Of a stretch of 64,000 nucleotides of DNA, positions 1 to 64,000 are shown one piece after another; position 1 is the first letter of the stretch, and the number at the start of each line of letters is the position of its first letter. Source of the stretch: Parapedobacter tibetensis (GTDB lineage: Bacteria; Bacteroidota; Bacteroidia; Sphingobacteriales; Sphingobacteriaceae); the NCBI RefSeq assembly GCF_024704835.1, contig NZ_JAMXBE010000012.1:1-64000 (forward strand). The letters are read 5' to 3'. The position numbers and the translations under genes were made by a program. The notes under the pieces were generated by a model. The model searched no databases. It saw only the letters and a list, made by a program, of their open reading frames with translations, and was not told the DNA's origin.

Positions 1-218
1 GGTATTGTTAATTAACTTTTGTTGCATTTCTTAATTGAACTTACGCAACGGCTTTTCAATATCAGTGTTCCATATGGATATCACTCCATGGTGAGATAGC
101 AATAAAACGATTTGCAGCGGTTCCATATTCTCCATAAACTGCCTAACTGTGATGGTAGGTCATACCTGATATTCCAATCCAAAATTAACGATAGTATAAC
201 AGATTGTTTATCAGATAG

Positions 219-232
219 GTAAAACGTTTTAC
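219..232. promoter_or_regulatory. LacI-type palindromic operator candidate
   Basis: GTAAAACGTTTTAC is a perfect 14-bp palindrome with a central CG, lying about 95 bp upstream of the transporter start and just ahead of a plausible -33 box. Its symmetry and central CG are typical of LacI/GalR-family operators. No such regulator gene lies in the window, so the partner is unknown. Confidence 0.45.
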
Positions 233-263
233 TAAACGCTGTTTATATAAAAAACATAAAAAA

Positions 264-296
264 TTTGAATTATTGGTACTAAAACCATTATGTTAG
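264..296 (+). promoter_or_regulatory. Bacteroidota-type promoter candidate for the transporter
   Basis: A TTTG box at 264-267 is followed after 21 bp by TATGTTAG at 289-296, which has one mismatch to TAnnTTTG. Transcription would start near 303, giving a short leader before the ATG at 328. The call rests on consensus and spacing only. Confidence 0.4.
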
Positions 297-327
297 GCGA
301 AAATTTCGGCAAACCTTAGCAAATTAT

Positions 328-1950
328 ATGACAACTACATCCAACAAAAACTACGCATCAGCCCTGTATTCATTAACCATGGTATTTTTTTTCTGGGGGT
401 TTCTGGCTGGGGCAAACGGAGTATTCATACCTTTCTGCAAATCACATTTCGACCTTACGCAATTCGAATCCCAACTGATAGATTCAGCCTTTTATGGTGC
501 TTACTACATCGGTTCATTGGTCTTATACCTCTATTCAAGTGGGGTAGGTTATGATTTCCTGAATAGAATAGGGTATAAAAAGGGTATCATCTATGGGCTT
601 TTTATATCAGTGGTCGGAGCGATATGCATGATTCCCTCGGTCAATAGTTCGGAATATATGTTTATTCTCATGGCTTTTTTTGTAATTGCTTTGGGTTTTT
701 CCTTGCAGCAGACGGCAGCCAATCCTTTTGCGGTGGCGTTGGGCGATCCTGCTACAGGGGCACACCGACTTAGCTTGGCGGGCGGGGTGAATTCATTTGG
801 CACCACTATTGGCCCCATCATCATTACACTTATCCTATTTGGCACCGTGGTAGCCACACCCGAACAGGTGGCTAATGCCCCCATTAGTTCGATCAATATT
901 TTGTATATGATTTTGGCTGGGGTATTCCTTTTGGTGGCTGTACTTTTCGCCATTAAACAAATGCCTCGGGTCACTTCCGATGAGGAACCAGAAAGCAGTA
1001 ATAAACTTACCAAGGCATTATTGATAATCACTTTTTCCCTTTTAGCGATTATTCTCGTTGGATTTGTGCTTCCCGAAAGTTACGGGCACCAAGGTACCTT
1101 AGCTATGCTAATCATCGCGCTGCTTGTGGTCGTAACCACACTATTTCTCTCCAATGGTGCCGCGCAGAAAAATGGCAACGGCTGGGGAGCAATGAAATAC
1201 CCCCAACTTACATTGGGAATGTTGGCTATTTTTGTGTATGTAGGTGTAGAAGTGACCATACAGAGCAATCTTGGTGCTTTATTGAAGACTCCGGCATTTG
1301 GTGGTTATAATGAATCTCAGATTTCACATTTTATCTCCCTATATTGGGGAAGCCTGATGATTGGTCGCTGGATGGGAGCCGTGACCGTTTTCAGAATGAG
1401 CAAAACAATGCGCGCATTGATGAGTATATTGGTCCCATACCTGGCGTTTGCCGTGATATTGCTGGTAAATCGCATCAGCGGACGTGATGTATCCGATTTA
1501 TATATTTATGCCATTTGCATTGCCGTGATGATTATCGCCAATTTTTGGGCACAGGCGAAGCCAGCTAAATTGCTGATGGCATTGGGTATATTGGGTGTTG
1601 GCGCCATGCTCATTGGCCTTTATACGGAAGGCAAGATTGGTATATTTGCTTTTATTAGCGGAGGACTCGTCTGCTCTATCATGTGGCCAAGTATCTTTGC
1701 ACTGAGCATCACAGGACTTGGTAAATACACTAGTCAAGGGTCTGCTCTTTTAATCATGATGATTTTGGGAGGGGCTATCATCCCGCCTTTGCAGGGGAGT
1801 ATTGCTGACGTATTACATGATATCCATTTGTCGTATTGGGTCCCAGTTGCATGTTTTGCTTACCTTGCATTCTTTGCTTGGAAGGTATCGGGAATACTGA
1901 AAAAACAAGGGCATGATATAGAAAATCTAAATACTGAGGGTGGGCATTAG
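328..1950 (+). CDS. FucP/GluP-type sugar:H+ symporter (MFS), possibly for GlcNAc
   Basis: This 540-residue inner-membrane protein belongs to the FucP branch of the major facilitator superfamily. The N-terminal helix with [16 protein letters not shown] and the [13 protein letters not shown] segment near residues 126-138 are typical of sugar symporters of this branch. It is about 100 residues longer than E. coli FucP. The extra length comes from added hydrophobic segments around residues 228-275 and 390-445, suggesting about 14 rather than 12 helices, as in some Bacteroidota members. The BadF-type kinase 195 bp downstream on the same strand suggests import followed by phosphorylation, most plausibly of N-acetylglucosamine. 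Glucose or galactose remain possible substrates. Confidence 0.8.
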
Positions 1951-2144
1951 TAAGGAGAAACCTGAAACATACTGAAGACAACAATAGCTCAATTTTCTTG
2001 TCAATTTTTTAGAAGGAGACATAATATTTTTGAAATAAGCGGGTCTATAATGTTATTTTTTTCACAGAAAACTGTATTTTCGGCGCGTATATCCAGATGG
2101 ATATCATTGGATTAAAAATATACCAACAAAATAAAACCCAACAA

Positions 2145-2999
2145 ATGATTATTATCGCAGACGGAGGATCAACCAAGACAAATTGGTGCTTATTGGATGA
2201 TGCCGGGAAAAAAGTGTATTTCAATACTGAAGGTTACAATCCGTATTTCGTGAATAGCGAATACATTGTAAATTCACTTAAAAAGGGATTACCAAAGGAT
2301 TTGTCCTATGATCAGATAGTAGAAGTCAATTATTACGGTGCGGGTGTGCACAATGATGAAAAGGCCAATATCGTCATTGAGGCACTCCAACAGGTCTTCG
2401 TCAATTCCCAAGTGTTTGTAGGCCATGATTTACTGGCTGCCGCCAGGGCCTTGCTTGGCGACCAAGCAGGCTTTGCCGCAATTTTGGGCACAGGAACCAA
2501 CACGTGTATATATAATGGGGAAGATGTTGCATACAATATCGATTCAGCTGCCTATATCTTAGGCGACGAAGGCAGCGGCTGTTATATTGGTAAAAAACTG
2601 CTTACTGATTACATCCGGGGGTATATGCCAGAAAATGTCCGTGAAATATTCTGGGAAACCTACAAACTCACTCCCGATGATGTGATGGACGCTGTTTACA
2701 CCAAGCCCTTGGCTAATCGGTTTTGTGCGAGTTTCAGTAAGTTTGTGTATGATGTATCGGTCGATATCAGCTATTCGCGCGGAATCGTCCAAAATGCTTT
2801 CGATGATTTCTTTCGCAACTTAGTTTCGCATTATCCGGATTACCAAAATTATTCGTTCAATTGCATTGGTTCAGTGGGCTATAATTTCAGAAACGTATTG
2901 GAAGATACAGCCAATCAATATGGCATGAAGGTAGGCCGGATTGTCCGCTCGCCGATAGACGATCTGGTGCAATACCATATCAATAGATCGGCGAAATAA
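2145..2999 (+). CDS. BadF/BadG/BcrA/BcrD-family sugar kinase (N-acetylglucosamine kinase-like)
   Basis: This is a 284-residue cytoplasmic kinase of the ASKHA fold. The N-terminal phosphate loop ADGGSTKTNW begins at residue 5. The candidate catalytic Asp lies in HDLLAAARA near residue 95, and the second phosphate motif GTGTN is at about 115-119. A GDEGSG motif follows. The family includes eukaryotic and bacterial N-acetylglucosamine kinases, which make GlcNAc-6-phosphate. The ATG at 2145 is preferred over one 48 bases upstream because the conserved beta strand begins directly at MIIIADGG. The gene follows a FucP-type transporter, and a strong terminator lies just downstream. Substrate assignment is an inference from family and neighbour. 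Confidence 0.8.
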   Translation: MIIIADGGSTKTNWCLLDDAGKKVYFNTEGYNPYFVNSEYIVNSLKKGLPKDLSYDQIVEVNYYGAGVHNDEKANIVIEALQQVFVNSQVFVGHDLLAAARALLGDQAGFAAILGTGTNTCIYNGEDVAYNIDSAAYILGDEGSGCYIGKKLLTDYIRGYMPENVREIFWETYKLTPDDVMDAVYTKPLANRFCASFSKFVYDVSVDISYSRGIVQNAFDDFFRNLVSHYPDYQNYSFNCIGSVGYNFRNVLEDTANQYGMKVGRIVRSPIDDLVQYHINRSAK

Positions 3000-3025
3000 C
3001 CTACCGGATAAACAGGCTATTTTTT

Positions 3026-3061
3026 AAAAAAGGGTTGAAGAATCAAACTTCAACCCTTTTT
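3026..3061. terminator. Bidirectional intrinsic terminator
   Basis: A perfect stem (AAAAAGGGTTGAAG paired with CTTCAACCCTTTTT) with a 7-nt loop is flanked by T-rich sequence on one side and A-rich sequence on the other. It sits between the kinase on the plus strand and ybaB on the minus strand, so it can end both transcripts. Confidence 0.85.
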
Positions 3062-3142
3062 ATTTTTCAGCATTGGTAAATTATCACAACCCTTATATAC
3101 TTCGTCCTTGGAAAGGATAATCATCTGCGTCCTATTTTCTGT

Positions 3143-3448
3143 TTATTGACCAAATAGGCCACCTAATCCACCTAGCATATCTTGGGTAGCGGCTTGCATC
3201 TCCGTTTGACTGATATTGTCAGCCTGTTTCAAGGCGTTGTTAATCGCTACGACAAGGAGTTCCTCCAGTTCCTCTTTATCAGAATTAGAGAACAACACGG
3301 GGTCGATTATAATATCAGTTACCTCCTTGTTGGCAGTGGCTGTCACTTTAATGAGTCCTCCTTCTGCTTCACCCACTACACTGATATTATCCAATCGTTT
3401 CTTAATTTCTTCGGCCTTTTGGCGCGCCGCTAATAATTTGTCAAACAT
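3143..3448 (-). CDS. ybaB: YbaB/EbfC-family nucleoid-associated protein
   Basis: This 101-residue cytoplasmic protein has the length and layout of YbaB/EbfC, small dimeric DNA-binding proteins. A basic helical N-terminus (LAARQKAEEIKKRLDN) is followed by a beta section with VTATANKEVTDIIIDPVLF, then an acidic helix KEELEELLVVAINNALKQA, and a Gly-rich tail ending MLGGLGGLFGQ. In many bacteria ybaB neighbours dnaX and recR, but not here. Confidence is high from fold pattern and size. Confidence 0.9.
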   Translation of the reverse strand: MFDKLLAARQKAEEIKKRLDNISVVGEAEGGLIKVTATANKEVTDIIIDPVLFSNSDKEELEELLVVAINNALKQADNISQTEMQAATQDMLGGLGGLFGQ

Positions 3449-3505
3449 TTTTTTGTTCTTTTAAACACCTACCTCTTTGGTGAACCGAAATTAATATGTT
3501 TTGTT

Positions 3506-3976
3506 TTAATTTTTTCGCCGTGCAACAATGATAGCAATAACGAAAGCAATAACCACACCGATTACCGATGTGGAAATCGTAGATACCAAAATATGATTGG
3601 ACAAGGAAAATCGCAGTGCAGCTATTTGTGCATCCATTCCTTTAGTCTCAACAGCATAATGCATCATATTATTCAGGAAGGTCGGATTCACAAACACACA
3701 AAAGACATACCACACCAAAGGGCACAGCATGGTGACTACCAATGTGATGCCTAACCCAGCCATGAAAGCTTTCCTAAATCCCGTGCGGCTATCGGATTGA
3801 TTCCTACTGCTTCGGATACCCCAAAACATAATAGCCACAGAAGGTACGGCGAAAAAATACGAAAGGTATTCATGATATTGAATGTATCGGTCATGGAGCC
3901 CTACCAATGACTCAATAACTGCCCATATAAAAATGGCAAAAGCGAAAAGGATTCCGTAATAAATGGCTATCTTCAT
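3506..3976 (-). CDS. DUF4199-type membrane protein
   Basis: This predicted 156-residue inner-membrane protein has four hydrophobic segments, at about residues 5-25, 38-55, 70-95 and 125-152. It ends in the basic tail ARRKN. The arrangement, a helical pair followed by a soluble loop and a final helix, matches the DUF4199 family, which is common in Bacteroidota and has no assigned function. A start 18 bases further upstream is possible, but the second ATG (MKIAIYYG) begins the first helix. It shares orientation with ybaB downstream and the lipoprotein upstream. Confidence 0.65.
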   Translation of the reverse strand: MKIAIYYGILFAFAIFIWAVIESLVGLHDRYIQYHEYLSYFFAVPSVAIMFWGIRSSRNQSDSRTGFRKAFMAGLGITLVVTMLCPLVWYVFCVFVNPTFLNNMMHYAVETKGMDAQIAALRFSLSNHILVSTISTSVIGVVIAFVIAIIVARRKN

Positions 3977-4060
3977 AAAAGGGTAGATCACCACTCAAAT
4001 ATATAGATAAAGGTATAAAAAAGCAAGTATAGCGCTAAAGGCTTCATGACACATAGCCTA

Positions 4061-5008
4061 CTATCCCCCCATTTTCCCTCGCACCCTCAGATATAGTACG
4101 CTACTATGTGGCAAACCCAAGGTAGTGGCAGGTGTAATCTCCAGTAAATTTTGCAGGTACACCTCTACAATACCCGTGAGCACTCTCCTTCTCGATTCCT
4201 CAAACTCGGGCATCACAAAGAACTTACCCAGATGCATTTTCCCTTCCTGATCCACTAATACCGAGAACGTATGGTAAAAATCTTTGTATGCCTTGTCAAT
4301 AACAATATCATATTCAGGATACAAGTAAGCGTAAGCAGCCGATTGGTTTATCAGCTCCAGGCTATCGTATTGACGACGCTTCACTTCGATATTCGGACTC
4401 TTACTCGCCAATTTCACAGTTTGCTTAGAAGAAAACGAACTATCCACATTTGTTGGATTACAGTTAGCCCGTTCGATCATTTGCTGAACAAACAAGGAGT
4501 CCTGTTTGCGTGGCTTCCGCAGATCGGCCAAGGAAGTACTTAGTTGTTGCAAATATTGTTTGGAATAAAATCGCATGTATACATTGGAGCGTATCTTATT
4601 TACTTTCAGGCCGTCTAAACTCAGGCGTTGGAGCATCATGCTGTCGCGGTGCAGGTCAATCACTTTCCAGCTTTCTCTCGCAAAATGGAAAAATGAGTCG
4701 TGATCGTGGGTGATCTCAAAATTGAACGAGGAATCACTGCCCGGCACATAGATCTGGATGGCATCCTCACGAGTGAATTTCACATGCCATTCGGGTTCCT
4801 GTACAAATCCAATGGAATCATATGCCAAGCCGCTGTCAAATGACCGCCTCACCTCATAATAGTCAATCCCCGCAATTGGGGTAAAGGATGGTTTTCGTCG
4901 ATTTTCCCTTTCGCTTTGGGCGCCCCCCGCACAACCCACAAGATAACAACATATCATGAAAAAGTGGATTTTTCTAAATTGGGCAATGAAACTACTCTTT
5001 ATTTGCAT
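4061..5008 (-). CDS. Uncharacterised lipoprotein
   Basis: This is a 315-residue protein that I do not recognise. The N-terminus is basic, then hydrophobic (IHFFMICCYLVGC), with a lipobox-like LVGC-A near residue 26, so a lipid-anchored envelope location is likely. A later start at the internal Met near residue 18 would leave a shorter signal. The mature part is mixed, with many Tyr, Asp and Ser residues and no visible repeats or catalytic motif. A section near residue 255 (FSVLVDQEGKMHLGKFFVMPEF) resembles the beta-rich C-terminal lobe of TonB-like domains, but this is weak. Confidence 0.55.
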   Translation of the reverse strand: MQIKSSFIAQFRKIHFFMICCYLVGCAGGAQSERENRRKPSFTPIAGIDYYEVRRSFDSGLAYDSIGFVQEPEWHVKFTREDAIQIYVPGSDSSFNFEITHDHDSFFHFARESWKVIDLHRDSMMLQRLSLDGLKVNKIRSNVYMRFYSKQYLQQLSTSLADLRKPRKQDSLFVQQMIERANCNPTNVDSSFSSKQTVKLASKSPNIEVKRRQYDSLELINQSAAYAYLYPEYDIVIDKAYKDFYHTFSVLVDQEGKMHLGKFFVMPEFEESRRRVLTGIVEVYLQNLLEITPATTLGLPHSSVLYLRVRGKMGG

Positions 5009-5377
5009 AGCCCGCTAACCTAATATAAATACCAATAATATCCAATAAATTTCCTGTTACAATGATGCGGTTTCTATTTTCGATACCCACATGGAAGCCT
5101 ATTAATGGACATCATATTAAGTTTTCACCAAATGAGAAACAAAAAAAGTCTCATTTGTATTCAACAAACTCACAAGCCAACGATTCAAAAATTCATTTTG
5201 GAAGGGTTTTCCGTGAAGACAATACCCTGAGCGCTTAAATACCATTTCCTGATGGATAAAACAGGGAACCTGTTTTCTAAAAATAGGTCCCTGTTTTAAC
5301 AAATAGCCTATCGACGAATGGGTATTTGAAGTGACCACGAATCACGACTTTATCTTTTTAAAGATGACCTACTTACA
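5009..5377. other. Intergenic stretch with two hairpins
   Basis: These 369 bases carry no convincing gene. A 73-codon reading frame at 5117-5338 (minus) has no recognisable domain and covers both hairpins, so it is not called. The stretch contains a hairpin at 5129-5157 (CAAATGAGA arms) and a longer one at 5258-5297. Both lie downstream of the SDR gene on the minus strand. Confidence 0.5.
5258..5297 (-). terminator. Terminator-like hairpin downstream of the SDR gene
   Basis: Arms of 13-14 bases (AAAACAGGG-ACCT and its near complement) pair with one bulge. On the minus strand the 3' arm ends in CCCTGTTTT. It lies 80 bases past the SDR stop codon, a plausible place for transcription to end. 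Confidence 0.5.
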
Positions 5378-6145
5378 TTAAATCATCTGTCCGCCTGAAA
5401 CCTCAATTCGTTGGGCGTTAATCCAATAGGCTTCTTCCGTACATAAGAAAGCGACCACAGGGCCGATATCCGTTGGCAAACCCACACGCCCCAAAGCCGT
5501 AGCCGAAGCAATGTGCGCATTCATTTCTTCATTATCCCTAACGGCACCTCCGTTAAAATCTGTTTCGATAGCCCCCGGCGCAACGATGTTGACTCTTATT
5601 TTTCGTTCGGCCAATTCTTTTGCCTGATATTTGGTAAGGATTTCCAAAGCACCTTTTATCGAGGCATAGGCTGAGTATCCGGGATAAATAATACGGGTCA
5701 ATCCTGAGGAAATATTAACAATACCACCACCGTCATTCAAATAACCCAACGCCTGCTGAGTGAAAAAATAGCCAGCCTTGAAGTGTATATCAATCAATTC
5801 GTCAACTTGAGAAACCGTAGCGGAAGAAAAAGGAGCAAATTGTCCCGTACCAGCATTGTTGATTAGAAAATCAAATTTACTTGTATTGAACTTTTCCTGT
5901 AACTGTGGATTTAACCTGTTGCCGAAAAAGTCGGCGTAACCGTTGTGGTCTGAAACATCCAGTTGCAAGGCCAGGGCTATCCCGTCGCTATTTTCAATTT
6001 CAGCTACCACGTTATCAGCTGCTTGTTTGCCGCTTTTGTAGGTGAGTACTACATCAATTCCTTTTTTGGCAAGGTTTAAAGCCATATCCCTGCCCAGCCC
6101 TCGGCTCCCGCCGGTTACTAATGCGATTTTGTTTTGTGTGTTCAT
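5378..6145 (-). CDS. Short-chain dehydrogenase/reductase (SDR)
   Basis: This 255-residue classical SDR is probably a cytosolic NAD(P)H-dependent oxidoreductase. The cofactor-binding motif TGGSRGLG lies at residues 11-18 and NNAG at 96-99. The catalytic Ser is near 146 and the YxxxK pair is Tyr160/Lys164, so all active-site residues are present. An Arg in the glycine motif and the absence of an acidic residue at the end of the second strand (TYKSGK) suggest NADPH preference. The substrate cannot be inferred. The AraC regulator gene lies 113 bases upstream on the same strand. The gap holds a strong AraC-type direct repeat, so this gene is the probable target of that regulator. Confidence 0.85.
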   Translation of the reverse strand: MNTQNKIALVTGGSRGLGRDMALNLAKKGIDVVLTYKSGKQAADNVVAEIENSDGIALALQLDVSDHNGYADFFGNRLNPQLQEKFNTSKFDFLINNAGTGQFAPFSSATVSQVDELIDIHFKAGYFFTQQALGYLNDGGGIVNISSGLTRIIYPGYSAYASIKGALEILTKYQAKELAERKIRVNIVAPGAIETDFNGGAVRDNEEMNAHIASATALGRVGLPTDIGPVVAFLCTEEAYWINAQRIEVSGGQMI

Positions 6146-6194
6146 ATTTTACTTTTTTATTTACTGCAAAGTTCATGAACAACACATCATGGGA

Positions 6195-6222
6195 TGTAGT
6201 CGAATCTCCTATTGTTGTAGTC
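6195..6222 (-). promoter_or_regulatory. AraC-type operator upstream of the SDR gene
   Basis: Read on the minus strand, GACTACA occurs twice in direct orientation exactly 21 bases apart (forward-strand copies at 6195-6201 and 6216-6222). Two half-sites on the same DNA face two turns apart is the usual arrangement bound by one AraC-family protein with two helix-turn-helix motifs or by a dimer. The pair ends about 50 bases before the SDR start. A second diverged copy with identical spacing lies at 7446-7473. Confidence 0.6.
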
Positions 6223-6258
6223 AAAAATGGGGGTTGACGTATTTTAGAAAAAATCTCA

Positions 6259-7182
6259 TCAATTAAATGACTGCCTAAACGCTAAAGGCGAAAGTTTGGT
6301 CTTGTTCTTGAACAGCTTACTAAATGACTGCGGATGTTCAAATCCCAATGCGTAGGCGATTTCGCTTACCGAAAGTTCAGTAGTGGATAATTTTTCTTTG
6401 GCTTTTCCAACCAGTTTATTGTGGATGTGTTGTTGGGTGCTTTGTCCGGTGAGCGTTTTAAGCAAACTACTTAAATAGTTGGAAGACACGTTGAGTTTAT
6501 CTGAAATATCCTGAACTGTTGGCAAGCCTTTTTCAATTAAATCATCATTATCAAAATAATCCGTAAGCAGCTTCTCTAACCGATCAAGGATTTTATGGTT
6601 GGCTATTTTACGGGTAATAAATTGGCGGTTATAAAACCGGTCTGCATAGTTAAGCAACAATTCAATTTGCGAAATAATAATCCCTTGGCTAAATTTATCA
6701 ATATTAGCATGATATTCTTGCTGGATATTTTGCATAATCCCTACAATAACAGTCTCTTCTTTTTCTGAAAGGAACAGGGATTCATTGACCGCATAACCAA
6801 AAAACTCGTATTGTTTAATACCCTTCGCCAAAGAAGTATTCCATAAAAAATCGGGGTGAATAAGCAACAGCCATCCTGAAGGTTGCACAGATTCTTCACT
6901 GTCAAGCAATTCTACGCTAAAAACCTGTCCCGGAGCAATGAAGGACATCAATCCTTCGTCAAAATCGTATTCCTGCTGGCCATACCTGAATTTTCCGCAT
7001 ACATTTCTTTTTAGGCCTATGGTATAAAAATCTTGTATCCAGCTTACCTGGTTATTTTCGGGGGAATGACTGATTTGCCGATAATCTACCAAACTTATTA
7101 GGGGGTGCTCAGGGTTAGATAATCCTCGAAGTTTATGAAACTCGCTAATGGTCTTGATTCTGTGAATTTGTTTGATTGGCAT
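6259..7182 (-). CDS. AraC-family transcriptional regulator
   Basis: This 307-residue DNA-binding activator has an N-terminal cupin-like sensing part at about residues 35-150 (for example DFYTIGLKRNVCGKFRYGQQEYDFDEGLMSFIAPGQ, broken here as the sheet region). Two helix-turn-helix motifs follow at the C-terminus. The first (VQDISDKLNVSSNYLSSLLK) is near residue 220. The second (SVSEIAYALGFEHPQSFSKL) is near residue 272 and carries the family signature. It resembles Bacteroidota regulators found beside SDR genes. The operator-like repeat between this gene and the SDR supports local regulation. The effector is unknown. Confidence 0.85.
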   Translation of the reverse strand: MPIKQIHRIKTISEFHKLRGLSNPEHPLISLVDYRQISHSPENNQVSWIQDFYTIGLKRNVCGKFRYGQQEYDFDEGLMSFIAPGQVFSVELLDSEESVQPSGWLLLIHPDFLWNTSLAKGIKQYEFFGYAVNESLFLSEKEETVIVGIMQNIQQEYHANIDKFSQGIIISQIELLLNYADRFYNRQFITRKIANHKILDRLEKLLTDYFDNDDLIEKGLPTVQDISDKLNVSSNYLSSLLKTLTGQSTQQHIHNKLVGKAKEKLSTTELSVSEIAYALGFEHPQSFSKLFKNKTKLSPLAFRQSFN

Positions 7183-7366
7183 ATGGAAAGATACTTATTT
7201 TTAATGATATTTTTTCAATAATTCAAGGTTAGACTATTTCAACCTATTCTTAACAATCTATCGTCTCCGGGCCTTGGTGTTGTTCCACCCCAAGCCACAC
7301 CATCAGTATTTGAAGCGATTAAACGAGCGCATCCATTAATGGTATTAGAGACATAGTAAGCATTAT

Positions 7367-7398
7367 ATTACTAATCCGATTTTGTTTTGTGTGCCCAT
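7367..7398 (-). pseudogene. Truncated SDR start (about 11 codons)
   Basis: On the minus strand an ATG at 7398 begins MGTQNKIGLV and stops after two more codons. This closely matches the first ten residues of the intact SDR (MNTQNKIALV) 1.25 kb away, and its upstream region also matches. It is therefore the remnant of a duplicated SDR gene whose body has been lost, or a copy of the control region carried with the first codons. Confidence 0.6.
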
Positions 7399-7445
7399 TT
7401 TCTGTTTTATATTTTTTCAAAGTTCCGAAACAACACCTAATGCAA

Positions 7446-7473
7446 TGTAGCCGAATCTCTTGTAGTTGTAGCC
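7446..7473 (-). promoter_or_regulatory. Second AraC-type operator copy
   Basis: On the minus strand GGCTACA occurs twice in direct orientation 21 bases apart. The intervening GAGATTC is shared with the operator at 6195-6222. It precedes only the truncated SDR start and lies between the DoxX stop and the AraC gene. It could still bind the regulator. Confidence 0.5.
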
Positions 7474-7494
7474 AAAAATAGGGTTGTTTTAAAC

Positions 7495-7908
7495 TTATTT
7501 CGCTTTGGTCACTAGCGGAACCTTCTTGAGTCTTCCCCATATAATGAATACCGCAATAATTCCAAAGAAAATGTTTATACCAATTTGTGATGCCTCCCCT
7601 CTTGAAATGTGAAAAATACTTGCAGCGATCATCAATGCGATCGTTCCAAATGCGGCATAAATTGTAAGCTTTGGCTGTATATGAAGTAATGCCGGAAAAA
7701 CCAATCCAATACCTGCCAACAAATCCAATACTCCTGTAAGTTTTACCAATGTGACATTGCCTGCTGTCCATGCCCACATTTCAGCTAATTTGTCAGCTGG
7801 TTGAAACAGTTTCATCGAGGCTGCCCAAATAAAACCGATTGAAAGCATCACTTGTGCTATCCAAAGGATAATGTTCATTGTTTTTGATGTTTTTTGCTCA
7901 CTTGCCAT
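7495..7908 (-). CDS. DoxX-family membrane protein
   Basis: This is a 137-residue inner-membrane protein with four predicted helices, at about residues 10-30, 48-66, 73-92 and 108-125. The segments IGFIWAASMKLFQP and KLTGVLDLLAGIGLVFPALL are characteristic of DoxX/DoxD-like proteins. These are often linked to redox stress, but their biochemical role is poorly defined. The ATG at 7908 is preferred because a purine-rich AAAGGATA precedes it. Upstream extension would run through the HxlR operator. It is divergent from an HxlR-type regulator, a common pairing in which the regulator represses the neighbour. Confidence 0.8.
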   Translation of the reverse strand: MASEQKTSKTMNIILWIAQVMLSIGFIWAASMKLFQPADKLAEMWAWTAGNVTLVKLTGVLDLLAGIGLVFPALLHIQPKLTIYAAFGTIALMIAASIFHISRGEASQIGINIFFGIIAVFIIWGRLKKVPLVTKAK

Positions 7909-7962
7909 ATTATATCCTTTTATCATCACAAAATTAACCATATTTGATATCCGAACGATAGT

Positions 7963-7998
7963 ACTTCCTCTTTGGATAGCACTATCCAAATGGGAAGT
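7963..7998. promoter_or_regulatory. Extended palindromic operator between DoxX and HxlR genes
   Basis: A two-tier dyad is visible. TTTGGATAG and CTATCCAAA flank a 2-bp centre, with outer arms ACTTCC and GGAAGT after 2-bp spacers on both sides. Total span is 36 bp with no mismatch in any arm. It sits in the divergent intergenic region and reaches the first possible ATG of the HxlR gene, so binding should block both promoters. Dimeric winged-helix HxlR proteins recognise such dyads. Confidence 0.7.
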
Positions 7999-8358
7999 AA
8001 TGTAAAAAACGAAAAAGAAATGTTGTCAAAAGGTGGCTGCCCTAAAACGATGCTTTCAATCAGAGATGCTCTTGAGGCTGTTGACGGAAGATGGAAATTG
8101 CTTATCTTGTTTTCTTTGTCGGAAGGTCCTAAACGATTTAAGCAAATTGCAAGGGAAGTCAACGGAATAACGGATAAAACGCTGTCCAAAGCCTTAAAAA
8201 GTCTGGAAGTGAATCAATTAATAATTAGAGAAGTGTTTGATACCTTTCCCCCGGCTGTTCAATATACTATTACAGAACATGGGATGTCGCTTGAAAAAGT
8301 ATTGGATGAACTTCATTATTGGGGTTTAGCTCACCGTAAGAAAATCATTGGTAAATAA
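7990..8358 (+). CDS. HxlR-family winged-helix transcriptional regulator
   Basis: This 122-residue (or 112, from the ATG at 8020) DNA-binding protein has the HxlR hallmarks. A Cys sits near the N-terminus (GGCPKTML), followed by GRWKLLILFSLSEGPKRFKQIAREVNGITDKTLSKALKSLE as the winged-helix core and the wing ending in PPAVQYTITEHG. HxlR proteins often sense aldehydes, thiols or disulfide stress through the conserved Cys. The outer arm of the palindrome overlaps the first ATG, so the internal ATG preceded by GAAAAAGAA may be the true start. The divergent DoxX gene is the likely target. Confidence 0.85.
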   Translation: MGSNVKNEKEMLSKGGCPKTMLSIRDALEAVDGRWKLLILFSLSEGPKRFKQIAREVNGITDKTLSKALKSLEVNQLIIREVFDTFPPAVQYTITEHGMSLEKVLDELHYWGLAHRKKIIGK

Positions 8359-8411
8359 TTGTCTAAAGAGCCCGCTCAAGCAAACTTGGTGAACTCTTTT
8401 GCATAAAAATA

Positions 8412-8436
8412 CCCCTGCGTTCGCAGGGGCTTTTTT
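8412..8436. terminator. Bidirectional intrinsic terminator
   Basis: CCCCTGCG and CGCAGGGG pair tightly, followed by CTTTTTT on the plus strand. Reading the other way, the stem is followed by TATTTTTA. It ends the HxlR transcript on the plus strand and the tRNA-Pro transcript on the minus strand. Confidence 0.9.
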
Positions 8437-8439
8437 GGT

Positions 8440-8516
8440 TGGTCGGGATGGCGGGATTCGAACCCACGACCTCCAGCACCCCATGCTGGCGCGATACCTG
8501 GCTACGCTACATCCCG
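8440..8516 (-). tRNA. tRNA-Pro (anticodon GGG)
   Basis: A full cloverleaf reads on the minus strand. The acceptor CGGGATG pairs with CATCCCG. The anticodon stem CCAGC/GCTGG encloses loop ATGGGGT with anticodon GGG, and the T-loop is TTCGAAT. The terminal ACCA is encoded, so the CCA lies at 8440-8442. It decodes CCC/CCU proline codons. Confidence 0.95.
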
Positions 8517-8542
8517 TTTGGGGGTGCAAATATAAGAAAAAA

Positions 8543-8779
8543 TCAATCCAGGTCTAGCAAAAATCTCTTCGCCCCACGCTTTTTTATCCTAGCCTCTAGC
8601 TTAAGTGCCTCACGTCGATTAGCAGCTTCAAAATCTTTCACAATTCCCCATGGAATCCCACTTTTTGTATACCTGCTTTGGCCCTTATTGTGTTCGGCAA
8701 GCCTTTTGTTTATATCCGAACAACTTCCGGTATAATATTTACCGAGGGCATCGCTATATAATATGTAAACATGATACAT
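8543..8779 (-). CDS. GIY-YIG domain protein (UPF0213-like)
   Basis: This small 78-residue protein is made of one GIY-YIG nuclease-like domain. It shows HVYILYSDALGKYYTGSC at residues 3-20 (the GIY and YIG strands), then KRLAEHNKGQSRYTKSG and EARIKKRGAKRFLLD. The start at 8779 (MYHVYIL) is chosen because the domain begins there, although the frame stays open 60 bases further upstream. Stand-alone members are widespread in Bacteroidota. DNA-related activity is likely by family, but the role is unproven. It lies between tRNA-Pro and a LytTR regulator on the same strand. Confidence 0.85.
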   Translation of the reverse strand: MYHVYILYSDALGKYYTGSCSDINKRLAEHNKGQSRYTKSGIPWGIVKDFEAANRREALKLEARIKKRGAKRFLLDLD

Positions 8780-8834
8780 GGTTCTCAGAAATAGGTTTAA
8801 AAGCTCCCACGACCTTGACATCATGCGATATCTG

Positions 8835-8853
8835 GTCACGCCTATGGCGTGAC
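8835..8853. other. Perfect hairpin between LytTR and GIY-YIG genes
   Basis: GTCACGCC-TAT-GGCGTGAC forms an 8-bp perfect stem with a 3-nt loop, 10 bases past the LytTR stop on the minus strand. No T-tract follows, so it is either a weak terminator or an RNA-stabilising structure. Confidence 0.45.
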
Positions 8854-8863
8854 TATTCGTAAA

Positions 8864-9583
8864 TTATCCGTTTTTATCACCGATATATTTGTAGAAAGCA
8901 TCACGATAAGTATCCCCAACAGGAATAACCTTATCCTGGATAAAAATGCGTCCACGCTCGATACTCGCAATTTTGTCGAGTGCCACAATATATGAACGGT
9001 GTACCCTTACAAAACGGTTAGCAGGAAGGATATCTTCCATTTTCTTCATGTTTTGAAGGGTAACAATACGTTCGGTAGTTGTAAAAATGGAAATGTAATC
9101 CTTGAGCCCTTCTATGTACAAGATATCATCAAGGTCTACTCGTTGGATTTTATGTTCAGTCTTGACGAAAATGAAATCAACCATATCATTTTGTTGTACG
9201 GTCGAAAGAACCGGTTGTTGCGTTTTCAACACCGAATTGTTCAAGACCTTCTGAACAGACTTATAAAAGCGGTCAAAAGCGATGGGTTTCAACAAGTAAT
9301 CCACCACATTGAGTTCATAGCCTTCTAATGCATACTGGGGATAAGCTGTAGTGAGGATAACATCGCATTTACCATTGATGATTTTAAGAAACTGTATTCC
9401 TGTAAGTTCAGGCATCTGTACATCCAAGAACACCAGATCCACTTCACCATTCTGTACCATCGTCAGTGCTTCAATGGCATTGGTCGTGCTGGCTACAAGT
9501 GATAGTTCAGGTATCTTAGCCACATAATCTGCAATGATATCCAATGCCAGCGGCTCGTCATCTACTGCTATACATCTAACCAT
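8864..9583 (-). CDS. LytTR-type response regulator
   Basis: This is a 239-residue cytoplasmic response regulator. The receiver domain occupies residues 3-115, with acidic pair DDE at 8-10 and phospho-acceptor Asp54 in VFLDVQMPELTG. A LytTR DNA-binding domain follows at about 135-235, including the HRSYIVALDKIASIERG strand pair. The partner LytS-type kinase gene ends only 17 bases upstream on the same strand, so they form one operon. Paired direct repeats ahead of the kinase gene (10719-10751) have the 21-bp period expected of LytTR sites and suggest autoregulation. Confidence 0.92.
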   Translation of the reverse strand: MVRCIAVDDEPLALDIIADYVAKIPELSLVASTTNAIEALTMVQNGEVDLVFLDVQMPELTGIQFLKIINGKCDVILTTAYPQYALEGYELNVVDYLLKPIAFDRFYKSVQKVLNNSVLKTQQPVLSTVQQNDMVDFIFVKTEHKIQRVDLDDILYIEGLKDYISIFTTTERIVTLQNMKKMEDILPANRFVRVHRSYIVALDKIASIERGRIFIQDKVIPVGDTYRDAFYKYIGDKNG

Positions 9584-9600
9584 GAGCGTATACTTTTGGG

Positions 9601-10611
9601 TTATAAATATATGAAAAGTTCACCACTGTAATAATTGTCGGACTCCACAATATTAATGGTGTGTTTATCCGGATACCCTAACTGGAGCCTTCGTTTTAAA
9701 TTGGTAAGCCCCACCCCTTTCGTTTGATCCTTATTCACTTGACTCTTCGCATTTTCTGCCTTGAAATGCAAACGGCCATCTTGAACTTTTATATCAATGC
9801 GAATCGGTTTATTCGCATCGGTAGACACGCCATGCTTGAACGCGTTCTCAAGGAATGAAATGAGCAGTAAGGGCATGATGCGATGGTTCGTCTCATCAAT
9901 CTCCACATGAAAATCAACATAAATTTTTTCCTTGAAGCGTAATTTCTGCAGCTCAATATAATTTTGCAAATAATTAATCTCCTCCTCCAATAAAACGGCC
10001 TCTTCATTGCTTTCATAAAGCATATATCGCATGATCTCAGACAATTTCAAGATGGCCTCGGGTGTCTTTTCTGATTTCTGGTAGGCCAGTGAATAGATAT
10101 TATTTAATGAATTGAATAAGAAGTGCGGATTGATTTGTGATTTCAGAAAGGCCAGCTCTGCATTGAGTTTTTCATTTTCTAAGCTTTTACGCTGCTCCCG
10201 GTTCTTGAAATCAGAAGAAATCGTATATATAGCAGAACTCAGCAGCATGAAAAACAATCCCGTTATCAACGCGGCAACGACGTACTGTATAGGGGTCAAC
10301 ACCTTATCCTTATTATCGCCATACCGCAGAATGATATCTTCAAATTGCAGTGCCATGGCATATTTGACGGCTATTGAAACCACTAAAACAACTGCCATAT
10401 ACAATACTGCACGCCCATACTGACTGCTATCAATGAGCGGTGGATTGATAAAGAAATAGTGCACATAAAAAATAACGATGTTCAATGCACCATATAGCAA
10501 TATAATAATGGCCGACTCCTCTGGTCGTTCCCTTACATTAACAAGATACAAAACCGTCAATAAGACCACCCAAATGAGGATATGAATCAAAACTGCTTTA
10601 TTTTTAAGCAT
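9601..10611 (-). CDS. LytS/YehU-type sensor histidine kinase
   Basis: This 336-residue membrane kinase has four predicted helices, at about residues 8-24, 35-55, 66-86 and 105-128. The His_kinase domain (PF06580) follows, with phospho-acceptor His in INPHFLFNSLNNIYSLA near residue 188. An ATP-binding part has LLLISFLENAFKHG and GVGLTNLKRRL. It lacks a classical periplasmic domain. The start at 10611 is preferred over one 72 bases upstream because the first helix begins directly after it. It phosphorylates the adjacent LytTR regulator by inference from operon structure. Confidence 0.9.
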   Translation of the reverse strand: MLKNKAVLIHILIWVVLLTVLYLVNVRERPEESAIIILLYGALNIVIFYVHYFFINPPLIDSSQYGRAVLYMAVVLVVSIAVKYAMALQFEDIILRYGDNKDKVLTPIQYVVAALITGLFFMLLSSAIYTISSDFKNREQRKSLENEKLNAELAFLKSQINPHFLFNSLNNIYSLAYQKSEKTPEAILKLSEIMRYMLYESNEEAVLLEEEINYLQNYIELQKLRFKEKIYVDFHVEIDETNHRIMPLLLISFLENAFKHGVSTDANKPIRIDIKVQDGRLHFKAENAKSQVNKDQTKGVGLTNLKRRLQLGYPDKHTINIVESDNYYSGELFIYL

Positions 10612-10718
10612 AATTGCAAATATACTGTTCAAAAGCAATAATTGCTTTGGTTGATAGACAAACATCTCGCTTCTATCGGCCAATCCCCTATTACGATAGA
10701 TGAACGTCTAAAAACCCG

Positions 10719-10751
10719 TTAGTCTACAAAATCAGACGGTTGGTCTAAAAG
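10719..10751. promoter_or_regulatory. LytTR-type direct-repeat site candidate
   Basis: TTAGTCTACAAA at 10719 and TTGGTCTAAAAG at 10740 are direct repeats with a 21-bp period. A third GTCTA occurs at 10706. LytTR regulators such as E. coli YehT and YpdB bind paired direct repeats of this period. The site lies between the divergent kinase gene and the small membrane-protein gene. Confidence 0.4.
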
Positions 10752-10838
10752 ATTTCTACAGAAAGCCAAGTATTAGTTCCTTTGTACTGTGCGTTTGGAA
10801 GTTGGTGTGATTGTATAATATTGCAAACAATAAGAACA

Positions 10839-11015
10839 ATGAAAAAATTGAGCGTTAACATTTCACCTTTTCTATTACTTATTATTCCCTTTTTCATAGC
10901 CCTGCTAATGGTGGCTGGACAGGCTGGGAGTGAAGTTATCCAAGAGCGGATCCAACTGAATGCCTCCTTTATATCCCTGCAAGATATCAATATTTTCAAG
11001 GTATTATCGCGGTAA
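10839..11015 (+). CDS. Small single-helix membrane protein
   Basis: This is a 58-residue protein with a basic start (MKKLSVN), one long hydrophobic helix at about residues 9-27 (PFLLLIIPFFIALLMVAGQ) and a short polar tail. The frame is open further upstream, but MKK ahead of a helix is the natural start. No family is recognised. Divergence from the LytS kinase and the direct repeats between them make it a possible target of that two-component system. A chance frame cannot be excluded. Confidence 0.45.
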   Translation: MKKLSVNISPFLLLIIPFFIALLMVAGQAGSEVIQERIQLNASFISLQDINIFKVLSR

Positions 11016-11092
11016 TGGTATCCTAAAGGATTCATATGGGACTGAGGCAATAAAGAGCCGCGGGCAATCTCGCACTTCTCGTCCAACTTCCT

Positions 11093-11100
11093 TACCTTTG
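11093..11100 (+). promoter_or_regulatory. -7 promoter element touching a start codon
   Basis: TACCTTTG matches TAnnTTTG exactly and ends 5 bases before the ATG at 11106. Transcription would begin at about the start codon, giving a leaderless or nearly leaderless message. No clear -33 box is seen. Confidence 0.4.
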
Positions 11101-11105
11101 CATTC

Positions 11106-11747
11106 ATGCAAAGCCCGCTTATTTCATTGCACAGCATCTTGGAAGCATTAAACCTCGATACCGCATGCATATCATTACTCGAACAGACTGAAGAGCATGG
11201 TGAATTTATCCAAGCCAAGACTCCCAAAACAATCTATTCCACCATCCGCATCATCGGAGATATGCTGAATGTGAAACAACGGGCGGACCAGTTAGCTGAA
11301 AACCTTGAGGAACGTATCAATATCATCACCCATAAACTCAAGTTCATTGCTGATGAGCATAAACCCAAAGTATTATGCATCAACGGTGTATCCCCAATGA
11401 CAATTGCACATAATGAATATATCGATAACCTTGTCAGTATTGCCGGCGGCATCAATTACTTTGATGCACCGAGTGACAAGCTGAATCCTGATCTCCTAAT
11501 CATCATCAGTAGCCAGCCCATGCCACAGCTATTGGATGAGTTGCCCGCTGCATTATCCAATCGGGAATGGTCGGAAACACAAGCCGTAAAAAACAATAAC
11601 GTATACGTTATACACAACAGTAAATTCCTGCATCAGCCCGGGGCTACCATTGCCGATGACATAGAAATACTGGCGGAAATCATCAACCCACGGCAATTTT
11701 TCTTCGGGCGTAATGAAGATGTCTGGATGCAGTTTAGTTTGAATTAA
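11106..11747 (+). CDS. Short BtuF/TroA-like periplasmic-binding-fold protein, probably N-terminally reduced
   Basis: This is a 213-residue protein. The central helix and second lobe (TIYSTIRIIGDMLNVKQRADQL, then PKVLCINGVSPMTIAHNEYIDNLVSIAGG, then a PDLLIII strand) match the BtuF/FecB-type substrate-binding family. Family members usually run 260-380 residues. The usual first lobe with its RIVSL strand is missing or rewritten, and no signal peptide or lipobox is visible. It may be a decayed cobalamin or siderophore binding protein, or a soluble derivative. No transporter genes lie nearby. Upstream in-frame sequence does not restore the missing lobe. Confidence 0.5.
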   Translation: MQSPLISLHSILEALNLDTACISLLEQTEEHGEFIQAKTPKTIYSTIRIIGDMLNVKQRADQLAENLEERINIITHKLKFIADEHKPKVLCINGVSPMTIAHNEYIDNLVSIAGGINYFDAPSDKLNPDLLIIISSQPMPQLLDELPAALSNREWSETQAVKNNNVYVIHNSKFLHQPGATIADDIEILAEIINPRQFFFGRNEDVWMQFSLN

Positions 11748-11779
11748 AATCACAAGCCATGGGCAATTCCTCCGCCCAA

Positions 11780-13087
11780 TTAAGGATATTTCAATAAATG
11801 CGATTTGAATGCTGCAAAATCCACTGGCAATTCCATCACCTCTTTCCTACGACCTTTCAACGTCTTTACTTGTTCGGGGATGATAATCTTCGCAGCGATT
11901 TCAGGCGGAAAAACCTCCGGGAATTTGCAGGGGTGGGCAGTGGATAGGAACACTGTCGCATATGCTCCGGGATGTTGCTGCCGGTAGGTTTCGGCTGCCA
12001 GCCAAGCGATAGCCGTATGCGGGCAGGCCACATAGCCATAACGGTTGAAAATCGTTTGTATGGCTATCTGGGTTTCAGAATCGTTGTATGTGTAGGCAGA
12101 TATAACCTTCCTCAGCCCAGCCACATCATGATCAAATAAATCCATGATTCGCACCCAGTTGCTCGGATTTCCCACATCCATGGCATTGGCCAGTGTCTGT
12201 ACGGATGGCCGAGGTTCGTAATTGCCGCTTTCTAGGAAACGTGGCACCGTATCATTCACGTTGGTGGCAGCGATGAAACGTTTCACAGGCAATCCCATCT
12301 TATAGGCCATCAATCCCGCACCGATATTACCGAAATTACCGCTAGGAACGGAAAACACCACCTCCTTGATGCCTTGCGACAGCAACTGTGCATAAGCATT
12401 GAAATAATAGAATGTTTGCGGAATGAGCCGTGCAATATTGATAGAATTTGCCGAGGTAAGCCGCAATTTTTTCCGAAGGTCTTCGTCATTAAATGCTTCT
12501 TTGACCAACGACTGGCAATCATCGAATGTGCCATCCACCTCGATGGACCGTATATTTTGGCCATTGGTAGTCAATTGCAGCTCCTGCACAGGGCTTACCT
12601 TTCCCTTGGGATATAGGATGGTAACCCTTGTACCCAGTACGCCCAGAAAGCCCAACGCTACTGCACCTCCAGTATCACCCGAAGTAGCCACCAATACATC
12701 CAACACGGATTTTTCTTCTCCTGATAGATAAGCCATTATTCGGCTCATAAAACGGGCCCCGAAATCCTTGAAGGCTAACGAAGGACCATGAAACAGTTCC
12801 AATACAGCCGTACCGCTATCCAACGGTTTTACAGGCGCTTCAAAATCCATGGCATCACGGATGATTGCATGCAAGTCGGCTTCCGGAATATCTTCTCCTA
12901 ACAGCGACTTGGCTACTGTAAAGGCTATTTCCTGCAATGAATATTGTTGGAGATTTTGGATGAAATAAGGATCCAGCTGTGGTATCCGCTCTGGCATGTA
13001 CAATCCCCTATCAGCCGGTAGGCTATTAAAGACGGCCTCCTTGAAAGAAACCCGTAATCCGTTATTATTTGTACTGTAAAATTGCAT
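11780..13087 (-). CDS. thrC: Threonine synthase
   Basis: This 435-residue PLP enzyme converts O-phosphohomoserine to threonine. The N-terminal domain begins MQFYSTNN and includes GLYMPE. The PLP-binding Lys107 lies in FHGPSLAFKDFGARF, followed by the phosphate-binding ATSGDTGGAVALGFL loop near residue 145. It also carries the long insertion typical of bacterial class I enzymes, and its length is normal for the family. It is the last gene of thrA-thrB-thrC, 78 bases after thrB, and should fall under the leader-peptide attenuator upstream of thrA. Confidence 0.96.
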   Translation of the reverse strand: MQFYSTNNNGLRVSFKEAVFNSLPADRGLYMPERIPQLDPYFIQNLQQYSLQEIAFTVAKSLLGEDIPEADLHAIIRDAMDFEAPVKPLDSGTAVLELFHGPSLAFKDFGARFMSRIMAYLSGEEKSVLDVLVATSGDTGGAVALGFLGVLGTRVTILYPKGKVSPVQELQLTTNGQNIRSIEVDGTFDDCQSLVKEAFNDEDLRKKLRLTSANSINIARLIPQTFYYFNAYAQLLSQGIKEVVFSVPSGNFGNIGAGLMAYKMGLPVKRFIAATNVNDTVPRFLESGNYEPRPSVQTLANAMDVGNPSNWVRIMDLFDHDVAGLRKVISAYTYNDSETQIAIQTIFNRYGYVACPHTAIAWLAAETYRQQHPGAYATVFLSTAHPCKFPEVFPPEIAAKIIIPEQVKTLKGRRKEVMELPVDFAAFKSHLLKYP

Positions 13088-13165
13088 CTTATCGTTCTAA
13101 TCTCGTATCGGTGTAAACCCGTTTAGTTCGCGTCATCTGTGTTCAATGCTTTCGGGCTTTTGCTT

Positions 13166-14173
13166 TCACTCTTCCCGACCTTGTATTTCCTTCGGTCCTT
13201 CGGTATTTATTCCAGAAACATATCCGTTGCTATCGATACCTTGACCAGCCAGGTGTGCCTGTACCACCGAAGTGATATGAGTTGCAATGTCCTTGCTTTG
13301 GGCAAAGGCAAAAACAGATGGACCTGAGCCAGAAATACCGAATCCAAGTGCCCCTGCCTCCATGGCTAATCGGCGCATTTCGTAAAATTCTGGTATCAAG
13401 ATGGCACGCGTGGGCTCAATCAATACATCCTGCATGCTACGCCCAATCAAGTGATAGTCGCTAGTAAACAAACCCGCTACCAGTCCGGCGATGTTCCCCC
13501 ATTGAATGACGGCGTCTTTGAGCGCCACTTTCGCTCGGATCATCTGCCGGGCATCGCGTGTAGGCACATCCACATACGGAAACACCACCGATGTATACAG
13601 TTCGGACGGTACAGGCAACGCCACCACATCCAGCGGATCGTATCCCCGGATCAGTGTGATACCTCCCAATAAGGAGGGCGCCACATTATCTGCATGGCCA
13701 TGACCACAGGCCAATTCTTCTCCCTGTATGGCAAAGGGTAGCAATTCTTGCCGCGAAAGCGGGCTACCCAACAATGTGTTGATTGCAAACAGTCCCGCTA
13801 CCGTACTTGCCGCGCTTGATCCCAAGCCACTCCCGATGGGCATTTGTTTATGCAATTCGATTTCCACCCCAACATCAGTCCGGTCGATATACTGGAGGAA
13901 TGACATCACACTCGCGCTGACGGTATTTTTTGCCGCCTCACGGGGTAGCCTCCCATCGTCGCCTGTGATATTCACGATGTGTACCCCTTGACGATCAGCT
14001 TTGCACATGATTACCTCATCTCCTGGTTCATTCAAGGCAAAACCAAGAACATCAAATCCACAGACCATATTGGCCACGGTGGCCGGGGCAAATACATGTA
14101 CGCTGTCTTTTTCGATGCGGTCTGCTTCAGCTTTTATTCCGGTTGTTGTATATATTGATTCCATATTGTCCAA
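13166..14173 (-). CDS. thrB: Homoserine kinase
   Basis: This 335-residue GHMP-family kinase makes O-phosphohomoserine. The N-terminal motif VFAPATVANMVCGFDVLGFAL lies from residue 28 (split here as the substrate region). The ATP-binding loop PIGSGLGSSAAS spans about 112-123, and the C-terminal GFGISGSGPSVFAFA motif is also intact. About 24 residues precede the conserved start. A second Met three codons in is equally possible, and no later start fits. It lies 24 bases after thrA and is probably translated from the same message. Confidence 0.95.
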   Translation of the reverse strand: MDNMESIYTTTGIKAEADRIEKDSVHVFAPATVANMVCGFDVLGFALNEPGDEVIMCKADRQGVHIVNITGDDGRLPREAAKNTVSASVMSFLQYIDRTDVGVEIELHKQMPIGSGLGSSAASTVAGLFAINTLLGSPLSRQELLPFAIQGEELACGHGHADNVAPSLLGGITLIRGYDPLDVVALPVPSELYTSVVFPYVDVPTRDARQMIRAKVALKDAVIQWGNIAGLVAGLFTSDYHLIGRSMQDVLIEPTRAILIPEFYEMRRLAMEAGALGFGISGSGPSVFAFAQSKDIATHITSVVQAHLAGQGIDSNGYVSGINTEGPKEIQGREE

Positions 14174-14197
14174 TGCAAGCTATTAGGCGCCAAATAA

Positions 14198-16645
14198 TTA
14201 TGCTCCAACATTTACCAAATCGGCGAAGACTCCTGCGGCGGTCACTTCTGCGCCCGCTCCAGGGCCTTTCACCACTAATGGCCGTTCTTTGTATCGTTCC
14301 GTCGTGAATGAGATGACGTTGTCGCTCCCAGAGAGCGTAAAAAAAGGATGGTCTTTATCTACCAATTCCAATGCGATAGACACGTGGCCTTCTTCCAGTT
14401 TGCCGATGTACCGGATGGCTTTCCCCTGTTGTTGAGCTTTATCCTTCAAGTCATTGAAATAGCTATCCGCGGCTTTTAATTCCCGGTAAAAATCATCCAC
14501 CGAAGTCGCCCGGATACATGTTTCTGGCAATATGGTCCCCAAATCCACGTCCTCCGCTTCAAGCGGGTAGCCTGCATCCCTTGCTAGTATCAGCATTTTA
14601 CGCATAAAATCCGTACCCTTCAAGTCATCTCGGGGATCAGGCTCGGTATACCCCAATCGTTGTGCCGTTTCCACAACATCATGGAAGGAAGCGTCTCCGG
14701 TAAAATTATTGAAAATATACGATATCGTACCCGAAAGTATTGCTTCAATACGAATGATGCGATCGCCGCTCAGCATCAAATCCTTGAGCACACGCACGAT
14801 GGGTAAACCTGCCCCTACATTGGTTTCGTAAAAAAAATCTACCCCATGCCTGCGGGCGGTGTCTTTCAGGGCCTTGTATTGGGCGTATTTGCCCGAATTG
14901 GCGATTTTGTTGCAGGTAACTATGGAGATATTGGATTTGAAAATTTCCTCGTAATAATGAATTGGCAATTCGCTTGCCGTGTTATCGATAAACACGCAAT
15001 TAGGTAAATTCATCAACTTCATCTGTGCCATAAACTGCGCCAAATCCGCCTGTTCGCCAAATTCTTGCAGCTGTTCCTGCCAGTTGTTTAACGTGATTCC
15101 ATCACTCTTGAACAACATCTTTCGTGAATTGCTGATTCCCACTACTTTTATTTCAATGTCATTGTGGTCTAGCAAAAACCCATATTGCTCCTGTATCTGC
15201 CGGAACAAGGTGGAGCCAATGTTTCCCGTCCCCAGGCTGAAAACGTGCATGGTCTTGTTCAATTGGGCAAAAAAAGCATCGTGCACCGCGTTCAGTGCTT
15301 TGGAAAGGTCAGACTGGGAAATAATCACCGAGATATTGTATTCAGATGAGCCTTGGGCTATCGCTCGGACATTGATACCGTTTCTACCTAGGGCATGGAA
15401 AAGCTGCCCAGACATGCCGGGTGTCTGTTTCATGTTTTCACCGACGATGGCCAGTACAGACAATTTCCCTTCAATCTCCGGTTCCAATAGCTTATTGGCT
15501 TGCAGTTCCAGTTCGAATTCATTTTCAATCAACCCCTTTGCACGTAATGCATCTGCTGGATGTATGGCAAACGTGATGCTATGTTCGGATGAAGATTGGG
15601 TAATTAGTACCACATTAATCTGTTCCCGAGCCAATAGGGTAAACAACCGCCCACTGAAGCCTGCCTTTCCCACCATCCCACTGCCAATCAGGTTGATTAG
15701 ACTGATATCTGAAATGGAAGAAATGCCTTTGATCGGCAATGTTGTTTTGCCGCTATCGTGTTGGATTGTTGTTCCAGCAAAATCCGGGTTGAATGTATTC
15801 CGTATAATGATGGGAATTTTCTTAAGGAATGCTGGAATCATGGTAGGTGGATAGATAACCTTGGCTCCAAAATACGACAATTCCATCGCCTCCGTATAGG
15901 AAAGTATGGGAAGCGAAAACGCCTTTTTTACGATGCGGGGATCAGCAGTAAGCATGCCATCCACGTCTGTCCATATCTCAATGGCTTCGGCATCAAGTGC
16001 CGAGCCGATGAGGGCTGCTGTATAATCACTCCCCCCCCTACCCAATGTGGTGACCCTGCCATTTTCATTGGCTGCGATGAATCCAGTGACGAACAGCAAT
16101 TGCCCGGGGTTCTCGGCAACAAAAGCCTGTATAAGCCGCTCCGAACTTGCCTGATTTACATGCGCGCTCCCAAAATGGCTGTCCGTTCGGATAAGCCGTG
16201 TGGCATCCACAAACAACGCTTCTGGGAAATACTGTTCAGCAATTTTGCTAACCAAAAACGCCGAACACCTTTCGCCATAACTCAGAATCAGGTCTTTGCT
16301 TTGCAAACTCAATTCCCTAAGGTTGAAGACACCTTGCAGCAGGTCTTCCAATTCATTGAGATAAAGTTTCAGCTTGGTGAAAACAGGGTTTTGATATTTA
16401 ATTCCGATAAGCTGTTTCACCACTGCAAAGTGGCGGGCTTCCAATTCTTGCAACCCACCCATGAAATTCACGCCTTCTGCGGCATCTTCCGCAAGCCGAG
16501 TGAGCAAGTTGGTCACGCCCCCCATGGCAGATAATACTGCTACCGGGCGCTCACCGGATTCATGTGATCTCTTTACAATTTCTAGTACTGCACGGATACT
16601 GTCTACGGAACCTACGGATGTGCCGCCAAATTTGAGTACCTTCAT
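14198..16645 (-). CDS. thrA: Bifunctional aspartokinase / homoserine dehydrogenase
   Basis: This 815-residue fusion catalyses the first and third steps toward threonine. The aspartokinase domain begins directly with MKVLKFGGTSVG and has the FVTGFIAANENGRVTTLGRGGSDYTA region near residue 200 (substrate and nucleotide contacts). Two ACT repeats follow at about 310-450, the usual site of threonine feedback. The homoserine dehydrogenase part starts near 465 with the nucleotide fold FSLGTGNIGSTL and ends in the GPGAGAEVTAAGVFADL motif. The start at 16645 is required because a longer frame would run into the attenuator hairpin at 16681-16713. Confidence 0.97.
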   Translation of the reverse strand: MKVLKFGGTSVGSVDSIRAVLEIVKRSHESGERPVAVLSAMGGVTNLLTRLAEDAAEGVNFMGGLQELEARHFAVVKQLIGIKYQNPVFTKLKLYLNELEDLLQGVFNLRELSLQSKDLILSYGERCSAFLVSKIAEQYFPEALFVDATRLIRTDSHFGSAHVNQASSERLIQAFVAENPGQLLFVTGFIAANENGRVTTLGRGGSDYTAALIGSALDAEAIEIWTDVDGMLTADPRIVKKAFSLPILSYTEAMELSYFGAKVIYPPTMIPAFLKKIPIIIRNTFNPDFAGTTIQHDSGKTTLPIKGISSISDISLINLIGSGMVGKAGFSGRLFTLLAREQINVVLITQSSSEHSITFAIHPADALRAKGLIENEFELELQANKLLEPEIEGKLSVLAIVGENMKQTPGMSGQLFHALGRNGINVRAIAQGSSEYNISVIISQSDLSKALNAVHDAFFAQLNKTMHVFSLGTGNIGSTLFRQIQEQYGFLLDHNDIEIKVVGISNSRKMLFKSDGITLNNWQEQLQEFGEQADLAQFMAQMKLMNLPNCVFIDNTASELPIHYYEEIFKSNISIVTCNKIANSGKYAQYKALKDTARRHGVDFFYETNVGAGLPIVRVLKDLMLSGDRIIRIEAILSGTISYIFNNFTGDASFHDVVETAQRLGYTEPDPRDDLKGTDFMRKMLILARDAGYPLEAEDVDLGTILPETCIRATSVDDFYRELKAADSYFNDLKDKAQQQGKAIRYIGKLEEGHVSIALELVDKDHPFFTLSGSDNVISFTTERYKERPLVVKGPGAGAEVTAAGVFADLVNVGA

Positions 16646-16680
16646 TTTCTTAGTCGAATTAGTTCGTTTATCTGAAAACA

Positions 16681-16713
16681 AAAGCGCCTTCCTGTATTCG
16701 AGGAAGGCGCTTT
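16681..16713 (-). terminator. Attenuator terminator of the thr operon
   Basis: The stem AAAGCGCCTTCCT pairs perfectly with its complement around a 7-nt loop. On the minus strand it is followed by TTTTGTTTTC, a typical U-rich tail. It stands between the leader peptide and thrA, 36 bases before the thrA start. This is the position of the terminator in E. coli-type thr attenuation. Confidence 0.88.
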
Positions 16714-16746
16714 ATTGTTCTTTATCATTACGATTACAACATAAAA

Positions 16747-16812
16747 TTACTTCCTCCGTGCTTCATACCCGGTGGTAATAATTGTCGTTGTAATTATTGA
16801 ATGTCTTTTCAC
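16747..16812 (-). CDS. thrL: Threonine-operon leader peptide (ThrL-like)
   Basis: A 21-codon frame begins with GTG at 16812, reads VKRHS-IITTTIITTG, then YEARRK and stops. It holds five Thr and four Ile codons within ten positions, the same layout as E. coli ThrL (MKRIS followed by a Thr/Ile run and TTG). An in-frame stop lies four codons upstream, so GTG is the only common start. Ribosome stalling at the Thr/Ile codons when charged tRNA is scarce would prevent formation of the terminator at 16681-16713. Too short for ordinary gene finding. Confidence 0.82.
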   Translation of the reverse strand: MKRHSIITTTIITTGYEARRK

Positions 16813-17075
16813 GATATTTTTTCAAATTTCTGCGACAAAGGAAAACTATTATTTTGATATTAACAAGAAAAAAGTCACTTTTTTATGATTTCTATATTTA
16901 TAACCCTTGTTTCTTATTTATTAGCGTACACTATGAAAAAACTGTTGAGATTATTAAATTATTAATTTTTCCTTGCATCAATAATATTTTTAACATAGCT
17001 TTGCGAACCAACGGACCTAAAATAGGTACGTCAATAAACAATCAACGTCTGCATGTTTCACAAAAACGCAGCTTA

Positions 17076-17651
17076 ATGAAGAGAAAAACATTAATAGCAT
17101 GTATGCTATTTGCTTGCTTATTTGCTGTATCGCAGGCACAGACTCCAACCAATCAGCTTACCATAAACCCAGAAGACCCCGATAATTTAGCCAAAGAATA
17201 CTTTTCCCAAATAATGGGAGTTGCGGTTTCTGCGTCTACAAACACCAAGCTTTACCAGTTTATATACGAATGGATAGGCACTCCTTATCGGTTGGGCGGT
17301 AAAACAAAAAAAGGTGTTGACTGTTCAAAATTTGCCTATGAGCTTTATGAACAAGTGTTCAACACGACACTTGGCTACAACAGTCGTAATATTTACACGC
17401 AGGTGAACCCCATACGGAAAGACGAGCTCAAACCCGGTGATTTGGTGTTTTTCAAAATAAGGAGCCGAAACATCACCCATGTAGGGGTATACATCGGTGA
17501 TGATAAATTTGCGCATGCTTCATCGAGCCGTGGGGTGATGATCAGTAACCTGAATGAAGCTTATTGGAAGCGTTATTATTATAATGGGGGTAGGATGTTC
17601 ACCGCAGAAAACAAATCTGATGGGCTAGTGCAGCAACCTCCTGTTAATTAA
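17076..17651 (+). CDS. Secreted NlpC/P60 endopeptidase
   Basis: This 191-residue envelope hydrolase has a signal peptide at residues 1-22 (MKRKTLIACMLFACLFAVSQAQ, cleaved after the Ala-Gln-Ala region). The NlpC/P60 domain spans about 60-175. The catalytic Cys is in GVDCSKFAYEL and the His in THVGVYIG, with the usual LKPGDLVFF between them. Such enzymes cut the D-Glu to diamino acid bond in peptidoglycan stem peptides. The start at 17076 is chosen because it begins the signal peptide. The frame extends 279 bases upstream without features. An intrinsic terminator follows. Confidence 0.9.
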   Translation: MKRKTLIACMLFACLFAVSQAQTPTNQLTINPEDPDNLAKEYFSQIMGVAVSASTNTKLYQFIYEWIGTPYRLGGKTKKGVDCSKFAYELYEQVFNTTLGYNSRNIYTQVNPIRKDELKPGDLVFFKIRSRNITHVGVYIGDDKFAHASSSRGVMISNLNEAYWKRYYYNGGRMFTAENKSDGLVQQPPVN

Positions 17652-17674
17652 AAAAAGACGTTCAAAATAAATAG

Positions 17675-17710
17675 ATCCGGGCACGAGTTTTCGTTGTCCG
17701 GATTTTTTTA
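17675..17710 (+). terminator. Intrinsic terminator
   Basis: ATCCGG and CCGGAT close a stem that continues through GCACGA/TCGTTGT with one imperfection, followed directly by seven T residues. It lies 23 bases after the NlpC/P60 stop. Confidence 0.85.
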
Positions 17711-17832
17711 TTAGCATATACCTATTTTATCTATGATGTCTAAGAGCAATTCACCTAACTTCATACATGTTTGTGCCTCAGGCTTCATGAATATTTCTTA
17801 TTTTTACCACGCATTACACTATACAAGATAGC

Positions 17833-18345
17833 ATGTCCACAAAAAAAGTGTTAGTCCTTGACCAAGAGCAGATACAAAAAAAAACCATTCGTATTGCCTA
17901 TCAAATACTTGAAGACAATTTTGAAGAATCATCATTGATCTTGGTGGGTATAGCTGAGCGCGGGTACGTGTTTGCCAAACGGTTAAAGACGTTACTAGAA
18001 AAAATCTCTTCGCTGGATATTCAGCTTATTAAAGTTACATTGGATAAAACGAGCAGAACATTGGATGTGCAAACGGATATCCCCATTGAACAGGCGAAGA
18101 ATAAAGTCGTCATTTTAGTTGACGATGTCTTGAATAGCGGGCGTACATTGGCGTATGGTATGGGTGCGTTCTTCAATGTTCCCCTGAAAAAAATGCGTAC
18201 GGCTGTATTAATTGACCGGAGTCATCATAAATTTCCAATTTTCAGTGATTTTTCGGGTCTGAAGTTATCCACTATCCTTAAGGAGCATGTCACGGTAAAC
18301 CTTCATGAGTGCGATGGTGGTGAGGATGCGGCTTGGCTTATGTGA
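17833..18345 (+). CDS. PyrR-like phosphoribosyltransferase-family protein
   Basis: This 170-residue type I phosphoribosyltransferase fold carries the PRPP-binding motif VVILVDDVLNSGRTL at residues 92-106 and a flexible-loop region around TLDKTSRTLDV. The size and the VDDVL-GRT motif are closest to PyrR-type proteins, which bind PRPP and may have uracil phosphoribosyltransferase or regulatory activity. No pyrimidine genes are adjacent, so the function is uncertain. The gene stands alone between two envelope genes and is convergent with the lytic transglycosylase. Confidence 0.8.
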   Translation: MSTKKVLVLDQEQIQKKTIRIAYQILEDNFEESSLILVGIAERGYVFAKRLKTLLEKISSLDIQLIKVTLDKTSRTLDVQTDIPIEQAKNKVVILVDDVLNSGRTLAYGMGAFFNVPLKKMRTAVLIDRSHHKFPIFSDFSGLKLSTILKEHVTVNLHECDGGEDAAWLM

Positions 18346-18365
18346 AAAATCTGATATACCTAGTT

Positions 18366-19796
18366 TTATTTCATCGCGATTCTCAACGTCATGCCAGGTT
18401 TAATACTGTTACTTTTCAACCCGTTAGCCGCTTTGATGCTGGATACACTGGCACCACGATGTTTTTGGGCGATGTCAGACAACGTATCCCCTTTCTTCAC
18501 ACGATAGCTGATCTGGGAGGCTGACGAATTTGTTGTTTTGCTAGAAGTGGAGGACACTTCCGGCTTGAAGACACTTAAGCGTTGTCCAGGTACAATAGTG
18601 TTCTTTTTGAGGTTATTCCAGACTCGTAAGTCTTGTACGGTGACCCGATATTGATTGGCTATTTTACCTAATGTTTCGCCCTTACGCACCCGATGAGTGG
18701 TGGCGTTTTGACCTGAATGAGATGGATTTGAAACATTCATCACCTTGGCGTTTTCCATGGGGTTATTCAACGCTACATACAAAGCCGAAAAGGTGGCTGG
18801 TTGTACTTCCGGCAATATAAGCCGTTTTGGCATCTCAGGGGTACCGTTTACAATCCCCCTTTTATATGCTGGATTAAGGGTTTTGATAACCCCTTCATCG
18901 ATATCCAATGCTTGGGCCACACCATTAAGGGGTACAAATTTTTGGACCCATACCGTTTCCGTTTTTAACAACATGTCCGCTTCAACCGGCTCAATACCAT
19001 GCTCTTCATGGTATCCCAGCATATAAGTCATGGCAATAAACGCAGGCACATAATTACGTGTTTCCTTTGGCAAGTAAGGGCTGATGGCCCAAAAATCAGG
19101 GTTACTCGCCCCAGACCGATGAATTGCCCGCAATACATTGCCTTTGCCACAATTATAGGAGGCAATGGCCAATAGCCAGTCTCCAAATTCATTGTAAGCA
19201 TCCAATAAGTAGGCGGCGGCGGCATAACTAGCAGCCACGGGGTCTTTTCGTTCGTCTATGTAGCTATCTATTGCTAAATCATACATCCGGGCTGTGGCAA
19301 ACATAAACTGCCATGGACCGGTGGCTCCCATTCTAGATACCGCATGGGGATTCAAAGCCGACTCCACAATAGATAAGTACTTGATTTCATCGGGCACTCC
19401 TATTTCGGCAAATACCTGCTCATAAATCGGGAAATAATACTGCCCAAGCCCCATCATACGGGAAAGATGTCGTTTATAACGGTCTGTACTATAGGTGTCA
19501 ATATAAGACTGCACTTGAGTATTATAGGTGAGTGGGACCGCTTTCTGCAAATAGGCAAGCCTCCCCTTTATGCTAGTCGGAACAATCTGAAATAATGATG
19601 GGTGATCGAAGGTTTCTTCTAGGTGAACAAAGTTTATGCTGTCTGCGGTTAAGTCGAGTTGTGCATTAATATGGTCGGTTATGTTGTTTTCCGTTAATGT
19701 GTCGGACAACGAATCAAGGGAAGTGGTTTTCGAAACTGCTAGCTGCACACACAATATGCTACTCACGGCTATTGCCGAAATTCCTTTTAATCTCAT
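18366..19796 (-). CDS. MltD-like lytic transglycosylase with two LysM domains
   Basis: This is a 476-residue exported murein hydrolase. A signal peptide at about residues 1-23 precedes the Slt-type catalytic domain at about 130-270. The catalytic Glu145 lies in LSIVESALNPHAVSRMGATGPWQ (first part of the motif only), with later IASYNCGKGNV. Two LysM peptidoglycan-binding repeats (YRV/HRV-KKGDTLSDIA type) lie at about 367-410 and 430-474. The order matches E. coli MltD. It cleaves glycan strands to 1,6-anhydro products. A 6-bp dyad (ATGTGT/ACACAT) about 70 bases upstream may be a regulatory site. Confidence 0.92.
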   Translation of the reverse strand: MRLKGISAIAVSSILCVQLAVSKTTSLDSLSDTLTENNITDHINAQLDLTADSINFVHLEETFDHPSLFQIVPTSIKGRLAYLQKAVPLTYNTQVQSYIDTYSTDRYKRHLSRMMGLGQYYFPIYEQVFAEIGVPDEIKYLSIVESALNPHAVSRMGATGPWQFMFATARMYDLAIDSYIDERKDPVAASYAAAAYLLDAYNEFGDWLLAIASYNCGKGNVLRAIHRSGASNPDFWAISPYLPKETRNYVPAFIAMTYMLGYHEEHGIEPVEADMLLKTETVWVQKFVPLNGVAQALDIDEGVIKTLNPAYKRGIVNGTPEMPKRLILPEVQPATFSALYVALNNPMENAKVMNVSNPSHSGQNATTHRVRKGETLGKIANQYRVTVQDLRVWNNLKKNTIVPGQRLSVFKPEVSSTSSKTTNSSASQISYRVKKGDTLSDIAQKHRGASVSSIKAANGLKSNSIKPGMTLRIAMK

Positions 19797-19996
19797 ATTT
19801 TCGTTAGTAGGTATTTATGCCATAATGCTTTTACAAGACAATCCAATAGCCTATTGATTTCAACGATATGTGTCATTTGGCACACATTACTTAGTGTTGA
19901 AAACGTGCCAATGCACTTTTTATTGCATTACCACCAAATAAAAGCCCAACAACAAATGAAATATGGCCTGCCATAAAATAATAAAGAGACCTTATG

Positions 19997-20016
19997 CCGA
20001 ACTTATTGCTGTTCGG
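19997..20016 (-). terminator. Weak hairpin after tatA
   Basis: CCGAAC pairs with GTTCGG around an 8-nt loop, 36 bases past the tatA stop on the minus strand. The following sequence is only moderately T-rich, so termination is uncertain. Confidence 0.4.
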
Positions 20017-20051
20017 TATAACGTCCCGTCCGGTATTGAATATGAGTTTTG

Positions 20052-20234
20052 TTATTTATTTTCTTCCAATTCCTCTTTAGGAGTTTCCTTCTGACCTTCC
20101 TTGAATTCACGGATACCACGTCCCATGCCACGCATCAGTTCGGGGATTTTCCGGCCACCAAAAAGTAAAAGGAGTGCTAAAACAATCAAAATAATCTCTT
20201 GCGCACCAAGAAACAACAGCACTGAATCTAACAT
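20052..20234 (-). CDS. tatA: Sec-independent translocase subunit TatA
   Basis: This 60-residue protein has one N-terminal membrane helix (IILIVLALLLLFGG), the hinge motif FGGRKIPELMRGMG and an amphipathic helix ending in a charged tail. That is the complete TatA/E layout and normal length. It forms the pore component for folded-protein export. It is flanked on the same strand by an EnvC-like factor (177 bases upstream) and a lytic transglycosylase downstream. No tatC lies in the window. Confidence 0.92.
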   Translation of the reverse strand: MLDSVLLFLGAQEIILIVLALLLLFGGRKIPELMRGMGRGIREFKEGQKETPKEELEENK

Positions 20235-20410
20235 AATAGTTGTTTTAAATTACCAAATCCATCTATCAATCCTGTATAATACAGGCGATTTTACAAATGT
20301 AGGTATAATATTTTTATTAGTACAATTATTGCTCATTTGTTTATCCTTAGCGGATTAACGAAATTGGCTAAGCCGCTGGGATTGGATTATTTCAACGCTA
20401 ATCATAAGTT

Positions 20411-21700
20411 TTATTTTGCTAGCCAAGGTTCGGGATTTATCGGTGCGGCTCCCTCCCAAATCTCGAAATGTACTTCAGAGTTTCCATCATCCGTATCTGA
20501 CAATACTGTGCCCAGTGTTTGTCCCCGTTGCACTACTTGTCCCCGTTTCACCGTGAGGTTTCTCAAATTATTATAAATAGAATAATACTTGCCGTGTCGG
20601 ACAGCTACGGCATATACACCCTGAACATTGTAAACGACGGCCACTGTGCCCTCAAAAATAGCTTGTACAGACGCATCATTACTTGTTCGGATCTTTATTC
20701 CGCTATTGTTTACAGTAACATTTCTTCCATATGTTTGCCGTCCAAAACGCTGGGTAATGATCCCCTGTTGCACCGGCCATGGCAACCTTCCCCTGTTGCT
20801 AGCAAAATCAGCCGATAGTTTCGCGGCTTCCGGCGTGGACGCCAGTACCTCAGTGTCACTTTTCCGCACGGCTGGTTTCTCGGCTTCCACTTCTTTGACC
20901 GTCTTTCCAGTCCTCTCAGCTTCCAGTGCTAGTGCAGCCTTACGGGCCTCCTCTTCCAATCGACGCTGTTCCGCAATTTCGCGCTGGATGGCTGTTCTTA
21001 TCGCCCTAGCCAGCCGTTCATCTTCCTGCTGCTTCTTTTGGAGCTCCTGCTTAAACTGCTTCTCTTGTTTTGTAAGCGCATTGAGCACTTTCGACTGTTC
21101 GCCTTGTTCTTGGGCTATAACTTTACGTTCCTCCTGTTGTTCGCCAAGCAATGACGCCTGCTCCTTTTTACTGGCCTCCAGCTGCGCCACTTTCAACGCG
21201 ATCTCTTTCTGGGTATCTTCGATTTCCTTTGCCCGTTCCTTGCGCGATTCATTGAATTGCTGCAGGTATTTTATCCGTTTAAATGCCTGGTTGAAATCTT
21301 TCGACGCAAAAATGAACATCATTTTGTTGTGTGCATTCCGATTGCGGAACGCAAACATGACCATGCTTTCGTAGTCTTTGCGCAATTTAGCCAGTTGGTT
21401 ACGAAGGTTTTGGATGGTTTTATTATGGGAAGCGATCCGGTTACTGATGAGCCTGATTTCGCTATTGATCGTACTAATTTTTTGCTCACGTAAACGCAGC
21501 TGAGCGTTCAATGCATTCACCTGCTTAAGCGAAAGGCTCTTATCACTGGATGTGCTTTTTAAGCTTTGGTTGAGTTGCTCAATCTCTCGATTCAGGCGTT
21601 CACGCTGCTTTTTAAGCTCGGCACTGCTTTGGGCATAGCAGGTAGCCAATGCCAGAAAAAATGCAACTATGCTTAAAATTCCTCTAATAAAATCCATCAA
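20411..21700 (-). CDS. EnvC-like murein hydrolase activator with degenerate LytM domain
   Basis: This is a 429-residue exported protein. A signal peptide (about residues 1-23) is followed by a long coiled coil at about 25-270 (KKQRERLNREIEQLNQSL and later heptads) and a C-terminal LytM/M23 domain at about 325-427. The zinc-binding HxGxD is replaced (NNSGIKI), and the later HxH motif is reduced to VHFE. The domain is therefore probably not an active peptidase, as in E. coli EnvC, which activates cell-separation amidases. Long coiled coil plus dead LytM is the EnvC signature. It lies in a minus-strand run with the TPR and DUF4292 genes. Confidence 0.88.
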   Translation of the reverse strand: MMDFIRGILSIVAFFLALATCYAQSSAELKKQRERLNREIEQLNQSLKSTSSDKSLSLKQVNALNAQLRLREQKISTINSEIRLISNRIASHNKTIQNLRNQLAKLRKDYESMVMFAFRNRNAHNKMMFIFASKDFNQAFKRIKYLQQFNESRKERAKEIEDTQKEIALKVAQLEASKKEQASLLGEQQEERKVIAQEQGEQSKVLNALTKQEKQFKQELQKKQQEDERLARAIRTAIQREIAEQRRLEEEARKAALALEAERTGKTVKEVEAEKPAVRKSDTEVLASTPEAAKLSADFASNRGRLPWPVQQGIITQRFGRQTYGRNVTVNNSGIKIRTSNDASVQAIFEGTVAVVYNVQGVYAVAVRHGKYYSIYNNLRNLTVKRGQVVQRGQTLGTVLSDTDDGNSEVHFEIWEGAAPINPEPWLAK

Positions 21701-21797
21701 TATCTTTTACTATGTTTGATATGTGGAACCGGCGTTCAGCCAATTACTGTTTGCGAAAGTAATAAAACTAGCTCGATAAATTATAGTCCGACCATAA

Positions 21798-22595
21798 TTA
21801 TTGGGCCTCCTTATATCTCGAGGGTATACTAAAAGGCATTTCGAGCGCCTCATTGTATGCCACCCTACTATAGTTCATCGCAGACTGCAAATCCAAATCG
21901 TCGGCCGTTATGGAAATGTTCACCTGATTAGGGAACGATTGCCCAGCAGATTCACTATAGCTGGTATATGATGCTTCCAATCGTTGGTTGCGCCCTTCTT
22001 CATCCATTAAGGTAAGTACCGTACGGTAATTTTTATCCAATTGCACCAAATACAACAAATCATTAGCCTGCCCACGCAAAATACTGCCGGCATCGGCGGT
22101 AAAAACTTGGACATCACGACCAATGGCTTGAGTAATCACATTGCCGACCAGTAAATCTTGCAGGTTGGAGAAATCCAATTCCCTGCTGGTAAATTTATAG
22201 ATATAATCAAAAGGCTTTCTGATGTATTGAGCTTGTAGCCTGTTCATGATTTTGACGCTGTCTGGCGTAATCAATACCCTCCCCACCTCAATGCCCATTA
22301 ATGCCGTAATGGAAATCCAGATCGCTTTGTCTCGTTCAATACGTACATTCGCTGTCACGTCATAACTGTCTTTATTAATGGATACCTTGCTTTTTGCCCG
22401 ACCGCTAAACGTCGTGAAATATAGTTGACTTTGGGTCACGGCTCCAATGATATGCACGCGTTCGGCGCGGGAGACCCGCTTTTCATTTCCTACATCAGGG
22501 GAGACCAGTTGCTTTTTGGGTGTACATGAAAGCAACAGGCTTATCAACATCAAGGCATAAAAAGGGCCTCCACTAGTCAATATATTGTTTCCCAT
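21798..22595 (-). CDS. DUF4292 lipoprotein
   Basis: This 265-residue protein has a hydrophobic N-terminus ending in the lipobox LLLSC near residue 24. A beta-rich body follows (LYFTTFSGRAKSKVSINKD start, then repeated VxIxRD strands), resembling the LolA/LolB-like fold assigned to DUF4292. The role is unknown; an envelope lipoprotein or lipid-handling function is inferred. Its start overlaps the end of the TPR gene by 23 bases, showing tight translational coupling, and an EnvC-like gene follows 97 bases later. Confidence 0.75.
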   Translation of the reverse strand: MGNNILTSGGPFYALMLISLLLSCTPKKQLVSPDVGNEKRVSRAERVHIIGAVTQSQLYFTTFSGRAKSKVSINKDSYDVTANVRIERDKAIWISITALMGIEVGRVLITPDSVKIMNRLQAQYIRKPFDYIYKFTSRELDFSNLQDLLVGNVITQAIGRDVQVFTADAGSILRGQANDLLYLVQLDKNYRTVLTLMDEEGRNQRLEASYTSYSESAGQSFPNQVNISITADDLDLQSAMNYSRVAYNEALEMPFSIPSRYKEAQ

Positions 22596-24321
22596 TAATC
22601 TTTTTAGCTAACTTATCAATATCCTTGCCAACCGATTCAGAAATGGTTCTCGCCTTTTTCCATTGAACCACCGCTTCATTGATATTGCCCGATTTTGCAA
22701 GAATATCACCATAGTGCTCAAGCAGGGTATCAGAGGCTTCACCCGCATACTTGATGGCCTTTTCAATCCATACCAGCGCTTCTTTGTATTGCCCCTGCTG
22801 GAAGAGTACCCAAGCATATGTATCTGCATATGATGCATTGTTTGGCTCCAATTCATTGGATTTTTTCGACATCTCCACGGCGTGAGACAATCTTTCTTTG
22901 CGCAACGCCAAATAATAAGCATAATTGTTTAACGCATAGGCATTCGTGCTGTCCAATGCAATAGCTTCCTCATACGCTACATCAGATTCTGCATGCATCG
23001 CTAGCGCATTGTAAATGTCACCAAGGCTGCTGTACAACTGGGCGAGTAACGGTGTATGCTCTTCGTCTGCATTGTTTAATGCGGCTTCCATGTAGGTGCG
23101 GGCTTGGGGATAATTCTTGTTGCCTAAAAATCCATGCCCCGTAAAAAACAGCATCAAAGGATGGTTTTGGAATAGCGCTAATGCTTCTATCCCATGCTCC
23201 TCGACATCATCATAGCGCCCCATTTGGAGCTCTAATTGCAAAAGCTGTTGCCAGACTCCATCAATATATCTATTGATATCTATGGCCTTTAAATATGCCA
23301 GACGTGCCTGCTCCAACTGCTGTATTTGCATGTATATATCGCCTTTCACAGCATGTGCTTTTACCTCCATGGGATAGGTTTCGGCAAGTAAGTCGGCCAG
23401 ATCCGTCAACGACTTAGTGGCGATGGGGCGCTTGTGGTCGCCTACTGCCGTATACAGTATTCCTGCCTTAGCATCAATATCCAGTTCCTTGTTAAGGAAC
23501 GCTTGGTGAAGATAATCATATGCTTGTTTTTGCTTGCCCATGGCAAGGTAAGTATCTGATTTAGCCAGTAAGATAAGTGGATCGTTTGGAAATAGAGCCG
23601 CTGCTTTATCTAATAATGCCATCGCTTTTTTTGTATCCTTGTCATCGGTATACAATTCAGCCAGCATTATGTATCCATTGCTTTCCTTTGGCTTTTTGGA
23701 GATGAGTAATTCCAGTTCTTTTTTAGCTGCCTCCCTATCCCCTTGGGCCATATAAATCTGGTATTTGGTAATATGCTGACCATCCGTCGCCCCAAATCTT
23801 CCGACTATCGTATCAAATGTGGCAAGGGACGCTTCATACTGTTCATCCAGATACAACGCATAGGCCTTGTCATAGTAATTGGACGCCTTGGTTGGATTCA
23901 GCCTGATGAGTTCGTCGAGTATCAGAGGCATGCGCTTCGTATTGGCTGTCTTCTTATAAATATCCAACAGCATGACCCAATACCACTCATTATCGGGGTT
24001 AAGGTCGGCCGCCTTCCTTGCGGCGTTTTCGGCAGCCCAATAGTCTTCTTTTTCAAAATAAATCCGTGCCAGTTCAAAATGGACTGCATCATTGTCGGGT
24101 TGCAACAGAGTTAACTTATCAAATGTCTTCTCGGCGGCTGCTAGTTGTCCCGAGGACTTTTGTTGGATACCCTGAAAATACAATTCCTTTATTAACAAAC
24201 TATCCCCAGCACTCAGTATTTTTGGAACAACAATATTTTCTTGGGCAAAGGCCACATTACCAAAGCCCGACAAACAGGTACACAAAAAAAAAGGCACAAA
24301 GAATCGAATGTTCATCATCAT
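22573..24321 (-). CDS. Secreted or periplasmic TPR-repeat protein
   Basis: This 582-residue protein has a signal peptide at about residues 1-26 (FFLCTCLSGFGNVAFAQ). At least ten tetratricopeptide repeats follow through the rest, for example AAEKTFDKLTLLQPDNDAVHF and AEKAARKAADLNPDNEWYW type units. TPR arrays act as protein-interaction scaffolds, so an envelope assembly role is plausible given the coupled DUF4292 lipoprotein and EnvC-like genes. No enzymatic domain is visible. A sequence matching the -7 box (TACTTTTG read on the minus strand, 24408-24415) lies about 87 bases upstream, but no well-spaced -33 box was found. Confidence 0.8.
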   Translation of the reverse strand: MMMNIRFFVPFFLCTCLSGFGNVAFAQENIVVPKILSAGDSLLIKELYFQGIQQKSSGQLAAAEKTFDKLTLLQPDNDAVHFELARIYFEKEDYWAAENAARKAADLNPDNEWYWVMLLDIYKKTANTKRMPLILDELIRLNPTKASNYYDKAYALYLDEQYEASLATFDTIVGRFGATDGQHITKYQIYMAQGDREAAKKELELLISKKPKESNGYIMLAELYTDDKDTKKAMALLDKAAALFPNDPLILLAKSDTYLAMGKQKQAYDYLHQAFLNKELDIDAKAGILYTAVGDHKRPIATKSLTDLADLLAETYPMEVKAHAVKGDIYMQIQQLEQARLAYLKAIDINRYIDGVWQQLLQLELQMGRYDDVEEHGIEALALFQNHPLMLFFTGHGFLGNKNYPQARTYMEAALNNADEEHTPLLAQLYSSLGDIYNALAMHAESDVAYEEAIALDSTNAYALNNYAYYLALRKERLSHAVEMSKKSNELEPNNASYADTYAWVLFQQGQYKEALVWIEKAIKYAGEASDTLLEHYGDILAKSGNINEAVVQWKKARTISESVGKDIDKLAKKINGKQYID

Positions 24322-24550
24322 TTAACTACTCATTTATCACATCGTTTGCTTTTTTTTGTGGTTTCAACAAAACCATTGGCCAACGGACATGCAAACTATA
24401 TTTGGTTCAAAAGTACACAAGCAAAATGTATTAGGCGAATACAACTACCAATAATTGCTTCAGCGTGATATTTTTGCCATCGCTAAGCATCCCTAATTGA
24501 TTAACAATTGACGTCTTAAATAGTGCTTAGAATTTATAGCGCTGCACAGC

Positions 24551-24582
24551 TTTGAAAAATCAATTTATTTATTGTACCTTTG
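24551..24582 (+). promoter_or_regulatory. Promoter of the rplM operon
   Basis: TTTG at 24551-24554 and an exact -7 box TACCTTTG at 24575-24582 are separated by 20 bp, a near-perfect Bacteroidota promoter. Transcription should begin near 24589, at the edge of the hairpin listed next, with a leader of about 53 bases before the GTG start. Confidence 0.85.
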
Positions 24583-24586
24583 CAGT

Positions 24587-24602
24587 CCCTTAAAAGTAAG
24601 GG
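24587..24602 (+). promoter_or_regulatory. 5' leader hairpin of rplM (candidate r-protein leader)
   Basis: CCCTTA and TAAGGG form a 6-bp stem with a 4-nt loop at the very start of the predicted message. Its position suggests autogenous control by L13 or protection of the 5' end. Bacteroidota L13 leaders have been proposed in comparative work, but I cannot confirm that this one belongs to that class. Confidence 0.5.
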
Positions 24603-24641
24603 CGTAAATATAGTTAAATTAATTATTTCAAAACAAAGCAA

Positions 24642-25085
24642 GTGAATACGTTAAGTTACAAAACTGTCTCTGCCAATAAAAGCACGGTCAACAAAGAATG
24701 GATTGTTGTTGACGCTGAGGGAGAGATCTTGGGGCGCTTGTCATCCCAGATTGCTAAGGTAATCAGGGGGAAACACAAGCCATCGTATACCCCACACGTA
24801 GACTGCGGTGATAACGTGATCGTCATCAACGCAGACAAGGTTAAGTTGACTGGCAATAAGCTCAATGACAAGGTGTACTCGAGATATACCGGGTATCCGG
24901 GCGGCCAGCGTTTTATTTCTCCAAAGCAGTTATTGGCTAAACATCCGGAACGCATCGTGGAAAGCGCGGTACGAGGTATGCTACCCAAAAACCGTTTAGG
25001 GCGTGCGTTGTTCAAAAACCTTTATGTTTATGCTGGTGGCGAGCACCCGCACGTAGCGCAGGGTCCAAAAACTGTTAAATTCTAA
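24642..25085 (+). CDS. rplM: 50S ribosomal protein L13
   Basis: This 147-residue component of the large ribosomal subunit is complete. Family landmarks are WIVVDAEGEILGRLSSQIAKVI (first part), GDNVIVINADKVKLTGNK, YSRYTGYPGG and the GMLPKNRLGRALFKNL motif. The start is GTG at 24642, matching the family N-terminus, with no ATG nearby. It is the first gene of rplM-rpsI-rpsB, separated from rpsI by 11 bases. Confidence 0.97.
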   Translation: MNTLSYKTVSANKSTVNKEWIVVDAEGEILGRLSSQIAKVIRGKHKPSYTPHVDCGDNVIVINADKVKLTGNKLNDKVYSRYTGYPGGQRFISPKQLLAKHPERIVESAVRGMLPKNRLGRALFKNLYVYAGGEHPHVAQGPKTVKF

Positions 25086-25096
25086 GGAGCAAAGAA

Positions 25097-25483
25097 ATGT
25101 CAACAATCAACACTTCAGGAAGAAGAAAAACTGCAGTTGCCCGTATTTACCTATCTACTGGTAGCGGCAACATTACCGTAAATGGTAAAGACTATAAAAC
25201 ATATTTTCCTACATTGCCATTACAATACATCGTTACCCAAAGCACGGAAGTAGCCGGTGCTACTGGAAACTACGATGTAAAAGTTAACGTGGCCGGAGGC
25301 GGTATCAAAGGACAAGCGGAAGCCGTTCGTTTGGCGATATCCAAAGCGCTCATTGAGCTCAACCCGGAAGTGAAACCTGCATTACGTGCCAAAGGGCTGA
25401 TAACGCGCGACGACCGTATGGTGGAGCGTAAGAAACCCGGGCGTCGCAAAGCGCGCAGGAAGTTCCAATTCAGTAAACGTTAA
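25097..25483 (+). CDS. rpsI: 30S ribosomal protein S9
   Basis: This is a 128-residue small-subunit protein. It begins with the GRRKTAVARIYL segment and includes VNVAGGGIKGQAEAVRLAI. It ends in the family's basic tail RRKARRKFQFSKR, which reaches toward the P-site tRNA. An AAGGAG sequence lies just ahead of the start, stronger than is usual in this phylum. Confidence 0.97.
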   Translation: MSTINTSGRRKTAVARIYLSTGSGNITVNGKDYKTYFPTLPLQYIVTQSTEVAGATGNYDVKVNVAGGGIKGQAEAVRLAISKALIELNPEVKPALRAKGLITRDDRMVERKKPGRRKARRKFQFSKR

Positions 25484-25504
25484 TTTCTTAAGGAGGATTA
25501 AAAA

Positions 25505-26380
25505 ATGGCAAGAACAACATATCAAGAATTATTGGATGCAGGTGTACATTTTGGCCACCTTACCCGGAAATGGGATCCGAAAATGGCCAAATACATTTTC
25601 ATGGAGCGCAATGGCATCCATATCATAGATTTAAACAAAACACTTACCAAGCTTGAAGAAGCTGCTTCTGCAATTAAGCAGGTTGTCAAATCGGGGCGGA
25701 AAATACTGTTTGTGGCAACTAAGAAACAAGCCAAAGACATCATTTCAGCCCAAGCGAAGGCCGTAAACATGCCTTATGTGACGGAACGCTGGTTAGGCGG
25801 CATGCTTACTAACTTTGCTACCGTACGCAAGTCTATCAAAAAAATGTCGAATATCGACAAAATGACCAAAGACGGCACATACGATGTATTGTCCAAGAAA
25901 GAAAAATTGATGATACAACGTGAGCGTATCAAATTGGAAAGCCTCCTAGGCGGCATAGCCGACTTGAACCGCTTACCAGCAGCGCTCTTCATCATCGATG
26001 TGAAGAAAGAGCATATCGCAGTAAGTGAGGCATTGAAATTGAATATCCCTACCTTCGCCATGGTGGATACGAATTCCGATCCAACAAATATCGATTTTCC
26101 CATTCCTTCTAATGACGATGCTACCAAATCGATTACTCTAATCAGCGAACTCATAGGGAAAGCCATTCAAGAAGGCCTTGAAGAGCGCAAGCGCGACAAG
26201 GAAGAAGAAGCTGAAAAGGAAGCCGCTGCCGCCAAAGCCAAAATTGACACTGGAGAAGAACCAGAAGCAACAGTGGAGGAAAAAGAGGCAAAGGCTGACA
26301 CCGAAACCTCAGGTAAGCGTCCACGTAAAGCAAAAGCAGAGGCAACTGCTGAATCGGAAGAAGCTAAAGACGGAGAATAA
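25505..26380 (+). CDS. rpsB: 30S ribosomal protein S2 with long acidic/basic C-terminal tail
   Basis: This 291-residue protein has a normal S2 core to about residue 230. It starts with TTYQELLDAGVHFGHLTRKW and contains FVATKKQAKDII, ERWLGGMLTNF and IPTFAMVDTNSDP. About 55 residues of low-complexity Glu/Ala/Lys sequence follow, a tail found in several Bacteroidota S2 proteins and of unknown use. AAGGAGG lies 8 bases before the ATG, an unusually complete Shine-Dalgarno sequence for the phylum. A large hairpin separates the gene from tsf. Confidence 0.96.
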   Translation: MARTTYQELLDAGVHFGHLTRKWDPKMAKYIFMERNGIHIIDLNKTLTKLEEAASAIKQVVKSGRKILFVATKKQAKDIISAQAKAVNMPYVTERWLGGMLTNFATVRKSIKKMSNIDKMTKDGTYDVLSKKEKLMIQRERIKLESLLGGIADLNRLPAALFIIDVKKEHIAVSEALKLNIPTFAMVDTNSDPTNIDFPIPSNDDATKSITLISELIGKAIQEGLEERKRDKEEEAEKEAAAAKAKIDTGEEPEATVEEKEAKADTETSGKRPRKAKAEATAESEEAKDGE

Positions 26381-26391
26381 TCTCTTATAGA

Positions 26392-26461
26392 AGCCGGATG
26401 GTAATCAGGAGGTTTCGGAAGAATTATCTTTCCGTAAACTGATGGTGTCATCCGGTTTTTT
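26392..26461 (+). terminator. Large multi-part terminator between rpsB and tsf
   Basis: AGCCGGATG pairs with CATCCGGTT, an inner AATCAG pairs with CTGAT, and an apical CGGAA/TTTCCG stem caps the structure. TTTTTT follows. It probably ends or attenuates the rplM-rpsI-rpsB transcript so that tsf is made at a different level. Confidence 0.75.
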
Positions 26462-26499
26462 AGTTGCACATTCGTAAATTACAAAATAAGGAAAATAAC

Positions 26500-27339
26500 A
26501 TGTCCACAGTACAAATTTCTGCATCAGATGTAAACAAACTGCGCCAACAAACCGGTGCAGGTATGATGGATTGCAAAAAAGCATTGATTGAGGCCAACGG
26601 TGACTTTGAAGCCGCCATCGACTATTTGCGTAAAAAAGGCGCTAAAGTGGCTGCAAGCCGCCAAGACCGCGATTCAAATGAAGGCGTGGTGATTGCTAAA
26701 ACAACAGCCGACAGTAAGAAAGGAGCCATTATAGAACTAAACTGCGAAACCGATTTCGTGGCGAAGAATGGCGATTTTATCGCCTTCGGTGAACGTATTG
26801 CAGAAGCCGCTATCGCTCATGCACCTGCATCGCTTGAGGCGTTGAAGCAACTGGAAATAGACGGTGTAAAAATTGCTGACTTGCTACTTGACCAAACTGG
26901 CAAAATCGGCGAAAAAATAGATATTTCTAAATACGAAACTGCAGAATCCGACAAAGTGGTGGCCTATATACATGGTAATTACCGATTGGGCGTATTGGTG
27001 GGTCTTAATCACACTTTTGATGGCGCTGATGAAACCGGCAAGGATGTAGCGATGCAGATTGCAGCGATGAATCCAGTTGCCATCGACAAGAGCGATGTGG
27101 ATGTCCGCATAATTGAACGCGAATTGGAAATCGCCAAGGAGCAAATCCGAGCAGAAGGTAAACCAGAAGAAATGGTAGAAAAAATTTCGCAAGGCAAACT
27201 CAACAAATTCTACAAAGAATCCACTTTGCTAAACCAAGAGTTTGTTAAAGATTCTTCCAAAAACATCGCTCAATTCTTAGATAGTGTTTCCAAAGGGCTG
27301 ACCGTAACTGTTTTCAAAAGGGTACAATTGGGCGCCTAG
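26500..27339 (+). CDS. tsf: Translation elongation factor Ts
   Basis: EF-Ts exchanges GDP for GTP on EF-Tu. The frame is open from 26464, but the family N-terminus (MSTVQISASDVNKLRQQTGAGMMDCKKAL, conserved part from KLRQQTGAG) starts at the ATG at 26500, giving 279 residues. Landmarks are the N-terminal UBA-like TGAGMMDCKKAL, the core ELNCETDFVAKN and a later HGNYRLGVLVGL. The PTEVP-like Bacteroidota C-terminal region is normal. It follows rpsB after a large hairpin. Confidence 0.95.
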   Translation: MSTVQISASDVNKLRQQTGAGMMDCKKALIEANGDFEAAIDYLRKKGAKVAASRQDRDSNEGVVIAKTTADSKKGAIIELNCETDFVAKNGDFIAFGERIAEAAIAHAPASLEALKQLEIDGVKIADLLLDQTGKIGEKIDISKYETAESDKVVAYIHGNYRLGVLVGLNHTFDGADETGKDVAMQIAAMNPVAIDKSDVDVRIIERELEIAKEQIRAEGKPEEMVEKISQGKLNKFYKESTLLNQEFVKDSSKNIAQFLDSVSKGLTVTVFKRVQLGA

Positions 27340-27706
27340 GTAGTAATAATGCTACAAAGACGTACTACATTACATATATAAGAAACATTAGCGCCTCCTT
27401 GAAATCCCACATTTCAGGAGGTGTTAATTTTACTAAATTTAGCGGGATTTACTTATTTGACAATAATACACCGTTAAGAAAGCTCATTGGCAAGGTTCGC
27501 TAAAGTTGCTATTGTAACATCGTTTTTTTGTAAAAAATAGACTTAAATTACAATAATCCCCTCCTATTTAGAATAAAGTTTACTAACTTGGGATTTGGAA
27601 TTGCAATGTCCATTAATTTACCGAGGCTAAAAAAGAATGTACACAAAGTTTATTTACTACGACTCCTTATAAAAACATATTCTTGGGAGTCAATGTTATT
27701 ATAAAA
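27340..27706. other. Intergenic stretch between tsf and the response regulator
   Basis: No gene is seen in these 367 bases. The left part holds the tsf terminator (27392-27427). An inverted repeat GACTCC/GGAGTC with a 19-nt gap lies at about 27661-27691, just upstream of the response-regulator start, and may be a control element. A near-consensus -7 box (TAACTTGG) occurs near 27583-27590 without a clear -33 box. Confidence 0.5.
27392..27427 (+). terminator. Intrinsic terminator after tsf
   Basis: CGCCTCCTTGAAAT pairs with ATTTCAGGAGGTG (one bulge) around a 5-nt loop and is followed by TTAATTTT. It lies about 52 bases past the tsf stop. Confidence 0.8.
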
Positions 27707-28168
27707 ATGGAAAATAGGATTTCGGTTTTATATGTGGATGATGAGGAGAATAATTTAATTTCCTTCAGGGCTACATTCCGTCTGACCTATAGCGTATATA
27801 CTGCCATAAGTGGCATCGAGGCTATTCGAATCGTCAAGGAAAAGCCAATTGATATAATCATCACCGACCAGCGAATGCCACATATGACTGGGGTTGAATT
27901 TTTGGAAGAAATTATAAAAATCAGCCCTGATTCCATGAGGATATTACTCACCGGCTATGCCGATATGGGTGCCGTAGTGGATGCCGTGAATAAAGGCAAA
28001 ATATTTCACTACCTAAGTAAGCCATGGAGTGAAGAAGAATTGGATAACACCATCAAAAGAGCCTATGAAGTCCACTCGGAAAGGAAAAAAATAAAAGAAT
28101 CGTTTTCCAAGCTTGAGGTGACCAACGAACAGCTCGAATTTTTACTCAGGCAAAAGCTTCTTTCCTAA
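27707..28168 (+). CDS. Single-domain response regulator
   Basis: This 153-residue protein has one receiver domain (residues 5-120) and a short coiled-coil C-terminus (about 122-153), with no DNA-binding output. The acidic pocket is DDEENN at 11-16 and the phospho-acceptor is Asp54 in IITDQRMPHMTG. The conserved Lys is in LSKPW. It closely resembles the receiver domain of the hybrid kinase encoded convergently 12 bases away (shared DDE-NNLISF and DAVNKG-IF motifs), so they probably share a phosphorelay. It is convergent with the ThiF-GNAT operon. Confidence 0.88.
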   Translation: MENRISVLYVDDEENNLISFRATFRLTYSVYTAISGIEAIRIVKEKPIDIIITDQRMPHMTGVEFLEEIIKISPDSMRILLTGYADMGAVVDAVNKGKIFHYLSKPWSEEELDNTIKRAYEVHSERKKIKESFSKLEVTNEQLEFLLRQKLLS

Positions 28169-28180
28169 GCCATCTCATAA

Positions 28181-29266
28181 CTATTTACTCGCTATAACCA
28201 CAGTAAAAGTTGTTCCCATACTTTCTACGGAATTGACTTCTATTTCGCCCTGAAGCTTTGCCAAAGCACTTTTCACATTATATAGCCCGAAACCCGTTCC
28301 CTCCGCCTGATCACTTCCTCTGAAAAAAAGTTTAAAAATCTCTCCAATATCTTTCTCCGCGATACCGATCCCCGTATCTTTTACCTGTATTGTTGCAATG
28401 TTGTTCCCTACGATGACGGATAATTTGACAATTTTGTTATCACTGTCCCTTTTTTGATACTTAAAAGCATTGGACAACAAATTATGTATGATTAGTTTCA
28501 ACGATATCTCATCGCTTTTAAATTCCTCATTTTGTGTACTGCTAATGGTAAACTGAATGTTGTTGCTTTGGGTATAAATCCGATAGAAATCCTTGAAATA
28601 TTCGAATAATGCGCTAAAGTCAATATCCGAAATACTGAGTTCACCGCGTTTTAACAGGTAGTAATCATGCAAGCTGTTTATATACGAATTCAATTTTAAT
28701 ATAGAGCTTTCCATCAACCCCAAAAGCTCATGAATTCGCTCAACTGAATCAAACTCGAAGGCCAATTTAATCGCTGACAATACTCCAGTCAATGGATCTC
28801 TCAGGTCATGGCTAACACTATATGCAAATTTATCGAGTTCGTCATAGGCCCTTTGGAGTTCCTCATTCCTGATATCCAACATGGAGTTTGCAACGTAAAA
28901 TTTATTGGCCTCCTCAATAGATGAAATGATTTCCTCTTCTACCCAAGGCTTCTGCACAAACCTAAAGATATGTCCCTTATTTACTGCATCCACTACGGTC
29001 TCCATATCGGCATATGCAGTAAGAAGAATCCTTATGGGCCTAGGAAAATCCTTCTTCATTTGATGTAAAAAGTCAATGCCCATCTCACCCGGCATCCGTT
29101 GGTCACAAAAAATAATCCGGATATCGGGATTTGCACGCAGTATTTCCCTAGCTTCAACTGTATTGGTGGCGGTATATATGGGATAACGGTATCGAAATGC
29201 GGCTTTAAAACTAATTAGATTATTCGTTTCGTCATCAATGTAGAGTATTTCCGGAGATTTATGCAT
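28181..29266 (-). CDS. Hybrid protein: receiver domain plus histidine kinase
   Basis: This 361-residue soluble signalling protein has no membrane helix. The receiver domain lies at residues 5-122, with Asp55 in IFCDQRMPGEMG. A short helix leads into a HisKA domain with His153 in SVSHDLRDPLTG. An ATPase domain follows, with HNLLSNAFKYQ (N box), VKDTGIGIA (G1) and GTGFGLYNVKSAL (G2). A receiver placed before the kinase suggests that it takes phosphate from another kinase or tunes its own activity. It is the last gene of the minus-strand operon and lies 79 bases after the 7TM kinase. Confidence 0.9.
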   Translation of the reverse strand: MHKSPEILYIDDETNNLISFKAAFRYRYPIYTATNTVEAREILRANPDIRIIFCDQRMPGEMGIDFLHQMKKDFPRPIRILLTAYADMETVVDAVNKGHIFRFVQKPWVEEEIISSIEEANKFYVANSMLDIRNEELQRAYDELDKFAYSVSHDLRDPLTGVLSAIKLAFEFDSVERIHELLGLMESSILKLNSYINSLHDYYLLKRGELSISDIDFSALFEYFKDFYRIYTQSNNIQFTISSTQNEEFKSDEISLKLIIHNLLSNAFKYQKRDSDNKIVKLSVIVGNNIATIQVKDTGIGIAEKDIGEIFKLFFRGSDQAEGTGFGLYNVKSALAKLQGEIEVNSVESMGTTFTVVIASK

Positions 29267-29345
29267 AAAGCTAATGGGAGTTACAAGGCAAAAATCAAAC
29301 CTTAAACAACAAAAATAGCATAATTGATTTTAATAAACGCAACAA

Positions 29346-31472
29346 CTATCGTATTTGTTGCTGAAGTGGAATAACCAATCTAAATTCCGTCCCCTCACCC
29401 ACCAATGAGTCAATTTCTATCTCGCCATGATGCTTCTTGATTGTATTGTAGACAATGGACATGCCTAATCCAGTCCCTTCTCCGACTTCCTTAGTCGTGA
29501 AAAAAGGTTCGAATATTTTTTCGATTATGTCAGCTGGCATTCCAACTCCGTTGTCCTTGATAAAAATATATACGTTTGTATCGTCAGCTTCAGTTTTAAT
29601 CATTAGGTTTCCTCCAGATTCCCCTTCAAATTTCTTGTTAATGGCATAGATTGCATTCGTTGTGATATTTAAGAACACCTGGTTCAGTTTTCCGGGATAG
29701 CATTCCACCAAGGGTAGGTCACCGTATTGTTTGGTTACTTGTAGGGCATCCTTGACCACGCTATTTAGGATCACCAATGTTGATTCCAGCCCCTCGTTGA
29801 TATCAGCATATTTCAATGAATCTTCATCAACTCGTGAGAAAATGCGCAAACTCTTCACAATTTCTGCGGTTCTATTAGCCCCTTCATGCATACCTTTCAA
29901 TAAAAATTCGATTTCAGTCTTCAGGTATTCCAATTCCAGTTTTTCTTTATAGGTTTCAAGCTGCTGCTTTTTGTCCGCTATTGCATCACTTGAAAGCCCT
30001 ACCTTTTCGATTTCAATGAGGGCCTCCCACAATAAATTTATATCCCGTCGTAAAGGAGCAACATTGGACGTCACAAAATTGATAGGATTGTTGATCTCGT
30101 GAGCAACCCCCGCCGTCAATTGTCCAAGTGAGGCCATTTTCTCTGCTTCGACCAGTTGAGATTGGGTCTCTTTCAAGTGCTTCAATGTCTGTTGGAGTAT
30201 CTCGTTAGACTCTTTCAATTCATGCGTACGTTCTTCTACTTTCTGTTCAAGGTAGAGATTCTGCTCGCGTATCAACCTTTCGTTTTCCTTGGATATTTGC
30301 AACGTCCTAAGTTGGGATTCCTCTTTCTCCCTTTTGTAAATGTTTATTTTATCTGCCAAAGCAAAAGACAATAATGCTACCTCCAATCCTGAACCTATCA
30401 AGATCGAATTACTGGTGAAACTATTATATGGCAGAATACTTGCATCCTTCAATATATAAATAATTACCCCACTCAAGAAAAACGACCAAGCGACGTAAAA
30501 AAACAGCGCTGGTTTATATTTTTTCCTATAGTATATATAAAAACCGCTAAATAACACCAATGCTGAGCTGAGGGCTGTATTCAACTGCAATATTTGCTGA
30601 CCAATGATGTACTTCCCTCCCAAATAAAGGATGGCAGATATAAGATAAATGCCAATGGTGACGCACAAAGCAATGTAAACAATTCTCAAGAAACGCTTGA
30701 CATGCAAAAAATTAAACGTAAACAAAATGGAAAAGACCCCGGCTAAAACGGTGATGACATGATTAGCCCTAATGATTAACCATTCTGAGTCAGGCCATAA
30801 AAACTTGGCAGCATACCCTTGTAGACAAGCTTGTGTAAGTCCTACCACTAAAATATATAAAACGTAATACAGGTATTGTTTATCCTTAATTGATAGGTAC
30901 AGGAAAAAATTATAGAGGAACATGACTATAATAATCCCTGAATAAATGCCAAAATACAATTGGTCATTGGCCACCCATTCCAGAATGGTGGCATCCCTGC
31001 CTATAGTGATAGGAATTTCCATTATACCATTTCCGGAAGCTCGCAAGAAAAAAACAGCCTTTGAACCAGGCATAAGCTTAACCCTAAAAATGGGATATTG
31101 TGTCTTAAATTCACGTTTATAAACAGGGGTAATGCTTAACAACTGCTGAACCTCCGCTTTGCCATTCGTCATATTATAGAAAGTCAGACTATTGATATTG
31201 GCATTCTGAATTTTAAGTAAAAAAACACTGTCCACAACCTGATTGGTTACCTCAATTTTAAACCAAAATACTGATTTGCTTAATCCGAAGTTTGGGGAAT
31301 GGTTTGGTAGTGTATCAAACTCCTTATGGATGATGTCTGTTATTTCAAACTGGTGGTATTGATCTTCAATAACACCTACATTCAAGGAAATTTCTTCTGC
31401 GTACTTTAGCGTAGAATCTGTATAAGCCAATAAGATGCCTAAAACGTGATATAGGATATGTGAGAAAAACAT
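29346..31472 (-). CDS. 7TMR-DISM sensor histidine kinase
   Basis: This 708-residue membrane sensor begins with a signal peptide (about residues 1-18). An extracellular beta-rich 7TMR-DISMED2 domain (about 25-160) likely binds a carbohydrate-like or other small ligand. Seven helices follow (about 172-375), then a coiled coil (about 380-445). The HisKA domain has His458 in [16 protein letters not shown], and the ATPase domain carries DNGVGMP and [15 protein letters not shown] domains are known as ligand-binding, but the ligand here is unknown. It is co-oriented with the ThiF fusion and GNAT genes, 63 bases after the latter. Confidence 0.92.
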
Positions 31473-31535
31473 CTACCGTTATATTTCAATATTATTTTCG
31501 CTTATTGCATGTTGCACATAACCACAGTGCGCTGC

Positions 31536-32243
31536 TTATGAATGCTCCTTATCTAAGGATAAGTTATATTCCACCATAAGTTCGCCTTTTGGGCCTTTTT
31601 CCACTCTACTTTGAATGGGAGTCTTGTCAAACTCCTTTATAAAAAGTTGGTTGTCCTCCGTTGCATGGGATAGCTCATTGACATCCCTAATGACCATAGC
31701 GGTGGCCACCAAATCCAATTTAGGATAATTGAAAAAACCATCATTCCCGAGAGACCGTTCAATCACAAAGCCTGCCCGTCCTCCCATTCTTACAGTGGCC
31801 GGTGCACATAATGCAAATAATGATTTGACTTTCAGCTTCCTCGCTAGTACAATAATTGCTTTAGTTAAGTACGCACTACCTATCCCGTACCCGGCAACCT
31901 CCCTGGAATTCCATAAACCACATAGTTCCGCAGTCATCTGTCCTTCGCTATGCTGCCTGATTACTTCATGTATTTTAGCATCAACTTTGCCTACTGCTTC
32001 TTCAATTGGCAACATTAATTCATTGTCAGCTATTTGGAGTCGCGCTCCTCCGAATAGTCGACCATCAGCTTTAGATTCAACTAATACGACATACGTGTTT
32101 GGATGACTGGTCCACAGTGCCTTATTGGAGGTTATCATGGTAATTCCATAGATTTCAAGCACCTTCCTGTGCCCCTCTATAAAGCGTGCACATGATTCGG
32201 GTTCGTCTGTGGCGCGAAAAGCTCTGAACGTTACAGAAATCAT
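31536..32243 (-). CDS. GNAT-fold acyltransferase-like protein
   Basis: This is a 235-residue cytoplasmic protein. A GNAT core is visible: strand GGARLQ at 65-70, strand AELCGLWNS at 105-113 followed by the acyl-CoA loop GYGIGSAY (118-125), then the helix AIIVLARKLKV and strand SLFALC. The order ARLQ, then an acidic strand with a downstream helix and RxGF, resembles LuxI-type or exosortase-associated acyltransferases. No specific family could be assigned. Its ATG lies 2 bases after the stop of the ThiF-nitroreductase gene, so the two are translationally coupled and likely act in one pathway. Confidence 0.65.
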   Translation of the reverse strand: MISVTFRAFRATDEPESCARFIEGHRKVLEIYGITMITSNKALWTSHPNTYVVLVESKADGRLFGGARLQIADNELMLPIEEAVGKVDAKIHEVIRQHSEGQMTAELCGLWNSREVAGYGIGSAYLTKAIIVLARKLKVKSLFALCAPATVRMGGRAGFVIERSLGNDGFFNYPKLDLVATAMVIRDVNELSHATEDNQLFIKEFDKTPIQSRVEKGPKGELMVEYNLSLDKEHS

Positions 32244-32245
32244 AT

Positions 32246-34564
32246 TTAATTTTCTCTCTGAAAAAAAACCTCATTCAAGTTTAACCTCAAGGAACTCACT
32301 GTTGGATTCTTGCCTTTAAACAGCCTAAAGAGGAATAAGGGCACCTCCTTTAATGGAGTAATATCAAAAATAGCATCAAATTCTTCATTCAGTATGGCAA
32401 ACTCATTTTGAATCTTGATAGGCATATCTCCCCCTTTTCCATATCTTAACCTCGTGAAGTGTAATACTGGCGCTAATACAGGTTGTAATGAAATGAGATT
32501 TTTATTGGCGGTAATCCATAGCCGCTCCACAGCCTTACCTGCCGCTAAGCAATTGATTGCGTCAAATGTTGGCATAGCGATAAGCCCTACCGCTGACGAC
32601 GTTCCTATAAGGTCTGATGTCATATTTTCGAGCGCTTTCCCTAAATTCCAATCAGCAATCAGCTGCATAGCCTTTGGATCTCTTGCTACCCTGAAACCTA
32701 TTGTGTCTTTGGTGCTCAGTCCAAGGGTTCGGACATCTAATCCATCTTTTGTTTTTTCCGTCTCCTCTACTGTCCATCTCAACTCCTTTTCAAATAGGTC
32801 ATAATGGCCCTGCGGTATAAAAAGTCGCAATTTCTCGGATTTCCCAGCAACTAATGCCAAACGCTGTAAGTCATCCTTATCTTCGATAAATTTAAGCGTA
32901 GCCCCCTCAATCGGCGCTATTGATCGCCGTATCTCATTAAGACTTTTGGTATCCAATTTCATTCCGGTACCCAAATGTCTATTAGTACATCGTAAGTGAA
33001 TATGAGCTATCAAATCGCTCTTGACAGGCTGGGAAGGGCTAAATGAAAAAGCCGCTATTAATAGGGGCTCATCAGGTAATGGAAAAAGCATTTCCGTCAC
33101 TTCCACCCCCATTTCCTTAGCTTTCAAATTCAAATTTTCAATTGCGGTGCCGAAAGTCATATAGGATGCCATGTTTTCGAAATCGCCATATGATTCCGAA
33201 CGCTCAATATCATGAAATAAATAAAGCCGTTTTCCATCAAAGTACCATTTCCATGGCTGGTTATTTCCCGGAGACGGCGCAATAGATGCTGTTCTAACCA
33301 GCTCTTTTACCATTTTATTGTCTATATTATACGCTGTATTGCCAATAGCAGGCAGTCGCTTAGCGACCCTCATCATCTCTTCATCATTCAATGACTTTTT
33401 AGTGTACTTAAAGTTTGGGGCTGCCGGCTTTGTATCATCTATCAATTCTTCTAAATCGATAAAATACCTCCCTGATTGATGGAATAAATCCAAGAGCACC
33501 CTTCTACATACATCTGCAGTAATCCCTCCGCCCATTGTTACCGCACTTGCCAATTGAGGCCATGTCGAAATGCTTTGTCCCACTTCAATCGCTGAGGCCT
33601 TCATCCTTATCGACAATGTTTCTACCCCTGCAAAAGCAAGTATATAAGGAAGTTTTTGCTCATTGGTTTTGAGGTTTTTGAAATTTGAAATATCCAAATG
33701 TTCTACAAATCCATGCAATATTGGTCTATCTGGCTCCAAATCGAACCGTTCGATGTCAACGGTTCCCCGGTCACTAGCTTCCATTAAAACGGGGATGTGA
33801 TGCTTCTTTGCCGCCAATCTACAATTAATCTTCACGTCTACCCCATCGCATTCATCAATCAATACATCAAGCTTTCCCCCATCTAAAAGAAAGGACTCCA
33901 AATTCTCTGTTGTAATCCCATCATGAAAGCATGTGATTTTTAAATAAGGGTCAATCTCGGCTATTTCCCTCGCAACGATTACCGTCTTTTTCAACCCCAT
34001 GTTATGCACCCCGCTTCGAAGTCGATTTAAATTCGTTATTTCCAGCTCATCGAAGTCTGCAATCCGCAATTCACCAAACCCTCGCTCCATAGCCAATGTC
34101 AAGGAAACCGATTGGCCTACGGAAAGGCCAATTACCCCTATTTTCTTCTTCGTTAATACAAATTGCTCTTCAGCAGTGATTTTATATTTATTTCGGTTTG
34201 TCCTCAGTTCAGCAAATTCGTTTTCATCCAATAGGTGCACCAGCTTTTCATTCCATGGATAGTAAACCCATACGCCATATTCGTCAAAGGGCGTATCTCC
34301 AACATGATTCTCGATTAATGAACACAACCGACTTTCCTCCAACGTCTCGGTCGGCAAAGAAGATTTTATCAGCTCTTTGAGTTGCGGTTCAATGGTATCA
34401 AAAACCTGAATATAAGGTTTCCGTTCCAATAGCTTCGCCAGTCCTTCTCGATCTTCTGGGTTTCCAATACGAAAAAATAATGGCTGAAAGGTTTCCTTGT
34501 CTAGTTGCTGGTTGCTTGTTATCCGGTGTTTCAATGGCCCGGTCTTAAAATCATCAATCATCAT
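32246..34564 (-). CDS. ThiF/E1-like adenylyltransferase fused to a nitroreductase domain (Rv1355c family)
   Basis: This is a 772-residue two-enzyme fusion. Residues 1-130 are an uncharacterised N-terminal section. An E1/ThiF nucleotide-binding domain follows at about 138-370. Its glycine loop GVIGLSVGQS lies near 143-152, with D170, D172 and NLNR at 178-181 matching the adenylation site. No CxxC zinc pair is seen. A flavin nitroreductase fold spans about 395-720, with APSPGNNQPWKW at 429-440 in the FMN-binding position. The organisation matches the Rv1355c family, whose function is unknown. E1 plus nitroreductase resembles partners that activate and oxidise peptide-derived compounds, an inference only. 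It heads the operon. Confidence 0.85.
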   Translation of the reverse strand: MMIDDFKTGPLKHRITSNQQLDKETFQPLFFRIGNPEDREGLAKLLERKPYIQVFDTIEPQLKELIKSSLPTETLEESRLCSLIENHVGDTPFDEYGVWVYYPWNEKLVHLLDENEFAELRTNRNKYKITAEEQFVLTKKKIGVIGLSVGQSVSLTLAMERGFGELRIADFDELEITNLNRLRSGVHNMGLKKTVIVAREIAEIDPYLKITCFHDGITTENLESFLLDGGKLDVLIDECDGVDVKINCRLAAKKHHIPVLMEASDRGTVDIERFDLEPDRPILHGFVEHLDISNFKNLKTNEQKLPYILAFAGVETLSIRMKASAIEVGQSISTWPQLASAVTMGGGITADVCRRVLLDLFHQSGRYFIDLEELIDDTKPAAPNFKYTKKSLNDEEMMRVAKRLPAIGNTAYNIDNKMVKELVRTASIAPSPGNNQPWKWYFDGKRLYLFHDIERSESYGDFENMASYMTFGTAIENLNLKAKEMGVEVTEMLFPLPDEPLLIAAFSFSPSQPVKSDLIAHIHLRCTNRHLGTGMKLDTKSLNEIRRSIAPIEGATLKFIEDKDDLQRLALVAGKSEKLRLFIPQGHYDLFEKELRWTVEETEKTKDGLDVRTLGLSTKDTIGFRVARDPKAMQLIADWNLGKALENMTSDLIGTSSAVGLIAMPTFDAINCLAAGKAVERLWITANKNLISLQPVLAPVLHFTRLRYGKGGDMPIKIQNEFAILNEEFDAIFDITPLKEVPLFLFRLFKGKNPTVSSLRLNLNEVFFQREN

Positions 34565-34944
34565 GTCTTATGGCTAGAATTATCATACGCTCATCGCTAT
34601 TTACTACTGCACTTATCACCCTTACTTTAATTTGAAACAGTGAGCATGCTATAGAAAACCTCCTCAACAGCTAAACGACAATCATATATTTACATCTTTC
34701 TACAAACGCTCCGAAAATTGTGCTTAGGTATCCGCTTTTTATCTTAAAAAATTTTATAAAGATGGAAGCTAGAATACGCTTTAACAACATTATTAATGCT
34801 AGTGTATCCCAAAGAGCATAAAATTACAAAAATAATCCTCAATTCAAATTTTGCCTTTTAATTTATGATGACGAACCTTACAGCTGAAACATCCTATCAT
34901 TACACTAAAAGAGCCTGTTCAGTAAACTGAACAGGCTCCGGATG
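34565..34944. other. Intergenic stretch upstream of the ThiF fusion gene
   Basis: No gene is seen in these 380 AT-rich bases, which contain the start region of the ThiF operon on the minus strand and the tRNA-Met terminator at 34911-34938. One exact -7 match read on the minus strand (TATTTTTG, 34827-34834) lies 260 bases from the ATG but lacks a correctly spaced -33 box. Confidence 0.4.
34911..34938 (-). terminator. Terminator of tRNA-Met
   Basis: GAGCCTGTTCAG and its exact complement form a 12-bp stem with a 4-nt loop, followed on the minus strand by TTTTAGTG. It lies 6 bases past the tRNA gene. Confidence 0.85.
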
Positions 34945-35018
34945 TAGCGGGGAGCAGGATCGAACTGCCGACCTCAGGGTTATGAATCCTGCGCTCTAAC
35001 CATCTGAGCTACCCCGCC
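34945..35018 (-). tRNA. tRNA-Met (anticodon CAT)
   Basis: A complete cloverleaf reads on the minus strand. The acceptor GGCGGGG pairs with CCCCGCT (one G-T). The anticodon stem CAGG/CCTG carries the CAT anticodon, and the T-loop is TTCGATC. CCA is not encoded, unlike in tRNA-Pro at 8440. A tRNA-Ile with CAT (lysidine-modified) cannot be ruled out by eye, but the elongator Met form fits best. Confidence 0.85.
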
Positions 35019-35121
35019 AAAAATTTAGTTTGCAAATATAGTTTATTTTCCCTTTCTTTAGAAAAAAAGTTAGAGAAAGCACGAAGGATACAATTCAAAT
35101 CGTATAATTATTAAGATTGGC

Positions 35122-35499
35122 ATGGCAGAAAAAATTAAGTTCCATTTGGAATACGAAATTAAGTCGTCAACAAAAATTCTATTTTCATTCTTGCATGAAC
35201 CTAATGCACTGGCACAATGGTTTGCTGACGATGTGGCGTATAAGGATGGTATTTATGAATTCAGCTGGGATGACGAACAACATACTGCCAAACTCATCAG
35301 TCTAAAAGAAAATAAATTGGTGAAATACAAATGGCTTGATGATGAACCTTACCATTTCGAGATGGAAATCGTACAGGATGAACTCACTAACGATGTAGCA
35401 CTAGCGATTACTGATTTTGCTCGGGAAGAGAACCTCGCTGATCGTAAATTAATTTGGGATAACCAGATAGAATATCTCCAAGGTGTTATAGGTGCCTAA
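35122..35499 (+). CDS. START-like (SRPBCC/AHSA1-type) domain protein
   Basis: This is a 125-residue single-domain protein. It begins MAEKIKFHLEYEIKSSTKILF with beta strand and helix, then has LHEPNALAQWFADDV and IYEFSWDD, typical of AHSA1-like SRPBCC folds that bind hydrophobic ligands. Short stand-alone members are common in Bacteroidota and unassigned. It lies 82 bases upstream of the LptF/LptG-type permease gene, which has its own -7 box. Confidence 0.75.
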   Translation: MAEKIKFHLEYEIKSSTKILFSFLHEPNALAQWFADDVAYKDGIYEFSWDDEQHTAKLISLKENKLVKYKWLDDEPYHFEMEIVQDELTNDVALAITDFAREENLADRKLIWDNQIEYLQGVIGA

Positions 35500-35509
35500 A
35501 AATAATACT

Positions 35510-35517
35510 TACCTTTG
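35510..35517 (+). promoter_or_regulatory. -7 promoter element ahead of the LptF/LptG gene
   Basis: TACCTTTG matches TAnnTTTG exactly and is followed by CATG, giving a predicted transcript start near 35524 and a 58-base leader. No clear -33 box was found. Confidence 0.5.
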
Positions 35518-35581
35518 CATGTAGTTATCATTAAAAGGCGTTTCCCGGGCTCCTATAGGTCTTGGAGAAACATTTTATGGG

Positions 35582-37093
35582 ATGAAAAAAATCCATCTTC
35601 TTATCCTTAAATCATTCATCAGGCCGTTCATCGTCACCTTTTTCATCGTGATGTTCGTGCTGTTGATGCTATTTCTATTCAAATATATTGACGATTTGAT
35701 TGGGAAGGGGTTTGAATGGTATGTTATTTTGGAATTATTGGCCTATCAATCGGCTGTACAGATATCCATGGCTATGCCACTCTCCATGTTGCTTTCATCT
35801 ATCATGACGTTTGGCAATTTGGGCGAGAGCTACGAGTTGGTAGCCATCAAAGCCGCTGGCATCTCCCTTCGGAAAGCCATGACTCCCTTATTCATCTTGG
35901 TAGCGTTGTTTAGTGGAGGAGCTTTTCTGTTTAGCGACTACATCTTGCCCGTGGTGAATCTCAAAATGGGTTCTTTGCTGTATGATGTCCGGATAAAACA
36001 AGCCGATTTCCTCATCAAGCCCGGCATTTTCAACAACACGATACCGGGGTATTCCATCCGCGCAAAAAGGAAAAGTAAGGATGGCAAAATCCTATATGAC
36101 CTGATGATATATGACCATAAGTCGAGCAGCACAGCCAATAATGTATTATTGGCTAATGAAGGCTACATATACAATTCGCCCGACAACAATTTCATGATAC
36201 TCAAACTCAAGGATGGGGTACGCTATGAAGACAGCAGAACCAAGAATGCCAAAGCATACAATCCACGCCAACAGTTCACAAGGTTTTATTTTGAGGAGAC
36301 CGAACAAAAGTTTGATATGTCTGCATTCCAAATGAAACGTACCGACGAGAACCTATTCAAGAACCACCATGCCATGCTCAATCTAAGGCAACTCAGGCAC
36401 TATACAGACTCTAACGCCATCCAAATGGATAGTCTCCGAAATACGGTATTTAGGGAAATAAAGCACTATTTCTATTATTTCAATGATTACTATAATACCA
36501 AAAGCAGTGTAGTATCCAGTCTCCCCCCTATCCAATATACACATGGGTTTGTAGAAACGATCCCCAAAGAGAAACGCAATATGGCTGTAAGCAATGCCAT
36601 GAACCAAGTACGATACATTAAAGATGTACTCAACATCAAATCTGGTGAAGATTCTTTTTATCGCGACAAGGACATTCTCTATAATGTTGAATTCCAGCGT
36701 AAATTCACACTAGCCGTTTCCTGCCTTCTACTGTTTTGTATAGGCGCTCCTTTAGGTGCAATCATTCGTAAAGGTGGGCTTGGGCTCCCTGTGGTAGTGG
36801 CCATTATTTTCTTTCTTATTTACCATATCATCTCTACAGTAAGCGAAAAATCGACGAAAGAAGGAAACATCGATACCTTTTGGGGTATGTGGATGGCCAT
36901 CTTCGTATTATCACCCTTAGCCATCTTCTTGGCCTATAAGGCCGCTACGGATTCAGCCCTGTTTGATATTGAGCAATACAGGTTGAAGGCAGAAAAAACA
37001 CTAGCCTGGATAAAGGTGCGATTCGGTATCCGCAATAGAAATGTTGCGCCCCCCAATAAATCTTTACATGACGATTATACGTTATCGCCGTAA
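35582..37093 (+). CDS. LptF/LptG-family permease
   Basis: This is a 503-residue inner-membrane component of the lipopolysaccharide export ABC transporter. Three helices are near the N-terminus (about residues 12-38, 52-78 and 98-122). A periplasmic beta-rich domain spans about 150-330, and three further helices follow at about 360-380, 385-410 and 430-450, matching the LptF/LptG (YjgP/YjgQ) layout. The LPS-handling partner genes lptA and lptB are not in the window. Length is longer than E. coli LptG, as in many Bacteroidota, because of the soluble insert. Confidence 0.88.
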   Translation: MKKIHLLILKSFIRPFIVTFFIVMFVLLMLFLFKYIDDLIGKGFEWYVILELLAYQSAVQISMAMPLSMLLSSIMTFGNLGESYELVAIKAAGISLRKAMTPLFILVALFSGGAFLFSDYILPVVNLKMGSLLYDVRIKQADFLIKPGIFNNTIPGYSIRAKRKSKDGKILYDLMIYDHKSSSTANNVLLANEGYIYNSPDNNFMILKLKDGVRYEDSRTKNAKAYNPRQQFTRFYFEETEQKFDMSAFQMKRTDENLFKNHHAMLNLRQLRHYTDSNAIQMDSLRNTVFREIKHYFYYFNDYYNTKSSVVSSLPPIQYTHGFVETIPKEKRNMAVSNAMNQVRYIKDVLNIKSGEDSFYRDKDILYNVEFQRKFTLAVSCLLLFCIGAPLGAIIRKGGLGLPVVVAIIFFLIYHIISTVSEKSTKEGNIDTFWGMWMAIFVLSPLAIFLAYKAATDSALFDIEQYRLKAEKTLAWIKVRFGIRNRNVAPPNKSLHDDYTLSP

Positions 37094-37099
37094 GTACCG

Positions 37100-37107
37100 T
37101 ACCTTTG
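37100..37107 (+). promoter_or_regulatory. -7 promoter element ahead of ribBA
   Basis: TACCTTTG, an exact TAnnTTTG match, ends 20 bases before the ribBA start codon at 37128. No well-spaced -33 box is visible. Confidence 0.55.
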
Positions 37108-37127
37108 TATCGTTTTAAAGAAAATCA

Positions 37128-38342
37128 ATGAACATCAGGTTAAATACGATTGAAGAAGCAATCGAAGAAATAAAATTGGGGAAAGTGGTTATCGTGGTAG
37201 ACGATGAAGACCGCGAGAATGAGGGAGACTTTATAACTGCGGCGCGCAACGCTACACCCGAAGTAATTAATTTCATGGCCACTTATGGTCGAGGACTGGT
37301 CTGCACACCCCTCACCGAAGAGCGATGCAAAGAGCTTGACCTTAACCTGATGGTTGGGAATAATACGGCTGTTTATGAAACCAATTTCACGGTTTCTGTG
37401 GATTTGCAGGGCTATGGCTGTACCACGGGAATATCAGCCTCAGATAGATCCAAGACTATCAAAGCGTTGATCAACCCCAACATCAAACCGGAAGAATTTG
37501 GTCGTCCCGGACATATTTTCCCTTTAATTGCGAAGGATGGAGGCGTACTTCGCCGTACCGGTCACACGGAAGCAGCCGTCGATTTGGCCCGGCTTGCCGG
37601 GTTTGAGCCAGCGGGTGTGTTGGTCGAAATCCTCAAAGATGATGGTGAAATGGCTCGACTGCCCGATTTAATCCGAGTGGCTAACAATTTTAACCTAAAG
37701 ATTATTTCTATCAAGGATTTAATCGAGTATAGGCTCACGAAAGATACGCTCATTACGCGGGAAGTTTCTGTAAACCTGCCTACCCAATGGGGACAATTCA
37801 ATTTAATGGCGTATACGCAGAAAAATACGGGGGAACAGCATATCGCGCTTTATAAAGGCGAATGGGAACCCGATGAACCCATATTGGTACGCGTGCATAG
37901 TTCGTGTGTTACTGGGGATATCTTTGGGTCGTGCCGTTGCGATTGCGGGCCACAATTGCACAGTGCCATGCAAATGATTGAAAACGAAGGAAAAGGAGTA
38001 GTTGTATACATGAATCAAGAAGGCCGAGGCATCGGACTGATCAACAAATTACACGCTTACAACCTGCAGGAGAATGGCTTGGACACCGTGGATGCCAATT
38101 TGGAATTGGGCTTCAAACCCGATCACCGCGATTACGGCATTGGTGCTCAAATATTACGAGATTTGGGTGTAACCAAAATGCGCCTGATGAGCAACAACCC
38201 AACAAAACGTGCGGGCCTCATTGGCTATGGGTTGGAAATCGTGGAAAATGTGCCCATAGAGATTCAATCAAACGAATACAATGAAAAGTATTTACGTGCC
38301 AAACGAGATAAGATGGGGCATACCATCATGAAAGGACTTTAA
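37128..38342 (+). CDS. ribBA: Bifunctional 3,4-dihydroxy-2-butanone-4-phosphate synthase / GTP cyclohydrolase II
   Basis: This is a 404-residue fusion catalysing the two entry reactions of riboflavin synthesis. The N-terminal DHBP synthase has the acidic motif [11 protein letters not shown] near residue 25 and later [14 protein letters not shown]. The C-terminal GTP cyclohydrolase II begins near 210. Its zinc-binding Cys triad lies in [17 protein letters not shown], and [11 protein letters not shown] follows. Both active sites look intact. Preceded by a good -7 promoter element. No FMN riboswitch is visible. Confidence 0.96.
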
Positions 38343-38361
38343 GATTGGGGGGAACTAGGAT

Positions 38362-39429
38362 TTATTCCGCCATCATATCCAGGTAAATCCACCGGAGTGT
38401 TAATACCATACAATTCAGAAACCCACCAAGGAAGCCTCCTATTATCACAGCCATCACCCATCCCATCCGGTTATTGTCGAGCGGCAAAACAGGCCTATCT
38501 AAAATTTGTATGACCGGTTTTTCATGGCGAAGGGTGATTTTTGCCATTTCTTGGTTGGCCACCAGCTCTTTGAGTATTTCGCCGTTAGCCTGTACATCCA
38601 CCGTTCGAAGCTGCGATTCTACACGTAGCCGCTGAAGTACCCTGTTTGGATTTGGGTTAGCATCTGTAGCGGCTGCCACTCCCCTGATCGCCGCATTTAA
38701 TTCCTTGCGGACGGAATCGACCTGATGGGTCAACACATCCAGGTTTTCTTTCGCTTTCAGCGTCCGCATTTGGATGTAGAAGTCGGAGGCGTTTTCGATC
38801 AATTTTTCCACAAAAACCTTCGAGAACAACTCATCTGGGCTTTTCATTTCAATTTCTATGATATTCAACCGTTTGTCCGGTTTTTTTATACTAAGATGCC
38901 GGTTAAGGATGGATTTATAAAACATGGTGATCAGGCTGTCCTGAAGATAGACACCGGAAGTGTCCCTAAATCGGAAACCGTTTAAACGATCGGTGTACTT
39001 AAGCTTTATCAATGAGGCATAGCGGTCTGCCAGCATTTCAGGTGGCCGGCCATCTTCATGGATTTCAGACAATAAGGTTTTTTCAATCATGGAGCGAGAT
39101 TTGAGAAACTCGATGATGTTATCCCCTTCGAAGAACCCGCCAGATCCGCCTACACCACCCAGGTTTATCCCAAACTGGGAAGCAATGTTCGCGGCTGCAC
39201 CCAATGTACCAGTTCCTCCACCCTGCTCTTCCACGACAAAACTTAGCTTCGCCTTGTACTGAATCCTTTTTACATGCGCATACGTGAGTGATAAGGCTCC
39301 TCCAATGACCACACAGCCGATAACCACCTTCCAGTTATGTAAGAGGTAGCCACACAACCTCACCATCTTCTCAATCAACAGCTTGAGGCTAATTTCATCG
39401 GTTTGTTGGGTTTGCTTACGTTCTTCCAT
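38362..39429 (-). CDS. Polysaccharide chain-length (Wzz-type) protein without kinase domain
   Basis: This 355-residue inner-membrane protein has two terminal helices, at about residues 37-57 (VVIGCVVIGGALSLTYAHV) and 325-350. A long periplasmic coiled section of Wzz type lies between them. The proline-rich SLxLPDxxRM-type motif before the second helix (ILDRPVLPLDNNRMGW) is clear. Unlike many Bacteroidota Wzc proteins, no Walker A or tyrosine kinase domain is fused at the C-terminus. It is the last gene of the polysaccharide operon and controls polymer length by family inference. Confidence 0.82.
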   Translation of the reverse strand: MEERKQTQQTDEISLKLLIEKMVRLCGYLLHNWKVVIGCVVIGGALSLTYAHVKRIQYKAKLSFVVEEQGGGTGTLGAAANIASQFGINLGGVGGSGGFFEGDNIIEFLKSRSMIEKTLLSEIHEDGRPPEMLADRYASLIKLKYTDRLNGFRFRDTSGVYLQDSLITMFYKSILNRHLSIKKPDKRLNIIEIEMKSPDELFSKVFVEKLIENASDFYIQMRTLKAKENLDVLTHQVDSVRKELNAAIRGVAAATDANPNPNRVLQRLRVESQLRTVDVQANGEILKELVANQEMAKITLRHEKPVIQILDRPVLPLDNNRMGWVMAVIIGGFLGGFLNCMVLTLRWIYLDMMAE

Positions 39430-39445
39430 GTTGACTTCAGCCGTT

Positions 39446-41950
39446 TTACCTTGTAATTGTCACGATAATAGCCATCAAAGAAGCGAGGCCAGTAGTCATT
39501 CCGATCCACTGCTGCGGCCCTATTTTTAATCGTTCAGGCGCTTGCGGTATAAATATCTCCGATCCGGGTTTGACTGGCGGATAGTTGTTGAAAAACAAAA
39601 ATCGGTTTGTGCTTTTCACCATCCCATTTGCATATATGATGTATGATCCCTTGCGCAAGGCACGCTGGGAGAAGCCCCCCGCCTGAGAAATATACTGTTT
39701 AAAGCCCTTACTTGGTGCATATACCGCCGTTGAGGGGGCTAATACTTCTCCCGAAATTTTGACGGTCTGCAATTCCTTAGGCACGCGGATTACATCTCCA
39801 TCCTCTAAAATCAAATCTCCTCTTTTGCCTGGGTCGGTAACAATACGTTCAAGATTTATCCCCACTAAATCATTATTCAAGTTTCTCGTAATATGCACGG
39901 AGCTTGCCGTACCCGCATCCTTCTGCAAATATTCCAGTGTCAGCATCCTGGAATATTCATCCTGTTCCTTTTGTTCCTGCCGTGATTTTTCAACCTCCGT
40001 TTCGGCCATTCGCTGCCTGGTTAGCTCCCCACGTTTTAATGACGCGCCCTCGATATGCGCGTAAGGAGTAAATCCACCCGCCCGCTTGATCAGGTCGGAA
40101 ATGCGCTCATCCTTACGCAAGATGGTATACTTACCGGGATATAATACTTCCCCCTCTATTCGTACGGTTTTCTGGGTCTCATAACCCGATTCTGTACGGA
40201 TAACGACCAAATCAAACGGCATCAATACAAAATTAGCGGCTGACTTGCTGAGTTCGCGGTCGGCATCAACCTGAAAAACCTCCGCAATCTTGGCTGAGGC
40301 CGACAGCGCATTGGCATCCCGAACCCGCCTTGATATTTCAATACGTTTCGGGCTGGCGCTTTCACGATATCCGCCTGCTTGCATGATCAGGTCCTCAAGC
40401 GTCATCGATTCCGCATAATCAAACTCCCCGGGTGTACGGATTTCTCCTTCAATCCGAACGGTAAACTCCTCCTTCAAATCAAAAATGGAAGAAATATGGA
40501 TCACATCCTCTCGCTTCAATTCGATATCGGGTTGTACACCGGCCACTACATCGGCCACACTAAATGATAGTTGTTCGGTCTGTAAGTCATCCTTGAGCCT
40601 CGTAAGATATGCCCGATTCAAAAAAGCATCTTCCTTCAACCCCTCCGCCTTTTTGATCAACATGGAGAGGGTCAGGCCGGGGCTAAGCTCGTACTCTCCC
40701 GGCCTAAATACGGCGCCCGCTATGGTCACCCTGTTTTCAAATCGTTCGAGGATACGTTCTACTAAATATTGATCACCAGCTTGGGGGAGATAATGCCTAA
40801 ACTGACTTTGCATCAAATCCTCGATACGGCGCTCAGACATCGTATTTTTTATTACTTTAATGCGTTGTTGATAAGCTTTTTCGGAAAACCCACCCGCATA
40901 ACGTAATAAATCCGCGAAAGTCTCTCCTTCTTTCAATTCAAACCTCGCCGGACGTCTTACCTCCCCATCTAGTTCCACCAAATTGATATATGGAGGTACC
41001 ATCAAAACATCCTGGTCTTGGAGTCGGATATTTTCGCTGAATGTACCCTTCATCATAATATCGTAAATATCCAACACAGCAATGGTACTGCCATCCCGTA
41101 CCAAGCTGATGTTTCTAAACGAGCCGTTTTTACTTGGCCCTCCTGAATAATACAGTGCATTGAAAACCGATGCCAGCGAAGGCAAGGTATAGGTTCCCGG
41201 TTTTGTCACTTCACCTGTGATAGTCACGTTTATACTACGAATATTACCCAGCGAAATACTGACTTTCGTTTCTCCCGTACGGATAGCTGAATATACCTTT
41301 GTAAGTTCATTCCTTATCCGTCCTGTGGCTTCCTCAAAAGTCAACCCCCCAACCGATATCACCCCTACATTTGGCACATTGATCATGCCCTCAGGAGTTA
41401 CTGTAGGATTATAAAACACTTCTGATAATCCATAAATGTCAATCAAAAGTTGGTCATCGGGACCTATTACATAATTTTTGGGTGTAGCCAGACGTAGATT
41501 CGGCTCGAAAGCACTCATATCTTCTTGAAACAAGGAGCTACCGAAAATCGGCAGGGGCCTTTTGCTTCCAGTCGGCTCCTTCTCCGTCTCTCCGGATTTG
41601 GCGGTATCCCTCCGCTGCTTGGCGAGCAATGAATCATCCACCTCCCGTTTTAACACAGGGCGTTCTACCCTAGTTGGAGTTTCTTGTCCGCCCTTCAATT
41701 GCTGTATGCGTTCACGCAATTTCTCAATTTCGGTTACAGGCATCCCACGTTGTAACGCCATTTGCTCCATTTGGGATTCGGACAATCCTGATGCTTCAGC
41801 TTGTTTTAAATAGACACGGATCTGCTCATCAGATAAGTCATCAACACGGACATTGGATAGGTTATTGGGATCTATGCCTTGAGCCATTGCCGAATTGCTA
41901 TACAACCCGACAAGTATCATTAATCCAATTAAATGAAAAATGTAACGCAT
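39446..41950 (-). CDS. Polysaccharide export protein with multiple SLBB domains (Wza-like)
   Basis: This 834-residue outer-membrane-associated exporter starts with a signal peptide (about residues 1-24, ending SNSAMAQG). A Poly_export domain lies near residue 150 (GPDDQLLIDIYGLSEV). At least six SLBB repeats follow, seen as recurring VTITGEVTKPGTY/VRIEGEV-PGxY strands to about residue 790. A C-terminal helix spans about 810-830. The start at 41950 is chosen for the signal peptide, because the frame upstream is open for 126 more bases. It sits between wzz-like and wzi genes in the polysaccharide operon. Confidence 0.9.
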   Translation of the reverse strand: MRYIFHLIGLMILVGLYSNSAMAQGIDPNNLSNVRVDDLSDEQIRVYLKQAEASGLSESQMEQMALQRGMPVTEIEKLRERIQQLKGGQETPTRVERPVLKREVDDSLLAKQRRDTAKSGETEKEPTGSKRPLPIFGSSLFQEDMSAFEPNLRLATPKNYVIGPDDQLLIDIYGLSEVFYNPTVTPEGMINVPNVGVISVGGLTFEEATGRIRNELTKVYSAIRTGETKVSISLGNIRSINVTITGEVTKPGTYTLPSLASVFNALYYSGGPSKNGSFRNISLVRDGSTIAVLDIYDIMMKGTFSENIRLQDQDVLMVPPYINLVELDGEVRRPARFELKEGETFADLLRYAGGFSEKAYQQRIKVIKNTMSERRIEDLMQSQFRHYLPQAGDQYLVERILERFENRVTIAGAVFRPGEYELSPGLTLSMLIKKAEGLKEDAFLNRAYLTRLKDDLQTEQLSFSVADVVAGVQPDIELKREDVIHISSIFDLKEEFTVRIEGEIRTPGEFDYAESMTLEDLIMQAGGYRESASPKRIEISRRVRDANALSASAKIAEVFQVDADRELSKSAANFVLMPFDLVVIRTESGYETQKTVRIEGEVLYPGKYTILRKDERISDLIKRAGGFTPYAHIEGASLKRGELTRQRMAETEVEKSRQEQKEQDEYSRMLTLEYLQKDAGTASSVHITRNLNNDLVGINLERIVTDPGKRGDLILEDGDVIRVPKELQTVKISGEVLAPSTAVYAPSKGFKQYISQAGGFSQRALRKGSYIIYANGMVKSTNRFLFFNNYPPVKPGSEIFIPQAPERLKIGPQQWIGMTTGLASLMAIIVTITR

Positions 41951-42151
41951 CAACTGCTTTTTTTGAATATCTGATTTAAACCCTTGTATCGTACATGTAC
42001 AGCATGGAACACCAAACTTAGATAAAGTTGCTTTCATATGCAACTTTATCATACGCTCATCTACTGATGTAAGCAATTTAAAAAAGGAAATTTATGGTAA
42101 ATAAACTAGTTTTCCATCCTATGATTACATAAGGCCCTGACAAAAAGCACA

Positions 42152-43831
42152 TCAGAATCGATACATCAACCCCAATCTAATATTAAAATTTGTATTGTCC
42201 TGTGGGTCAAAATCCCAATATTCATCCGCTGAGGATGAACCACTGAATTTATACTGGTAGTTATAGGCGTGAATATATTGGATATGTGCTGAAGCAATGA
42301 AACCTTTATAATCCCAATGGCTATAAGCCGCTATACTTGCGTCTACCCAATTCCTTCTGAAATCGGCACTAACGCCCCTTGCGAAATCTTCGTTATGCAC
42401 CAATCGTTCAAACTGTAGCCCTACTTGCTTTAGACCTTTAATCCAGCTAATATCTACGGACTGTACATTACTACCGGGTCCGATACCCGCACCAAGTATC
42501 TGTCCTCGATGGGTATATCCATGATGACCATGAAAGTACCATGGGCCCGCGGCTCGTATTCTTCGGGTATTGGTGACCGCCAATTGAGTCACCTCTCCAC
42601 TTAATTGCAGCATAGCCCCCTTTACGCCCTGCAATGGCACTAATTTTCTAAGCCCCACTGTATAAGCACGTGTATGGTCAAGCTGAACCGTTAAATCCCT
42701 AGTATCCCAAGCGTGGTCATTGCGGGCATACTCTCCATATATCTCGGCGTGCGCCTTGGGAATAACCCAACGAAAGAAAAAAGAAATCTGCTGATCACGC
42801 GAATCCCCTGATTCTGAATCGTCCGTCACGCTCTTTTTAGTTGCCGGGATGATAAAGGGCAAATAATCGCTCAATGAATGCCCTGTCATTTCATTATCTG
42901 TGAGAAATGCCCTATTCATCCCAAGACTCAATCCTGGAATCCACCTCGGCTGGTAACTCAGCACAATTCCCGAAAAATACCGCCATGATTGGGTCTTATC
43001 TCTCAGATATTGCATGTGCACACTGGTATCACCTAACAGCGAAGGAGGGTAACCCGACAATTCTATACGTCCAGCTACAATCTGCCCTTCAAACGAACCT
43101 ATATATGTCCTTATTGGTTTAGTAGTATTAAGGGTGATGTGTGCAAATCCCGGAGCAGTGTTGCTCATCAATATCGAATTGCGTCTACTGGGCCCCCACC
43201 AGAGGTTTTCAGTGGATATCCCCAACGATATGGGATCGAATGTCACACGTATACTGCTTTGTCCAGGTAGGATACGGGAATAAGCACCTGTTCCAAATAA
43301 TTCCGGCATATCAATTCGATTACCGATGAAGTTATACCAAGCTCGATCTAGTCCGGCTACTCCTCCGTACCCTTCGTACCGCTTATTTTCGGCAAGCACC
43401 ACTTCAGGGTTTAGTTGCACACTGAAAAATTTATACTTGGCAAAAATACCTGCACTCAGCATCGTCTGATGGCCTCTTGCGGGGATCATTGCTCCGTCAT
43501 TCCATCCGTAGGGGTATTTTGAGTTATACTGATATCGGATTATGGCAGGCATGAGCTGTACCATGCTGCTGTTATCGTCATTCCTCCATACTATGGAAGA
43601 TGACTCCTCCCGATCCATGTTGTAGATATCATCGACCTGCAAAGCAGAAGCACTCAAAGGCCGTACGTTGAAAGAAATCGAAGAGTCTATTAAACCAAGC
43701 AATTGTGCTCTTCGATAATAATCTTCCAATAACGGGGTGCCTACAGGTAAAACCTGGGCTTCTACTTTTATGGTGATTACAGACAAAAGCAGACCGAATA
43801 TTATTAATCGTACTTGTCCTATTTTTTTCAT
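42152..43831 (-). CDS. Capsule assembly Wzi-family outer-membrane protein (copy 1)
   Basis: This is a 559-residue outer-membrane beta-barrel protein. A signal peptide (about residues 1-25) is followed by QVLPVGTPLLEDYYRRAQLLGL and aromatic, alternating strands typical of Wzi, ending in an aromatic residue for barrel insertion (MYRF). Wzi anchors capsular polysaccharide to the cell surface. The start at 43831 (MKKIG) begins the signal. A related copy lies 38 bases upstream on the same strand. Confidence 0.88.
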   Translation of the reverse strand: MKKIGQVRLIIFGLLLSVITIKVEAQVLPVGTPLLEDYYRRAQLLGLIDSSISFNVRPLSASALQVDDIYNMDREESSSIVWRNDDNSSMVQLMPAIIRYQYNSKYPYGWNDGAMIPARGHQTMLSAGIFAKYKFFSVQLNPEVVLAENKRYEGYGGVAGLDRAWYNFIGNRIDMPELFGTGAYSRILPGQSSIRVTFDPISLGISTENLWWGPSRRNSILMSNTAPGFAHITLNTTKPIRTYIGSFEGQIVAGRIELSGYPPSLLGDTSVHMQYLRDKTQSWRYFSGIVLSYQPRWIPGLSLGMNRAFLTDNEMTGHSLSDYLPFIIPATKKSVTDDSESGDSRDQQISFFFRWVIPKAHAEIYGEYARNDHAWDTRDLTVQLDHTRAYTVGLRKLVPLQGVKGAMLQLSGEVTQLAVTNTRRIRAAGPWYFHGHHGYTHRGQILGAGIGPGSNVQSVDISWIKGLKQVGLQFERLVHNEDFARGVSADFRRNWVDASIAAYSHWDYKGFIASAHIQYIHAYNYQYKFSGSSSADEYWDFDPQDNTNFNIRLGLMYRF

Positions 43832-43869
43832 AAATATCATTTATTCTGTGAAGTGCTCTCCATCTTCCG

Positions 43870-45600
43870 TTAAAAAAGATATGATAATCCCAATTGCAAG
43901 TGGTAATTATTCTTATCGCGGTGCTCAACACCCCAAAAAGTATGTTCTGGAGGAAAATAGATTTCAAATCTATAATTATAGGAATGCATATACTGTAATT
44001 TCGCCGATGCCACAAAATTCTTATAGTCCCAAGTGGCATAACCAGCAAGTCCTAAATCTACCCAACCCCTACGCAAATCATTCACATGTCCTTCCCTATA
44101 CATAAAATCCTCTTTTTGTACAAACCGCTCAAATCGCAATCCAATCTGTTTTATATTCCTTACCCAGGCCATATCTATGGATTGCACATTGCTACCCGGC
44201 CCTATCCCTGCCCCCAACACTTGTCCCCTATGCGTATAACCATCACGAACAACATGGTGGGTGTACCATGTGGGACTTTCCCGCATAAAATTAGTTCTAT
44301 TGAACGATAATTCTGTAACCTCAGCATCAAACTGGAGCATATCTTCTTCGCCACCGAAATATTTAAATGATACAAGTTTACGAAAGCCCAATACATAAGC
44401 CCTGGAATGAGTACTCTGAACCATCCAATCCCTGCCATTTTCTGGACGAACTTTGCGACCGTATTCCCCGTAAACTTCAAACTTACCAGCAGGCATCACC
44501 CAACGGAAGAAGGCCGAGCCATATCGATCTCTCACTTCTCCATCGGTCTGTAAATCCCCATTGTCATCTAAATAGCGTGCTTCCTTATTCACCGGTTTGA
44601 AAAAAGGAAGATAATCCCTCAAGTTGTCAGTCTGGTCATGGCTATTAACCACAAAGGATCTGATGATCCCCAGTGAAAGACCTGGCAGCCACTTGGGTTG
44701 ATAACTAGCGATAAAGCCTGAAAAATAGCGATCACTTTTGGGCTTTGGAATGTAATACATCTCCTGATGAAGACTCTCGTCAGTAATGGACGGCAAGAAA
44801 CCTGAGCTCCGCAATCTTCCTCCAACCAGCTGCCCTTCAAAAGATCCAATGGGTGTACTTACCGGCCGGGTTGTATTGATCGTGAAATGCGGAAATCCCG
44901 GTGCGGTATTGCTCATTAGCAATGAATTTCTAATCCCCGGCCCCCACCATAGGTTTTCGGTAGAAACCCCAAACGAAACCGGGTCAAAATTCAGTCGGAC
45001 ACTACTTTGTCCCAAAAACGCATCAGTATACACGCTCCTGCCAAAATATTCTGGCAAATCTATCTTGTTCCCAAATGTGATATACCAATGACGCCCAAAT
45101 CCCGGAGAGTTTCCTAGCCCATCATACATCCTGTTGCTTGCCATGACCACTTCCGGTTGGAATTGCACACTCAAGAACTTATACTTTGCAAAAACTCCCG
45201 CAGATAATTTCACCTGTCCTCCTTGAGAAGGAATCATTCCCCCGTCATTCCAGCCATACGGATATGTTGAATTGGTTTGAAACTGTAAACTAGCGGGCAT
45301 AAATTGTATATACCCATTTCCATCCGGCGTGTAAAAAAAATTGCGTGATTCCAATGTGCCATCATGGTCAAAAACATTGGTACGCTGTAGTGCGGCTGCA
45401 CTCAACGGACGAATGGTGAAAGACACTGTTGAATCAACCAACCCCAATAATTGATCGCGTCGATACTTATCCTCTAAAACCGGAGTGCCGACTGGCAATA
45501 CTTGCGCCCTTAATTGCCCTAAAGAACCCACGCCTACTATGAAAAGGACCAAGAACATTTTACAAGAAGCAGCAGGATTAAATCGTATACATTTCTGCAT
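43870..45600 (-). CDS. Capsule assembly Wzi-family outer-membrane protein (copy 2)
   Basis: This 576-residue paralogue of the preceding Wzi gene shares the mature start QVLPVGTPVLEDKYRRDQLLGL and matching strand patterns throughout, with moderate identity by eye. It ends LGLSYLF, again an aromatic barrel end. A signal peptide covers about residues 1-33. Two adjacent Wzi genes suggest that the polymer is anchored through a heteromeric or redundant barrel, or that the copies hold different parts of the polysaccharide. Confidence 0.88.
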   Translation of the reverse strand: MQKCIRFNPAASCKMFLVLFIVGVGSLGQLRAQVLPVGTPVLEDKYRRDQLLGLVDSTVSFTIRPLSAAALQRTNVFDHDGTLESRNFFYTPDGNGYIQFMPASLQFQTNSTYPYGWNDGGMIPSQGGQVKLSAGVFAKYKFLSVQFQPEVVMASNRMYDGLGNSPGFGRHWYITFGNKIDLPEYFGRSVYTDAFLGQSSVRLNFDPVSFGVSTENLWWGPGIRNSLLMSNTAPGFPHFTINTTRPVSTPIGSFEGQLVGGRLRSSGFLPSITDESLHQEMYYIPKPKSDRYFSGFIASYQPKWLPGLSLGIIRSFVVNSHDQTDNLRDYLPFFKPVNKEARYLDDNGDLQTDGEVRDRYGSAFFRWVMPAGKFEVYGEYGRKVRPENGRDWMVQSTHSRAYVLGFRKLVSFKYFGGEEDMLQFDAEVTELSFNRTNFMRESPTWYTHHVVRDGYTHRGQVLGAGIGPGSNVQSIDMAWVRNIKQIGLRFERFVQKEDFMYREGHVNDLRRGWVDLGLAGYATWDYKNFVASAKLQYMHSYNYRFEIYFPPEHTFWGVEHRDKNNYHLQLGLSYLF

Positions 45601-45742
45601 TATGGATAAATTATAATGAAACCGACATGATTAAAATAAACAGATGAAATCTGAATGATACTTAACTTATTTGCCAAATTTCGAATAAATTACAGAGTCA
45701 TTGCCTAAACTCATTGTCCGCTATGCCAATCAAAAAACATGC

Positions 45743-46894
45743 CTATTCCGTTAGGCTTCCTTTTATTAACATTTCCAACCGATGGAGATAAATCGCGATG
45801 ATTCGATCTACGGAAAATTCTTGTATCATTTTATTCCTCCCCTTTTGCCCCATTTCTTTGCGTTGGGAAGGCGATAATTTAATTACGCGTTCCATGCAGA
45901 CAGCTACACTTTTGGCATCTTTCTCTCGGCATAAAAATCCGGTCACTCCCTCTTCCACCAATTCCCTACATCCTGATATATCACTGGCAATAAGCAGCTT
46001 ACCCATGGATGCACTCTCTTGAAGGGTGGTAGACATGCCTTCCCGATAGGAAGGTAACACCACGCAGTCCACCTCGGCAATAAAGGGTCGTACATCATCA
46101 ACCGGACCCAAATACGTGATGATCCCCTTGCTTACCCATTCCATCAATTCTTCTTCCTGCACAGCAGCAGGATTGACAACATTTAAGTATCCTAACACCT
46201 GAAAATTAGCCTCAGGATAAATTTGCTTAATATGTCGGGCCGCTGTAACAAACTCCCGGATTCCCTTATCATAAAGTAATCTACCAATGAACAAAAACGT
46301 GCAACGCGCTTCATCATGATCGTGCTTTTCTACCAATACCGGGTTGAACGTATCAAAACAATTGATTCCTTCACCCGGAATCCGTAGCGCTTTTTCCGCC
46401 ACAATCAATTTTTGATTAATGAAGAGCTGTAAATCATCATTGTTCAAAAACCATACACTATCCGCCTTCCGTAGCGCAAATCGATATAGCTTTCTAGCCA
46501 CATTTGTAATGATTCCCTTATTGATGAACGCATAACCAAGTCCCGTAATCACTGCCAGCACTGGAATACCCAAACTATGCGCCGCCAATGTACCATATAC
46601 ATTGGGCTTGATTGTATATTGAATGATAACGTCAGGTCGCTCCTTCGTGTATATGCGCTTAAATTCCCGGTAAAGCTGTATATCTTTCAAAGGGTTCATC
46701 CCCTTGCTTGCCAACGCGGTTAATCCGCTAAAGCGAACACCTACCGCTAACAACTGGTCAACATGTTCGTCTTCCGGAGCCAGCAACAGCACGTCATAGC
46801 CTTGGCTTACCAATGCTTTGAGCAAATCCATGCGGAAACGGGTAAAACTCCACGCCGTATTGGAAACAAGACATATCTTCTTTGGCACACCCAT
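45743..46894 (-). CDS. Family-4-type glycosyltransferase
   Basis: This is a 383-residue GT-B fold glycosyltransferase. The donor-binding motif PSYREGMSTTLQESASMGKLLI (E-x7-E region, near residue 285) and a nucleotide contact in DVRPFIAEVDCVVLPS are typical of GT4. The N-terminal part VSNTAWSFTRFRMDLLKAL resembles PglA-like enzymes that extend undecaprenyl-linked sugars. It ends the glycosyltransferase run before the Wzi genes. Sugar specificity cannot be read from sequence. Confidence 0.85.
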   Translation of the reverse strand: MGVPKKICLVSNTAWSFTRFRMDLLKALVSQGYDVLLLAPEDEHVDQLLAVGVRFSGLTALASKGMNPLKDIQLYREFKRIYTKERPDVIIQYTIKPNVYGTLAAHSLGIPVLAVITGLGYAFINKGIITNVARKLYRFALRKADSVWFLNNDDLQLFINQKLIVAEKALRIPGEGINCFDTFNPVLVEKHDHDEARCTFLFIGRLLYDKGIREFVTAARHIKQIYPEANFQVLGYLNVVNPAAVQEEELMEWVSKGIITYLGPVDDVRPFIAEVDCVVLPSYREGMSTTLQESASMGKLLIASDISGCRELVEEGVTGFLCREKDAKSVAVCMERVIKLSPSQRKEMGQKGRNKMIQEFSVDRIIAIYLHRLEMLIKGSLTE

Positions 46895-46897
46895 TTG

Positions 46898-47983
46898 TTA
46901 AGAATTAGTAATGGCATCGATGAGTGAATCTGAGAATATTGGCGTATTTCTGAATGTTTCATGTGCAGCTTTTGAAATCGAACTGCATTTTTCTTCATCT
47001 TGTATGATTAAAAGCAATTTATTCATCGCCGCTTCCCATGATTCAGGGGTCCTTGTGTCCATAAAAATTGCTGACTGACCATCCTTGGCATAATTAGGGA
47101 TTTCTCCTACAGCTGTCACTACACAGACCATGCCGTGCTGCATCGCCTCTGCCACACTCATGGCCATGCCTTCTTGTATACTAAGTTGGATATAAAAATT
47201 ATGCGAATCGTGGATTTCATCCTTTTTCGCGGGAGATACTTCTCCGTTTATACGGATATATTCCTGCATGCCAGCAAGCTGGATTTGTTCCATGACAGCT
47301 GCTTGCTCACCTTCATCCCTTCCAAAGATATCCAGTGTAGCGTCTATCTCATGCGCTCTGAGCCATGCAATCGCAGAAACGGCCAGTGAAACCCGCTTAA
47401 TTTTGTTTAACTTTCCCATAAAACAGAATTTCTTTGTTCCGGAAAAGTCATATCCTCTAGGGTGCCTAGGTATAGGATTGACGAGATAAGAAAGTGCTTT
47501 CACGGGGCTTTTGGCGCCATGTATCGTCTGTGCAAATGCTTTTGTTGCTAAGGAATCTGCAAATACAGCATTGCTCATTCGTATGGCCCTGCTCGTGAAA
47601 AAACGATCTGCCCAATGGAAGAATCCATTGCTATGTAACATGACAAAATACCGGGCATGGCCATGCCAGAATTTGTATAACATAGCCGGCACTGTGGATC
47701 TCCACAATGAGCTGATTATGATATCGGGATTAAATGATCGAAGCCGCAGATAAATAACAGGCATATATAACGGTAAGGCCCATGCTGGCATATTGAAACA
47801 AACCGTACGCTTTTGTACAGGCTCGGCTAGTCCCGCCATCAACGTTGGTTTGGCACTACCCAACACATAAACTTTGAGGTTAAAGGTCTCATGCAATTTG
47901 GGCAAGGCTGATAGAAAGGCGACTTCTGCCCCACCAACAGCGACATCATGAATGATATAAGCCAATCTCCGTTTCGTAATCAT
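46898..47983 (-). CDS. Family-4-type glycosyltransferase
   Basis: This is a 361-residue GT-B fold protein. It has FCFMGKLNKIKRVSLAVSAI as the start of the second lobe and QEGMAMSVAEAMQHGMVCVV with the two conserved Glu residues. The N-terminus begins LAYIIHDVAVGGAEVAFLSAL, a GGAE loop common to GT4 enzymes. It lies 3 bases upstream of the next glycosyltransferase, showing tight coupling. Confidence 0.85.
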   Translation of the reverse strand: MITKRRLAYIIHDVAVGGAEVAFLSALPKLHETFNLKVYVLGSAKPTLMAGLAEPVQKRTVCFNMPAWALPLYMPVIYLRLRSFNPDIIISSLWRSTVPAMLYKFWHGHARYFVMLHSNGFFHWADRFFTSRAIRMSNAVFADSLATKAFAQTIHGAKSPVKALSYLVNPIPRHPRGYDFSGTKKFCFMGKLNKIKRVSLAVSAIAWLRAHEIDATLDIFGRDEGEQAAVMEQIQLAGMQEYIRINGEVSPAKKDEIHDSHNFYIQLSIQEGMAMSVAEAMQHGMVCVVTAVGEIPNYAKDGQSAIFMDTRTPESWEAAMNKLLLIIQDEEKCSSISKAAHETFRNTPIFSDSLIDAITNS

Positions 47984-48014
47984 AGCCTCTTAAAGTAAGC
48001 AATTCGAATAACAT

Positions 48015-49088
48015 TCACCATATTGAATAAGGCTGCATCAGATCGGGACTTATCATTTTCAACCCATAATAAAATACATACACCAAAAACAAAAACCGTA
48101 ATGACAAAGCCGCAAATTGTTCCCTTTGATTCATTTCCAATGTACGACACAAGTAAGGTGCCGCGAAAAGTATTGTCCCAAACAGCAGTAAAGACAGACG
48201 TTGCATAATAGCAAACGAAATGAATAACAAATTGATAAACGAGGACAACGACAAGGAAATAAACAATATTTTCAATAATCGGTCAGAATAATGTTGAGAC
48301 AGTTTTTCACGAAAAACAACCATACCGATCAAAAAGACCTGTGCTATAATTGAGATAACATATCCACCTTTTCCGATCTCATCCACTTCTACATAATGGG
48401 CCAATATAGGCGGCAACCCTCCTAATTGGAACAGCAGCATTGTTGGGTTAAACAGTCCTCCTATCAGCCCCAGCAACGGCAAAAACAAGAAAACCAATTG
48501 GTTTCTCAAAACCATATAGATCAACGCGGGCAATAATACCACGAGCGCAGCGCTGTGAAAGGTTGAAGCAAGTAAAACCAATAAAAAAAACTTGATGTAT
48601 TTTCGGTCGACAAACATGAAAATTGCCCACAAACCGATGCCGGCTGAAAGGGCAAAACGTATTTGTGTGAAATCTCTATAGAAATAAAAAAAGCAGACAT
48701 AAATTAGTAGCGAGGTAAAAGGGTAAGGACTCCTTCGAAATATCAGCGTATAGTTGACTAATCCCGTTGTTACCGCCATCAACATAAAGACGATATGGAT
48801 GTTACCTCCCAATGAGTAAATCACTTTGTTTACCAACAAATATCCCCGTTCCATGTTCTCCGGATAATTGCCCGTAAAGAGATCAGTCCATGACATACCC
48901 CCCGCCAAATTAAAAGCATCCTGATAACTAAAACCATCATTGTCTACGCCTAATGAACGCAAACCGACAAATAGCACTAACAAAACACCATGTCCAACAA
49001 ATACGAACCAGCGGATATAACGCTGCTGTACAAAGTCAAAAAGACAAAGTAAAAATGTCAATATCACAAGTGCGTAATAAGGTAACAT
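48015..49088 (-). CDS. EpsG-type polysaccharide polymerase (Wzy-like)
   Basis: This is a 357-residue inner-membrane protein with about ten hydrophobic segments. It begins LPYYALVILTFLLCLFDFVQ. A large loop contains DNDGFSYQDAFN near residue 50 and a conserved Arg in FTQIRFALSAGIGLW, typical of EpsG-type oligosaccharide polymerases. By family and place in the locus it should join repeat units in the periplasm. It abuts the glycosyltransferase gene upstream with no gap. Confidence 0.8.
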   Translation of the reverse strand: MLPYYALVILTFLLCLFDFVQQRYIRWFVFVGHGVLLVLFVGLRSLGVDNDGFSYQDAFNLAGGMSWTDLFTGNYPENMERGYLLVNKVIYSLGGNIHIVFMLMAVTTGLVNYTLIFRRSPYPFTSLLIYVCFFYFYRDFTQIRFALSAGIGLWAIFMFVDRKYIKFFLLVLLASTFHSAALVVLLPALIYMVLRNQLVFLFLPLLGLIGGLFNPTMLLFQLGGLPPILAHYVEVDEIGKGGYVISIIAQVFLIGMVVFREKLSQHYSDRLLKILFISLSLSSFINLLFISFAIMQRLSLLLFGTILFAAPYLCRTLEMNQREQFAALSLRFLFLVYVFYYGLKMISPDLMQPYSIW

Positions 49089-50003
49089 CTATTTTCCTTT
49101 CTGGGGATTAATATATTTATCAAAAAGCATGAAGAGTCGACTCACAGGCCAAAGGATAACAGACCAGCTCATATTAATCTGCTTCATTTTTTTTGAAAGC
49201 CCCGCCCCTTGGTCATAAACCGCAAACCGCCAAAAGTTAATCACTGCCTTAAATTTTTGCATGAACGACAATCCTGGCATATTTGACATCTCTGCGTAAT
49301 ACAAACAGGCATATTTAGGACTCGATTTTCGTAGGCGAACAGACGTATCTGTGATACCGCCAGGCAGGTATTCACAGATATATATCCCTTCATTGAAAAA
49401 TCGTAACATATAAGATTTGGCTATCCTGTTCCATACCAAGGCATCCGCGCAAAACGATTCATCTGATATTACAGGGTAGGGATATTGTGCCATGATCCTT
49501 GTAGAAATAACTTCCGCTTTATCCCCTTTATATTCCATCTTGAACCGATACTCCAGTGCTGAAGCATCAAGGATCTCATAGTCCACATCGCCTCCTATGA
49601 CCGTGCCGTCCTTATAAATACGCAAACCACAAACACCAGCAAACCTAGCTGAATCAGTACGTTTAAGCACAGCCCTCCATTGCTCCACAATGGTTGAAAG
49701 CGCATGCTTAGTTAGGGTATCATCACTATCCACAATGAAAAACAATTCCCCTGCGGCCATTTTCACTCCTTTGTTGATTGCGATATGCTTGCCTGCATTT
49801 TGCTGGAAGTGATACCCAATCGGAACCAATCCCTCGGAAATAAATCCGTTCACCTTTTCTTGAGTACCATCGGTACTGCCGTCATCGACAATAATCCATT
49901 CGAAAGAACCAAAATCCTGATTTTTAATACTCGCATACAATAAGCTAAGATATGCGCCCCTGTTATATGTGGGGGTAAATATACTTATGTATGGGATTGC
50001 CAT
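49089..50003 (-). CDS. Family-2 glycosyltransferase
   Basis: This is a 304-residue GT-A fold enzyme. The N-terminal SIFTPTYNRGAYLSLLYASI and the donor acid cluster EWIIVDDGSTDGT are canonical. The DxD motif FIVDSDDT near residue 94 binds the metal and nucleotide sugar. The C-terminal part ends in a basic amphipathic section suited to membrane association. It forms part of the polysaccharide operon directly upstream of the polymerase gene. Confidence 0.88.
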   Translation of the reverse strand: MAIPYISIFTPTYNRGAYLSLLYASIKNQDFGSFEWIIVDDGSTDGTQEKVNGFISEGLVPIGYHFQQNAGKHIAINKGVKMAAGELFFIVDSDDTLTKHALSTIVEQWRAVLKRTDSARFAGVCGLRIYKDGTVIGGDVDYEILDASALEYRFKMEYKGDKAEVISTRIMAQYPYPVISDESFCADALVWNRIAKSYMLRFFNEGIYICEYLPGGITDTSVRLRKSSPKYACLYYAEMSNMPGLSFMQKFKAVINFWRFAVYDQGAGLSKKMKQINMSWSVILWPVSRLFMLFDKYINPQKGK

Positions 50004-50024
50004 AATTGTTACTCGTTTGTTATG

Positions 50025-50939
50025 TTAGTTAATCGGTTTTCTCAACACGGTCTTAAAAAGCAAAATTCCTTTCTTATCTCCCAAGACAAATCGATTTTTT
50101 AACAAAATAAACAATCTTTCGGACACAGAACGACTATTGGCATAACGAAAATACGCCCTGAAAAGCTCCTTGGTGGATTCGTCTAATAAATCGTAGTATC
50201 GTTGGTAAAACGACTCATTAGCCTCGTAATGGGCTCGATCGATCACAGGCTTTCCATCACATAAAAAGGACTTTGCTTTTCTTAAATACCCATTCAACTG
50301 GTTTCCGGTCACATTCAACCGATGCTGCCTATATAGCATATGTACCTCATCTAAATATGTCATTGTGCCAAGCGAAACGGCACCCATTGTGATAAGGTGG
50401 TCATGCATTGCGACATGGTCAGGAAAGGGTCTTAACATTTCCAATAATTGATGGTTGATGATTACCGCACACCCTTGTATGCCCGAATTGAAGAATAGCG
50501 TGTTGCGGACAGTGCTGGGGTGGATGGTTGTCGATTTCTGAGGTGTAATGTCAGCATCCTTGTATAGGTAGGCATTCGTATAAACTGCTGCCGGCTTAGA
50601 GTATCGCGAAATGGCATCAACCATTCTGGCAACTTTATTTTCCAGCCAAATATCATCTTGATCACAAAACATATAATATTCTCCATCGACATGTTGCATT
50701 AAGTGTAAATAGTTTTTTGCCGACCCTAATCCGCTTACGCCATCATCAAGAAGGTGGATACGATTATCCCTTTGCTGGTAATCCCTAATAATAGCCAATG
50801 TGTTGTCTGAAGAACCGTCATCGTGGATGGTCAATTTCCAATGAGCAAAAGTTTGCCGTAACAATGATTCCAATTGATCTTTGAGATAGGCCTCTCCATT
50901 GTAGGTTGCCATTAATATGTCAACACTGGAATTATCCAT
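50025..50939 (-). CDS. Family-2 glycosyltransferase (rhamnosyltransferase-like)
   Basis: This is a 304-residue GT-A enzyme. It begins DILMATYNGEAYLKDQLESLL, followed by LTIHDDGSSDNTL and the metal site YYMFCDQDDIWL, the motif pattern of RfbN/RfaG-type rhamnosyltransferases and related GT2 enzymes. Its start overlaps the upstream gene's end by 8 bases, a sign of coupled translation. The acceptor is unknown. Confidence 0.87.
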   Translation of the reverse strand: MDNSSVDILMATYNGEAYLKDQLESLLRQTFAHWKLTIHDDGSSDNTLAIIRDYQQRDNRIHLLDDGVSGLGSAKNYLHLMQHVDGEYYMFCDQDDIWLENKVARMVDAISRYSKPAAVYTNAYLYKDADITPQKSTTIHPSTVRNTLFFNSGIQGCAVIINHQLLEMLRPFPDHVAMHDHLITMGAVSLGTMTYLDEVHMLYRQHRLNVTGNQLNGYLRKAKSFLCDGKPVIDRAHYEANESFYQRYYDLLDESTKELFRAYFRYANSRSVSERLFILLKNRFVLGDKKGILLFKTVLRKPIN

Positions 50940-51993
50940 AATGCTTAACCAAAGGAAATAGATCTTTATTTTTGTTAATGGCCAAAAGCTCTTGAATCAG
51001 CTTGTGATTGGTTTCACTCTTTGTCGGAATAAGGTCAACAGAAAAATCCTTATAACATAAATATTCGTAGCCCATCGCTTCAAAATCACCTATTTTGGGA
51101 CTTTTGACAATGGGTATAATACCATAGAACAAGTACTCCACCATTTTGGTAGGGCAGGCAACATGGTTGACCGTAATATCATCACGTAGTACAAAGCCAT
51201 AATGCGCGTTATGGTAATAAGCATCCAACTCCTTCGGATCAACTGTTTGTACATGAATTCTTTTGTTGGATTGCAATCCAAATTTTGCAAGGAGTTTCTT
51301 CATTTGTTCAGGCTCTCCCGTTAATATATCGAATCTTATATTCCCATAATCATTATTTTTAATCGTCTCCAACATTAATTCGATGTTTTGCCAAGATTGC
51401 GTGTTGCCGCTATATACAACCCTGAGTTCCACAACATCAGTTGGAATTTCAATATTGATTTCCTTGTCATAAAGGTGTGAGGGTAATATGGTATAATGTA
51501 AAAAAGTAGGACGCGATGAAAGGTATTTGGCCTTGAAATGATTCTCCATAGTGTGCGTCACTACAATGACAACATCGACCCTTTTAAAAACTATCCTTTC
51601 ACTGAGACTATATAAGAAACTCTTAAATGCCAGGCCCGATAATTTGATTTCTTCCGGAACCACTCCATGTGCATCCAATATGAGCTTACTTTTTTTATGA
51701 ATAAATAAGAACAAAGGCAATACAGGCAAAACATTAATTACGGAATGAAAAAATAAGGTATCCGCATTTCGAATCAGTTTTAAAATCAAAAAAAAGTGAA
51801 TAAACAAATTGCATCTATATTGGACGACCCCATCAGCTATTTTTTCCACTTCCTTTCTGGCAAACAACCGATAGGAAACAAACAGGTAAGTCCGCGCAAC
51901 TGCTTTGAATTGTTGGTCCATAGCCACTATACGTTGCGACATCCCTTCATGCCATGTATCCTGATTGGGGTAATTAGCTAAAAATAGTAACAT
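50932..51993 (-). CDS. GT-B-type glycosyltransferase
   Basis: This is a 353-residue protein. The N-terminus MLLFLANYPNQDTWHEGMSQRI and the internal KLILDAHGVVPEE resemble bacterial GT4-like transferases. The second lobe has VVYSGNTQSWQNIELMLETI and HYGFVLRDDITVNHVACPTKM, replacing the usual E-x7-E region. Classification beyond GT-B is uncertain. It overlaps the next gene by 8 bases and follows wecB by 4 bases. Confidence 0.75.
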   Translation of the reverse strand: MLLFLANYPNQDTWHEGMSQRIVAMDQQFKAVARTYLFVSYRLFARKEVEKIADGVVQYRCNLFIHFFLILKLIRNADTLFFHSVINVLPVLPLFLFIHKKSKLILDAHGVVPEEIKLSGLAFKSFLYSLSERIVFKRVDVVIVVTHTMENHFKAKYLSSRPTFLHYTILPSHLYDKEINIEIPTDVVELRVVYSGNTQSWQNIELMLETIKNNDYGNIRFDILTGEPEQMKKLLAKFGLQSNKRIHVQTVDPKELDAYYHNAHYGFVLRDDITVNHVACPTKMVEYLFYGIIPIVKSPKIGDFEAMGYEYLCYKDFSVDLIPTKSETNHKLIQELLAINKNKDLFPLVKHYG

Positions 51994-51997
51994 TTTA

Positions 51998-53122
51998 CTA
52001 AAATTGAAACAAATGATTCTTTAGTATTTCCACAATTCGCTCGGCGCTTTTTCCATCACCATAAGGATTTTCACTAGTTGACATTGCCTTGTAGGCATGT
52101 TTATCATGCAATAATAAGGAAGCTTCCTGAATAATTTTTTGGGTATCCGTACCCACTAATTTTACTGTTCCAGCAATAATAGCTTCAGGGCGTTCGGAAA
52201 CCTTGCGCATAACCAATACAGGTTTGCCTAATCCCGGTGCTTCCTCCTGTACACCACCACTGTCCGTAATGACCATATAGGCCCGAAGCATCAGCCAGGT
52301 AAAAGCTGGATAACCTAATGGTTTCACCAATCTGACATTTTTTAGTTGACCCAAAAGCTCATTTATCGGTTTTTGTACATTCGGGTTGGGATGTACTGGG
52401 AATACAATTTCCACATCTTCCGTTTCAGCAAGATATTTTAGTGCAAAGCAAATATCAATAATCCCTTGGCCAAAATTCTCACGGCGATGTGCAGTCACTA
52501 CAATTAATCGCTTTTCAGGGGAAAGCTTAGACTTTAGGAAATTAATTTCATCATCATGATAATCATTAAGTTTATCTTTTGCCCAATACAAGGCATCTAT
52601 TACCGTATTACCCGTTATAAAAATGTGTTCACCGTCAATATGTTCGTTGAGCAGGTTGGCTCCAGCCATTTTAGTGGGCGCGAAATGCAGGCTTGCAATT
52701 CTGGCTGTCAACTGCCTATTAATTTCCTCTGGAAAAGGGGCGTATCTATCATAAGTTCGTAAACCAGCCTCTACATGACCGACCGGAATCTGGGCATAAT
52801 ATGCGGCTAATGCTGCAAACGTGGAAGTGGTGGTATCCCCATGGACCAATACCAAATCGGGTTTAAACTCGTTCAAGATGGTGCTCATACCCTCGATCAC
52901 ATTGGCAGAAAGTCCGGATAGACGTTGATTATCACGCATCAGATTGAGGTCATAGTCGGGTCTAATCTCAAAAAAATGCAAAATCTGATCCAATAGTTCA
53001 CGATGCTGGGCTGTCACGCATACCTTCGCTTCAAATGAGCCATTATCTTTAAGTGCTTTCACCAGCGGGGCCATTTTTATGGCTTCAGGCCTTGTGCCAA
53101 ATACTATCAGGATTTTATTCAT
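51998..53122 (-). CDS. wecB: UDP-N-acetylglucosamine 2-epimerase (non-hydrolysing)
   Basis: This is a 374-residue cytosolic epimerase that makes UDP-ManNAc from UDP-GlcNAc. Motifs are VFGTRPEAIKMAPL at the N-terminus, LVHGDTTTSTFAAL near residue 95, VTAHRRENFG near 205 and TDSGGVQEEAPGLGKP near 285. All are characteristic of WecB. It supplies a precursor for the polysaccharide. The dehydrogenase wecC is absent, so ManNAc rather than ManNAcA may be the intended sugar unless wecC lies elsewhere. Confidence 0.94.
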   Translation of the reverse strand: MNKILIVFGTRPEAIKMAPLVKALKDNGSFEAKVCVTAQHRELLDQILHFFEIRPDYDLNLMRDNQRLSGLSANVIEGMSTILNEFKPDLVLVHGDTTTSTFAALAAYYAQIPVGHVEAGLRTYDRYAPFPEEINRQLTARIASLHFAPTKMAGANLLNEHIDGEHIFITGNTVIDALYWAKDKLNDYHDDEINFLKSKLSPEKRLIVVTAHRRENFGQGIIDICFALKYLAETEDVEIVFPVHPNPNVQKPINELLGQLKNVRLVKPLGYPAFTWLMLRAYMVITDSGGVQEEAPGLGKPVLVMRKVSERPEAIIAGTVKLVGTDTQKIIQEASLLLHDKHAYKAMSTSENPYGDGKSAERIVEILKNHLFQF

Positions 53123-53174
53123 ATTTCAAGATCACGACGATTTAGTTAAGCAGCACATATAATCACTACAAAAA

Positions 53175-54254
53175 CTATGGATTACTATTATATTTTGAGA
53201 CCTCATCGGCCAGTACTTCAAGATATGCTCGTCCAAATTTCAAGTCAGGCTCTAAATAATTACCCTCGCCCCATTCATTCCATGATTTTATAAAAACCAC
53301 CTGTTGGTCCGCCGGTTTACCTTTGATAGCATCAAACGTTTGCCTGATATGCTTACGAAACAATGTAGGTGTAGAATCTGTCAAAATATACCCATTGATC
53401 CCACTCCTTGGCGAGTGATCCCAATTAGGAATAAGGGTTGGATAGCATCGTTCCTGGGAATCTTCTTCTCCGGTAAAATACTGCATGGCTTTGGAATAGG
53501 GAAATATATTATGGTATTTTATATGTGATTTATGCAATACCTTATCAAATAAAGAGGGTGCATTTGCCTCCTTTATATCATAGAGGCGTAGCAAATTCAC
53601 CGCATCAAATCCCAAGGAATATAACGTTGGTAATTTCTCCTTATGCGTGGTGTGCCCAATAAAATACATCCCCTTTAAACCATTTTTCACTGCCAAATCG
53701 TTCCATATATCAAACATTATCTTACAATCGGGGATGTCAAAAGGCACATATATAGTAAAGATAGGCTTTCCGTCGATTTTAATATACCTGGAATCCTGGA
53801 AAGCAGGCAATAGCGCATTAAAATGATCAATATAATCTTGTGTGCCCGGATACACTTGCTCAATGAGTGTTTTGCCTTTTGAAACTCCATGCCAAATACC
53901 CCTCCATGTTTCATTAGCCCAGGCTAAGCAGAAAGGAAACGATGGGTCACCTGATTTCAGCACCTCATTGAATGGTGTCTCCAGCAACCTTCTCCCGTTA
54001 CCAAACCAATAGTGCCAATAGCAAAACCCTTCGATACCATGTCTTGCCGCCATTTCGGCCTGTTGAATTCTAGTGGAAGACAAACGTAAATCATAATACC
54101 CTAAATCTGTAGGAACCCTGGGTTGATAGTGACCTCTAAACAGGGGTTTGGCTTTGCCAACATTCGTCCATTCAGTAAAGCCCATACCATGCCACAGATT
54201 GTTTTCAGCTATCGGATGGAACTGAGGTAGATAATAAGCAATTAATCTAATCAT
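53175..54254 (-). CDS. WbsX-like / GH99-like protein
   Basis: This 359-residue protein of the Glyco_tran_WbsX family begins MIRLIAYYLPQFHPIAENN. WHGMGFTEWTNVGKAKPLF and GHYQPRVPTDLGYYDL are family hallmarks, and it ends with KSWNEWGEGNYLEPD. The fold resembles GH99 hydrolases, but members in polysaccharide loci are annotated as possible transferases. Which reaction it runs is unclear. The start at 54254 is used because ten residues upstream do not fit the family. It lies between wecB and the flippase. Confidence 0.85.
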   Translation of the reverse strand: MIRLIAYYLPQFHPIAENNLWHGMGFTEWTNVGKAKPLFRGHYQPRVPTDLGYYDLRLSSTRIQQAEMAARHGIEGFCYWHYWFGNGRRLLETPFNEVLKSGDPSFPFCLAWANETWRGIWHGVSKGKTLIEQVYPGTQDYIDHFNALLPAFQDSRYIKIDGKPIFTIYVPFDIPDCKIMFDIWNDLAVKNGLKGMYFIGHTTHKEKLPTLYSLGFDAVNLLRLYDIKEANAPSLFDKVLHKSHIKYHNIFPYSKAMQYFTGEEDSQERCYPTLIPNWDHSPRSGINGYILTDSTPTLFRKHIRQTFDAIKGKPADQQVVFIKSWNEWGEGNYLEPDLKFGRAYLEVLADEVSKYNSNP

Positions 54255-54313
54255 ATAACAGCTAAGTCTATTATGGAGGTGCAATTCATTACATGTATTC
54301 GACTAGATCTACC

Positions 54314-55771
54314 TCACTTTAATTTATGAGAACTAAACCATTTTTGACGTTGAATCGCTAATAAATCTTTCAGATATTGATCCCTCTCAAGAAAAAATAC
54401 CGTACAAAAGTATAAAATCCCGCACAGAGGTATACCTAGTGCCAATATAATAAAAGCATTGGTGCTTACTATCCGGCAAGCCATTGCTATCAAACTAAAA
54501 AGAATGGCAACATAAAATACCTTAAACATGAATTTCCCCCACGTCAAATCTATTCTAAAAAATCGCTTAACAAAGAGAACGGAAATCACGGTAATGACCA
54601 ATTCCGTGACTAAATTTGCGATAGCTGCACCCACCGCTTGATAATGAGGCACCAGCAATATATTCAAAACAAGACAGCATCCCCCTCCCACCACTACGGC
54701 AAATAAATATTGCTTTTCCTTCTTTGCAGGAATTAATATCTGAAAAGCAAAGAAATGGGCTAAGCCAATAATTAATACTAATGGAGACAATATTTTCATA
54801 GGAAGAATCGATTCTCCAAATGCCGGGCCACTAATAAGCCAAATAAACTCATCAGCAAAGACAAACAACCCCAAAAATGCTGGAATTGCCAGCATATTGA
54901 TATACCAAAAGGATTTCTCAGCCAGATATTGGACTTCTTCTTGGTTATTTTGACTCATTGCAATGGATAATCTTGGCAACAAAACCACCCCTAAGGCAGT
55001 AATGATGGGAATGATAACCTTGCTTATCTTGACAGCTGCAGAATAGTATCCAACGCTTGCGTCATTGGCCAACAAACCCAATAAAATTGTATCAAGTACC
55101 GTATAAATGCTTATAGCAAATAGGACTCCGAAATTAAGCATAATAGGCCGAACGTGTTGATATATCCTTAGTCCATGGAACGAGAAAACAACATGTTTCT
55201 TTAGCATCCAAACATTCCAAAGTTGGTTGCCCAAAAACGACGACACTGCAATAGATAAATAAATCCACAAATCCGCTTTGGTTTTCACAAACAGAAAAAG
55301 GCCTATTAGCGATAGAATTTTCACAATCATAGACCTCAAGGAAATTTGCTTAAATTGCTCTAATCCCGAATAGAACCAATCAGTATTCATGAAACTGAGA
55401 AAAACCAATAGCCCCACTAATAAAAAAGAAGGATATTCAATAGTAAATGGCTGATAATTGAAAACAACCAGCAAATAAACAAACGATATGAGTACAGATG
55501 ATAGGATATTTATTATGAAAATTTCCAGAAAAGTCTTTGATAAGGATAATCTATTATGTCTCGCCTTAGCTATTTCCCTTATTCCGTACAAAGGGATTCC
55601 CAAAGAGGCCAGTACCACGAAATATTGCGCAAAGCTAAGCAGGAATTGCGCCTTCCCTACTCCATCAGGCATTAGTATTCTACTGATATAGGGAAAGCTC
55701 ACTAAAGGTGTAACGGTATTAAAAATATTAACCAATACATTGTAAAAGTAATTTCTTTTAATATCGCTCAT
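54314..55771 (-). CDS. Wzx-type oligosaccharide flippase
   Basis: This is a 485-residue inner-membrane MATE-like transporter with about 12-14 helices. The N-terminal RNYFYNVLVNIFNTVTPLVSF and FPYISRILMPDGVGKAQF are typical of PST-family flippases that turn lipid-linked repeats to the periplasm. It is the first gene of the polysaccharide operon. A -7 match read on the minus strand (TAATTTTG, 55949-55956) lies about 180 bases upstream, with a TTTG 24 bases further that is a little too distant for a good -33 box. Confidence 0.9.
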   Translation of the reverse strand: MSDIKRNYFYNVLVNIFNTVTPLVSFPYISRILMPDGVGKAQFLLSFAQYFVVLASLGIPLYGIREIAKARHNRLSLSKTFLEIFIINILSSVLISFVYLLVVFNYQPFTIEYPSFLLVGLLVFLSFMNTDWFYSGLEQFKQISLRSMIVKILSLIGLFLFVKTKADLWIYLSIAVSSFLGNQLWNVWMLKKHVVFSFHGLRIYQHVRPIMLNFGVLFAISIYTVLDTILLGLLANDASVGYYSAAVKISKVIIPIITALGVVLLPRLSIAMSQNNQEEVQYLAEKSFWYINMLAIPAFLGLFVFADEFIWLISGPAFGESILPMKILSPLVLIIGLAHFFAFQILIPAKKEKQYLFAVVVGGGCCLVLNILLVPHYQAVGAAIANLVTELVITVISVLFVKRFFRIDLTWGKFMFKVFYVAILFSLIAMACRIVSTNAFIILALGIPLCGILYFCTVFFLERDQYLKDLLAIQRQKWFSSHKLK

Positions 55772-56059
55772 TTACTTCTAAACTGTGAGTTATTCTATCT
55801 TACAGATTGATAAAAATCGGTTAAAGCTAATATGATTATATCGGTAAAGCAAACACTACTATCAATTAATCCATAAGTATAGAATATTCACAAGAAATCC
55901 ATATTATTGAAGAACAAGAAGAAATTTATCAGTTTCACGAGAACATCACAAAATTAATCCGCATAATAAATGAGTAATGACAAAATATGTAACAAAAAAC
56001 CATTAAGCTTATCGCGTGTTTAATTTATTAACACTCCCATTTATCTATTATTTTTCAAC

Positions 56060-57487
56060 ATGAGCAATACACTAATCACTGACAAATCCTACATCAACGG
56101 CAAATGGATCAAAGGGACGCAATCCTTCGATGTTATCAACCCGGCCACGCACAAAGTGATTGCCTCAGTAGCGGATCTCACCGTGGCTGATTGCCGTAAG
56201 GCGATAGATCATGCGTACGCCGCCTGGCCGGGCTGGCGAGATCTTGAGGCATTCAAACGAAGCAATCTCATCATGGAATGGTTCAGGCGCATCATGGATG
56301 CAAAGAATGAATTAGCCCATATCATGACGCTTGAAAGCGGAAAACCCTTAGCCGAAAGTCTAAAGGAAGTGGACTACGGCGCATCTTTCGTGGAGTGGTT
56401 TGCCGAAGAAGCGAAACGCGCCTATGGTGAAACCATACCTGCTCCTAAAATGGGGCAGCGTCTGCTCACCATCCGTCAAGCTGTTGGCGTAGTTTCGGCC
56501 ATCACGCCATGGAACTTTCCCTTGGCCATGATTACCCGCAAAGTAGCCCCTGCATTGGCTGCAGGCTGCACGGTGGTGCTTCGCCCTGCCTCACAAACCC
56601 CACTCACAGCATTGGCCTTGGCCCTTATGGCGCATCAATCCGGATTTCCTCCAGGGGTTTTCAATGTCATTACCGGTAAGGACAGCAAGGGTATCGGACA
56701 GGAATTGGCCACCAACGACAAAATCCGAAAAATATCATTCACCGGCTCCACCGAGGTGGGTAGATCCCTGATGCAACAGGCGGCAGGGACCATCAAGAAG
56801 GTTTCCTTGGAGCTAGGAGGTAATGCCCCCTTCCTTGTCTTTGACGATGCCGACATTGATGCAGCCGTGAAAGGGGCTATCATAGGCAAGTTCCGAAATT
56901 CTGGACAAACCTGTGTGTCCGTCAATCGCTTTTTGGTACAGGATGGGATATTCGACGCCTTTGCCAAGAAGCTTACAACTGCCGTGAAGAAACTCAACGT
57001 AGGCAACGGCCTCGATGATGGTGTCCAGGTAGGGCCACTCATTAATCAGGATGGGGTGGACAAAGTAAAAGCGCATGTAACAGATGCCCTTGATAGGGGT
57101 GCGAAGCTGCTAACTGGTGGCAAGGCAAAATCGGGCTTTTTCTACCAGCCCACCGTTTTGGCCGATGTAGACGTAAAGGCGCTAGTCGCACAAGAAGAAA
57201 CGTTCGGCCCTGTATGCGCCTTATTCCGTTTCAAAAAGGAGGAAGAAGGTATCGCTATGGCCAATGACACGGAGTTCGGCTTAGCGGCTTATTTTTATAG
57301 CAACGGGGTGAATCGATGTTGGCGTGTAGCTGAACAAATCGAAGCCGGGATGGTGGGCATCAACACCGGACTGCTCTCCAATGCTGTGGCACCCTTTGGC
57401 GGTATCAAGCAATCCGGTATGGGGCGCGAAGGATCAAAGCATGGGCTCGATGAATACACTGAATTGAAATACCTTTGTTTTGAGTAG
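56060..57487 (+). CDS. gabD: NAD(P)-dependent succinate-semialdehyde dehydrogenase
   Basis: This 475-residue aldehyde dehydrogenase oxidises succinate semialdehyde to succinate. Nucleotide loop FTGSTEVGR lies near 228-234, catalytic Glu251 in LELGGNAP and Cys285 in NSGQTCVSVNR. One oddity is that the usual cofactor-contacting KPA motif reads RPA at about 175, a conservative change that may alter cofactor preference. Closest by pattern to GabD-type enzymes, though related semialdehydes are possible. It is divergent from the polysaccharide operon and convergent with hemJ. Confidence 0.85.
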   Translation: MSNTLITDKSYINGKWIKGTQSFDVINPATHKVIASVADLTVADCRKAIDHAYAAWPGWRDLEAFKRSNLIMEWFRRIMDAKNELAHIMTLESGKPLAESLKEVDYGASFVEWFAEEAKRAYGETIPAPKMGQRLLTIRQAVGVVSAITPWNFPLAMITRKVAPALAAGCTVVLRPASQTPLTALALALMAHQSGFPPGVFNVITGKDSKGIGQELATNDKIRKISFTGSTEVGRSLMQQAAGTIKKVSLELGGNAPFLVFDDADIDAAVKGAIIGKFRNSGQTCVSVNRFLVQDGIFDAFAKKLTTAVKKLNVGNGLDDGVQVGPLINQDGVDKVKAHVTDALDRGAKLLTGGKAKSGFFYQPTVLADVDVKALVAQEETFGPVCALFRFKKEEEGIAMANDTEFGLAAYFYSNGVNRCWRVAEQIEAGMVGINTGLLSNAVAPFGGIKQSGMGREGSKHGLDEYTELKYLCFE

Positions 57488-57609
57488 TTTATTTGAGTAG
57501 GCGAATAATTCTGTTAATATATTATCAGCTAAATTTAAGAAAATATCCGGTTAGCTGTCTATCCCAAAGGTATATAAACACCCATATGGTTGCTCACGGA
57601 AACCATACA

Positions 57610-58150
57610 GGAACTGGCGGGCACCGTTTAGGCTCCAATGGTCACCACATGGGTTGACGATGAATCCCATATCGGGCCTATTGGCCACCGTTTAGAGGCT
57701 AATAACCACCATATGGTTTTTGGTTGAACCCCGTATCGGATCTGTTGGCCACCGTATAGGGGCTAACAGCCACCGCACGGTTTGCAGTGAACACCATCCC
57801 GGGTCTATTGGCCATCGTCAAGGGGCTAATAGCCCCCCAATAGTTTGCAGTAGACACCATGTCGGGGTCTATTGGCCACCGTATAGGGGCTGACAGCCCA
57901 CCGCACGGTTTACAGTGAACACCATGCCGGGTCTATTGGCCACCGTTCAGGGGCTGACAGCCCACTGCACGGTTTACAGTGAACACTATACCGGGTCTAT
58001 TGGCCACCGTATAGGGGCTAATAGCCACCATATGGCTTGCAATGAATCCCATATCGGGCCTATTGCCCACCGTTTAGGGGCTAATAGCCATCCCATGGTT
58101 TTTGGTGAACCCCATATCGGGTCTACTGGCTATCAAACGGTGTCCGTGGA
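57610..58150. repeat. Array of about nine 63-64 bp tandem repeats
   Basis: Nine degenerate copies of a 63-64 bp unit follow one another. Aligned anchors (GGGTCT or GGGCCT and variants) fall at about 57674, 57738, 57801, 57865, 57929, 57993, 58056 and 58119, with a further copy before the first. Each unit holds TATTGGCCACCGT and a short self-complementary block (GGCT-loop-AGCC). The loop varies but the arms are kept. An 80-codon reading frame across part of it is fortuitous repetition. It lies between convergent genes gabD and hemJ, so no promoter is expected. Confidence 0.85.
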
Positions 58151-58202
58151 ATCCTAAATGGGGTTTGAAGGTTTTATGATGAACCCATTCGTGCTGTTTT
58201 AT

Positions 58203-58748
58203 TTAATTCAGGTTTTTCCGCCCCCTAAATTTCTTGTACAACTTCACAGCCATCATCAAGGTCAGGGCAAACAGCAACAGCCCAAGCACCCCATATATCC
58301 AATTAATGGCGCTTTTGAGCACCACGGTAAAGACGATCGCGAACAACAATAGGGTAGCCAGTTCGTTCCACATGCGCAAACGCGTTGATGACCACACAGA
58401 CGCTTCACGTTTAAGCCGGAACATGATCCGCTGGCAGACGAAATGGTAGGCAATCAGGCCCAGCACAAAAGCCAGCTTCACGTGCATCCAACCTGCCTGA
58501 AGTAGCGTCGGCGCGATATAGAGCATGACCAAACCCGCAATCACCGTGAGATACATGGAAGGCGTGGTGATAATCCACCACAACCTACTTTCCATCACCA
58601 TGAATTGGCGGTGCAAGACTTGGTATTCCACCACCGCCCGCCGCCTAGCCTCGCTATGGTAGATGAATAGCCGTACCATATAAAACAATCCGGCCATCCA
58701 CGTGATGACGAAGATAATGTGTATAGCTTTGGCATAAAGATAAACCAT
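58203..58748 (-). CDS. hemJ: HemJ-type protoporphyrinogen IX oxidase
   Basis: This is a 181-residue inner-membrane protein with four to five helices. The N-terminal YLYAKAIHIIFVITWMAGLFY and later RLFIYH with conserved His, and the AYHFVCQRI helix, match HemJ (UPF0093), which oxidises protoporphyrinogen IX in many Bacteroidota lacking HemG and HemY. It follows hemE by 34 bases, which supports a role in heme synthesis. Confidence 0.88.
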   Translation of the reverse strand: MVYLYAKAIHIIFVITWMAGLFYMVRLFIYHSEARRRAVVEYQVLHRQFMVMESRLWWIITTPSMYLTVIAGLVMLYIAPTLLQAGWMHVKLAFVLGLIAYHFVCQRIMFRLKREASVWSSTRLRMWNELATLLLFAIVFTVVLKSAINWIYGVLGLLLFALTLMMAVKLYKKFRGRKNLN

Positions 58749-58782
58749 TTATCGGCTTGATAGAAAATCTAAAATCGTAACT

Positions 58783-59820
58783 CTAAAATCTAAAATCCTT
58801 CACCACCTCAATCGCATATTTCACGTTATCAAACGGGATATCAGGCATGATCCCATGCCCCAGGTTAAAAATGAAACCATCTTGCCCGCGCATACGTTCA
58901 AACAAATGCAGTATTTTTTCCTTGATTACTTTTTTGTCGGCATATAATACAAACGGATCCAAATTGCCCTGTACAGCCACCCCTTGCGGCAAGTTGTCTT
59001 TGACATTCCTCAAATCCGCATTCCAGTCTACAGACACCACATCCGGTTTGGCTTCGGCCATCAATGGGGCGAACACCGAACTTCCCTTGCAAAAGGAAAT
59101 CACGGGCACACCCTTGCGATTAAGCTTGGAAATGATCTGCGCATTGTATTGGTGTGAGAACGTTCTATAATCGTCCCAAGACAAGGCCTGTGCCCAACTA
59201 TCGAATAACTGTAAGGCATCCACTCCCGCCGCTATCTGCAAATTGAGGTAGCCGACGGTGACATCTGCAATCTTTTGGAGAATAAAATGGGCAAGTTCAG
59301 GCTCATTATGGAGCAATAGCTTCGTGCGCTTGAAATCTTTGGATGATCCTCCCTCTACCAAGTAACTCAGCACCGTAAATGGAGCGCCCGCAAAGCCTAC
59401 CAATGGAATGCTCCCTTGCAATCGTTGCTGGACAACTTTAATCGCATCACCCACATAATGCAGGTTTTCTACCACGTCGGTTTGCAATGCCTCCGCATCA
59501 GCCATATTCCGAATGGGGTTTGCAAAACGAGGCCCTACACCTTGTTCAAAGCTCAGTTGCCCTCCCATTGCCTCGGCAGTCACCAAAATATCCGAAAACA
59601 GAATGGCGGCGTCTACCCCCAGCAAATCCACGGGAAGCATCGTCACATCAGCCGCGATTTCAGGGGTTTTACACATTTCAAGGAAAGAATATCTATTCTT
59701 GATATCCCAGTATTCCTTCATGAAACGCCCAGCCTGACGCATCATCCATACGGGCGGGCGTTCGGTCTGCTGCGAAAATGCCGCGTTTATCAATAAGTTG
59801 TTCTGTAGTTGCTTAGTCAC
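58783..59820 (-). CDS. hemE: Uroporphyrinogen decarboxylase
   Basis: This 345-residue cytosolic enzyme converts uroporphyrinogen III to coproporphyrinogen III. Signature ERPPVWMMRQAGRFMKEYW lies near residue 20, with the catalytic Asp in ILFSDILVTAEAMG near 85. Also present are PLVGFAGAPFTVLSYLVEGG and GHGIMPDIPFDNV. Its start overlaps the stop of the TPR protein gene by 4 bases (ATGA), a clear coupling signal. Confidence 0.96.
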   Translation of the reverse strand: MTKQLQNNLLINAAFSQQTERPPVWMMRQAGRFMKEYWDIKNRYSFLEMCKTPEIAADVTMLPVDLLGVDAAILFSDILVTAEAMGGQLSFEQGVGPRFANPIRNMADAEALQTDVVENLHYVGDAIKVVQQRLQGSIPLVGFAGAPFTVLSYLVEGGSSKDFKRTKLLLHNEPELAHFILQKIADVTVGYLNLQIAAGVDALQLFDSWAQALSWDDYRTFSHQYNAQIISKLNRKGVPVISFCKGSSVFAPLMAEAKPDVVSVDWNADLRNVKDNLPQGVAVQGNLDPFVLYADKKVIKEKILHLFERMRGQDGFIFNLGHGIMPDIPFDNVKYAIEVVKDFRF

Positions 59821-60338
59821 TGTTCGTCTTTGGGTATTTCGTTTTCTATTCTATTGATTATCTGCGCTATACGGGAGGTCACTTCCAAATTACGCGCAAC
59901 GGCTATGTAACCTCTTACCCGTTCGAAATCTCTCTTTCGCAGGTTGATATTGGCCAAGTTTACCAAAATAATAGCCTTGTCATTGGGTCGCCGGAAGGGC
60001 AATAGTGAAGCGATTTGGAAATGTCGCTCCGCGGCCTCGTAATCTTCTTCCTTCAACGCCAGATTCCCACTCATAAATTCATAGTAATTACGTCGCCTCT
60101 TACGCAAATATTTGGGGTTTTTGATATCCGTCAATAACCGTTTTGCCTTTTCAAAATCCTTGCGTTGGAAAGCCTGTGTGGCAATGAATACGGTTCCTTC
60201 ACGAAAATGGCTCCATACCAAATATCCCATCCCCCCTGCAATCATTACGGCTACCTCATAGGCTTGGGCATATACAGCCCAAAGCGACAAAATAAATGCA
60301 AGCACCAATACCACGGCGCGTGCCTTTGAAGTCATCAT
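59817..60338 (-). CDS. TPR-containing membrane protein
   Basis: This 173-residue protein has two hydrophobic segments at about residues 8-24 and 27-44. A soluble TPR region follows (about 50-165, AFQRKDFEKAKRLLTDI, ALKEEDYEAAERHFQI and NLRKRDFERVRGYIAV). Its function is unknown. A membrane anchor for protein contacts is plausible. It stands between a two-component pair and hemE in a tightly packed operon, with only 2 bases from the regulator's stop. Confidence 0.7.
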   Translation of the reverse strand: MMTSKARAVVLVLAFILSLWAVYAQAYEVAVMIAGGMGYLVWSHFREGTVFIATQAFQRKDFEKAKRLLTDIKNPKYLRKRRRNYYEFMSGNLALKEEDYEAAERHFQIASLLPFRRPNDKAIILVNLANINLRKRDFERVRGYIAVARNLEVTSRIAQIINRIENEIPKDEQ

Positions 60339-60340
60339 GG

Positions 60341-61051
60341 TTACTGTGGGTTGTCCGTGAATTTATAACCTACACCACGGATGGAGTGGAAATATACCGG
60401 ATGTTTTTGATCGGGTTCGAAGTATTTTCTGAATGTCAGGATAAAATTATCGATGGTCCGTGTGGAAGGATACACATCGTAATTCCATACGGTCTCCAAA
60501 ATCTGCTCACGAGAAACGGCTTCATTTCGTCGCTCGATGAGCAATTTGAGCAACATCGTTTCCTTCTTGGTCAGTGAGGTCACCGTACCGTCAGCATGGT
60601 GTAATTCATAGGAGTTGAAGTAAATGGTTTTATCACCTATTTGGTAGGAATTGAGTTCCTTCAGATCGTCCCCTTTCATCCCCCTTCGCACCAATATCCC
60701 TACGCGTAGAATCAACTCCTCAAGGTTGAACGGCTTTACCAAATAATCATCGGCTCCTTTTTTGAGCCCAGTAATACGGTCTTCACTACTATTTTTGGCG
60801 GTAAGGAACATAATGGGCACTGCCGTATTTTGCAGGCGTATCGTTTCTGCCACTTGAAACCCATCGATTTCCGGAATCATGACGTCCAATATCACCAAGT
60901 TGAACCGCTCTTCTTTAAATACCTTCAAGGCTTTTTTGCCATCAGTGGCCGTGGATACCCGGTAACCTTCTAACTCTAGATTCAACTTAATCGCTTCCAA
61001 AAGGTGCTCTTCGTCCTCTACCAATAAAATCCGTTGCTTAGCTTGTTGCAT
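60341..61051 (-). CDS. OmpR/PhoB-family response regulator
   Basis: This is a 236-residue regulator. The receiver domain has the acidic pair EDEE at 12-15, Asp56 in VILDVMIPEIDG, and the Lys in LVKPFN. A winged-helix DNA-binding domain follows (about 135-232, LTKKETMLLKLLIERRNEAV and RGVGYKF at the end). It overlaps its kinase gene by 14 bases and should be its partner. Possible targets include the downstream hemE-hemJ genes. Confidence 0.93.
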   Translation of the reverse strand: MQQAKQRILLVEDEEHLLEAIKLNLELEGYRVSTATDGKKALKVFKEERFNLVILDVMIPEIDGFQVAETIRLQNTAVPIMFLTAKNSSEDRITGLKKGADDYLVKPFNLEELILRVGILVRRGMKGDDLKELNSYQIGDKTIYFNSYELHHADGTVTSLTKKETMLLKLLIERRNEAVSREQILETVWNYDVYPSTRTIDNFILTFRKYFEPDQKHPVYFHSIRGVGYKFTDNPQ

Positions 61052-61919
61052 AATAGTTGTTAAATATTACTTCAAAAATACTCCCTGATGGGGTATTATC
61101 TTTCACCTTTATTTGTGCGCGGTGTTTTTCCAAAACAGTCTTAACGATATATAAACCCAGACCAGTGCCCTTTGTTTTCCGTGTGTCTTCGTTGCCTATC
61201 CGGTAAAATTTATTAAATATACGCTTCTTGTCATCTTCATGAATCCCTATCCCATGGTCGGCCACTGAAAAGGAGACACTGCCATTATCCTCCGCTAGTT
61301 TTACAAATACATGAGCGCATGGGGGTGAATATTTGACGGCATTTTCAATCAAATTAGTCACGACATTGGTCAAGGCAAACCTATCGCCTTCAATATGGAT
61401 ATCGGGAGCCAGTTCAGTCTTAATGATTTGTGAGGTACACGAATGAATCTGCAGCCGTCCTGCAACATGTTGAACCAGTTCGGTCAAGTTGATATCTTCC
61501 TTGGGGAAATTGCGCCGTGCGTTTTCCAATTTAGTCGCAATCAACACATTCCCTACCAAATCATCCAAACGCTCAATGTCTTTGAGCGAATTGGAAAGGA
61601 ATTGCGCTTGCTGCTCCTTGTTCAGGTTGCGTTTTAGGATGGTTTGGATAGCCAATTTAATGGAAGCAAGTGGCGACTTAAGTTCATGAGTAACAGCCAA
61701 AAGGAAATTTTGTTGCTGTTGTTGTATCTTGTGCTCACGCACGAACGCCTTTTTTAATTTGAGCGCCCCAACCACAAAGATGAGCATAAAAAATATGCCT
61801 TCACCAATGATCATCACTTTCCGGTGTGGCTGGGACTCAATGAGCAATACTCCCCACCAAACCAGTTGTGCAGTTGCATAAAAAACAAGAAAATAAAATA
61901 ACACCAACGGTTTCCGCAT
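61038..61919 (-). CDS. Membrane sensor histidine kinase
   Basis: This is a 293-residue kinase. Two helices (about residues 4-24 and 32-52) enclose only a few residues, so there is little periplasmic sensor. The HisKA domain has His in AVTHELKSPLASIKLA near residue 82, and the ATPase domain carries ENAVKYSPP (N box), ADHGIGI (G1) and GTGLGLYIVKTVL (G2). The ATG at 61919 is used because it starts the first helix. Signal input is probably intramembrane or cytosolic. Confidence 0.9.
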   Translation of the reverse strand: MRKPLVLFYFLVFYATAQLVWWGVLLIESQPHRKVMIIGEGIFFMLIFVVGALKLKKAFVREHKIQQQQQNFLLAVTHELKSPLASIKLAIQTILKRNLNKEQQAQFLSNSLKDIERLDDLVGNVLIATKLENARRNFPKEDINLTELVQHVAGRLQIHSCTSQIIKTELAPDIHIEGDRFALTNVVTNLIENAVKYSPPCAHVFVKLAEDNGSVSFSVADHGIGIHEDDKKRIFNKFYRIGNEDTRKTKGTGLGLYIVKTVLEKHRAQIKVKDNTPSGSIFEVIFNNYYATS

Positions 61920-62045
61920 ACCAAACTCCTGAATAGCAACCACAAAAGTATCGATTTACAAGGATTAAAAGCAAATAATAGATGACAATATGACTGAGAC
62001 GTGAGATTTTGATCGCTAATCGCTTTTTTTTGATTTTTCATTTCC

Positions 62046-62060
62046 CTTACTGTGAGTAAG
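62046..62060. promoter_or_regulatory. Inverted repeat upstream of the GH5 gene
   Basis: CTTACT-GTG-AGTAAG is a 15-bp perfect dyad, 119 bases ahead of the GH5 start and in the divergent interval with the histidine kinase. It may be an operator for either gene. No -7 box is clearly placed. Confidence 0.35.
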
Positions 62061-62178
62061 AAAATAAGCGAAATGCATATATTTACTCCCTACTACCAGG
62101 GGTTTTTTAAAAGAATCGCAACCGCTGCCATGAGGCCTTTAAAGAACAAACTTTATGATGAAATAAACTGTAACCGCG

Positions 62179-63177
62179 ATGAATACCATAGATTCTTTCA
62201 TTTGCCAAATATTGGCAATCGTCATGCTTACTTTCACTTATCAGCTTAGTGCCCAAGAAGCCCTTACTCCTGTGCAAAAACATGGTTCCTTGCAAACTGC
62301 GGGCAATCGCATCATCAACCAATATGGGGTATCGCCGCAATTACGTGGCATCAGCTTCTCTTGGAGTATATGGGAGGGCAAGAAATATTACAATAATGAT
62401 GTGGTCGATTGGTTGGTTGATGATTTCAAGGTTTCACTCATTCGGCAATCGATGGCTATTGAACCTAAGGAAGGCTATCTACAAAAACCCGAAGAGCAGA
62501 CGGCACTGATGTGCAAAGTGGCAGACCGCGCTATCAAACTGGGTATTTATGTAATTATCGACTGGCACGACCACCATGCTGACAGAAACAGAGAACAAGC
62601 CAAGGCTTTCTTTACGCAAATGGCCCAACTATATGCCGGCACGCCGAATATCATCTACGAAATCTGGAACGAGCCCGAAAGACAAACATGGTCCGTCATC
62701 AAAGCATATGCACTGGAAGTCATCGAGGAAATTCGAAAATATGACCCCGACAACCTGATTGTCGTAGGCACCCCTCATTGGGATCAAGATGTAGACATAG
62801 CCGCACAAGACCCCATAACGGATTATACCAATATTGCTTACTCCCTTCACTTCTATGCTAGCGACCCCTATCATCAAGAAAATCTACGGCATAAGGCCAA
62901 TACGGCTCTGGAGCTGGGGATTCCATTGTTTGTTACCGAATGGGGTGTCGGTGAGTCCGATGGAGATGGCATGTTTGACCGGGAGAAAACGGACAGCTGG
63001 ATGACTTGGATGGAAGAACGGCAACTGAGCTGGGCAAATTGGAATCTAACAGACAAAAAGGAAACTACTGCCATCCTCCTTCCCGATGCGCCAACAATGG
63101 GCAATTGGGGCACGGGGCATTTGACTGAAGCCGGAACGTATATCCGTGAGCAGCTTAGAAAACTAAACGACAGATGA
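62179..63177 (+). CDS. Secreted GH5 endoglucanase (cellulase family)
   Basis: This is a 332-residue extracellular or periplasmic hydrolase. A signal peptide lies at about residues 1-25 (ending YQLSAQ), followed by a (beta/alpha)8 GH5 domain. The acid/base Glu is in IIYEIWNEPE, the nucleophile Glu is in LFVTEWGVGESDG, and IIDWHDHH and the SLHFYASDPY strand are as in subfamily 2 beta-1,4-endoglucanases. No binding module is attached. The substrate is probably a beta-1,4-glucan. Confidence 0.92.
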   Translation: MNTIDSFICQILAIVMLTFTYQLSAQEALTPVQKHGSLQTAGNRIINQYGVSPQLRGISFSWSIWEGKKYYNNDVVDWLVDDFKVSLIRQSMAIEPKEGYLQKPEEQTALMCKVADRAIKLGIYVIIDWHDHHADRNREQAKAFFTQMAQLYAGTPNIIYEIWNEPERQTWSVIKAYALEVIEEIRKYDPDNLIVVGTPHWDQDVDIAAQDPITDYTNIAYSLHFYASDPYHQENLRHKANTALELGIPLFVTEWGVGESDGDGMFDREKTDSWMTWMEERQLSWANWNLTDKKETTAILLPDAPTMGNWGTGHLTEAGTYIREQLRKLNDR

Positions 63178-63237
63178 AAGACCGATAATTGCGAAGCAAT
63201 CATGAACACCATTAAAGGTTAGCGTTAGTGAATAAAC

Positions 63238-63268
63238 TTGCATATAAACGGCCGTTTATCTAAGTTTG
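63238..63268 (+). promoter_or_regulatory. Promoter of yjjG
   Basis: TTG at 63238-63240 and an exact -7 box TAAGTTTG at 63261-63268 are 20 bp apart. Transcription would begin near 63275, at the start codon (63273), so the message is predicted to be leaderless or nearly so. Confidence 0.7.
63244..63259. promoter_or_regulatory. Perfect 16-bp palindrome within the yjjG promoter
   Basis: ATAAACGGCCGTTTAT is fully self-complementary and fills the gap between the -33 and -7 boxes. Binding of a dimeric repressor here would block RNA polymerase directly. No regulator gene lies next to it. Confidence 0.65.
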
Positions 63269-63272
63269 TCCT

Positions 63273-63974
63273 ATGCATAACACCCTCAAAAAGGACATTT
63301 TCTTTGATTTGGACCACACCATCTGGGATTTCGAAAAAAATGCGGAAGAAACATTGATGGAGCTGTTTGACACCTATCACTTCCATGGTATCGGCATTGG
63401 CGCTGCAGATGTATTCATTGAAACATACAACAGGAATAACCAGCGCCTATGGGCACTGTACCACCATGGCAAAATAAACAAATCCGAATTGCGGGAGGCC
63501 CGTTTTGCGGATACGTTCATCGAATTGGGTGTAGATCCCAAATTATTTCCAATAGCTTTTGAAACGGATTATTTGCGGTTATGTCCACAAAAGACTAATC
63601 TATTTCCCTACGCGCATGAAACACTTGGCTATTTGCAGGAAAAATATACCCTGCATCTTATCTCGAACGGCTTTGGCGATGCAGCCGAGATCAAGATGAC
63701 CCGATGTGATCTGAAAAAATATTTCGCTACGATCGTGATTTCCGAGACGGTGGGTGTTCATAAACCTCATCCCCAAATTTTCCATTATGCCATCGCTAAT
63801 GCCAAAACGGAGATTCCCCAGAGTGTGATGGTAGGTGATAGCCTAGAGGCAGATATCCGCGGAGCCCAGAATATAGGCATGGATGCGATTTATTTCAATC
63901 CCAATAAAGCCGAGATACCCTCGGATGTCAGGAAAAGTATATCGGCATTAGAAGAATTGAAATCTTTATTCTGA
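63273..63974 (+). CDS. yjjG: YjjG-family pyrimidine nucleotidase (HAD superfamily)
   Basis: This is a 233-residue cytosolic phosphatase. Motif I IFFDLDHTIWDF near residue 10 supplies the nucleophile Asp. The cap domain lies at about 20-95. Motif II is LISNGF and motif IV is VMVGDSLEADIRGAQNIGM near 185. The IFFDLDHTIWDFEKNA pattern and size match YjjG-like noncanonical pyrimidine nucleotidases, which remove nucleotides such as oxidised or halogenated pyrimidines. Confidence 0.88.
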   Translation: MHNTLKKDIFFDLDHTIWDFEKNAEETLMELFDTYHFHGIGIGAADVFIETYNRNNQRLWALYHHGKINKSELREARFADTFIELGVDPKLFPIAFETDYLRLCPQKTNLFPYAHETLGYLQEKYTLHLISNGFGDAAEIKMTRCDLKKYFATIVISETVGVHKPHPQIFHYAIANAKTEIPQSVMVGDSLEADIRGAQNIGMDAIYFNPNKAEIPSDVRKSISALEELKSLF

Positions 63975-63978
63975 GGTT

Positions 63979-64000
63979 AGGTTGGCTATTAGACCAACCT
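63979..64000 (+). terminator. Hairpin after yjjG (cut by window end)
   Basis: AGGTTGG and CCAACCT form a 7-bp stem 5 bases past the yjjG stop. Any T-tract would lie beyond the last base of the window. Confidence 0.55.

Follow-up and report, generated by a model that had tools for sequence, protein, structure and literature searches.

Genes and features of the locus

The window, a 64,000-nucleotide stretch of contig NZ_JAMXBE010000012.1 of Parapedobacter tibetensis, contains a group of five genes in which an enzyme pair, two histidine kinases and a lone receiver lie together (Table 1). This gene order, with its strands and spacing, had been described in a sequence-only reading, and all five genes are indeed open at the positions given there. 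The gaps between the four minus-strand genes (2 bases between the fusion and the GNAT gene, then 63, then 79) make a single operon likely, as had been proposed, but the 79-base gap contains a promoter-like TATTTTTG. The copy of this motif 5' of the fusion resembles the Bacteroidota -7 element.

Table 1. Coordinates of the genes, domains and candidate promoters in the window.
Feature	Position	Strand	Length	Remarks
ThiF-nitroreductase fusion	32246..34564	-	772 aa	TrzS/OxzB type
GNAT-fold protein	31536..32243	-	235 aa	predicted N-acyl amino acid synthase
7TMR-DISM sensor histidine kinase, whole gene	29346..31472	-	708 aa	7TMR-DISMED2, 7TMR-DISM_7TM, HATPase_c
Sensor half of the kinase, residues 1-380	30333..31472	-		N-terminal helix, RetS-like jelly roll, 7TM
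Kinase half, residues 381-708	29346..30332	-		coiled coil, HisKA, HATPase
Soluble REC-histidine kinase hybrid	28181..29266	-	361 aa	receiver Asp55, His153
Lone receiver	27707..28168	+	153 aa	Asp54; convergent with the operon
TATTTTTG	34827..34834	-		262 bases 5' of the fusion ATG; candidate operon promoter
TATTTTTG	29310..29317	-		gap 5' of the hybrid kinase gene; candidate internal promoter

The identities proposed for the five products were borne out by Pfam and NCBIfam and, in the case of the GNAT protein, by its predicted structure. The fusion, with Pfam domains ThiF and Nitroreductase, scores 786.8 bits with NCBIfam NF005901 (Rv1355c family; cut-off 476), which by sequence places it in the Rv1355c/TrzS family, whose members have been reported to convert N-acyl amino acids into acyl-oxazolones (PMC12856293, PMC10404671); its predicted role is accordingly to close an N-acyl amino acid into a ring and to desaturate it. 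Its alignment with eight other Bacteroidota fusions and five actinobacterial plasmid homologues has 96 invariant positions, including Asp240, Asp243 (ECD motif), Arg525, Arg529 and Arg580. The closest solved structures are tRNA threonylcarbamoyladenosine dehydratase for the ThiF part and Acg for the nitroreductase part.

The GNAT protein matches Pfam Acetyltransf_1 below threshold (16.5 bits, cut-off 20.7), and its structure was predicted with AlphaFold2 (pLDDT 89), a check that the sequence-only reading had suggested. The model has a GNAT fold, with the N-acyl amino acid synthase FeeM (2g0b, E 1.6e-9) as its top PDB match, followed by the AHL synthases MesI, BjaI, LasI and EsaI intermixed with general acetyltransferases. 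We predict from this FeeM/AHL-synthase-like model that the protein is an N-acyl amino acid synthase. Its assignment as an AHL synthase by sequence is unsupported, only the sub-threshold Acetyltransf_1 match being found, and no LuxI-type Pfam autoinducer synthase was matched up to E 0.1 by this protein or four of its relatives. It is not clearly alignable in sequence with three candidate TrzA proteins of Rhodococcus, themselves unproven, to which it is colinear but weakly similar (22% identity, hhalign probability 11, E 0.0027). A search of the GNAT profile against the sequences of solved structures returned nothing useful, and a Streptomyces GNAT that adjoins a ThiF gene gave no match when compared.

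On the signalling side, the sensor kinase consists of DISMED2, 7TM and a kinase core. The model of its sensor half (pLDDT 85) matches the RetS periplasmic domain best and human WLS weakly. The phosphorylation residues are conserved: among 96 aligned loci, His458 of the sensor kinase, Asp55 of the hybrid and Asp54 of the lone receiver are kept in all 96, and the His of the hybrid in 95. As the sequence-only reading had noticed, the lone receiver resembles the hybrid's own receiver (54% identity over 108 columns), and Pfam identified no output or DNA-binding domain in it.

Conservation of the cluster in Bacteroidota

Conservation was assessed in 112 non-redundant Bacteroidota loci, which were retrieved via the enzymes and not via the kinases; the set leaves out L135, a duplicate, and four plasmid loci in which GNAT gave no match. 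In one scan, loci numbered up to L037 were unused and L047 and L051 were omitted as repeats. The 60 later loci were hand-picked for genus spread before their neighbourhoods were viewed, 57 of them from the 151 GNAT-matching genomes of the family and three from the 13 of the phylum draw. The search for neighbouring genes extended to 7.5 kb, lone receivers being accepted only if their frame was shorter than 200 aa; for this reason one locus (L060), whose five genes were located by tblastn, is counted as a miss.

The co-occurrence that the sequence-only reading had proposed to look for is pronounced: a 7TMR-DISM kinase lies within 7.5 kb of the GNAT gene in 109 of the 112 loci, in all 109 sharing the strand of the enzymes and with a median gap of 5 bases, while the hybrid is present in 104 and the lone receiver in 101. 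Where the lone receiver is absent (11 loci), several of the loci finish close to a contig end, as do two of the eight that lack a hybrid. The kinase is missing beside the enzymes of L105, and L119 and L132 lack both the hybrid and a lone receiver in their vicinity. Of 60 relatives searched at the thresholds chosen, 33 had both GNAT and receiver, 25 had neither and two had only one of them. The GNAT gene occurs in 151 of the 301 Sphingobacteriaceae genomes sampled.

The outer neighbours, examined at 44 loci, vary. The one widely recurring family outside the module is a second receiver (21 loci). The next commonest, found at six loci, is a gene of a shared Parapedobacter site, and one ABC ATPase family lies near three of the 44 loci, in differing places. 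Free variation of the neighbours, which had been named as grounds for abandoning the module idea, is thus confined to the outer genes. Chance is likewise rejected as an explanation, the five-gene arrangement being far from it by these conservation counts. Also rejected is the view that the ThiF fusion usually stands alone; among the relatives surveyed, ThiF without GNAT was found in 0 of 27. These results provide evidence that the synthase genes and the membrane kinase are conserved as a unit, as in quorum-sensing loci of the ComQXPA type.

Exchange of the middle enzyme and covariation with the sensor half

The position of the fusion is occupied by different enzymes in different species: a ThiF-nitroreductase in 60 of the 112 loci, ThiF alone in 35, a methyltransferase in 14, an ICMT-type carboxyl methyltransferase in two and an FAD oxidase in one. 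Three of the first seven methyltransferases were called by Pfam scan and the remainder by similarity. No nitroreductase was found near ThiF in any of the 35 stretches with ThiF alone. The exchange can be followed between two Parapedobacter species that have an EF-Ts flank in common, one with the fusion (L083) and the other with a methyltransferase (L085). In the 44-locus comparison, their relay is nearly identical (hybrid's receiver 98%, lone receiver 93%, kinase half 83%), and their 7TM regions, extracellular domains and GNAT proteins share 43%, 17% and 42%.

Our comparisons indicate that the sensor half changes with the middle enzyme and the kinase half with the hybrid kinase and the receivers. 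With the kinase block controlled, partial Mantel tests over the 38 loci that have all domains (the L060 genes loosely bounded, the L055 hybrid included by length) gave r of 0.49-0.73 (p 0.0005) for ThiF-GNAT, ThiF-sensor and GNAT-sensor; some correlations between kinase block and enzymes, up to 0.27, persist after conditioning. Identities, trees and alignments were obtained from the 96 of the 112 loci with GNAT, kinase, hybrid and lone receiver, and here the GNAT-sensor values were 0.53 and 0.36 (p 0.001). Label counts, also those on the trees, use 93 loci, three of "other" types being omitted except from a separate nearest-neighbour listing. Enzyme type changes 8-9 times on the sensor trees and 16-20 times on those of kinase, hybrid, receiver and GNAT; with labels shuffled, 28 or more changes are needed. 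On the sensor tree, the 11 methyltransferase loci that could be tested fall into a single clade (support 100), which is rejected on the kinase-block tree (p-AU 0.002).

Along the sensor kinase, the difference in identity between pairs of one type and pairs of two types ceases at about residue 380. Within genera, GNAT, extracellular domain and 7TM all fall in different-type pairs in six of the seven two-type genera; the small genus g3 (three pairs) shows no fall, and the kinase block also drops in g20 and g21. Pooled within-genus medians, different-type against same-type, are lower for the 7TM (32.3 vs 44.2) and show no drop for GNAT (58.9 vs 55.5) or the extracellular domain (24.7 vs 22.9), because the large genus g13 is all of one type and very diverged. 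By 7TM identity, the nearest neighbour outside the genus is of another type in 23 of 93 loci, 11 of which belong to g13.

A proposed signal synthesis and sensing system

We consider it probable that the locus is a self-contained, quorum-sensing-like system for signal synthesis and sensing, in which a lipid-like product of the enzymes would be the ligand bound by the neighbouring kinase. The sequence-only reading had suggested that the enzymes make a compound sensed by the 7TM kinase, and the covariation of enzymes and sensor in sequence lends this strong, if indirect, support. In the proposed mechanism, the GNAT protein would couple an amino acid with an acyl group, both of presumptive identity, and the middle enzyme would mask the free carboxylate of the resulting N-acyl amino acid. 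ThiF would use ATP to close it into an oxazolone ring, which the nitroreductase domain would desaturate to an N-acyl dehydro-oxazolone; in other species, the fusion's position is taken by ThiF on its own, by a methyltransferase (soluble, or carboxyl-directed of ICMT type) or by an FAD oxidase, and for the methyltransferases the masking is presumptive because the atom that they target is presumed. The lipid-like product would then enter or cross the envelope and bind the jelly-roll/7TM half of the kinase, which in its ligand-bound state would set the phosphorylation of the hybrid's receiver and the lone receiver. We infer the phosphate route, the output and the density dependence of the locus. 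Several observations weigh against the proposal: the loci and genera that depart from the pattern (L105, L119 and L132; g3, g13, g20 and g21), the kinase-block/enzyme correlations that persist, a GNAT tree that fits the middle enzyme no better than the kinase-block tree does, the mostly cell-associated oxazolones of the known systems, the absence of a kinase from the TrzAS paper, and the missing output domain of the lone receiver.

Three other explanations deserve attention. Kinases such as NisK of lantibiotic systems and BceS-type sensors are precedents for self-protection or autoinduction, and the product might be an antimicrobial or membrane-active lipid that the kinase senses for such purposes and not for communication. 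Sensing of a self-made antibiotic would likewise yield covariation, and stieleriacines, which are N-acyl tyrosine derivatives, have been reported to be antimicrobial; however, the non-module neighbours of the 44 loci include no transporter or immunity gene in a recurrent, fixed position, and we judge this explanation unlikely. There is a slight chance that the kinase senses an outside cue (stress, an antibiotic or an envelope lipid) and that the receivers control oxazolone production, the enzymes being the output. In several proteobacteria, sub-inhibitory antibiotics reportedly induce the production of oxazolones, but this reading leaves unexplained that the sensor half alone varies with the tailoring enzyme, and the lone receiver has no DNA-binding domain.

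Plain linkage, in which the enzymes and the start of the kinase gene recombined as one segment with breakpoints at high homology and no ligand recognition, is very unlikely in our view, although the enzymes and the sensor half are contiguous and no conserved stretch lies closer than the kinase half. First, in the 52 loci where the lone receiver lies on the enzyme side, it still tracks the kinase half best (correlation 0.81, against 0.52 with GNAT, 0.49 with the 7TM and 0.34 with the extracellular domain), even if its correlation with GNAT is somewhat higher there than on the kinase side (0.39). Second, the switch point, averaged over six genera, coincides with the membrane exit. Third, GNAT, though in the same segment, is less closely tied to the middle enzyme than is the sensor: its tree requires 16 changes, equal to the 16 of the kinase block, and its nearest neighbours match the middle-enzyme type in 66 of 93 loci.

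Returning to the signalling system, maker and sensor genes that change together between species, as in these environmental Bacteroidota, point to bacterial communication, possibly of a new kind. A wider proposal, which we regard as evenly balanced, is that the locus represents an undescribed class of Bacteroidota communication. Its signals would be N-acyl amino acids, capped at the carboxylate with an oxazolone ring or a methyl group by head-group enzymes that can replace one another. The sensor halves of the 7TMR-DISM kinases would be swapped along with these enzymes, so that close relatives would have private "dialects" encoded at a single site of the chromosome, and the 7TM region would act as a lipid-binding receptor distantly like Wntless.

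Comparison with known systems

LuxM/LuxN, CqsA/CqsS and LqsA/LqsS pair a small-molecule synthase with a membrane histidine kinase, a lipid-like autoinducer and a phosphorelay, and differ from the Bacteroidota locus in synthase chemistry, sensor family and phyla. The agr system of Staphylococcus combines a signal-modifying enzyme with a membrane kinase that has a variable sensor half and a conserved cytoplasmic half, and occurs in specificity types. The same features have been reported for ComQXPA of Bacillus subtilis (PMC4008528). By its sequences, our locus resembles ComQXP-type specificity loci, since the sensor half diversifies with the synthase genes and the kinase half does not (with exceptions in g3, g20, g21 and g13). 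Unlike the modified peptide reported for ComQXPA, the Bacteroidota signal would be small and lipid-like, built from an amino acid and an acyl donor, and whereas ComA is described as binding DNA, the lone receiver has no output domain.

The sequence-only reading knew of no described system with this content. This stands for the whole enzyme-kinase-receiver system, of which no report was found among the matches listed in one open-access library; the enzyme pair, in contrast, is known from oxazolone synthesis of the OxzAB/TrzAS type (PMC12856293, PMC10404671), and the enzyme half is known chemistry. As in OxzAB (Pseudoalteromonas rubra), TyzACB and TrzAS (mycobacteria and Rhodococcus), the N-acyltransferase gene adjoins a ThiF-nitroreductase fusion, which shares its NCBIfam family with TrzS, and the GNAT model matches FeeM and BjaI, reported as nearest to TyzA. 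Unlike in these systems, the Bacteroidota pair is embedded with a sensor kinase, a hybrid kinase and a receiver, and its ThiF may stand alone or give way to methyltransferases. The oxazolones of the known systems have been reported to be mostly cell-associated, and acid and alcohols are described as degrading them (PMC12856293). The accessible text of the TrzAS paper (PMC12856293) does not mention a kinase and calls the physiological role of acyl-oxazolones a major unresolved question, to which our locus offers a testable answer: a signal with its receptor adjoining.

RetS and LadS, 7TMR-DISM kinases of Pseudomonas, share the periplasmic jelly roll and 7TM region of our sensor model, and calcium has been reported as a ligand of LadS (PMC7695008). 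If our proposal is true, it assigns a ligand class to 7TMR-DISM kinases and a synthase-receptor system to the Sphingobacteriaceae, in which the GNAT gene is present in half of the genomes sampled. To our knowledge, RetS and LadS are not linked to a synthase. The swaps, finally, constitute natural controls, in which close relatives with a near-identical relay differ in synthase and sensor.

Conservation of the gene cluster

The positions of the five genes proposed in the sequence-only reading were borne out by ORF, Pfam and NCBIfam checks on the window, and the ThiF-nitroreductase fusion is present as a single copy in this genome. Loci were gathered through the fusion, its family model or the GNAT protein, and the kinase was never used as a query; even so, the 7TMR-DISM kinase was located at most 7.5 kb from the GNAT gene in 109 of 112 non-redundant loci, so that the association of fusion, GNAT protein and kinase suggested by that reading is conserved across genomes. 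Two of the three loci without the kinase lie at contig ends, and the third (L105) is a genuine absence. Enzymes and sensor share a strand in 109/109 cases, and the gap between them has a median of 5 bases. Of the 112 loci, 104 contain the hybrid and 101 the lone receiver, the missing copies being partly due to contig ends and partly genuine (L119 and L132 lack both). In 96 loci, the lone receiver is on the enzyme side (52) or on the kinase side (44). The sole widespread recurrence among the outer neighbours of 44 loci was a second receiver, roughly 131 residues long (21 loci), mostly placed directly 3' of the hybrid kinase and not present in the window.

With thresholds of E up to 1e-10 for the GNAT protein and up to 1e-36 for the receiver, 33 of 60 relatives had both, 25 had neither and 2 had a single one; the receiver matches in genomes G037 and G044 belong to longer frames and more probably represent hybrids. 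The GNAT protein was detected in 151 of 301 family genomes and in 13 of 395 genomes sampled across the phylum. Locus L105 is an enzyme-only relative, in which the GNAT and ThiF-nitroreductase pair precedes a protein whose pentapeptide-repeat match falls below threshold.

Coordinates of the module and of features observed at related loci
Locus	Coordinates	Feature
Window	27707-34564	Five-gene module
L061 (genome G014)	about 6858-8495 and next ORF	Fusion frame split inside the nitroreductase part (545 + 227 aa)
L086	12486-12878	Second small receiver, example
L105 (genome G561)	2716-8512	GNAT and ThiF-nitroreductase, no kinases

A swappable middle enzyme

Seven relatives have the GNAT gene without ThiF, and all seven carry a SAM-dependent methyltransferase at that place (the Pfam scan covered three of these methyltransferases). 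Across the 112 loci, this middle enzyme is a ThiF-nitroreductase in 60, ThiF alone in 35, the same methyltransferase in 14 and another protein in 3, of which two belong to the ICMT family and one is an FAD-linked oxidase. ICMT enzymes methylate the carboxylate on a lipid-bearing amino acid; we therefore infer that the step shared by the middle enzymes is the masking of an N-acyl amino acid carboxylate, which presumes that the soluble methyltransferase also targets the carboxylate. The FAD oxidase does not immediately fit this step. Nitroreductase was absent from 35/35 retrieved stretches around ThiF-alone loci, so their ring is predicted to be undesaturated.

In nine Parapedobacter genomes, the window included, seven modules lie between START-like plus LptG-like genes and a gene we take, from sequence, to be EF-Ts (LptG-like being likewise our assignment), and three middle-enzyme types occur at this shared site. 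L083 has only the EF-Ts flank in common with it, and L065 is located elsewhere. The region in the window has a GC content of 0.39-0.40, toward the low end of the window range (0.38-0.49).

The sensor half follows the middle enzyme

In seven other Parapedobacter loci, whatever their enzyme type, the kinase half (residues 381-708) is 74-77% identical to that of the window; in the same loci, identity falls from 84 to 35% in the 7TM region and from 65 to 18% in the extracellular domain. The contrast is sharpest between loci L083 and L085, whose middle enzymes differ: the hybrid's receiver (98%), lone receiver (93%) and kinase half (83%) are close, whereas the 7TM region (43%), extracellular domain (17%) and GNAT protein (42%) are not. 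Pairwise identities among 38 loci form two blocks, one with ThiF, GNAT, extracellular domain and 7TM, the other with kinase half, hybrid and lone receiver (the kinase block); the kinase half correlates with its two block partners at 0.86-0.88, compared with 0.37-0.39 for its own sensor. As a control, kinase-block members were correlated with enzymes and sensor after conditioning on the other members of that block; the values were mostly about 0, with a few small but significant exceptions (0.22-0.27 in the 38-locus set, up to 0.22 in the 96-locus set).

Enzyme type changes 8-9 times on the sensor trees (93 loci), compared with 16-20 times on those of the three kinase-block members and of the GNAT protein; shuffling the labels gives 28 changes or more. 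The 11 methyltransferase loci of the tree set, a group defined by enzyme and not by tree, constitute a single sensor clade (support 100), and grouping them on the kinase-block tree was rejected (p-AU 0.002; quick trees, simple model). The nearest neighbour outside the genus had the same enzyme type in 71 of 93 cases for the extracellular domain, 70 for the 7TM region and 66 for GNAT, compared with 46-47 for the kinase-block members (shuffled means about 40, maxima 53-57). In a mean identity profile for pairs within six genera (54 of different and 59 of the same enzyme type), the gap between the two kinds of pair runs to about residue 380, beyond which they are about equal; this residue falls within a long membrane-exit helix of the model (residues 356-403; Pfam 7TM end, 375).

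Mere linkage would produce this covariation if the enzyme genes and the adjoining kinase start were replaced as one segment, without ligand recognition. However, where the lone receiver lies on the enzyme side (52 loci), it still tracks the kinase half (0.81) over GNAT (0.52), 7TM (0.49) and extracellular domain (0.34), which makes mere linkage less likely. With a sensor that follows its enzymes, the module would, by analogy, work like a ComQXP-type specificity locus, the likeness being in the mode of working and the signal here being predicted as small and lipid-like.

The relay residues are conserved: kinase His458, hybrid Asp55 and lone receiver Asp54 are kept in 96/96 aligned loci, and hybrid His153 in 95/96. 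The natural reading is a putative phosphate route from the kinase to the hybrid receiver and from the hybrid to the lone receiver; Pfam found no DNA-binding domain in the five window proteins.

Predicted product and ligand

The window fusion matches NF005901 (Rv1355c family) with 786.8 bits, and 96 positions are invariant among it, eight other Bacteroidota fusions and five actinobacterial plasmid homologues. TrzS, which is Rv1355c, is reported to yield N-acyl tryptazolones together with the N-acyltransferase TrzA, through ATP-dependent cyclisation by ThiF and O2-dependent desaturation by the flavin domain (PMC12856293); tyrosine or phenylalanine is the described substrate of the analogous OxzAB and TyzACB pathways. 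The earlier statement that no described system has this content thus fails for the enzyme half, whose chemistry is already known; for the joined system, none of the matches listed from the open-access literature combined enzyme swaps with a sensor following the head-group enzyme.

The GNAT protein is scarcely detected by Pfam. Its structure model, built from 15 sequences (pLDDT 89), best matches the N-acyl amino acid synthase FeeM (2g0b, E 1.6e-9), chains A-D having TM-scores of 0.62-0.65 by model and 0.75-0.81 by target, followed by the AHL synthases MesI, BjaI, LasI and EsaI, interspersed with general acetyltransferases; FeeM and BjaI are also closest to TyzA according to its authors. The sequence link to a candidate Rhodococcus TrzA is only suggestive. 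For the sensor, the model (pLDDT 85) resembles the periplasmic domain of RetS (E 1.3e-7). Taken over both its domains, it also matches human WLS (E 2.6e-5), though with a TM-score of only 0.36 and an rmsd of 13.9. The 7TM cavity of WLS is reported to hold the fatty acyl group of Wnt, and this modelled likeness is a lead toward a lipid ligand in the 7TM region.

The broken fusion frame in L061 reflects either sequencing error or decay; in L147, of the same genus, the fusion is unbroken. In the Rhodococcus plasmid loci L093, L157 and L158, a GGDEF gene adjoins the TrzA-like and Rv1355c-family genes, which agrees with the reported presence of c-di-GMP genes next to trzAS in mycobacteria (PMC12856293). 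Two Streptomyces plasmid loci (L094 and L095) carry a ThiF gene with 44% identity to that of the window, directly followed in one by a GNAT gene and in the other by a beta-ketoacyl-ACP synthase III gene, possibly other acyl-making partners.
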